Of a stretch of DNA of 32,771 nucleotides, positions 1-32,771 are shown piece by piece. A model generated the notes under the pieces. It ran no database searches and was not told where the DNA came from. It saw nothing but the letters and a program-made list of their open reading frames with translations. The first letter of the stretch is position 1. The number at the start of each line of letters is the position of its first letter. Position numbers and translations under genes: made by a program. Source of the stretch: Verrucomicrobiota bacterium. GTDB lineage: Bacteria > Verrucomicrobiota > Verrucomicrobiia > Chthoniobacterales > UBA10450. The stretch lies in NCBI GenBank assembly GCA_003220155.1, contig QHRO01000251.1, forward strand, positions 1 through 32,771. The letters are read 5' to 3'.

Positions 1-528
1 GAACTCACGTGTTCCAACAAAAATTCCCGAACGATTTTCCATTGCCCAATTCCAGTTCTCGTCCTCGACGGGATAGGGCGTTGGGACAAACTCGATTCCG
101 TTATCGCGAAATAAGCGAAAGAAGTCGGCAGCTTCCGGTGTGCTGGCGATGCCACCATTCGCTTCGCGCAGGATCTTGAGGAAGCGAGCGAATCGCGCCG
201 GATCGCTCAGTTGTTGTGCAATTTGATGTGCGCCGGTTTCTTTCAACGCCACCACAGTTTTGCGTTTCAATTTCTTCAATTCCGCGAGCGCGCGTTCGCT
301 TGCGCGAAAATCGCCGCGCAAGAGCAGCAGGACCGGCCATTCAGTCGCGATCGCGCGTTTCGTCTCACGAAAAACTGCACCGTGCGTGCACGCCGCATGG
401 GCATGAAAATTCACCGGCGCATGCTCGTTGGCCGTCGCGCTCCGGTTCTCAGCAAAATATTGCTCGTGATCGCGACCGCCCGGATTCAACACCGCCAGCC
501 GAAAATTTTCCGCGTCCTCTGACGCCAT
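1..528 (-). CDS. Hypothetical protein, possibly glycosyltransferase-like (3' end outside window)
   Basis: An open frame of 176 codons runs from an ATG at 528 off the left edge, so only the N-terminal part is visible. It begins MASEDAENFRLAVLNPGGRD and continues with a run of hydrophobic residues (WPVLLLLRGDF), a Lys/Arg-rich helix (LKKLKRKTVVALKETG) and then EFVPTPYPVEDENWNW and GIFVGTREF. The pattern of alternating strands and helices with a PTPYP segment resembles the N-terminal half of GT-B type glycosyltransferases, but this is a weak impression and no catalytic motif is visible. The ATG follows the TAG stop of the upstream penicillin-binding protein gene after a single base, so the two are almost certainly co-transcribed and translationally coupled. 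I do not recognise the gene with certainty. Confidence 0.75.
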   Translation of the reverse strand, partial: MASEDAENFRLAVLNPGGRDHEQYFAENRSATANEHAPVNFHAHAACTHGAVFRETKRAIATEWPVLLLLRGDFRASERALAELKKLKRKTVVALKETGAHQIAQQLSDPARFARFLKILREANGGIASTPEAADFFRLFRDNGIEFVPTPYPVEDENWNWAMENRSGIFVGTREF

Positions 529-529
529 T

Positions 530-3130
530 CTAATTGCTTTCGTCTTCGTCTACCGGCTTTGCCCGGCGGACTTCCGGCTCAGAAGCTTGTGGGGTTGGTC
601 GCGCTATCGGAATGGCGCGGCGGACTTCGACGGGGGAGCCGGATGGCTTCATCACCTTTGTTACCGTGTCTGTCGGTAACGGTGCAGGACTCGGCGCGCT
701 CGCTTCCCCTTCCGCGGGTTGCACCGGTATCGCTTTCAAAACCGGTTTTGTTGGATCGGGCATTTCTTCTGACGTCACCGCTTTTTCGGCTTCGGGCGAG
801 GGCGAAGACGCGGGTTTCGGATAAACCGTCGCGTGCACGGAATTATATGGGTCGCGCGTGGCCAGGAGCGTCGGCCCTTTCGGCGTGATCGGCGTCACCG
901 CGTTGGTGTCAACCGCGAGGGCCGCCCGCGGAAATTCCGACGGCGGCAGATCGCGCGTGAGCGAAGCGTGCAGTTCTCCGTGAACATTGCATGGCTCGGT
1001 TGGTTTTTGGTCGGACGTCGCGAGCTCGAGATAGGTTGTTTTCTCTTCGGTCTCGCCCTCACTCGTTTTGATTTTTTCAACGCATTTGTCGGTCGCAAGC
1101 AAACCGGATTTCGCGCAAATGCTCACTCGCTCCAGACCACGCGGCTGCGAAATCTCCTTCGGCGGATAATGCTCGGTCGAGGCGTTCATTACATCGACCC
1201 ATACCGGCAATGCGATGTCGTGCCCGAAGGCGCCGCGAAAAATTCTCTGCGGCTTGTCGAACCCAGCCCAGACTGCACAGGTGATCGCGCTATCGTATCC
1301 TGCGAAAAGCACGTCGGTAAAATCGTAAGCGGTCCCGGTTTTTCCGGCTGCTTCCATTTTCTTCAAACCGAAGTTCGGGCGCGCGGCATTACCGGTCCCT
1401 TTGTCGAGCGCGTCAACCAGACACGAGTGCACTTCGTAGGCGATCTCAGGTTTAATTACGTTCTGCTTGCCGTAATCGTGTTGCGCGTGCCAAACCGTCC
1501 CGTCCTTTTCTTCGATCCGTTCCAGAACATGCGGCAGTTTCGGTCGCCAACCGCCGTTCGGGAAAATGGTGTAGGCCAGTGCCAGTTCCGCCAAAGTAAC
1601 TTCACTGCTCCCAAGAAATGTCGCCGGATAAGGGCGCAGCGGCGATTTCATTCCGGCGTTACGACAAAGCTGGATCACATTGTCGACTCCGGGGTTCATC
1701 CCGAGGCGCACGGTCGCACCATTTTTCGATTTCGAGAGTGCCTCGCGTGCGGTGATTGGCCCCTCGTAGCGGTTCTCCGCACTCTCAGGTCCCCATTCAC
1801 CGAGAATTCCAGTCGTCCCGCCGATCATGACCGCGCGATTATCGAGCGCGGAATCCTCCACCACCGAGCCAGGGAAAATTCCATTCTCAAAGGCGGCTGC
1901 GAAAACAAACGGTGTCATCGCCGTCCCAGCCGGACGCCGGGCCTGCAACGCGCGATCGTATTGGTTATGCTCGAAATCGCGGCCGCCCACCAGCGCAAGC
2001 ATGCCGCCGGTCGCGTTATCCAGCACGATCACCGCGCCCTGCAAATAGTCGGGGACCGCTGGCGGGCTGCTTCCTGGGCGCGCCTTGCGGAACGTCGCGG
2101 TGTATTCCGCATAGGTCGGATGCCCATAGTCAGGATGCTTTTCCGCACGATCGAGGTGTGACCGCAACGAGTCCTCGGCCGCTTTTTGCAAATCGGAATC
2201 GATTGTGGTGTAAATGCGAAAACCTTCGTTCATCGCGCGGTCCCATCCCACCGCCTCGATCACCTTCTGGCGGATGTAATCGACGGCGTATGTTTGTCCC
2301 TGAGCATTCTGCCGGTTACCGATAAGGACGTCTTCCGATTGCGCGGCGGCGCAACGCTGGCGATCGACGAAATCGAGATCGCGCATCCGGCCCAGGACGA
2401 CGTTGCGCGATTCACGCGCCGCCGCCCGGTCCGCCCAGGGCGAAAGCCGATTCGGACTTCTGATGATGCCGGCCAGAGTCGCGCATTCCACCAGCGACAT
2501 CTCGCGCGCCGGTTTATCGAAATAACCGCGCGCGGCTGCTTCGGCCCCGTAGAGTCCGCCGCCGAAGTAGATTCGGTTCAGATACAGCTCCATGATTTTT
2601 TGTTTGTCGAAATGCTGCTCGATTCGTTCAGCGACGAAGATTTCAAGAAGTTTTCGCCGATACGTTCTCTCTTTGAGAGCGAAACTGTTGCGCGCCAGTT
2701 GCTGGGTGATTGTGCTAGCGCCCTGGCGGACGTGGCCGGCGAGAAAATTTGCCAGAGCCGCGCGCACGATGCCAAAGAGATCGTAGCCGCTGTGCTGATA
2801 AAATTTGGTGTCTTCCATTGCGACCACGGCGTTCACCAGGTCGCGCGGCAATTGATCATAGGGGATGGTCTCGCGGTTTTCGACATAGATTTGGCCAAAA
2901 ATTTTTCCGTTTCGATCCAGAATCACACTGGCCGATTCCATCTGTTCTAGCTTGCTCAGATCGTAGGTCGCGGCTTCCGCCTTCAATTCCGACGAGACAA
3001 TTCCGAAATAGATGGCGCCGAAAATTATTACGAGCAGCACAATCAGCGCGGGCAGGTAAAATTGGGGCCGGGCGTACCAGGGCCGCCGGTAGCGGTGTGG
3101 AAGAGTTGGCATCAAAAACGAAACAGGCAT
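530..3130 (-). CDS. Class A penicillin-binding protein (PBP1A-like) with altered transpeptidase motif
   Basis: Bifunctional peptidoglycan glycosyltransferase/transpeptidase of the inner membrane, about 866 residues from the ATG at 3130. Order: short basic tail, one membrane segment (about residues 25-45), GT51 glycosyltransferase domain with EDTKFYQHSG (catalytic Glu about 106), GASTITQQLAR and the IMELYLNRIYFG motif, then a transpeptidase domain and a Pro-rich C-terminal tail. In the transpeptidase domain the SxN motif (SKN, about 468-470) and KTGTA (about 597) are present. The position of the nucleophile SxxK reads T-A-M-T (codons 1913-1924), so acylation by the usual serine looks impossible. 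The glycosyltransferase half looks intact. A longer frame opens with TTG at 3217, but that would overlap the start of the divergent methyltransferase. ATG 3130 or ATG 3112 is more likely; neither has a clear Shine-Dalgarno. Forms an operon with the gene one base downstream. Confidence 0.9.
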   Translation of the reverse strand: MPVSFLMPTLPHRYRRPWYARPQFYLPALIVLLVIIFGAIYFGIVSSELKAEAATYDLSKLEQMESASVILDRNGKIFGQIYVENRETIPYDQLPRDLVNAVVAMEDTKFYQHSGYDLFGIVRAALANFLAGHVRQGASTITQQLARNSFALKERTYRRKLLEIFVAERIEQHFDKQKIMELYLNRIYFGGGLYGAEAAARGYFDKPAREMSLVECATLAGIIRSPNRLSPWADRAAARESRNVVLGRMRDLDFVDRQRCAAAQSEDVLIGNRQNAQGQTYAVDYIRQKVIEAVGWDRAMNEGFRIYTTIDSDLQKAAEDSLRSHLDRAEKHPDYGHPTYAEYTATFRKARPGSSPPAVPDYLQGAVIVLDNATGGMLALVGGRDFEHNQYDRALQARRPAGTAMTPFVFAAAFENGIFPGSVVEDSALDNRAVMIGGTTGILGEWGPESAENRYEGPITAREALSKSKNGATVRLGMNPGVDNVIQLCRNAGMKSPLRPYPATFLGSSEVTLAELALAYTIFPNGGWRPKLPHVLERIEEKDGTVWHAQHDYGKQNVIKPEIAYEVHSCLVDALDKGTGNAARPNFGLKKMEAAGKTGTAYDFTDVLFAGYDSAITCAVWAGFDKPQRIFRGAFGHDIALPVWVDVMNASTEHYPPKEISQPRGLERVSICAKSGLLATDKCVEKIKTSEGETEEKTTYLELATSDQKPTEPCNVHGELHASLTRDLPPSEFPRAALAVDTNAVTPITPKGPTLLATRDPYNSVHATVYPKPASSPSPEAEKAVTSEEMPDPTKPVLKAIPVQPAEGEASAPSPAPLPTDTVTKVMKPSGSPVEVRRAIPIARPTPQASEPEVRRAKPVDEDESN

Positions 3131-3210
3131 GCGGGGACGTAAAAAAGAGAAATAGACTTGGAGGGAAAGCTTAGGCGCAATTCGCCCGAAAATCCAAAGG
3201 CCAAAGAACC

Positions 3211-4386
3211 GTGGCAAACTCCGAACTAATCCAGATTATCCGTGCTGAGATTGGCGCGAACGGCCCGATCTCCTTCGCGCGCTTTATGGAGCTGACGCTC
3301 TATCACCCGAAGTACGGGTATTATGCCAGCGGACGCGCTCGCATTGGCCGGCGCGGCGATTTTTTTACTAACGTGAGTGTGGGACCGCTCTTCGGAAAAC
3401 TTCTCGCGGCCCAGTTCGTGGAAATTTGGGAGAAGCTTGGACGGCCGGGCGATTTCGAAATCGTGGAACAGGGTGCCCACGACGGTCTATTTGCGGCCGA
3501 TGCGCTGAGTGCGCTGCGGCAATCAGCCGGCGATTGTTTTGCCGCAACTTCCTATTGCATCGTCGAGCCGTTTCCGATCTGGCGGGAGCGACAGCAAAAA
3601 AATCTGCACGAGTTCGCCGAAAAAACTTCCTGGGTCGCGTCGATTGACGAAATCGCGCCCTTCGTTGGAATTCATTTTTCCAACGAACTATTCGATTCAT
3701 TGCCGGTGCATCTCATCGTTTCCGGCGGCGTTGCGAACGGTGCCACGGTTTGGAACGAAAAATTCGTCTCGGAACACAGGCTTTCAGCCTGTGCGCCCAG
3801 CGGAGTTGAACTCCGCTGCCATAGCACGCCGTTCACCTTTGTAACGGCGAAGGTTAGTGACCGTGACCTGCTACTCTATCATCTTGGACTTTTCCCGGCT
3901 GGCTTTGAAACGGAAGTGAATTTGGCCGCGCCGAAACTAATGAGCGAGATCGCCACCAAACTTTCGCGCGGACTCATTCTCACAATCGACTACGGTTTTC
4001 CCCGGAAGGAGTTCTACTCGCTTCGCCGCAGCCAGGGATCTCTCCAGGTCCGCGCGAAACAAAAAAAGCTATCGTCGCCGTTCCAGCAGATCGGGTTGGC
4101 CGATATCTCCGCTCATGTCGAGTGGACCAGTCTGGCCGAAGCAGCGCAATCATCGGGGGCAAGGTCAATTAGTTTTACCGACCAACATCATTTTCTTACG
4201 GGGATTATTTCGAAATTTTTTCCAGACACGGACTTTGACGTTTCTGAAAAACGCGCCCTCCAAACCTTGCTGCATCCGGAAATGCTGGGCCGAAATTTCC
4301 AGGTGTTGGCCCTCGGCAAAAAATTTCACGAGATGCTTAGCGGGTTTCAATTCGCGCGTGATCCCGGCGTGGCCCTTGGGATTTGA
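3211..4386 (+). CDS. SAM-dependent methyltransferase, MidA/NDUFAF7 family
   Basis: 391-residue member of the MidA/NDUFAF7 (DUF185, COG1565) family of class I methyltransferases. In mitochondria the family methylates an arginine of a complex I subunit; the bacterial substrate is unknown. Family marks are GPISFARFMELTLYHPKYGYY near the N-terminus, GDFFTNVSVGPLFGKLLA, the acidic FSNELFDSLPVHLI segment and LTIDYGFPRKEFYSL. The SAM glycine motif reads EQGAHDG where ExGxGxG is common. The start is GTG at 3211, chosen because the conserved N-terminal helix begins there; AAAGG lies about 10 bases upstream. Residues about 188-206 are encoded by an inserted hairpin repeat (3771-3827) that keeps the frame. 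The gene is divergent from the PBP gene and convergent with the anti-sigma-like gene. Confidence 0.88.
   Translation: MANSELIQIIRAEIGANGPISFARFMELTLYHPKYGYYASGRARIGRRGDFFTNVSVGPLFGKLLAAQFVEIWEKLGRPGDFEIVEQGAHDGLFAADALSALRQSAGDCFAATSYCIVEPFPIWRERQQKNLHEFAEKTSWVASIDEIAPFVGIHFSNELFDSLPVHLIVSGGVANGATVWNEKFVSEHRLSACAPSGVELRCHSTPFTFVTAKVSDRDLLLYHLGLFPAGFETEVNLAAPKLMSEIATKLSRGLILTIDYGFPRKEFYSLRRSQGSLQVRAKQKKLSSPFQQIGLADISAHVEWTSLAEAAQSSGARSISFTDQHHFLTGIISKFFPDTDFDVSEKRALQTLLHPEMLGRNFQVLALGKKFHEMLSGFQFARDPGVALGI
3771..3827 (+). repeat. Half-copy of paired-hairpin element inside the methyltransferase gene
   Basis: This 57-base stretch matches the left half of the element at 31522-31635. It shares GGAACACAG, a variable hairpin, TGTGCGCCCAGCGGAGTT and ACTCCGCTG. 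It holds two hairpins: CACAGGCT-ttc-AGCCTGTG and AGCGGAGT-tga-ACTCCGCT. Its length is a multiple of three and it is translated in frame as part of the methyltransferase, roughly SEHRLSACAPSGVELRCHS, a Cys/Ser-rich stretch unlike its surroundings. Compared with the other copy, the first stem differs by a paired change (G-C to A-T), so pairing is kept. Confidence 0.8.
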
Positions 4387-4401
4387 ACGTTAGCTGAGAA
4401 T

Positions 4402-4463
4402 AAGGAGCGGCGGTCTCCGACCGCCGTTTTGTTTAGTCGGCGGTTTGGAAACCGCCGCTCCTT
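4402..4463. repeat. Palindromic paired-hairpin element, likely bidirectional terminator
   Basis: The outer inverted repeat AAGGAGCGGCGGT / ACCGCCGCTCCTT encloses two inner hairpins: CGGCGGTC-tcc-GACCGCCG (4408-4426), followed by TTTTGTTT, and CGGCGGTTT-gg-AAACCGCCG (4438-4457). It lies exactly between two convergent genes (methyltransferase ending 4386, anti-sigma-like gene ending 4506). The first hairpin plus T run fits an intrinsic terminator for the plus-strand gene. Related copies are at 10230-10293 and 17225-17283. Confidence 0.8.
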
Positions 4464-4505
4464 GAGTGGATCTCCTCTACATTGAAAACCGGTCGGTAAC
4501 GCCAA

Positions 4506-5621
4506 TCACTTCGCCACTGCAATGGCGTCGATCTGAAGGGGCGACTCACCGCGAATTTTCGCGGTGCCCGTGATTCGAGCTGGAATTTGTTCGTTTCGTT
4601 CCTCGGCTTCGGCTTTGGCTACTTTCTTTTGCGCGGACACTGACGAAGCGATGTAGTTGCCTTCGAAGACCAGGCGCTTCTTCAAACTGCTGTTGTAGCC
4701 GGTGGCGCGGAAATAGAACTCGGCATTGGCCGCCTGCGCTTTGTCATCAAGACTGGTGACCGGGCGCGATGATGGTGCCGCATAATTTCGTTTCTGGTTG
4801 AAGATGCTGCGCGCATCGTTCTGGGCCAATGGTTCGAGCTTACCCGAATAAGTCGAGCCATCGGCGTCAACCACCCGAATTTCGTGATCGGTTTGTTCCA
4901 GCTGAAACTCGTTCAAAATGTTGAGCGTTTGTTTAAGCTTGCTGCGAAAAGCATGGTCGGCAGCGTTCTGCGAATATTGCCGACGGAAATTGGTCGTCTG
5001 CCGGTTTTCTGTCAGAGAAGTGCTTGCGGGCGCGGTAGAATTCGCAGCTTCTTTCGCGGCTAAGGATCTGTCGGCTAGCAATGGTTGGTCGGCCTTCGCG
5101 CCGGCAGCCATAAGACCTTCCGTCACCTGCCCTGTCGGAGAAGGGGTGGTCGTCGTCCCGGCTGACTTCATCAATGCGTCAGCGTCCTTCGCCTCTTCGG
5201 CGGCTCGCGAGGCGGCAGCGTTGTTGTCCGCGAAGGTTGGCGTGGCAGGGCCCGCGGCCGCAGCGCCTTGCTCGAATACTTTTTCGGGTGCGAGGGCTTC
5301 GTCTGCTGGAGCCATCGACTGCTGCATGGCCAGCTTCATGGTTTTATCTCCGGCCGATTGGTGTTCCCGCCACCACCAGATCGCCGACGCGCTAACGAGA
5401 ACCAGAGCCAAAGCCGTGGCGGTCATGAGCCGCGGCCATGAAATTCCAGATGTGCGCCAGCGCGACCGGCATTCGTCGCTTCGAGCCAAACGTGCGATCT
5501 CATGATGCAGCTGTGCCCGCATCGGATTCGGCATTTTCGGATCGGCCCCGAACTCGGCCCGGCGCGCTCGGGCGGAGGCCTCCAGCAGCTCTTCAATTGG
5601 GTTTTTCGGTTCCGGCGGCAT
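4506..5621 (-). CDS. One-pass membrane protein, probable anti-sigma factor
   Basis: 371 residues, not assigned to a named family. The cytoplasmic N-terminal part (about 1-65) is helical and charged (IEELLEASARARRAEF, MRAQLHHEIARLARSDE). One membrane segment follows (about 66-86, ATALALVLVSASAIWWW). The outer part has a long Ala/Thr/Ser-rich linker and then a C-terminal region rich in predicted strands (HEIRVVDADGSTYSGKLEPL). It starts 11 bases after the stop of an ECF sigma gene, and one-pass proteins at that position are usually anti-sigma factors. No HxxxCxxC zinc anti-sigma motif is seen, so the assignment rests on context and topology. The 3' end faces the terminator-like repeat at 4402-4463. 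Confidence 0.8.
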   Translation of the reverse strand: MPPEPKNPIEELLEASARARRAEFGADPKMPNPMRAQLHHEIARLARSDECRSRWRTSGISWPRLMTATALALVLVSASAIWWWREHQSAGDKTMKLAMQQSMAPADEALAPEKVFEQGAAAAGPATPTFADNNAAASRAAEEAKDADALMKSAGTTTTPSPTGQVTEGLMAAGAKADQPLLADRSLAAKEAANSTAPASTSLTENRQTTNFRRQYSQNAADHAFRSKLKQTLNILNEFQLEQTDHEIRVVDADGSTYSGKLEPLAQNDARSIFNQKRNYAAPSSRPVTSLDDKAQAANAEFYFRATGYNSSLKKRLVFEGNYIASSVSAQKKVAKAEAEERNEQIPARITGTAKIRGESPLQIDAIAVAK

Positions 5622-5632
5622 GATGCAATAAG

Positions 5633-6268
5633 TTAGACGGCAAATGAATGTTCTGGCGGAAAGATTTTTTTCGCGATCACGCAGAGCCGATCAAGACACT
5701 TGCTTAAGCGCGAGCTGACCGTTTTCGGATTCAACCGCAACTCGGTGGCGATTTCGGTGTAACTCAGCTCGCCATAGTAACGTAATTCGATTATTTCCCG
5801 GCAGGGATCGTCCAGCTGATCGAGGCTTTGCCGAATGAGACGAGAAGTTTCGGCGTTTACCAGCACGCTATCCGGTCCGGGACATTGCGATCGCGGGTCG
5901 ATTTTGCCCTCTTCATGCGCGCCATCGAGCGAGAAATGAACCATGCTGCCACCGCGTTTTTCGGCGCGACTTTTTCCGCGAAAATCCAGCGCTTTGTTTG
6001 CGGCCACGCGCAGTAACCACGTCTGAAAAGAACTCTTCCCTTGAAATGATGCCAGGTTTCGCACCACCGCGAGAAAGGTCTCCTGGCAAATCTCTTCCGT
6101 GTCTTCGTGATTGAAATCGGCCGACAATTGGAAAACGAAACGCGCCGCGACTGGATAATATTTATCGAACAGCGCATCCCAAGCATCCGCCTCGCCGCCA
6201 CGGCAACGAGCAATCAAATCGGCATCGGCCTTGCGGGAATCAGAGACGGCAGTTTGAAGTTCGCTCAT
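5633..6268 (-). CDS. RNA polymerase ECF sigma factor (sigma-70 family)
   Basis: 211 residues, the usual size of an ECF sigma factor. Region 2 spans about residues 20-100: ARCRGGEADAWDALFDKYY, EEICQETFLAVVRNLASFQG and the -10 recognition stretch FQTWLLRVAANKALDFRGK. A short acidic/basic linker leads to region 4 (about 140-200): LDQLDDPCREIIELRYYGEL, then the helix-turn-helix SYTEIATELRLNPKTVSSRL. It would direct polymerase to a small regulon, perhaps including the divergent VIT/VWA genes at 6696. The probable anti-sigma gene follows 11 bases downstream. ATG 6268 is preceded by TAAGG about 12 bases upstream, a weak ribosome site. The upstream gap of 427 bases leaves ample space for its own promoter, but I cannot point to one. 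Confidence 0.93.
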   Translation of the reverse strand: MSELQTAVSDSRKADADLIARCRGGEADAWDALFDKYYPVAARFVFQLSADFNHEDTEEICQETFLAVVRNLASFQGKSSFQTWLLRVAANKALDFRGKSRAEKRGGSMVHFSLDGAHEEGKIDPRSQCPGPDSVLVNAETSRLIRQSLDQLDDPCREIIELRYYGELSYTEIATELRLNPKTVSSRLSKCLDRLCVIAKKIFPPEHSFAV

Positions 6269-6405
6269 TCTGGTTTGGCCTTACCAATTTAACACAATGA
6301 TTGTAGGGCCGTATCGGTCAGACGGCATTCTAATTTCTGACATTCGGTACAGAGAGCGGCGAAGCCGCCGCCGCACGAGAGACGTTCATCTCGGGTTAGC
6401 CCTTC

Positions 6406-6507
6406 TTGTCATTCCGAGCGCAGTCGAGGAAGCTCTAATTTTGTGCAGAGGAATGGCAAGAGATGTCTCGGTCCGAGCCGGACTGGCGTATTCGCTCGAC
6501 ATGACAA
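6406..6507. repeat. Dispersed inverted-repeat element, GTCATTCCGAGC type
   Basis: It begins TTGTCATTCCGAGCG and ends CGCTCGACATGACAA, so the ends pair (TTGTCAT/ATGACAA and GAGCG/CGCTC). It lies in the 427-base gap (6269-6695) between the divergent sigma and VIT/VWA genes. Its 3' part (6470-6498) matches 16074-16102 at 27 of 29 positions. The 5' end matches 19007-19021 at 14 of 15. The element has no credible ORF. The rest of the gap shows only short GC-rich palindromes and must hold the promoters of both divergent genes. Confidence 0.65.
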
Positions 6508-6695
6508 AATGGGCCCATCGAGGCCCCAAGAACGCGCGGGTCGGGTTCGCTTCGTGAAAGGTCTTCGCCAGGAAAACAAGATTGCGGCGGTACTAGTCGG
6601 CGCGGCCGATTCCCACCGCAGCTGAACTGGCCAGTTTCTCTCCGGGTTCAGAAAAAAGCGGGAGCATTTCCGCTGGGATTCCGACTAACAGGGAA

Positions 6696-8924
6696 ATGAA
6701 AAGATCGCTCCTGATTCTCGCAGCCGGTTTGCTCGGCATGCTCTCTCTTTCCAATGCGCGCGGAGATGGTTTCATTGTCATCGAACAGCCATTCCTGGTA
6801 AGGCCTGGGCACTTCCCCTTTGCACCGCTGGAAGTGACCAGTCACCACGTCGAGGTCAAAATCGACGGCCAAGTAGCAATTACCTCCATCGATCAGGAAT
6901 TCTACAACCCGAACGATCAACGATTGGAAGGCAACTACATGTTTCCGGTGCCGAAAGGGGCGCATATCGACAAGTTCAGCATGGAGATCGGCGGAAAAAT
7001 GGTGGACGCCGAATTACTTCGCGCGGACAAGGCGCGCCAAATTTACGAGGATATCGTACGCAGGATGCGCGATCCGGCACTGCTGGAATACGCCGGACGC
7101 GACCTCTTTAAGGTTCGCATTTTTCCGATCGAACCGCGCAGCCGCAAGCCGATCAAAATTTCTTACACCGAATTGCTGCGCTCTGACGCCGGCACCGTGA
7201 CCTACAGCTATCCGCTGAGCACGGAGAAATTTTCCGCGCAACCGATCAAGAGTCTGAGCGTAAAAGTGGAAGTGAAGGCGGAGCAACCACTCGCTTCAAT
7301 TTATTCACCCAGTCACAAGGTCGAAATCAAACGGGACGGTGCCAATCGCGCGGTGATTGGTTATGAGTCGAAAGACGAAAAGCCAGACACCGATTTCCAG
7401 CTGGTTTACAACTCGGAAGCACGTGATGTCGGGCTGAGTTTGATCACGCACAAGCCCGCGGGCGAAGATGGTTACTTCCTTCTCCTCGCCGCTCCGACCA
7501 CTGCGAAGGAAACCAAGCCCGCTCCAAAGGATGTGGTCTTTGTTGTCGATACCTCGGGCTCGATGGCCGGCCCGAAATTGCAACAGGCAAAGAAGGCGCT
7601 GGAATTCTGCGTCGAGAATTTGAACAACGAAGATCGCTTCGAGATCGTGCGGTTTTCCACCGAAGCGGAGCCGCTTTTCGGCAAGCTGGTAGATGCCGAT
7701 TCGGAACATCGCAAGCGCGCTTCGAATTTCATCGCCGATCTGAAGCCAATCGGTGGCACCGCTATTGCCGACGCTCTCCAGGCCGCACTCAAAGCGCGCA
7801 CGGAAAAAACGGAGAGGCCATTCATCATCATTTTTCTGACGGATGGATTGCCGACTGTGGGAACGCGGAATCCGGCCGAAATCGTGGCCGAAGTGAAGAA
7901 AGCTGGGAACGCGCGAATCTTTTCCTTCGGCATCGGATCAGACGTAAACACGCAACTACTCGATCAGATTGCAGAAGGGACGCGTGCCTTTAGCCAGTAT
8001 GTGCTAGCGAATGAAGATCTCGAAGTAAAGGTTTCGAGTTTCTATACTCGGATCAAAGAACCAGCGCTGACCAATGTGCGCCTGGAATTCGGTGGCGGCG
8101 TTGGCACCAGCAAATTATATCCGGCGCAATTGCCGGACTTGTTCAAAGGTGATCAACTTGTCGTAACTGGACGCTACACTGGCTCCGGCGAAGTAGAAGC
8201 AAGACTCACCGGCATCGCCAACGGCCGCCAACAAACATTTACTTACAAGGTAAAGTTTAATGATTCTTCCAACGATTATGTGGCGCGGCTTTGGGCGACG
8301 CGGCGTGTTGGATTTTTACTCGATGAAATTCGAATCCACGGCGAAACCAATGAGCTACGTGATGAGGCAACTGATCTGGCGCGGCGATACGGGATAGTAA
8401 CCCCCTACACCGCCTACTTGATTGTCGAAGACGAAGATCGGCGGCGACTGCCAATGACTGAGCGTTCGATGCAAAGCATGAGCGCGGATAGCGCGGCGCG
8501 GGCGGAAGTTTCGAAGGCCTGGGGTGGATTCAAGGAGAAAAAGGATGGCGAAGACGCGGTGGCAAATGCGCGTAGTCAGAATGCATTTAAGTTCGCCGAT
8601 CAATCCGCGGCCTCGATCTATTCCGGGGCAGCGGAATCGTTGCGTGGCTTCGCTGTCACCGCGCCCGCGGCGCGAGCGGAATCGGACCGCCTCATGCAAT
8701 ACACCCAGCAATCAAAATTCGTGAATGGCCGCGCGTTTTTCCAAAACGGCAAGCAATGGGTCGATACCAACACGCAAAACGCGACCAAGCGGGAACGGGT
8801 TCAGTTCAACTCCGAGGCCTATTTTGACCTGCTCAAGAAACATCCCGAGGCCGCGCCATGGATGGCGCTTGGCCAAAACGTCCTGCTCGCGCTCGACGAC
8901 ACCGTTTATGAAATCACCGAATAA
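6696..8924 (+). CDS. VIT and von Willebrand A domain protein, exported
   Basis: 742 residues with a signal peptide (about 1-23, MKRSLLILAAGLLGMLSLSNARG). A VIT (vault/inter-alpha-trypsin) domain covers about 40-170, with VAITSIDQEFYNPNDQRLEG and YMFPVPKGAHIDKFSMEIGG. A VWA domain covers about 275-450 with the metal-site motif DTSGSM (Asp285, Ser287, Ser289), GGTAI and TDGLPTVG. Strand-rich linkers follow, then a C-terminal segment (FVNGRAFFQNGKQWVD, SEAYFDLLKKHP, YEITE) typical of bacterial VIT-VWA proteins. Such proteins resemble inter-alpha-trypsin inhibitor heavy chains and probably bind partners or surfaces outside the inner membrane. The exact role is unknown. It is followed after four bases by a second VWA gene and is divergent from the sigma/anti-sigma pair. 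Confidence 0.93.
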   Translation: MKRSLLILAAGLLGMLSLSNARGDGFIVIEQPFLVRPGHFPFAPLEVTSHHVEVKIDGQVAITSIDQEFYNPNDQRLEGNYMFPVPKGAHIDKFSMEIGGKMVDAELLRADKARQIYEDIVRRMRDPALLEYAGRDLFKVRIFPIEPRSRKPIKISYTELLRSDAGTVTYSYPLSTEKFSAQPIKSLSVKVEVKAEQPLASIYSPSHKVEIKRDGANRAVIGYESKDEKPDTDFQLVYNSEARDVGLSLITHKPAGEDGYFLLLAAPTTAKETKPAPKDVVFVVDTSGSMAGPKLQQAKKALEFCVENLNNEDRFEIVRFSTEAEPLFGKLVDADSEHRKRASNFIADLKPIGGTAIADALQAALKARTEKTERPFIIIFLTDGLPTVGTRNPAEIVAEVKKAGNARIFSFGIGSDVNTQLLDQIAEGTRAFSQYVLANEDLEVKVSSFYTRIKEPALTNVRLEFGGGVGTSKLYPAQLPDLFKGDQLVVTGRYTGSGEVEARLTGIANGRQQTFTYKVKFNDSSNDYVARLWATRRVGFLLDEIRIHGETNELRDEATDLARRYGIVTPYTAYLIVEDEDRRRLPMTERSMQSMSADSAARAEVSKAWGGFKEKKDGEDAVANARSQNAFKFADQSAASIYSGAAESLRGFAVTAPAARAESDRLMQYTQQSKFVNGRAFFQNGKQWVDTNTQNATKRERVQFNSEAYFDLLKKHPEAAPWMALGQNVLLALDDTVYEITE

Positions 8925-8928
8925 AACT

Positions 8929-10056
8929 ATGAAAAAAAACCTTACATTCCTCACCCTTGCGATCGCGGTTGGCTGGTCGCAAATACTCAACGCCAAAACC
9001 CAGACCAGCGAAGCGAAGCCACGCATCGAAGTCTGTTTTGTCCTCGATACCACCGGCTCGATGGGCGGCCTGATCGAGGGCGCCAAACAAAAGATCTGGT
9101 CGATCGCCAATGAAATGATCAGCGCAAAACCAACGCCGGAACTAAAACTCGGCCTGATTGGCTACCGCGACCGCGGCGACGAATATGTTGTGAAATCATT
9201 TCGGCTCACGGACGACATCGATTCGATCTATGGCCATCTACGCGATTTCAAAGCCGAAGGCGGCGGGGACGAGCCGGAAAGCGTGAACGAAGCCCTTGCC
9301 GAAGCAATTGAGAAGATGCCGTGGAGTCAGGATCGCAAAGTTCTGAAGATTATTTTTTTGGTGGGCGATGCGCCGCCGCACCTGGATTATGCCGATGGCC
9401 CTAAATATCCTGAGCTTTGCCGGATCGCGGCAAAAAAGGATTTAATCATTAATACCGTGCAATGCGGGAACATTGCGGAGACCACGCCGATCTGGAAGGA
9501 GATTGCGAAGTTGTCTGAAGGCAGCTATGCCGCTATTGCTCAATCTGGCGGCGTGGCCGTGATCGCGACGCCGATGGACGACGAACTGGCGCGGCTAAAC
9601 AGGAAGATCGGCGCTACACTGATTCCATATGGGAATGCCGCATTGCAACGCGAAGTAGCCGCTAAACAAGCTTTCGCGGAAAGCGCACCGGCCAGTGCCG
9701 CCGCCGATCGCCTGAACTACAACGCCAAAACCGGTAAGGCGGTGCAAGGTCGTGGCGAACTTCTTGATGCTTTGGCAAACAACGAAGTCAAACTAGATGA
9801 CATTGATAAGAAGGATTTGCCGCAGGAATTTCAGAAACTAACGAAACAGGAAATGGAAGCTCGCATCGCCAAGACGCGTACAGAACGAGATAGTCTGCAA
9901 AAAGAAGTCCAGGACCTCGCGAAGAAGCGCGAGGTGTATATCCAGGCGGAAAACAAGCGGCTAGCGGAAACGGGGAAGGGCGATGGGTTTGACGAGAAAG
10001 TAGCGGAGACGATCCATCAGCAAGCTGAAAGAAAAGGCATTAACTACACGCCGTGA
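8929..10056 (+). CDS. Exported VWA domain protein
   Basis: 375 residues from ATG 8929, four bases after the stop of the VIT/VWA gene. The frame is open further upstream, but that part runs through the preceding gene and is not coding. Signal peptide about 1-22 (MKKNLTFLTLAIAVGWSQILNA). The VWA domain carries DTTGSMGG (Asp40, Thr42, Ser44) and FLVGDAPPHLDY. A C-terminal coiled-coil-like region (about 305-360, EMEARIAKTRTERDSLQKEV) is rich in Lys/Glu. It probably acts with the upstream VIT/VWA protein in the periplasm or at the outer membrane. The function is unknown. The gene is convergent with the DUF2891 gene, with a hairpin element between them. Confidence 0.9.
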   Translation: MKKNLTFLTLAIAVGWSQILNAKTQTSEAKPRIEVCFVLDTTGSMGGLIEGAKQKIWSIANEMISAKPTPELKLGLIGYRDRGDEYVVKSFRLTDDIDSIYGHLRDFKAEGGGDEPESVNEALAEAIEKMPWSQDRKVLKIIFLVGDAPPHLDYADGPKYPELCRIAAKKDLIINTVQCGNIAETTPIWKEIAKLSEGSYAAIAQSGGVAVIATPMDDELARLNRKIGATLIPYGNAALQREVAAKQAFAESAPASAAADRLNYNAKTGKAVQGRGELLDALANNEVKLDDIDKKDLPQEFQKLTKQEMEARIAKTRTERDSLQKEVQDLAKKREVYIQAENKRLAETGKGDGFDEKVAETIHQQAERKGINYTP

Positions 10057-10112
10057 TTTCCCGCGATAGATCGAACAAACGTGAGAGATAACTTTTGTGA
10101 CCGTCTAAACGT

Positions 10113-10184
10113 GGTAGGGACGCATTTCCAATGCGTCCCAAACTTTGCTTCATTTTTGGGACGGCTCGGAGAGCCATCCCTACC
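10113..10184. repeat. Paired-hairpin element between convergent genes
   Basis: Outer ends GGTAGGGA / TCCCTACC. Hairpin one is GGGACGCATT-tcc-AATGCGTCCC (10117-10139, 10 bp). Hairpin two is GGGACGGCTC-gga-GAGCCATCCC (10158-10180, one C-A mismatch). It has the same architecture as the elements at 4402 and 31522 but different stem sequence. It lies between the 3' ends of the VWA gene (10056) and the DUF2891 gene (10228), where it could end transcription from both sides. Confidence 0.75.
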
Positions 10185-10227
10185 GATGTCGTCGATATGC
10201 GAATGCAAAAATTGAATACTACGAGCC

Positions 10228-11400
10228 TCAGGGAGCGGCGGTCTCCTGACCCCCGTGTGGTTGAGTCGGCGACCCGGAACGCATCGCTCCTTGATCAAGC
10301 GTCCTGGCGTGTTCGACTCCGCGCTTGGTGGTGAGATAGACGGCGAAGCTGCCAAGCCAGTGTCCGCCTTCGTAATGCTCGCCTGTTACCGCTGCCAATC
10401 CGGCGCGACGGTGCGCATCGGCTGTGGCTTGCAGGGCGGGACGGCGTGGATCGTCTGAGGGTAGCGCGGAAAGAATTCCTTCCAGCATCCAGGCACGGCT
10501 TAAATTCAAACCATCAAGGTGCGCAAGCTTCGGGTCGCTCGGATCAGGCGAAACCGTGACCGGCAACCAATCGGCATTGGCCGTCGTCGGAATCTGCGGC
10601 ATGAATTCTTTCAGCCACTTCGCGAATTCATTTTGCGGAAGCACCCTGCGCATCACGTCCGCTTCGCCTAAACAGGGCGAGAGAAAATCTTCACCGGAAG
10701 GCTCGTAAGCGAGCGGACAATTTTTATCCGCAAGAAAGAACTTCTTTGCCGAATCGCTAACTAGTTTGGCCAATTCTTGATTTCCAGCGGTGCGTGCATA
10801 ATCCAACATCAGTCCGAGACCGAAAGCGGTTTGATCGTGTTCACCAATCCGGACCGGATGAGATAACTTCGGCAGCCAGGTTTTCAATCGTTCCACTGCC
10901 GCCTCCTCGAGCGGTCGCAGATTCGCCATCATCTCGCGCGCTTCTGGATCGTCCCATTCCCGCAATTCCGCGCATAATTGCAACGACCATGACAACCCGT
11001 AGGGCCGCTCGAAGCTAGCTCGACCTTTTCCGCGAAGATAATTGGCTTCCTCTTTCAGGTTCTCGGCGGTGAGGCTGTTCTTCAGTGCGTCGCGGGCGGT
11101 GGGAGCAAACGGCGCATCCGGGAAGGTACGGACCAGCCGGACGAGCAGCCAATGTCCGTGTACGGAGGAGTGCCAATCGTAGCAACCACAGAAGGCGGGC
11201 GTGAGTTTGCGCGGCGGCGCAACATCGGCATCGCTGTTCAGGACGTGGCTGATCTTGTTCGGGTATTCCTGGTGGACGCAGGCGAGGGCGAGTTTGGCGA
11301 ATCGTTCCGCCGAAGTCGCATCAAATGTTGGCGCGCTTGTGTTCTCGGCGGCCAGAGGGAACAGGGGAAACAAAATGAGTGCCGTTGCTAAGATTCTCAT
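10228..11400 (-). CDS. DUF2891 family protein, exported
   Basis: 390 residues with a signal peptide (about 1-19, MRILATALILFPLFPLAAE). The body matches the DUF2891 family: FCGCYDWHSSVHGHW near residues 70-84, RPYGLSWSLQL, EHDQTAFGLGLMLDYA, EDFLSPCLGEADVM and HWLGSFAVYLTT close to the C-terminus. The family has no established activity; the alpha-helical repeats suggest an alpha/alpha barrel like some glycan-acting enzymes (inference). The family homology ends near VYLTTKRGVEHA, and the last ~23 residues (LDQGAMRSGSPTQPHGGQETAAP) are encoded by a degenerate hairpin element (10230-10293), so the native stop was probably lost. Start ATG 11400 has no clear ribosome site. Confidence 0.88.
   Translation of the reverse strand: MRILATALILFPLFPLAAENTSAPTFDATSAERFAKLALACVHQEYPNKISHVLNSDADVAPPRKLTPAFCGCYDWHSSVHGHWLLVRLVRTFPDAPFAPTARDALKNSLTAENLKEEANYLRGKGRASFERPYGLSWSLQLCAELREWDDPEAREMMANLRPLEEAAVERLKTWLPKLSHPVRIGEHDQTAFGLGLMLDYARTAGNQELAKLVSDSAKKFFLADKNCPLAYEPSGEDFLSPCLGEADVMRRVLPQNEFAKWLKEFMPQIPTTANADWLPVTVSPDPSDPKLAHLDGLNLSRAWMLEGILSALPSDDPRRPALQATADAHRRAGLAAVTGEHYEGGHWLGSFAVYLTTKRGVEHARTLDQGAMRSGSPTQPHGGQETAAP
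10230..10293. repeat. Degenerate GGAGCGGCGG-type element forming the gene end
   Basis: The sequence aligns base by base with the element at 4402-4463: AGGGAGCGGCGGTCTCC, then GTTGAGTCGGCG, then ATCGCTCCTTGA. Several stem positions have decayed. It overlaps the last codons and the TGA stop (10228-10230) of the DUF2891 gene. Confidence 0.7.
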
Positions 11401-11634
11401 GTTGACGAATGTAATCGGTGCGAGCCGACTGACGATTGCATGCTCCAGCGACAGTAGTCGCCTCGCTGCGCGAAAGCGGGCCTTTTTCCGTATAGCGGAA
11501 CAAATAGGAACGATTGCTTTGCCAGCCAGACCAAACGAGTTTTGATTCGAATCAAAAACTCAATTGCTCGAGTAAACATTTCGATGTTGCACCTGCAACA
11601 CTCAAATGTGCGCTCGTTCGCATTCCAATCCATT

Positions 11635-13836
11635 ATGTTTTTACAACTTTTCTCCATCCAATCGCCGGGGCGACGCCTTTTCGCGCTACTCGCAGCAATG
11701 CAAATCGCGGCTATAGCTGTTGCCGCGCAGAATTCCTCACCAATGCCTTCTGATAATCCATTCCTGGTCGAAAGCGCTCTGCCTTATCACCTTCCGCCGT
11801 TTGATAAGATTAAGGACGAGCATTTCGTGCCTGCGACCGAAGTCGGGATGCAGGAGCAGCTCAAGGAAGTCGATGTCATCGCGGCGAACGCGGAGAAAGC
11901 GACTTTTGATAATACTGTTGTGGCGTTGGAGCGGACGGGACGGTTGCTCGATCGAGTGCAGCGAACTTTTTCGAACCTGAATGCCGCTGACACCAATCCG
12001 ACTCGGCAGAAGATCGAGACTGAATTAGCTCCGAAGTTATCGGCGCATCACGACGCCGTTCTTCTAAACAGCAAACTTTTCGCGCGCATCCAGGAACTTT
12101 ATTCCAATCGCGAAAAGCTCGGACTCGACCCGGAGTCTAGCTATCTGCTTGAGCGTTACTATAAGGATTTCGTGCGTGCAGGCGCGAAACTGTCCGATTC
12201 TGACAAGGAGAAGCTGAAGAAGATCAACGCCGAGCTTGCGACACTGCAAACCAAGTTTGACCAGAATGTTCTTAAGGAAAAGAACGCTTCGTCGATTGTC
12301 GTCGATCGCCGGGAAGACCTGGCCGGTCTATCTGATAACCAAATCGCGGCGGCGAGCGCTGCTGCCAAAGACGAGCACAAGGAAGGGAAGTTTGTGCTGC
12401 GACTACAGAATACGACTGGCCAGCCGCTGCTCGGCTCCTCGCAAAACCGTGCCTTACGCGAGCGCATCATGCAGGCCTCGCTCTCGCGTAATAGTAAGGG
12501 CGGGCCGTTTGATACCCGCGAGATTATTATTCGAACTGCACAACTGCGAGCGGAACGCGCCAAGTTGCTCGGTTACGAAAACCACGCCGCCTATCAGCTG
12601 GAAGACCAGACAGCAAAAGATGTTTCGACGGTAAACAAGCTTCTGGCCGATCTAACGGTGCCCGCCGTTGCCAACGCCCGCCGCGAGGCGGCTGACATGC
12701 AGAAGATTGTTGATCAGGAAAAAGGTGGCTTCCAGATCGCCTCCTGGGACTGGGATTTCTATTCCGAGAAAGTGCGCAAAGCGCGCTATCAATTTGATGA
12801 GTCGGACGTACGACCTTACTACGAGTTAAACCATGTCCTAGTCGACGGCGTATTCTTTGCCGCGGGCAAGCTCTACGGCCTGACTTTTAAGGAGCGCCAC
12901 GATCTTCCCGTATATCAACCGGACGTCCGCGTATTTGAAGTCTACGATGCCGATGGTCAGCCGCTCGCGCTTTTTCTCGGCGATTACTATGCGCGTCCTT
13001 CCAAGCGCGGTGGCGCCTGGATGACCGCCTATGTGCAACAAAGCGGATTATTCGGGACCAAACCGGTGGTGGCCAATCATCTGAACATTCCGAAACCGCC
13101 ACCAGGCGAACCGACCCTGCTCACTCACGATGAAGTACGGACCGCTTTTCATGAGTTCGGCCACGCCTTACATGGAATGTTTTCGAATGTGAAGTATCCG
13201 CGATTTAGCGGAACAAGCGTGCCGCGCGATTTTGTCGAGTATCCTTCGCAGGTTAACGAGATGTGGGCAAGCTGGCCGGATGTGCTGAAGAACTTCGCGA
13301 AACATTACAAGACGGGAGAGTCGATGCCACAGGCGCTCTTTGATAAAGTAGTTGCGGCGGAGAAGTTCAATCAAGGTTACAAGACGACTGAGTACCTGGG
13401 CGCATCCCTGCTTGATCAAGCCTGGCATCAGATCAATCCGTCAGAAGTACCTAAGGATGCGATGGCTTTTGAAGTGACGGCGCTAGGCAAAGCCGGGGTC
13501 GATTTTCCGCCAGTGCCTCCGCGTTATCGCAGCCCATACTTCTCGCACGCGTTTTCCGCAGGATATTCCGCGGGATATTACTCGTACATCTGGAGCGAAG
13601 TGCTCGATGCCGACAGCGTGGAATGGATCAAAGAACATGGCGGATTAAAGCGCGAAAATGGCGATCGCTTTCGGCAAACATTGCTCAGTCGCGGCGGCTC
13701 GGCTGATGCGCTGAGTTTGTTCAAGAATTTTGTGGGGCGCGATCCTTACATCGAGCCGTTGCTGAAACGGCGCGGACTGGAAGCGAGGCTTGCGGCGGAT
13801 GATTCCAAGTCGGCCGCTGAGGCGGCAAAGCCGTAG
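11635..13836 (+). CDS. M3 family zinc metallopeptidase (oligopeptidase A / peptidyl-dipeptidase type), exported
   Basis: Thimet-oligopeptidase-like zinc peptidase, 733 residues from ATG 11635. The zinc site is HEFGHALHG (His506, Glu507, His510), with the downstream glutamate expected in the EYPSQVNEMWASW segment. Other family marks are LGYENHAAYQLEDQTAKD, GAWMTAYVQQSG and YYSYIWSEVLDAD. The frame is open to a TTG at 11542 and another ATG at 11584. ATG 11635 was chosen because it gives a sensible signal peptide (basic GRR, then LFALLAAMQIAAIAVAA, cleaved near AQN). The protein is therefore likely periplasmic, where it would degrade short peptides. It is larger than cytosolic OpdA mainly because of this leader and a Lys/Ala-rich tail. 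Confidence 0.93.
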   Translation: MFLQLFSIQSPGRRLFALLAAMQIAAIAVAAQNSSPMPSDNPFLVESALPYHLPPFDKIKDEHFVPATEVGMQEQLKEVDVIAANAEKATFDNTVVALERTGRLLDRVQRTFSNLNAADTNPTRQKIETELAPKLSAHHDAVLLNSKLFARIQELYSNREKLGLDPESSYLLERYYKDFVRAGAKLSDSDKEKLKKINAELATLQTKFDQNVLKEKNASSIVVDRREDLAGLSDNQIAAASAAAKDEHKEGKFVLRLQNTTGQPLLGSSQNRALRERIMQASLSRNSKGGPFDTREIIIRTAQLRAERAKLLGYENHAAYQLEDQTAKDVSTVNKLLADLTVPAVANARREAADMQKIVDQEKGGFQIASWDWDFYSEKVRKARYQFDESDVRPYYELNHVLVDGVFFAAGKLYGLTFKERHDLPVYQPDVRVFEVYDADGQPLALFLGDYYARPSKRGGAWMTAYVQQSGLFGTKPVVANHLNIPKPPPGEPTLLTHDEVRTAFHEFGHALHGMFSNVKYPRFSGTSVPRDFVEYPSQVNEMWASWPDVLKNFAKHYKTGESMPQALFDKVVAAEKFNQGYKTTEYLGASLLDQAWHQINPSEVPKDAMAFEVTALGKAGVDFPPVPPRYRSPYFSHAFSAGYSAGYYSYIWSEVLDADSVEWIKEHGGLKRENGDRFRQTLLSRGGSADALSLFKNFVGRDPYIEPLLKRRGLEARLAADDSKSAAEAAKP

Positions 13837-13888
13837 TAAACGCGGACCGCGATCAGAGATTGTGCATTTCTTTAGCGCTTTGCTGACT

Positions 13889-13978
13889 GTCATCCCGAGC
13901 CGCGCTGACGGCGAGGGACCTCACGAAGTTCGGAGGATGTTCGAAGCTTGCGAGGTCCTTCGCTTCGCTCAGGATGAC
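13889..13978. repeat. Dispersed inverted-repeat element, GTCATCCCGAGC type
   Basis: It begins GTCATCCCGAGC and ends GCTCAGGATGAC, with ends that pair (GTCATCC/GGATGAC). An inner pair is GAGGGACCTC and GAGGTCCTTC. It resembles the element at 6406-6507 in its ends. It sits 50 bases after the peptidase gene and may act as its terminator. No gene lies in the 13837-14127 gap. Confidence 0.65.
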
Positions 13979-14033
13979 GCACAATGAAAATCACATGAAA
14001 TGCCGGCACGCTAGGGCGGTTGAGTGTTCTATT

Positions 14034-14066
14034 TAGCTGGCACGAGTGCCCGCCGAGGATGGCGGC
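14034..14066. repeat. Small double hairpin upstream of the oxidoreductase gene
   Basis: Two adjacent hairpins: GGCAC-ga-GTGCC and CCGCC-gaggat-GGCGG. The layout (two short stems side by side) is the same as at 30204-30244. It lies about 60 bases before the ATG of the oxidoreductase gene, so it would be in that gene's leader if the promoter is further upstream. Confidence 0.5.
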
Positions 14067-14127
14067 TACCGGAATTTGCTCTGGCAAAACGGGAATATTG
14101 CCTGAAATTGACGATCGAGTTTTAGCT

Positions 14128-16074
14128 ATGGCCGACCCGATCAGTCCATCTCCTGTTGCTCCCGAAGCGGGCATGGTGCCTAACACGCCGGGGCCGGAGC
14201 GCGCCGATCTCCGCCCGGAAAACATTCAAGACGCTGTTATTCGGCTGGCGGGAAATTCGCAGGACGGAATTCAAACCGCCGGCGCATTTCTCGCACGACT
14301 CGCCGGGCGCAGCGATCAGGATGTCATGACGTACATGACGATTCCCGCGACCATTTCCGGAGGGCCCTCGATCTTTCAAGTACGCATCGGCTCGGGCGAA
14401 GTCTTATCGGCCGGTGATGAAGCCGATTTTCTCGTCGCGTTCTATCAGCACAGTTACCAGGACCACATCGGTTTCGTGCGCGAGGGTGGCGTGGTGCTTT
14501 ACGATTCGGATAACGTTGAGCCGAATTTCGACGACAAACGGTTCGTTTACGTTGGCGTGCCCATTACTGGATTGACGGTTGAGGCTCTTGGCGGAACGGC
14601 AAAGGACAAAGGCAAAAACATTTTCGTCCTCGGTCTGATCACGAAAATCTTCAGTCTTGATGTCGAGAAGCTAAAGAAAATCATCACCGAAAAATTTGCC
14701 GGGAAGAATGAGAGCATCGTCAACACTGCCTTGATGGCGTTTCAGGCCGGCTACGCTTATCCGGTCGGCAAGGTGCTGACGCATCAGTATCAATTCGAAC
14801 ATATTCCCAAAAAAGCCGGCGCCCGCGCCCAGATCACGATGGATGGAAACCAGGCGCTCGCCTACGGATTGATCGCTGCGGGCGTGCGCTACGGCGCTGG
14901 TTATCCGATCACGCCCTGGTCGTCGGTCATGGAAACGTTGCGGCGCGAACTTCCGAAATACGGCGGCATATTTGTCCAGGCCGAGGACGAACTTGGCGCG
15001 GTCTCGTTAGCGCTCGGGTTTTCGTATTCCGGCTATCTCGCTGTTACTGGCAGCGCTGGTCCGGGAATTTCGCTCAAGACCGAAGCGATCGGCTGGGCCT
15101 CGATGGCGGAGATCCCGCTCATTATTTGCAATATTCAACGCGGTGGGCCGAGCACCGGATTGCCGACCAACGTCGAGCAGAGCGATTTGCATCAGGCGAT
15201 CTATGGCGGACACGGCGACAGCCCACGTGTCGTGCTCGCGGCTAAGACGGTGGAAGATTGTTTTTACATCGCAATCGAAGCTGCCCGGATCGCGCGCAAG
15301 TACAGCACGCCGGTTTTCATTTTGAGCGATACTTCGCTGGCGACGCGGATCGAAGCGTTCGATGAACCGGATCTTTCGAAATTGATGGTCGATCCGAAAC
15401 CGGACCTCTCGCCACGCCAGACTTTTAAGCCGTACCCGGTCGACGCGATTACTCAGCATATTCCCCCGGGCACGCGGATTCTCGACGGCAAATATCCGCT
15501 TTTGTCCGGACTCGAACACGACGAGATGGGTCACCCCACGGGCAGTCCGAAATTGCACATGGTGATGACGGCGAAGCGTCGCAATAAATTGCGCAAACTC
15601 GCCGAGGAAATTCCGTTGCCGGAAATTTATGGCGACAAAGAAGGCGACGTTCTCCTGGTCGGCTGGGGATCGACTTATGGCCCGATCCACGACGCGGTGA
15701 AACAGGCGCGCGATCATGGAGAAAAAGTCGGTGCGATTCATTTGCGCCACATTCATCCGCTACCGAACGGCATTGAAAAAATCTTCGCGAACTTCAAACG
15801 GATCGTCGTTGTCGAAATGAACGACCAGGGAGTTTATGGCTTCGGCCAGCTTGCGATCATTTTGCGGGCGCGCTACTGCGAACCGAAGATCGAAAGCTTT
15901 ACCAAAACCGACGGTCTTACTTTTCGGGTCAAAGAAATTCTGGACGGCGTTTTCAAAGGCCGCTCATTTGCCGCTAGAAAAATTCCGCGCGACGGAGCTG
16001 CCATCGTTCACGCCGACACCGCACCTGAGAGCGTGAAATCGGTCAGAGAAGTGGTGCCGCAGGGAGTCGGGTAG
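14128..16074 (+). CDS. korA: 2-oxoacid:ferredoxin oxidoreductase, fused gamma-alpha subunit (KorA type)
   Basis: 648 residues from ATG 14128; an upstream TTG frame (14020) would run through a repeat and is unlikely. The N-terminal third is the gamma (POR) domain, with RLAGNSQDGIQTAG, SGGPSIFQVRIGSGEV and ending near GYAYPVGKV. The rest is the alpha chain pyrimidine-binding domain: GYPITPWSSVMETL, EDELGAVSLALGFSYSGYLA, TGSAGPGISLKTEA and NIQRGGPSTGLPT. The C-terminal domain has VGWGSTYGP. Such enzymes oxidise 2-oxoglutarate (or a related 2-oxoacid) to the acyl-CoA with ferredoxin, using thiamine diphosphate bound mostly by the beta subunit. No beta subunit gene (korB) is adjacent: the next gene is convergent and unrelated. 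Substrate assignment is by overall similarity only. Confidence 0.9.
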   Translation: MADPISPSPVAPEAGMVPNTPGPERADLRPENIQDAVIRLAGNSQDGIQTAGAFLARLAGRSDQDVMTYMTIPATISGGPSIFQVRIGSGEVLSAGDEADFLVAFYQHSYQDHIGFVREGGVVLYDSDNVEPNFDDKRFVYVGVPITGLTVEALGGTAKDKGKNIFVLGLITKIFSLDVEKLKKIITEKFAGKNESIVNTALMAFQAGYAYPVGKVLTHQYQFEHIPKKAGARAQITMDGNQALAYGLIAAGVRYGAGYPITPWSSVMETLRRELPKYGGIFVQAEDELGAVSLALGFSYSGYLAVTGSAGPGISLKTEAIGWASMAEIPLIICNIQRGGPSTGLPTNVEQSDLHQAIYGGHGDSPRVVLAAKTVEDCFYIAIEAARIARKYSTPVFILSDTSLATRIEAFDEPDLSKLMVDPKPDLSPRQTFKPYPVDAITQHIPPGTRILDGKYPLLSGLEHDEMGHPTGSPKLHMVMTAKRRNKLRKLAEEIPLPEIYGDKEGDVLLVGWGSTYGPIHDAVKQARDHGEKVGAIHLRHIHPLPNGIEKIFANFKRIVVVEMNDQGVYGFGQLAIILRARYCEPKIESFTKTDGLTFRVKEILDGVFKGRSFAARKIPRDGAAIVHADTAPESVKSVREVVPQGVG

Positions 16075-16102
16075 GTCCGAGCCGGACTGGCGTTTTTGCT
16101 CG
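16074..16102 (+). repeat. Partial copy of GTCATTCCGAGC-type element
   Basis: 29 bases starting at the last base of the oxidoreductase stop codon (GGTCCGAGCCGGACTGGCGT, then TTTTGCTCG) match 6470-6498 with two differences. It continues GGATGAC, like the right end of the 13889 element. It lies in the 228-base gap between convergent genes; the rest of that gap shows nothing I can name. Confidence 0.6.
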
Positions 16103-16302
16103 GATGACGAAGCGCGGGGGCCGGCGACCGCGTCTCAGCGGAAGCTGGACGAGTATTGAATTGCGAATTCTCGTCAGCGGGAAACTTGACTGCCTTAAGC
16201 CATCAAGTCTCTCTGTGGCCGAAAAGAATTAAGTTCGATTAGCCTTTTGATTTGTTGCAGTTGCTGAGGGGCGAACTCGCAGCCGCTTTTCCGATAGGCG
16301 AA

Positions 16303-17151
16303 TTACTCGCGCCCGTTTTTGTACGTTATCACGCGACCCCATAAATTTTTGGTGCCCCAAATACCCGCCCGCAAACATTCGAGCTGCACGATCTGGCTGT
16401 GATCGATGAAGAGGTTTACCTCCGCGCCGTAATTTTTTATGTACCAGGCAAACACATCTGGATCGGCCGCTTCGAACATGAGCCGGTCGAGGCCGAGCTC
16501 GTTAATAAATCGCGCCGGCACGTCTGTTCGCCACGATCTCACATTTTCGGTAATGCCTTCGCTTTCGACCATGATGATGTCAGCACCGGCATCGAGAAAT
16601 CGGCTGGCTTGTGCAATGGCCCACGCCGGATCGAAAGTGCCTTCGGATTCGAGTTCCGAAGTGTTAGTCCCGCCGCCGGCACCGAATTGAATTCCCACCT
16701 CCGGCTTCGCTTTCAATCCAGATTTGTGCACCAGCGCGATCAGACGCAACCAATCATCGGTCGGGATCGAAACAAACCCCGCGGAAATCTCGACAATGTC
16801 GAAGCCGAGATTCCTGCATTCCCTGAGGTATTGAGGCACGACATCATGACCCTGGACAAGGACGTGCTCGATGAATCCGCCGGTGGAAACGAGCACGCCG
16901 TGTTCATGGCAAAGATCGATAATCTCTCTTACGACTCCCTCGGGCATGAGGCTAAACGAACCGCCGGCGAACTTGAGCGAATCAATGTAGCGTCCCATTG
17001 TTTCGAAAAGGTCTTCGAGATGGCGTCGGCCGTAAGCGGAGTAATAGGGCCCGCGGATTTCGGTTAAGCCGCGCTTGCGCGGTTTGATTTCGCGTTCGTT
17101 CAGGCGCAGAAACGGAAAACTCCGCTCGACTTTTCGACTCTTCGATTTCAT
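16303..17151 (-). CDS. Phosphosulfolactate synthase family protein (ComA/HSA32-like)
   Basis: 282 residues, full length for the family. Marks: KPRKRGLTEIRGPYYSAYGR, DLFETMGRYIDSLKFAGGSF, the barrel strands GVLVSTGGF and GFDIVEISAGFVSIP, KPEVGIQFGAGGGT, ADIIMVESEGI and the C-terminal LFIDHSQIVQLECLRAGIWG. ComA condenses sulfite with phosphoenolpyruvate in coenzyme M synthesis in archaea. The plant homologue HSA32 is a heat-stress protein with no shown synthase role. The GPYYS and FAGGS variants are, from memory, closer to HSA32. No other coenzyme M genes are nearby, so a CoM role is doubtful. Upstream is an element at 17225-17283 and a small gene on the same strand. Confidence 0.9.
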   Translation of the reverse strand: MKSKSRKVERSFPFLRLNEREIKPRKRGLTEIRGPYYSAYGRRHLEDLFETMGRYIDSLKFAGGSFSLMPEGVVREIIDLCHEHGVLVSTGGFIEHVLVQGHDVVPQYLRECRNLGFDIVEISAGFVSIPTDDWLRLIALVHKSGLKAKPEVGIQFGAGGGTNTSELESEGTFDPAWAIAQASRFLDAGADIIMVESEGITENVRSWRTDVPARFINELGLDRLMFEAADPDVFAWYIKNYGAEVNLFIDHSQIVQLECLRAGIWGTKNLWGRVITYKNGRE

Positions 17152-17224
17152 TGACCTTCAACTAACGAACGCAGCGCAAGGTGCAATCGGGTGTTTTTCG
17201 GTTAACGCGCGCACCTACGCTCCT

Positions 17225-17283
17225 GTAGCGGCGGTCTGTGACCGCCGGAATTCAGAAGATCGGCACTCACAGAGCGCCGCTAC
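17225..17283. repeat. Paired-hairpin element (GGAGCGGCGG-related)
   Basis: Outer inverted repeat GTAGCGGCG / CGCCGCTAC. Inner hairpins are CGGCGGTC-tgt-GACCGCCG (17229-17247) and CGGCACTC-aca-GAGCGCCG with one mismatch. It shares the GCGGCGGTCT core with the element at 4402. It lies between the small gene (ending 17330) and the ComA-like gene (starting 17151), both on the minus strand. Confidence 0.75.
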
Positions 17284-17329
17284 GGAAGAAGCAGGCAAGA
17301 GCAGGAATGCGGATACAAACAATCTGGTG

Positions 17330-17590
17330 CTACGCGGGTAACACGGTTGAAAGTGTTACTTCGCTATCGATGGTTTGCTTGAAGACATTTTCCACCTTCG
17401 CGCCAATTTTTGATCCATCGCGGTCGACAATCCAGCACTGCTGACCCTCCTGGAAGGGGCCGCGCGCGAGTACCTTAAGCAGAATACCCTCTTCCCTCGT
17501 CGGATCAGCGAGGACTTCGGCGCAGATCGCCTCCGTCTCGCCGAAGTCGGTCAGCAGCTTCAATTTTTCGTCTATCTTAGGTTTTTGCAT
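17330..17590 (-). CDS. Small conserved-looking hypothetical protein
   Basis: 86 residues from ATG 17590, with GGTAAG directly before the ATG. The sequence is soluble, acidic and strand-rich (ILLKVLARGPFQEGQQCWIV, GSKIGAKVENVFKQ). Residues 45-80 could form a small beta barrel. No known domain is recognised. It is on the same strand as SixA upstream and the ComA-like gene downstream, but gaps of about 170 bases on each side argue against a tight operon. No other frame in this stretch looks better, and codon use resembles the neighbours, so I believe it is real, with moderate certainty. Confidence 0.6.
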   Translation of the reverse strand: MQKPKIDEKLKLLTDFGETEAICAEVLADPTREEGILLKVLARGPFQEGQQCWIVDRDGSKIGAKVENVFKQTIDSEVTLSTVLPA

Positions 17591-17760
17591 CTTACCAGAT
17601 CGACAAGAAATGATCGCCGCAGACGCTGCCCTCGCGTGTAGAAAACGATTCTATTAATTTTGAATGGCGCCGCATCCCGCAGATCGAAGACCATGAGCAG
17701 TAGCGGCAGGACGAGAATAGGATTCGTTGAAACCAGGGCGATAACAGCCGCAACTGATGG

Positions 17761-18234
17761 CTAACCTTGCAAAAATTTCGGCACGATCATCCACTGAAGC
17801 CTCCACTCACCTGCGTTTTCTCGTTTCAGGCAAACCACGCAGCCGAATTGAAAAGCAACGACGTCGTTGTCCGAGTTGCCAGTCAGCAAAAATGCCACCA
17901 GCCTGCCGAGGAATGGCAGGTGACCCACGATCATCACGTTTCTATTCGCTTGTTCCAGTTCCTGTTTGATGGGTTCAACCGCATCTTTTGGAGCGAGTCC
18001 ATCGTGGTGCATCACGGCTTTCGTGCCAGCGCTCGTGCAAGGGGCGAGAAGCTCTGCTGTTTGTTGCGCTCGCGCTTTTCCGCTGTGCCAGATCTCAGTC
18101 ACCTGCAAGCCACTGCTCGTTCGCAGAAAGTCGGCGATCTTCTGAACGTCGCGAGAGCCGCTTTCCGTGAGCGTGCGCTCCGGGTCTATCTCCTCCGGCT
18201 TAGATTCTCCATGTTGCACGAGATAGATTTGCAT
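17761..18234 (-). CDS. sixA: Phosphohistidine phosphatase SixA
   Basis: 157 residues, the usual SixA size. It is a histidine phosphatase (phosphoglycerate-mutase fold) that removes phosphate from histidine phosphotransfer domains; in E. coli it acts on phosphotransfer proteins such as NPr and, in early work, ArcB. The catalytic motif at residues 7-9 reads QHG, not RHG (His8 retained). ERTLTESGSRDVQKIA follows, then IWHSGKARAQQTAELL, and the second histidine is in IVGHLPFLGRL. A strong ribosome site (AGGAGG, 10 bases upstream of ATG 18234) overlaps the 20-base gap after the MBL gene, so the two form an operon. Confidence 0.92.
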   Translation of the reverse strand: MQIYLVQHGESKPEEIDPERTLTESGSRDVQKIADFLRTSSGLQVTEIWHSGKARAQQTAELLAPCTSAGTKAVMHHDGLAPKDAVEPIKQELEQANRNVMIVGHLPFLGRLVAFLLTGNSDNDVVAFQFGCVVCLKRENAGEWRLQWMIVPKFLQG

Positions 18235-18240
18235 TTGCCG

Positions 18241-18251
18241 CGCTCCTCCTA
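18241..18251 (-). promoter_or_regulatory. Ribosome binding site of sixA
   Basis: Reading the minus strand, AGGAGGAGCG follows the TAA stop of the MBL gene and precedes the sixA ATG with a spacing of about 10 bases. It is one of the few strong Shine-Dalgarno sites in the window and fixes the sixA start. Confidence 0.7.
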
Positions 18252-18254
18252 TTT

Positions 18255-18977
18255 TTAACGCAAAGCAAGCTCCATCCGGTCGTGGGCGATTTGTGTTTCG
18301 ATCCCTATGTCCCGAGCTATCGCCGCGATTGTCTTTCGAAGGGCGCGCTCGTCACCGGCGACAATCTCCGAACCGCAATGAGTAATGATCGCCCGCGGCA
18401 CGCCCTCTTTCGCGCACCAGCCGAGCTGCGTGCGAACGGGCGCATGCCCGATGAGTCTGTCGCCACGTCTGCGGACGAACGAGCGCTTGATCGTTGCGCC
18501 GTCGCCAATGTAGATCTGGACATCTTTTAACGCTGCGGCGCGATTGTGAATAAAAAGCAGATCCGGACCGTAGAAAATACAGGCGCGGCCTGCACTGATC
18601 CGGTACCCGACGGCTGGAGCCAGGATTGAATGTTCAACTGGGAAGGCCTCGAAGGTAATGCCGCAAATCCTAGTCGGCACTCGTTCCTTGATCAGATGTC
18701 GATCTTCGACGCGGCAGTTTGTTAAGATTTGCCAGGTCTTATCCGGCGCGTGCACGGGGCAAGACGCGCCATTTCGCAGACCCCAGGCGTGATCTGGATG
18801 CGCATGGGTGAGCACAATTGCATCCGGATGCAGACGCTCAAATTTGCCTAACCAATCAAGGCCGCAATCAATCATCACCCTCCGGGCGCGAAACGAGACA
18901 AGGAGCGAAGTGTGCATCTTGTGCTGCCGAGTCCGGGCTTCGATCTCGCCGCGTGTGCCGAGAAAGGTCAGTTTCAT
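18255..18977 (-). CDS. MBL-fold metallo-hydrolase
   Basis: 240 residues with the metallo-beta-lactamase fold: MKLTFLGTRGEIEARTRQHK at the N-terminus, HTSLLVSF, the metal motif HAHPDHAWGL (about residues 58-67), FPVEHS with a further metal-ligand candidate, FYGPDLLFI, and IITHCGSEIV near the C-terminus. The layout is like RNase Z/PqsE-type or phosphodiesterase-like members, but the substrate cannot be read from the sequence. It starts at ATG 18977 and ends 20 bases before sixA. Upstream on the same strand is a broken THEP1-type NTPase. Confidence 0.85.
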   Translation of the reverse strand: MKLTFLGTRGEIEARTRQHKMHTSLLVSFRARRVMIDCGLDWLGKFERLHPDAIVLTHAHPDHAWGLRNGASCPVHAPDKTWQILTNCRVEDRHLIKERVPTRICGITFEAFPVEHSILAPAVGYRISAGRACIFYGPDLLFIHNRAAALKDVQIYIGDGATIKRSFVRRRGDRLIGHAPVRTQLGWCAKEGVPRAIITHCGSEIVAGDERALRKTIAAIARDIGIETQIAHDRMELALR

Positions 18978-19006
18978 TTAGAAGCCGCCGAGGCATCTCG
19001 TAAATG

Positions 19007-19021
19007 TTGTCATTCTGAGCG
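19007..19021 (+). repeat. End fragment of GTCATTCCGAGC-type element
   Basis: TTGTCATTCTGAGCG matches the left end of the element at 6406 at 14 of 15 positions. It is followed by degraded sequence with no clear right end. It lies between the MBL gene start and the NTPase remnant. Confidence 0.45.
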
Positions 19022-19118
19022 GGGCGCAGAACCTCTGATCAGTCTATCTTATCGCGCTTCGTTGCGAGAAAGCACACTAGTGAAGACGCGACTGAAGAAA
19101 CCTGCTAGGAATGTTTCA

Positions 19119-19440
19119 TCAGCCTCGGTTGACCGCTTGAATCCTTCCGGGGAGTTCCGAAATAAGTCGGTCACGGTTGTCAGGTCGAACCTCGATGAGC
19201 AGCACGTCAGAGCGTGATTTAATCGCATTGGTAAATGGCAACGACCGCGCAAAGATTGTGGCAAGCAGCGGCTCTTCGCTGTCGAGCGCCTCGTTTACGA
19301 CATCACGGAAAATCGCTGGACGGATTTCCATCGGAGTCAATTTCATCAATCACCACCAGCTGTCGCGCTTGCACTGCACCCCGGCCGAGAGCGCGATCCG
19401 CGGTCTTCGGCAAAGCCCGGAAGCGATTAAACAGCGCTTG
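19119..19440 (-). pseudogene. Remnant of THEP1-type nucleoside-triphosphatase
   Basis: Two overlapping frames on the minus strand together give the middle and C-terminal part of a THEP1-like NTPase. Frame one reads ALGRGAVQARQLVVIDEI (Walker B) and then fails. Frame two continues PMEIRPAIFRDVVNEAL, LDSEEPLLATI, IKSRSDVLLIEV and RPDNRDRLISELPGRIQA to a stop at 19119. Removing one base near 19337 joins the frames as DEIAPMEIR, the family's expected order. The N-terminal part with the P-loop (GxxGxGKTT) is absent: the next gene starts divergently at 19542 and no P-loop can be found. I therefore call it a truncated, frameshifted gene. A single assembly error could explain the frameshift but not the missing P-loop. 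Confidence 0.55.
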
Positions 19441-19541
19441 TCGCGCTGGGATTCGTCGCAGACCCATTCGATTCGCTCCCACCAAGTTTCGACAGCTTCC
19501 CACAGCTCGAATCTGTCGAGGATGCTAGGTTATCGCAAGAA

Positions 19542-22220
19542 ATGAAGTCCGAGCAAACATTGCAGTCGGTGGTGGACTCGTTAGGCGAACACGCTGAGAA
19601 GACGGCCTTGCTGGTCCTCGGGAAGAAAGACCGACAGCGCTGGTCTTTTCAAGAACTTGCGGCTTGCGCGCGCTCGTTCGCAAATGGGCTCGTTAGACAA
19701 GATTTCACGCGGGGCGATGCGGTGGCGCTCATTGCGGAAAACAGCCCGGAATGGATCGCGGCTGTACTCGGGATCATTCGCGCGGGCATGGTGGCAGTGC
19801 CGCTGGATGTTCAGCTTGGCGACAAGACTCTGGTTCACACGCTGCAAGACAGCAAGGCGCGCGTAATCATTACGACAAAAAAGCGAGTGGAGCGGATCGA
19901 GAAGCTTGATCTCAAAGAGAAAGCGAAGCTCATCCTGCTCGATGCCGGTGAGGACGACGAGCAAAGCTGGAAGCAAGTCCTTGAGGAGGAAAAGACAGAA
20001 CTTCCGATCATCGGTGCCGACGATGGCGCGGTGTTGTTTTATACGTCAGGAACAACCGGCCCGCCTAAAGGCGTGCCCTTAAGTCACGGCAATATCGCTT
20101 CGCAACTCGAAGCCATTACTGATTTACAAGTCATGAGCGAGACGGATCGCGTGCTGCTACCTCTCCCGCTCCATCACGTCTATCCGTTCGTCATTGGCAT
20201 GCTCGCGCCACTGACTCTCGGTCTAACGTTGGTTTTGCCATTTTCGCTAAGTGGCCAGCAGTTGTTGCGCGCCATGCGCGAAGGTCAAGTAACCACGATC
20301 GTCGGGGTGCCGCGGCTCTACAGCGCGCTCTACTCCGGCATCAATGCGCGAGTGGAATCTTCCGGTTGGATCGCTCGCGGATTATTCGGCTCGTTGCTCG
20401 CGATGAGCGGTTTTGCGCGGAGGCTCGGACTACGCGCCGGCAAGTTACTGTTTCACTTCTTGCACAAACGGTTTGGTGAAAAGCTTCGGCTGCTCGCTTC
20501 CGGCGGCGCTGCGCTCGATCCGGAACTCGCTGCCAAACTCGAAGCGCTGGGCTGGCAAGTCGCTATTGGTTACGGCCTGACCGAGACATCACCACTGCTG
20601 ACGATCAATCTCCCGGGAAGATCGCGACGCGACGCCGTCGGTAAACCATTTCCGGGTGTCGAAATTCAGGTTGACCCAAAGGGACTCGATAAAGAAGAGC
20701 AGATCAATGGACACGACGTGGGCGAAGTCCTGGCGCGTGGAGCAAATGTCTTTGCGGGCTATCGGAATCTGCCTGACAAGACAGCGGAGGTTTTCACCAA
20801 TGACGGATGGTTTCGCACTGGTGATATGGGTTATTTGGATGACGATGGTTATCTTCATATCCTCGGCCGTATCTCTACGCTGATCAAAACTGAAAGCGGT
20901 GAGAAGATTCAGACCGAAGATGTCGAGGCGGTCTATGCCGAAAAGTCGGCCATTCGCGAGATAGGAGTGCTGGAGAAAGGCGGGAAGCTAGTTGCGCTTG
21001 TGGTGCCGAAGCAGGCAGGCCGCGCTGACGAGACAAAGGACACCGTGCGCAAGGCAATTGAAACTGCTTCGAAGCGGATGCCGAGTCATCAGCGCATTTC
21101 CGACTACGCGATCACTCCCGATGCGTTACCGCGCACGCGGCTCGGCAAAATCCAGCGTCATCGGTTGGCTGAACGTTACGAGCAGGCGAAAGAGGGCGGA
21201 GAAAAAACTCGTGCCGCGGGTCCCATGTCTGCCGAGGAAATGTCAGGCGAAGATCGCGCATTGTTGGAGGATCCCGCGGCGCAATCTGTCTGGGAATTAC
21301 TCGTGCAGCGATATCGGGGGAAACGGCTGACGCCGGACGCAAGCCCGCAGTTCGATCTCGGCATCGACTCAATCGAGTGGCTCAATGTTACACTCGAAAT
21401 CGCCGAATCCAGCGGTGTGGACCTAACTGAGCAGGCGATCGCTCGGATCGAGACCGTGCGCGATCTCCTGCGCGAAGTGACAGAGGGTGGCGAAGGTAAA
21501 TTGGTCGATCCGCTCGTCCAACCGGACCAAGCCCTCGACGAGAAACAGAAGCGTTGGATTGAGCCCCTCGGGCCTGTTGCTAGTGCGACTGCGCGCTTTC
21601 TTTATGCGGTGAATGGGGTACTGATGCGTTTGATTTTCCAGCTGCGCGCCGAGGGACTCGAGCATTTGCCGAGACACAGACAGTGGGTCCTGACGCCGAA
21701 TCACTCCAGTTATCTCGATTCGTTTGCAATTGCGGCACTGCTCGACTGGGCGCAGCTGCGCAAAACGTACTGGGGTGGTTGGACAGGCGTCGCTTTCGCG
21801 AATCCGGTGATGCGTTTCCTCAGCCGCTTGGGAAAGATTTTGCCGGTGGAACCGATGCGTGCTGCGCGCTCAAGCCTTGCCTTTGGCGCCGTGATTCTGA
21901 AAAATAAAAAGAATCTGGTTTGGTTTCCAGAGGGCGGACTCTCGCCCACCGGCGAACTCCAAGACTTTAAGCCGGGCATCGGAATGTTACTGGAACATTT
22001 TCCGACATCCACTATCCCGGTCTTCATTCGCGGCACACATGAGGCCCTGCCACCCGGAAAGTTTTTTCCCAAGCCGCATCCGATTCAGGTGGTATTTGGC
22101 CAGCCGCTCGATGCGTGCGAATTGAAGCGCAAGGGTCGTGGGGAAAAACCGCACCAGCAGATCGCGAACGCTTTACATGATAGCGTCGCCAAGCTAGCGA
22201 ATGGCCGCGATTCTTTTTGA
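19542..22220 (+). CDS. Acyl-adenylating enzyme fused to acyl carrier domain and PlsC-type acyltransferase
   Basis: 892 residues in three parts. An AMP-binding (acyl-CoA/acyl-ACP synthetase) domain covers about 1-545: YTSGTTGPPKG (from residue 167), GYGLTETSP, GWFRTGDMGYLDDDGY and the catalytic lysine in RTRLGKIQR (Lys536). An acyl carrier domain covers about 575-645 with FDLGIDSIEW; Ser610 is the likely phosphopantetheine site. A PlsC/LPLAT acyltransferase domain covers about 670-880 with NHSSYLD (His721, Asp726) and FPEGG (795-799). The likely chemistry is to activate a fatty acid, hold it on the built-in carrier and transfer it to a lysophospholipid or similar acceptor, much as Aas recycles lyso-PE in proteobacteria but with the domains in the opposite order. 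The acceptor is unknown. Start ATG 19542. Confidence 0.92.
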   Translation: MKSEQTLQSVVDSLGEHAEKTALLVLGKKDRQRWSFQELAACARSFANGLVRQDFTRGDAVALIAENSPEWIAAVLGIIRAGMVAVPLDVQLGDKTLVHTLQDSKARVIITTKKRVERIEKLDLKEKAKLILLDAGEDDEQSWKQVLEEEKTELPIIGADDGAVLFYTSGTTGPPKGVPLSHGNIASQLEAITDLQVMSETDRVLLPLPLHHVYPFVIGMLAPLTLGLTLVLPFSLSGQQLLRAMREGQVTTIVGVPRLYSALYSGINARVESSGWIARGLFGSLLAMSGFARRLGLRAGKLLFHFLHKRFGEKLRLLASGGAALDPELAAKLEALGWQVAIGYGLTETSPLLTINLPGRSRRDAVGKPFPGVEIQVDPKGLDKEEQINGHDVGEVLARGANVFAGYRNLPDKTAEVFTNDGWFRTGDMGYLDDDGYLHILGRISTLIKTESGEKIQTEDVEAVYAEKSAIREIGVLEKGGKLVALVVPKQAGRADETKDTVRKAIETASKRMPSHQRISDYAITPDALPRTRLGKIQRHRLAERYEQAKEGGEKTRAAGPMSAEEMSGEDRALLEDPAAQSVWELLVQRYRGKRLTPDASPQFDLGIDSIEWLNVTLEIAESSGVDLTEQAIARIETVRDLLREVTEGGEGKLVDPLVQPDQALDEKQKRWIEPLGPVASATARFLYAVNGVLMRLIFQLRAEGLEHLPRHRQWVLTPNHSSYLDSFAIAALLDWAQLRKTYWGGWTGVAFANPVMRFLSRLGKILPVEPMRAARSSLAFGAVILKNKKNLVWFPEGGLSPTGELQDFKPGIGMLLEHFPTSTIPVFIRGTHEALPPGKFFPKPHPIQVVFGQPLDACELKRKGRGEKPHQQIANALHDSVAKLANGRDSF

Positions 22221-22225
22221 AAGCG

Positions 22226-22466
22226 CTAGGAACGCGGGTCGCTTTCAAGCGCCCTCGGGTCGAGCGACGATCCCGCCTTGAGAAACGATTCCATCCACCA
22301 AAAGACATTCTCGTTACAGACGACGCGCCTCATCCGCGTCATTCGTGTGCTGCGCTGGGCGTGACTCATGCGAAACGCTTTCAGAATCTTATCGGCCACC
22401 TGCTCGACATCGTAGGATTGACCAGCAATGTGCCGGACTTGAGCTGCTCGGCTGCGCCAGATGCAT
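22226..22466 (-). pseudogene. otsA: C-terminal remnant of trehalose-6-phosphate synthase
   Basis: In the 417-base gap after the fused acyltransferase gene, the minus strand encodes DASGAAEQLKSGTLLVNP, then after a one-base gap YDVEQVADKILKAFRMS, RMTRMRRVVCNENVFWWMES and FLKAG, ending at TAG 22226-22228. This matches the end of GT20 trehalose-6-phosphate synthases (SEFAGAAEQL, LLVNPYDIEGVADAI, then the NVYRWAxxFL helix). The frame break is at about 22414. The rest of the enzyme (some 380 residues) is missing; upstream of about 22470 no matching sequence is seen. It is too short and broken for ordinary ORF calling. The gap from 22470 to 22637 holds nothing else I can name. Confidence 0.6.
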
Positions 22467-22637
22467 CATTGCTCGCATTTCTTTTGCTGAGGAACGTGCG
22501 CGTGAAAACGAATGAGAAGCTGTTGTTTGCGCCTTCGCCGCCTTATAAGATGTAATTAGGCGGAGCCCCGACTGAAAAATTGTACAACGCTCGTGGACGT
22601 CACCTCAACCGATCGGAAGTGGGTCACATCGGCGAAG

Positions 22638-24131
22638 CTATAGCTCGGTCAATCGCAGTAGTACTGATTTCACGGTCTCCGAAACTGCATTGTCGGCTGA
22701 GACTTTAACCAAATTTGGAGACAGCTGTGACGGTGCTTCGTAAGCAGCAACCAACTTTTCGAGGTCCTCAAGCCGAGCATCCGAAATTACCCCGACACTT
22801 TTGTTACGCGCTCTCAGCCTGCGCTCGATCTCGCCCGGATCGACCTCGAGTTCCACGGCCTGAAAACGAACATGAGCTTTCTCGCATTTCTGACGAAACG
22901 ATTCGCGGTTTGCCGCGCTGGAAAACGTCGCATCCACGATTGCTCCTCCGTGAGTTTTCGCTGCAAGAAGTCCGCGTGCTAAAAGCTCCTTGTAGGTTTG
23001 CGCAGTCATCTGTCGGGAATAGACTTCGGCGCGTTTTTTTGCCGGGGTCCGCTTGGTCAAGGACACGCCGGCCAGCGTCTTACGGATCTGGTCGGAAGAA
23101 AAGACCGGCCAATTCAATTCATTCCCCAGCCCGCGGGCAACCGTACTCTTGCCGGTCCCGACTCGCCCCATGACAGCGAGTAGTAACGGCTCGGACCCGC
23201 TTACTGCGTAGCGCAGGGCGAGACGAAAATAGCGCGTTGCTGCTTGGGCGTGCTTCCCGGCTTTCGTTGTTTTCATTGAGGTTGCCTGAATGCTTTCGAC
23301 TTTTGCCCGTACCAGCGCCCGATAGCATTTGTAGAAGTCCGATAACTTCAGCATTTCGGGATCATGAAATTCCCGTGCGCAATTTCGAAGGAGCAAATTT
23401 CCCAAATCGCTTCGGCCTTCGAAATCAAAATCCATCGCTAGAAAAGCGACATCATTAGCAACGTCGATGAAGCGGAAACGATCGTTGAATTCGATGCAAT
23501 CAAAGATGGTTGTCGCCTTAGGAGTCAGATGAATGTGGTCGAGGTGGAGGTCACCGTGGCAATCCCGGATCCGGTGTTGCTGAATTCGCCGGCGAAATAA
23601 TTTCTCGTTCCGGATATAGAATTCTTTGGTGAAATGCCGAATTGCTTCGAAGCCAGCCGGCGAGATTTTTCTTCCAACAAACGGTTCGACCTGCGCGAAA
23701 TTTTCGTCCGTGCTGATCTTCAGTTTTCCAGGTATCCCCCATTGCTCAATTTCCCTTGTCGGTGTTTGCGATTCATAAAAGCGTCGTAGACGGGAAATGA
23801 TGCGATTGATCTCGCTCTCACCCACTCGCCGCTCTGCCAGCAATTCGCCCAGGAACCCGCCTTTTGGCAGTTCCTTCATCTTCAGGCAGTACTCGGCGAT
23901 ATTTCCATTGGCCTTGAAGGAAAAATCGGAAGGCGTCTTGTAGATCGGAAGGACGTCTAGGTAAACGTCCGGGCAGAGTCTGCGATTCAGATCAAGCTCC
24001 CGCTGGCAAAAATGATGTCGCCTTTCCAGGGTGCTGAAGTCGAGGAAGCCGAGATTAACCGGTTTTTTTACTTTGAAAACAAAGGGTGAGGCGATGAAGA
24101 CCCACGAAATGTGGGTTTGTATCGACAACAC
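22638..24131 (-). CDS. Aminoglycoside-phosphotransferase-like / AAA kinase fusion
   Basis: 497 residues in two parts. The N-terminal half (about 1-330) is an APH-like domain with THISWVF, FKVKKPVNLGFLDFSTLERR, the catalytic loop CHGDLHLDHIHL and the metal-binding IFDCIEFNDRFRFIDVAND. The C-terminal half (about 335-497) is a P-loop kinase with MGRVGTGKSTVARGL, SSDQIRKTLAG and VDATFSS. This fusion (COG2187 plus COG0645) is widespread, but its substrate is unknown. The first usable start is GTG 24131, but family-like sequence (QKLIDFLKSPASYAHRPRRV) extends further upstream in the same open frame, which contains no ATG, GTG or TTG before the stop of the slipin gene. A CTG at 24182 is one candidate. 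It is the last gene of the YbaK-NfeD-slipin run. Confidence 0.85.
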   Translation of the reverse strand: MLSIQTHISWVFIASPFVFKVKKPVNLGFLDFSTLERRHHFCQRELDLNRRLCPDVYLDVLPIYKTPSDFSFKANGNIAEYCLKMKELPKGGFLGELLAERRVGESEINRIISRLRRFYESQTPTREIEQWGIPGKLKISTDENFAQVEPFVGRKISPAGFEAIRHFTKEFYIRNEKLFRRRIQQHRIRDCHGDLHLDHIHLTPKATTIFDCIEFNDRFRFIDVANDVAFLAMDFDFEGRSDLGNLLLRNCAREFHDPEMLKLSDFYKCYRALVRAKVESIQATSMKTTKAGKHAQAATRYFRLALRYAVSGSEPLLLAVMGRVGTGKSTVARGLGNELNWPVFSSDQIRKTLAGVSLTKRTPAKKRAEVYSRQMTAQTYKELLARGLLAAKTHGGAIVDATFSSAANRESFRQKCEKAHVRFQAVELEVDPGEIERRLRARNKSVGVISDARLEDLEKLVAAYEAPSQLSPNLVKVSADNAVSETVKSVLLRLTEL

Positions 24132-24332
24132 CCGTCGCGGCCGGTGTGCATAGGAAGCCGGCGATTTCAGGAAATCGATCAGTTTTTGCGATTGTTGCCT
24201 TTTCGTGGACGGCGACTTTTTCCGCGCCGCCAGCTTCTGATTGGCGTTTCCGCTGACGATTACAAATCCGCTTTTATGCCGTGCTTTCAGCGGTCTGTAT
24301 ATTTTTAATGCCAGGCTGAGCCCTGAAGAATG

Positions 24333-25118
24333 CTACGACTTGGGCGGTTCGCTTTTATTTATGAAGGGCGTGAACAAATCGATCGGCACAGGAAGAAATG
24401 TGGTTGTGTTATGCTCGCTCGAAATTTCGCGCATGGTTTGGAGGAAGCGCAGCTGCAGCGCAATCGGTTCCTTGCTCATCATCGCCGCGGCCTGCACCAT
24501 TTTTTCCGCAGCTTGGAATTCACCCTCGGCGTTAACGACCTTGGCTCGGCGCTCGCGCTCGGCTTCGGCCTGCTTGGCCATGGCGCGCTTCATTGTGTCG
24601 GGTAGCGCCACGTCCTTTACCTCGACCGCCGTGACTTTGACGCCCCACGGTTCGGTTTGCCGGTCGATGATCTCCTGCAACTTCAGGTTGATGCTCTCGC
24701 GCTGCGAAAGCAGGTCATCGAGCGGCGCCTGGCCGAGGACGCTTCGCAGTGTCGTCTGCGACATCAGCGAGGTGGCTTTGAGAAAGTTCTCCACTTTCAC
24801 GACCGCGGCTTGCGGATCGACCACGCGGAAATAAACCACCGCATCGACCGTGACCGGCACGTTGTCGCGCGTCATCACCTCCTGCTTCTCGACGCTGATA
24901 GTCACAACGCGCAAATCCATGCGCACCATTCGATCCACGATCGGGATCAGAAAAATCAGCCCAGGCCCTTTCGCGCCAAGCAATTTTCCAAGGCGAAAAA
25001 TCACACCGCGCTCGTATTCGCGCAGAATGCGGATCGCCTGCGGCAGAATGATGATGGCCAGGACGACGAGCGGAATGACCCAGCCGACTAACCTCACGAG
25101 GCCTTCAAGTAATGGCAT
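24333..25118 (-). CDS. SPFH/Band 7 membrane protein (slipin, stomatin-like)
   Basis: 261 residues from ATG 25118; a TTG two codons upstream is less likely. The N-terminal membrane segment is about residues 7-28 (VRLVGWVIPLVVLAIIILP). The SPFH domain follows: REYERGVIFRLGKLLGAKGP, IPIVDRMVRMDLRV, TRDNVPVTVDAVVYFRVVDP and the coiled-coil AMAKQAEAERERRAKVVNAE. It is full length for bacterial slipins, which form large ring assemblies in the membrane and are typically encoded beside an NfeD protease, as here (gene at 25290). The NfeD partner in related organisms cuts the slipin C-terminus; the hydrophobic C-terminal stretch TTTFLPVPIDLF fits that. It ends at TAG 24333, in the same frame as the following kinase gene. 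Confidence 0.93.
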   Translation of the reverse strand: MPLLEGLVRLVGWVIPLVVLAIIILPQAIRILREYERGVIFRLGKLLGAKGPGLIFLIPIVDRMVRMDLRVVTISVEKQEVMTRDNVPVTVDAVVYFRVVDPQAAVVKVENFLKATSLMSQTTLRSVLGQAPLDDLLSQRESINLKLQEIIDRQTEPWGVKVTAVEVKDVALPDTMKRAMAKQAEAERERRAKVVNAEGEFQAAEKMVQAAAMMSKEPIALQLRFLQTMREISSEHNTTTFLPVPIDLFTPFINKSEPPKS

Positions 25119-25289
25119 ACCCAATTTCTAATCGAAGTTCGCCAAAATCCGAAGCTCGAACTTTGAGATCCAAAACAAGCTCGGCCGCGAGTGAGACGAA
25201 GATCGAAACTAAGACGTTTGTGCGGCGAAAAGTGGAAATTAAAGCTCCGCCCAAAATCTTTGAGATGCTGCCTGAGACAACGCGCAATC

Positions 25290-26577
25290 TCAGGCTCCTT
25301 TCGCCGGTTGAACTTTTAAAGTTAATCCTTGCACGGCTGCGATCTCTGCTACGTCCTCTTTTCCAATCGGCGTATCGCTGACCGCGTTCCAATACTCACC
25401 TTCGACGAAAATCCTGCCGCCGCGCGAATCGATTGGCGTTAATGCGGTCACCCTTTTCCCAACCATTGTTTCGGCTCCAGCTTTCACCGGCAAGAGCTGG
25501 GCGCGCAAACCTTTTCCGACGACGAAAACAAAGAACAGCGCTGTGATCAACGTGGCCGGGATGATGTAGCCGAGCGATAAACGAAAAAGCGGATCGGCAC
25601 GGTTGAAGAGCATGAGCGAACCGATCAAAAATGAAATGATTCCGCCGATTGTGAGCACACCGTGCGTCGGCGCATAGATATCGAAAACAAAAAGCATGAG
25701 AGCAAGAGCGATCAACGCGAGTCCGGTCGCATTTACCGGCAGAATCGCCGCCAGATAAAGGGCAAGGATCAGCGCAATCGCGCCGACCACCCCGGGCAGG
25801 ATTGCGCCGGGCGTCGTTAGCTCACCAATGATGCCATACATGGCAATGAGCATGAGAATGAACATCACTTCAGGTCGCCAGAGCTTTTGAAAAACGCGTT
25901 CGGAGGGAGACATCTTGATCTCGGAAATCTCCGCGCCCGAGGTTTTGAGCGTCCTGCCATCTACCACGCGCCCGTTTAGTTGTTTTAGCAAATCCGGTAG
26001 ATCGTTCGCGATAAGATCGACAACCTTCAACGCGAGCGCTTTTTCCGCGCTGATCGAGGCGCTCTCGCGCACGGCCGATTTCGCCCACTCGACGTTACGG
26101 TGCCGCCTGGCTGCGATCGCTTCGATGTAGCTCACGGAAAAATTCTCCAGCTTCTGTTTCATCGTGTCGTCGACCTTTTCGTCGCTGCCGGTCGGATTGC
26201 CGCCAATTGTCACCGGATGCGCCGCTCCAATCGTCGTCGCCGGTGCCATGGCCGCGACGCTTGCAGCGATGGTGATGAAGCAACCGGCGCTCGTCGCGGT
26301 CGATCCGGTCGGCGCCACATAGACCACCACCGGCTCCGTCGAACCCAAAAAGCTTTGCACGATCGTCTGCGTGGAATCGAGCAAACCGCCCGGGGTATTC
26401 AGTTGAATGATGAGACATTGCGTGTTCTGTGCCCGCGCTTCATCGATGCTCCGCGAAATGTAGCTCGCTGTCGCCGGACCGATGGCGCCATCGATCTTGA
26501 TAAGCGAAACCGTCTCCGCCGCGACGACCGCTGCCGCACACACCAGCCAAAGCGCCAAACCTATTAGCGCTGCGCGC
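25290..26577 (-). CDS. Membrane-bound NfeD/ClpP-class serine protease
   Basis: 429 residues with the start codon TTG (first base at 26579), chosen because AAAGGAG lies eight bases upstream and the frame then gives a clean signal sequence (RAALIGLALWLVCAAAVVAA). The ClpP-like protease domain covers about 23-215: NTPGGLLDST, the nucleophile in ATSAGCF (Ser97), a lysine base candidate near 143 and TIGAAHPV. Four or five membrane segments cover about 232-345, and a C-terminal NfeD OB-fold (MVGKRVTAL, GRIFVEGEYWNA) closes the protein. This is the long NfeD form paired with slipin. It follows the YbaK gene with three bases between, and a 171-base gap without a gene separates it from the slipin gene. 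End coordinate is given within two bases of the TTG. Confidence 0.92.
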
Positions 26578-26582
26578 AAATT

Positions 26583-27068
26583 TTAGACTCCTTTCATCGG
26601 TTGTATCTTGATCGCCAAATCTTCTACGCGTGGCTTCACGATTTTTTCATAATCGCGATAGCTAACTTTTATCGCCTCGGTATGAGTGCCTGCTTCGAAG
26701 ACAATGTAATCTTCCTCAGCCAAACTCTTGTCCACATACGTGGGCACACCGTAAAGATTGCCAAACGGTGGCATTGCTCCGACCGCGCAGTCCGGGAAGA
26801 GCGACTCGAATTCCCCTTCGTTCTCTAAGGAGACGTCTTTACCGACAATATTAGCGAGCTTCTCAAGATCGATCAGATGTTCTGCCGGAAGGACAATCAT
26901 CAGGTGCTCTTCTCCCGATTTTACCATTACGACTTTGGCATGACGCCGCCCTTTCACATGCTCGGCTTGAGCGATTCTTTGCGCGGTAACGGCTTCCGGA
27001 TGGCGCAGAATTTCGTAACTGGCCTTGTTCTCGTCCAAACAATCAATCAGCCGTTTCGGCATTTTCAT
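26583..27068 (-). CDS. YbaK/ProX-type aminoacyl-tRNA deacylase domain protein
   Basis: 161 residues forming a single YbaK/aminoacyl-tRNA deacylase domain. Family marks: RHPEAVTAQRIAQAEHVKGR, KVVMVKSGEEHLMIVLPA (with the conserved catalytic lysine region), GAMPPFGNLYGVPTYVD and FEAGTHTEAIKVSYRDY. Members hydrolyse wrongly charged tRNA (Ala-, Ser- or Cys-tRNA), but the specificity cannot be read here; the GAMPPFGNLYG form resembles YeaK-like members. The start ATG 27068 has the best ribosome site of the window (GGAGGTGA, about five bases upstream). It is the first gene of the run with NfeD and slipin; its own tail contains the NfeD ribosome site. Confidence 0.92.
   Translation of the reverse strand: MKMPKRLIDCLDENKASYEILRHPEAVTAQRIAQAEHVKGRRHAKVVMVKSGEEHLMIVLPAEHLIDLEKLANIVGKDVSLENEGEFESLFPDCAVGAMPPFGNLYGVPTYVDKSLAEEDYIVFEAGTHTEAIKVSYRDYEKIVKPRVEDLAIKIQPMKGV
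26584..26595 (-). promoter_or_regulatory. Ribosome binding site that sets the NfeD TTG start
   Basis: On the minus strand AAAGGAGTCTAA overlaps the last codons and the TAA stop of the YbaK gene, and the TTG start of NfeD follows eight bases after GGAG. No ATG is available near the signal peptide, so this site decides the start and indicates translational coupling. Confidence 0.75.
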
Positions 27069-27190
27069 GCGTCACCTCCAACGCAAAATATCACGTGTTC
27101 GGGCGAACTCCATTTCGCAGCCAACTGAGGGAGTGACTGGTGGGCAAGCAGCGGCCTTTCCAAACCGCCGAAGCGTTTTGGGAAGTCCCG

Positions 27191-30148
27191 CTATCTGGTC
27201 TCGAATTCCTCGATTGGAGGACACGAGCAGAACAAATTGCGATCGCCGTAAACGTTGTCGATTCGCGCGACGCTGGGCCAGAATTTGTAATGGCGCAGCC
27301 ACGGCGCGGGGAAGGCCGCTTGCTCACGTGAATAGGGCCGGTCCCATTTATCGGCGGCGATCTGCCCGGTTGTGTGCGGAGCATTTTTCAAGACATTATT
27401 TTGTTTATCAGCGGTGCCGTTCGCGATTGCGGTCATTTCCGCATGAATCGAAATCATGGCATCGCAAAAACGATCCAGCTCGTCTTTCGGTTCGCTCTCT
27501 GTCGGCTCGACCATCATCGTTCCTGCGACTGGCCAGGAGATTGTCGGCGCATGGAATCCGTAATCCATTAATCGCTTGGCCACATCTTCCACCTCGATGC
27601 CAGCGCGCTTCCAATCGCGCAGATCGAGAATGCATTCGTGGGCGACGAGGCCGCGCTTGCCTTTGAACAGGACCGGAAAATAACGATCGAGTCGTTTTGC
27701 GATGTAATTCGCGTTCAGGATCGCGACTTCCGTGGCGCGTTTCAGTCCCTTGGGACCCATCATGCGAATGTACATCCACGAGATGGTAAGAATGCTGGCG
27801 CTGCCGAAGGGAGCAGCGACGACGGGACCAACGGAAGAATTGCTGATTTTTGATTGCTGATTGCTGATTGAAGAAGGCAAAGGCAGAAACGGTGCAAGGT
27901 GTTGCGCGACACCGATTGGGCCGACGCCTGGGCCGCCGCCGCCATGTGGAATGCAGAAGGTTTTGTGCAAGTTCAAATGGCAAACGTCGGCACCGATATC
28001 GCCTGGCCGGCAAAGACCGACTTGCGCGTTCATGTTCGCGCCGTCCATGTAAACCTGACCGCCGTGACCGTGCACGATGTCGCAGATTTCGCGAATCGTC
28101 GTCTCGAAAACGCCGTGGGTGCTCGGATAGGTGACCATCAGCGCTGCCAGATCGCGTGCATGCGCGTCGGCCTTTGCCCGCAAATCGGCCAGATCGATGT
28201 CACCATCTTTTAAGGTTGCGATGGCCACGACCTTGAAGCCGGCCATGACCGCGCTGGCAGGGTTTGTTCCGTGAGCTGATTGCGGAATGAGACAGACATT
28301 CCGATGCGCTTCCCCGCGCGAGGCGTGGTATTCGTGAATCGCGAGCAGGCCAGCAAATTCGCCTTGGGAACCGGCATTAGGTTGTAAAGAGACGGCGGCG
28401 AAGCCGGTGATTTCCGCGAGCCAGCGCTCGAGTTGATCCCACATTTCGAGGTAGCCAGCCGTTTGCGAATTCGGCGCGAATGGATGCAACCTGGCGAATT
28501 CCGGCCACGAAATCGGAAACATTTCCGCGGTGGCGTTTAATTTCATGGTGCAGGAACCGAGCGGGATCATGGAGTGGCAGAGCGAGAGATCGCGTGATTC
28601 CAGTCGCCGCAGATAACGCAACATTTCAGTTTCGCTGTGATAGGTGTTGAAAACTGGATGAGTGAGAAAATCGGAGGTGCGGATTGCGAATTGCGGAATG
28701 CGGAACGAAGAGGACTCAATATCCGCGTCGGCAAAATCGCGTATCTGCGTTCCGCGAAAGATCGACATCAAGGTTTCGATGTCGAAATTGGTGGTGGTTT
28801 CGTCAAGTGCGATGCTGATCGCATGATCGCCTGCTGCACGCAGGTTGCACCCAGCGCGCTCGGCACGTTCGATTAAATTGCTGCTAGAGGCCTGGCCGAG
28901 TTCAACCCGGATAGTGTCGAAGAAATTTTCGTATGCGATTTTGAAACCAAGCTGGCGCAGACCTTCCGCGAGTTTAGCAGTGAAATTGTGAACGCGTTGC
29001 GCAATAACGCGCAATCCTTCTGGTCCGTGATAAACCGCATAGATCGCGGCGATCACAGCTAACAAGACCTGGGCAGTGCAGATGTTACTGGTAGCCTTGT
29101 CGCGTCGGATGTGCTGCTCGCGCGTTTGCAGTGCCAGCCGGTAGGCCGGACGTCCTTCAGCGTCATGAGAGACGCCGACAAGGCGGCCGGGAAGGTGACG
29201 TTTAAATTGGTCGCGCGTCGCGATGTAAGCGGCGTGCGGGCCGCCAAAGCCAAGCGGAACGCCGAAGCGCTGGGTGGAACCGACCGCAACATCGGCCCCG
29301 AATTCCCCGGGCGGTTTCAACAACGTGAGCGCCAGAATATCGGCAGCGACAACGAACAAAGCCCCGGCATCGTGCGCGGCCTTGGCGAATTTTTCGTAGT
29401 CATAAATCGCGCCGTCTGTCGCCGGATACTGCACCAGTGCGCCAAAAATCGTATCATCCAATTTGAAACTGGAGAAATTGCCGGTGACGATTTCGATTCC
29501 AAGCGGTTTCGCGCGGGTCCGCACAACGGCGCTGGTTTGTGGATGACAATTATCCGCGACGAAGAATTTATTGCTGGCGCTGCGTCCGGTGACCGCGTGA
29601 TAGCATAGTGCCATTGCTTCGGCAGCTGCGGTTGCTTCATCGAGTAACGAGGCGTTGGCAATGTCGAGCGCGGTGAGATCGGTCACCATGGTTTGGAAAT
29701 TTACGAGCGCTTCCAGCCGGCCCTGGGCAACCTCAGCCTGATAGGGTGTGTAAGCGGTATACCAGCCGGGGTTTTCGAGAATGTTCCGCTGAATCACCGG
29801 CGGCGTGATCGTGTCGGAATAACCCGCGCCGATGAAATTTCGCGCAACCTTATTTTTCGACGCCAGCGCACGCAATTCCGCCAGCGCTTCATTCTCACTT
29901 TTCGCCTTTGGCAATTCGAGTGGCCGATCCAGCCGGATGTTTTTCGGAACGGTGGCGTCGATTAGGGCGTCCAGATTTTCGAAGCCCAGCTCGCGCAGCA
30001 TTTGTGCGACTTCGTCCGCGCTCGGGCCGATATGACGATCAACGAAAGTAGCGACGGTGTTTGGCGTCGCGACGAAGTTACCCGGTGCCGATTTTTTCTC
30101 CGTTTTTGCTACCGGTTTCTCAATCGTCTCCGTCTCGCCCGAATGCAT
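27191..30148 (-). CDS. gcvP: Glycine dehydrogenase (decarboxylating), P protein of the glycine cleavage system
   Basis: 985 residues, the fused (alpha-beta) form. The enzyme uses pyridoxal phosphate to decarboxylate glycine and passes the aminomethyl group to lipoylated GcvH. N-terminal half: [57 protein letters not shown]-terminal half: the PLP lysine in [15 protein letters not shown] (Lys729), [21 protein letters not shown], and [17 protein letters not shown] near the end. An N-terminal extension of about 30 residues (Lys/Glu-rich) precedes the core. Two linker regions are encoded by seven-base tandem repeats (27838-27872 and 28681-28708). No gcvT or gcvH is in the window, and no glycine riboswitch was seen before the gene. 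Confidence 0.96.
27838..27872 (+). repeat. Seven-base tandem repeat inside gcvP
   Basis: Five adjacent seven-base units: AATTGCT, GATTTTT, GATTGCT, GATTGCT, GATTGAA. On the coding strand they give the low-complexity segment [13 protein letters not shown], in a linker of the C-terminal half where family members vary in length. Confidence 0.7.
28681..28708 (+). repeat. Second seven-base tandem repeat inside gcvP
   Basis: Four units: GGATTGC, GAATTGC, GGAATGC, GGAACGA. On the coding strand they give part of [16 protein letters not shown], just before the conserved [15 protein letters not shown] segment. Same period as the repeat at 27838, but different sequence. Confidence 0.65.
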
Positions 30149-30203
30149 TGTGAAAGATTACGGAGCGCGATGGGTGCTTCAAGTGAGGTAAGCCTTATGT
30201 CAA

Positions 30204-30244
30204 CGGGCAAGATGCCCGCTGGCCCCACAGCCAGGATGGCTGTG
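30204..30244. repeat. Double hairpin between ilvA-type gene and gcvP
   Basis: Two hairpins side by side: CGGGCA-aga-TGCCCG (30204-30218) and CACAGCCA-gga-TGGCTGTG (30226-30244). It lies between the threonine ammonia-lyase stop (30252) and the gcvP start (30148), both minus strand, so it could end the upstream transcript or sit in the gcvP leader. Confidence 0.65.
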
Positions 30245-30251
30245 CTACGAC

Positions 30252-31463
30252 TTAGCGAGAGTCGTACGTCTCCACTCCGTGCTCGCGCAATTTTTTGCGC
30301 AGCATGGCCAAATGTTCGCGGTTTCGTGTTTCCACCGTGCAAAGGACATGCACCGCCGAAACGTCCGAGCCGGCAAAGGCGCGATCGTGCACTACCTGTT
30401 TGATGCTTGCGCCGCTCACCGCGATTTGCGTGGTTAAATCCGCCAATCCGCCAGGCCGATCGCTGATGACAGCGACGAAGCGAGACAGCCTTCCATCGGC
30501 GACGAGGCCGCGTTCAATGACTCGGCTCAAGACGTTAGGATCAATATTTCCGCCACAAAGTAGAAGCACGACGCGTTTGCGGGCAAGATTCCGCAGCTCA
30601 CCGGACAAGCATGCCGCAAGAGGAGTGGCGGCAGCCCCTTCAACCACCCCTTTTTGCAGCTCTACTATCCGCAAAATAGATAGCGCGATTTGTTGCTCGG
30701 TAACGATGACAGCTCGATCAACGCGCGACTTCGCGATCTCGAATGCATTTTTGCCGACTTGCGGAATGGCCAAACCATCTGCCAGGGTCGCTTGCATTTC
30801 GATCCGCGTCGGTTTGCCCGCTTTCAATGCGGCCGAGAAACTTGCGACGTTTTCCGCTTCGACCGCGATGATTTTAACTTTCGGTCGCTTGGTTTTCACT
30901 GCCAGCGAAACGCCCGCGATTAACCCGGCTCCGCCAACCGGCACAATCACCGCATCGACGGTTGGAACTTGCTCGAGAATTTCCAAGCCCATTGTGCCCT
31001 GACCGGCAATGATCGCAGGATCATCGTAGCCATCGACGTAGGCTAGCTTATCTTTCGACGCGATTTCGTGTGCGCGCGTTTTCGCTTCCCCAAAATCTTT
31101 GCCGTGCAGGACAACTCGAGCGCCGAGTTTCTGGCAATTGCTCACTTTGATCAGCGGCGCATGCTTTGGCATAACGACGGTCGCGGGCACTCCGAGCAAT
31201 TTGCCCTGGTAAGCGAGGGCTTGGCCGTGATTTCCAGCGGAGGCTGCGATGACGCCGCGCTTTTTCTGGTCGGCGGGTAATTGTGAAAGAACGTTGCGCG
31301 CGCCGCGTTCCTTGAAACTCCCCGTGCGCTGCAAGTTGTCGAGCTTGCAGAAAATTTCCATCCCGGTCAGCTCGCTCAATGGAATCGAAGGCAGGCAGGG
31401 GGAGTAATAAACCGCACCTTTGCTTCGCTCGCGTGCTCCTTCGATGTCCGCGAAACTGACCAC
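30252..31463 (-). CDS. Threonine ammonia-lyase (biosynthetic/catabolic type II with ACT domain)
   Basis: About 403 residues from GTG 31463. It converts threonine to 2-oxobutanoate with pyridoxal phosphate, feeding isoleucine synthesis. PLP domain: DIEGARERSKGAVYYSPCLP, GSFKERGARN (Schiff-base lysine, about residue 51), SAGNHGQALAY, PVGGAGLIAG and LLLCGGNID. The C-terminal ACT domain (about 325-403, FVAVISDRPGGLADLTTQIA) probably binds an amino acid effector; the single ACT domain is as in TdcB/YgkD-like enzymes, shorter than E. coli IlvA. A longer frame starts with TTG at 31538, but that N-terminal stretch is encoded by the hairpin element at 31522-31635. GTG 31463 or GTG 31478 fits the family start better; neither has a clear ribosome site. 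Confidence 0.92.
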   Translation of the reverse strand: MVSFADIEGARERSKGAVYYSPCLPSIPLSELTGMEIFCKLDNLQRTGSFKERGARNVLSQLPADQKKRGVIAASAGNHGQALAYQGKLLGVPATVVMPKHAPLIKVSNCQKLGARVVLHGKDFGEAKTRAHEIASKDKLAYVDGYDDPAIIAGQGTMGLEILEQVPTVDAVIVPVGGAGLIAGVSLAVKTKRPKVKIIAVEAENVASFSAALKAGKPTRIEMQATLADGLAIPQVGKNAFEIAKSRVDRAVIVTEQQIALSILRIVELQKGVVEGAAATPLAACLSGELRNLARKRVVLLLCGGNIDPNVLSRVIERGLVADGRLSRFVAVISDRPGGLADLTTQIAVSGASIKQVVHDRAFAGSDVSAVHVLCTVETRNREHLAMLRKKLREHGVETYDSR

Positions 31464-31521
31464 GCGGTTTGCATACACCGCGACGAAAGATGCGGCAACG
31501 ATTTCGCTACGAGCTATTGAA

Positions 31522-31635
31522 GGAACACAGACTTCCAAGTCTGTGCGCCCAGCGGAGTTCTACTCCGCTGACACTTGGTTGAACGAACAGCGGGGAGAAT
31601 CCCCGCTGGGCGCACAGGCCACAGGCCCGTGTTCC
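31522..31635. repeat. Complete four-hairpin composite element
   Basis: The outer ends GGAACAC (31522-31528) and GTGTTCC (31629-31635) pair. Further in, GTGCGCCCAGCGG (31543-31555) pairs exactly with CCGCTGGGCGCAC (31603-31615). Four local hairpins are also possible: ACAGACTT-cc-AAGTCTGT, AGCGGAGT-tct-ACTCCGCT, AGCGGGGA-gaa-TCCCCGCT and CACAGGCC-aca-GGCCCGTG (one mismatch). The right half, read in reverse, is a second copy of the left half. It separates the sensor kinase gene (ending 31642) from the threonine ammonia-lyase gene. Confidence 0.85.
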
Positions 31636-31641
31636 GTTGGC

Positions 31642-32771
31642 TCAGGTCAAAACAACCGCATCAAGCGACGCCCGTACTGTTTCAGCCAACTGTTGTGGAT
31701 CGAACGGCTTCGATAGAAAGGGCAGGTCGCTAGATGGAGTACCAATGGTCGTCATTTCGGGCAAATAACCGGAGGTCAGCAGAATTTGCGTTGAGGGGCA
31801 GTTAAGCCGCATCCAATCAGCAAAGTCGCACCCGCTCATATCAGGCAGCACGATGTCACTGACGACGAGATTGATCACGTTGCACTCAATGAGGCGCTTG
31901 GCTTCGTCGGCGCGAAATGCCTCGAGGACATTGTAGCCAAGCATGCGCAACGTCCTCACCGCGACGTGCCGCACGCTAATGTCGTCCTCCACCACCAGGA
32001 TGGTTTCGTTGCCGCTTGGCAATTTCGGCCGCTTTCGGTAGGCGGCCGCGGGAGGCGCGGCAACCTCGGGGAGGTAGATATGCACTGCAGTCCCTTTTGC
32101 GAGCTCACTCTCGACGGTGATGTGCCCGCCGCTCTGGCGAACAATTCCATAGCAGGTAGCGAGGCCCAGCCCACTGCCGTGACGATCACCTTTCGTGGAA
32201 AAGAACGGTTCGAAAAGATGCTCCTTCACTTCCTCGCTCATCCCCATGCCGTTATCAATCACGCTAATGCGAATGTATTTGCCCGACGGCAGTTCCGGCA
32301 GTGATTTCCCATTTGTCGAAATCGTCTCCGTTTTCAGTAACAGCGTGCCTCCAGCCGGCATCGCATCGCGCGCGTTAACTGCCAGGTTGATCATAATCTG
32401 GGTGAATTGATCCGGATCGACTTTGATGTGTTTTTTTTCCGGCATCAGCTCGCAAAGAACGGAGATGTTTTCGCCGAGCAGTCGCAGGATTGAGCGCTCG
32501 AGATTGTGAATGAGCGTATTTACTTCCAGAGTGCGCGGTTCCAGAGGTTGGCGACGGCTGAAAGTGAGAAGCTGCCTGGTCAGTGAGGCGGCTCGCCCGG
32601 CGGCACTGCGAATTTCGCTGAGATATTTTGCACCAGTGCCGCGGCCCTGGATTTCCGCCACCAGCAGGTCGCTATAGCCGAGAATTGCGGTCAGGAAATT
32701 GTTGAAGTCGTGGGCGACACCGCCAGCCAGTTGACCGAACGCTTCCATTTTCTGGGAATGTGAGAGCTGGT
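31642..32771 (-). CDS. Hybrid sensor histidine kinase / response regulator (N-terminus outside window)
   Basis: The frame is open to the right edge, entering as QLSHSQKMEAFGQLAGGVAH, so the sensor part lies outside and the internal ATG at 32748 is not the start. Visible parts: dimerisation/phosphoacceptor box (GGVAHDFNNFLTAILGYS, His in the AHDFNN motif), the ATPase domain with N box (MINLAVNARDAMPAGG), G1 (VIDNGMGM), F box (LFEPFFSTKG) and G2 (GSGLGLATCYG), then a receiver domain at the C-terminus (ILVVEDD, phosphoacceptor in SDIVLPDMSG, LLTSGY, LSKPF). The AHDFNN type of kinase often carries PAS sensor domains before it. Signal and target cannot be told from this part. The stop is six bases from the hairpin element. 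Confidence 0.93.
   Translation of the reverse strand, partial: QLSHSQKMEAFGQLAGGVAHDFNNFLTAILGYSDLLVAEIQGRGTGAKYLSEIRSAAGRAASLTRQLLTFSRRQPLEPRTLEVNTLIHNLERSILRLLGENISVLCELMPEKKHIKVDPDQFTQIMINLAVNARDAMPAGGTLLLKTETISTNGKSLPELPSGKYIRISVIDNGMGMSEEVKEHLFEPFFSTKGDRHGSGLGLATCYGIVRQSGGHITVESELAKGTAVHIYLPEVAAPPAAAYRKRPKLPSGNETILVVEDDISVRHVAVRTLRMLGYNVLEAFRADEAKRLIECNVINLVVSDIVLPDMSGCDFADWMRLNCPSTQILLTSGYLPEMTTIGTPSSDLPFLSKPFDPQQLAETVRASLDAVVLT

Follow-up and report, generated by a model that had tools for sequence, protein, structure and literature searches.

Class A penicillin-binding proteins (PBPs) are universally annotated as bifunctional enzymes and counted among the penicillin targets. Members of the PBP1A family (TIGR02074), such as E. 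coli MrcA and the P. aeruginosa PBP1a of PDB entry 4oon, combine a membrane anchor, the GT51 glycosyltransferase motifs and a transpeptidase fold. Monofunctional GT51 enzymes (MtgA/SgtB) polymerize strands without crosslinking them and have no transpeptidase domain at all. Polymerization can also be uncoupled by engineering: E. coli PBP1A and PBP1B still polymerize when the catalytic serine (S473 and S510, respectively) is mutated, and in pneumococcus, class B PBPs carry out crosslinking alongside a class A PBP whose transpeptidase domain is inactive (PMC4632607). A non-catalytic role has been reported for PBP3 of C. difficile (PMC12539705). In the open-access literature, we found no described case of natural pseudo-transpeptidases, TxxK PBPs or inactive class A transpeptidase domains, an absence that is weak evidence in itself.

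The window, a stretch of 32,771 nucleotides from a Verrucomicrobiota genome of the order Chthoniobacterales, encodes on its minus strand a class A PBP with TxxT replacing SxxK (positions 530-3217), recognized from its open frame, its Pfam and NCBIfam matches and its orthologues. We refer to the subfamily by a label coined in this analysis, PBP-T. The frame is uninterrupted and spans 895 codons counted from the first TTG, with ATG 3130 or ATG 3112 a more likely start than this TTG. The hydrophobic N-terminal segment FYLPALIVLLVIIFGAIYFGIV, read in the translation at 2996-3061 (minus strand, as for all features of the gene), is a probable membrane anchor. The GT51 domain (2384-2908; Pfam PF00912, 206.7 bits) contains EDTKF, the EDxxF motif with the catalytic Glu, at 2801-2815 and the motif GASTITQQLARN at 2687-2722. 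The transpeptidase domain (1289-2038; Pfam PF00905, 69-70 bits) gives a frame-level match of 69.2 bits against a cut-off of 22.1, and includes SKN as the SxN motif (1721-1729) and KTGT as the KTG motif (1331-1342), both intact by alignment. A 442-codon open frame on the plus strand (833-2161), antisense to the transpeptidase domain, is probably a codon-usage shadow.

The window protein thus resembles the PBP1A family in its anchor, GT51 motifs, transpeptidase fold by sequence, SxN, KTG and collinear alignment. It differs by lacking both the Ser and the Lys of SxxK, the catalytic dyad of a bifunctional PBP1A-type enzyme, by carrying a segment of its own, GGxxGILGEW, and by narrowly scoring below the curated TIGR02074 cut-off (501.9 vs 508.75 bits). 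It also falls below the cut-off of the monofunctional GT51 model TIGR02070 (147 vs 182.65) and gave no match to anti-phage defence models. PBP-T shares with MtgA/SgtB a predicted polymerization without crosslinking but, unlike them, retains a full, conserved transpeptidase domain. With the laboratory serine mutants it would share a glycosyltransferase working without transpeptidase chemistry, whereas those are engineered and PBP-T is a natural, ancient and conserved subfamily.

Elsewhere in the window, the palindrome ACAGGCTTTCAGCCTGT lies at 3776-3792 within the coding frame of a Methyltransf_28 (PF02636) gene at 3211-4386. A genome-wide search for the pattern ACAGGCTNNCAGCCTGT gave more than a dozen matches, and none for the reversed control, which suggests that this coding frame has been invaded by a repeat element. 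Palindromic GCGGTCnnnGACCGCCG elements at 4410-4426 and 17231-17247 exceed the shuffle expectation and are probably repeat elements or terminators. A DUF2891 protein is encoded at 10228-11400 (456 bits).

At 1924-1913 the codons ACG-GCG-ATG-ACA read T-A-M-T. Alignment with HMMER of the segment RRPAGTAMTPFVFAAAFENG to the SxxK segments of the solved PBP1a chains 4oon (KRQPGSSFKPFIYSAALDNG) and 3udf requires no gaps, and pairs TAMT with SSFK, the upstream flank RRPAG with KRQPG and the downstream flank PFVFAAAFENG with PFIYSAALDNG of 4oon. In this register, the first threonine occupies the position of the nucleophilic serine and the last that of the lysine. The placement of TAMT at exactly the Ser-x-x-Lys site, as proposed in an earlier sequence-only reading, is thereby confirmed, and a misaligned motif is ruled out. 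The same reading had SKN, KTG and the GT51 motifs retained, and all of them were found. Across PBP-T, the rows covering the EDTKF columns have only E, D and F at the respective positions, G, S and TQQLAR of the second motif are near-invariant, and the catalytic motifs as a group (EDxxF, GASTITQQ and the second Glu motif) are invariant or nearly so. A sequencing or assembly error can be rejected, since the same-genus genomes readable here all have TAMT or TAIT and synonymous Thr codons differ across the subfamily.

Relatives from 42 loci of public collections, mostly of Chthoniobacterales and including Ca. Udaeobacter, have threonine at the serine column wherever it is readable, and K, L, Q or T at the lysine column. 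We then gathered orthologues across the family, the order, the class and within the phylum. Outside one genus, described below, threonine occupies the serine column in every PBP-T row: in 186 aligned frames, some of which are one gene fetched twice or in pieces, and in 16 frames from a later set; 151 sequences are left after thinning at 90% identity. The lysine column is far more varied (T 70, L 65, K 28, V 13, I 4, A 3, and Q, G and S once each among the 186), with H and F brought in by the 16 additional sequences. Further motif changes are common: the Akkermansia family has SKI, SKV or SKL in place of SxN, many other members have GKN there, and KTG is replaced by KSG, KPG or KGG in some. PBP-T is found throughout Chthoniobacterales and in two further families of the class, that of Akkermansia and its kin (f15) and f35, and is present in the surveyed genomes of the family that are at least 90% complete. 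The proposal that TxxT might be a clade feature is therefore borne out for its threonine, which the alignment of Verrucomicrobiota class A PBPs shows to be order-wide and to extend to Akkermansia and kin.

More degenerate extra copies of 697-707 aa occur in two genomes that already hold another PBP-T (L231 in G243 and L308 in G481); both have lost KTG (WGGT and FSGS, respectively). In family f8 of the order, the reduced single-contig 0.9 Mb genomes G089 and G098 yielded no class A PBP above the search threshold, and their 2.5 Mb relative G105 has PBP-T.

The genome of the window encodes a second class A PBP (L002), 39% identical to PBP-T, with GSSFK, SRN and KTGT intact, as well as class B PBPs. 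A. muciniphila (G267) has the same pair: its PBP-T (L207) reads GTAIL, SKI and KTGT, and its SxxK paralogue (L218) GSLFK, SRN and KTGT. The Akkermansia family is thus altered in two of the three motifs, and the Akkermansia protein scores 382.2 against the TIGR02074 cut-off of 508.75. The M60 protease frame of G267 matches PDB 7sci over its full length (1145 bits), which is the structure of A. muciniphila AM0627 (PMC9118916). A genome survey lists a class A PBP as retained in A. muciniphila, apparently without a motif analysis (PMC8406291). The SxxK paralogues resemble PBP-T in architecture, with about 39% identity, and form its sister clade; they differ in having invariant SxxK, SxN and KTGT columns and no GILGEW insertion.

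In the tree, rooted by assumption between the two paralogues, PBP-T forms one clade against the SxxK proteins with a support of 98-99; these are two ancient class A PBP paralogues. To our knowledge serine at this site is universal in the superfamily, and we therefore regard it as the older state. The exception to threonine within PBP-T is a genus of another family of the order (g40, family f6), whose seven sequences (L275, L277-L282) read GSxFK, in one case GSAFL, and are placed deep inside the threonine clade, six of the seven with the full SxxK/SxN/KTG set. A single irreversible Ser-to-Thr change, as read from the first tree, was overturned by this genus once the order was sampled more widely. 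A back-change from Thr to Ser would explain this most simply, although counting alone does not separate gain from loss. The sequence-only reading would have taken SxxK in close relatives as a mark of local error or decay; no close relative showed it, and the SxxK orthologues found all belong to this one genus.

The two columns of the former dyad have behaved very differently. Over the whole tree, with g40 included, the Ser/Thr column accounts for 2 changes and the lysine column for 15 (19 in the larger first set). Within PBP-T alone, where the 281 transpeptidase columns have a median of 10 changes, the Ser/Thr column has 1 and the lysine column 14, indicating that the lysine has been freed from constraint and the threonine has not. 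No change is seen within PBP-T at the K and G of KTG or at the E and W of the GEW loop, nor at any catalytic column of the SxxK paralogues. Across the subfamily, all four Thr codons are in use at the threonine column.

Pairwise dN/dS values (Nei-Gojobori) for PBP-T in the genus of the window are 0.060 for the glycosyltransferase domain, 0.057 for the transpeptidase domain and 0.139 for the C-terminal tail, and 0.046 and 0.035 for the two domains of the SxxK paralogue; because dS exceeds 1, these genus values are rough, and the relevant part is the comparison of domains within one gene. In Akkermansia and kin, the corresponding PBP-T values are 0.082, 0.053 and 0.151. The crosslinking domain is kept by purifying selection as strong as that on the polymerase domain. 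PBP-T also carries, beside the pocket and between the SxxK and SxN regions, the segment VMxGGxxGILGEW(G/A)xE, part of which is inserted when compared with the SxxK paralogue. Its near-invariant core GGxxGILGEW reads GGTTGILGEW in the window protein (1793-1822). GEW is present in 186 of the 186 aligned PBP-T rows and absent from the SxxK paralogues. A degenerate DNA pattern for GGxxGILGEW was found in 44 of 388 genomes of the phylum, with none for the reversed control; all 44 belong to Chthoniobacterales or to f15 and f35, and none comes from elsewhere in the phylum, so PBP-T characterizes a part of a single class. By its threonine, this segment and its place in the clade, the window protein is a member. 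AlphaFold models were discarded owing to mean pLDDT values of 43.6 (full length, 26 orthologues) and 35.3 (transpeptidase domain, 37 orthologues).

The explanation that we consider probable, on the strength of sequence comparison, is that PBP-T is a glycan polymerase whose transpeptidase pocket is retained in a non-canonical and probably non-crosslinking form, and which is expected to be insensitive to beta-lactams. PBP-T would polymerize lipid II into glycan strands, while the canonical acyl-Ser intermediate could not form; in its absence, both crosslinking by the normal route and acylation by beta-lactams would be missing. We thus infer a loss of crosslinking activity, and an insensitivity of PBP-T to beta-lactams can reasonably be expected. 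The former pocket would act as a non-catalytic module, most likely binding stem peptides or a partner, and the strands would be passed to an active transpeptidase, either the SxxK paralogue or a class B PBP. As the dyad has been lost from a domain otherwise kept nearly unchanged, the strands are probably built without the usual penicillin-sensitive crosslinking. Such a mechanism is consistent with the serine-mutated class A PBPs, the class B partners and the non-catalytic PBP role in C. difficile described above. The sequence-only reading had proposed a glycosyltransferase whose crosslinking domain is inactive or altered. This stands insofar as the lysine column has drifted, serine has become threonine clade-wide and SxN or KTG is often damaged further; a plainly inactive domain, on the other hand, leaves the strong conservation of the domain, of the threonine and of the KTG lysine unexplained.

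The same conservation counts against our main reading, as the threonine is a possible nucleophile and a merely dead site needs neither it nor the KTG lysine, both near-invariant. The threonine might be a working nucleophile, with PBP-T an acyl-transferase of altered chemistry that relies on another base, such as the KTG lysine or an acidic residue in the GGxxGILGEW loop, and functions as a low-affinity or beta-lactam-insensitive transpeptidase or carboxypeptidase. The constancy of the threonine save for one back-change, its encoding by all four codons, the absence of change at the KTG K and G and in the GEW loop, and the return of a full motif set in g40 agree with this. The lysine is kept (TxxK) in about one sixth of the PBP-T rows, and SxN and KTG are both intact in 31 of these 34 compared with roughly 37% of the rows without it, a contrast that comes down to only about six kinship-independent pairs; these TxxK proteins and the serine-bearing genus may be active. 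In most members, however, the lysine column holds Leu, Val, Ile, Phe or Thr. Akkermansia and kin have lost SxN, L231 and L308 have a broken KTG, and our search of the open-access literature found no description of a PBP with a threonine nucleophile. We consider this account unlikely. Its boldest form is slightly more doubtful: a natural family of threonine-based peptidoglycan acyltransferases that need no SxxK lysine, are intrinsically beta-lactam-insensitive and have persisted for a very long time in Akkermansia and the soil Verrucomicrobiota, one lineage having returned to serine.

Ranking just after a working nucleophile, and again improbable, is a threonine kept for structure only (helix start, fold stability) in a domain that serves the polymerase solely as a structural module and binds no ligand. 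Threonine can stand for serine at a helix start, the dN/dS values show a constraint covering the whole domain, and the GT51 activity of class A PBPs often depends on the remainder of the protein; against this, few columns are as constrained as those of the pocket-side K-x-G motif and the new GEWG loop, beyond what a scaffold would lead one to expect. Finally, a relaxed paralogue decaying towards loss, or an assembly error, could explain the change of both catalytic residues and the further motif loss in some members, but is refuted by the same state in independently assembled genomes of many genera, the complete frames, a dN/dS of about 0.06, the four Thr codons and the presence in the near-complete genomes of the family, and can be given hardly any credence.

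PBP-T is thus an ancient, widespread subfamily in which the dyad has been lost and the domain remains fully selected; it includes one of the two class A PBPs of A. muciniphila and also occurs in a highly abundant group of soil bacteria that centres on Ca. Udaeobacter, whose beta-lactam tolerance has so far been attributed to beta-lactamases (PMC7343977). If the reading of PBP-T as a non-crosslinking polymerase is true, polymerization and crosslinking would be split between two paralogues in these bacteria. PBP-T would then offer a natural test of the role of a non-crosslinking transpeptidase domain, and would bear on the beta-lactam tolerance of its hosts.
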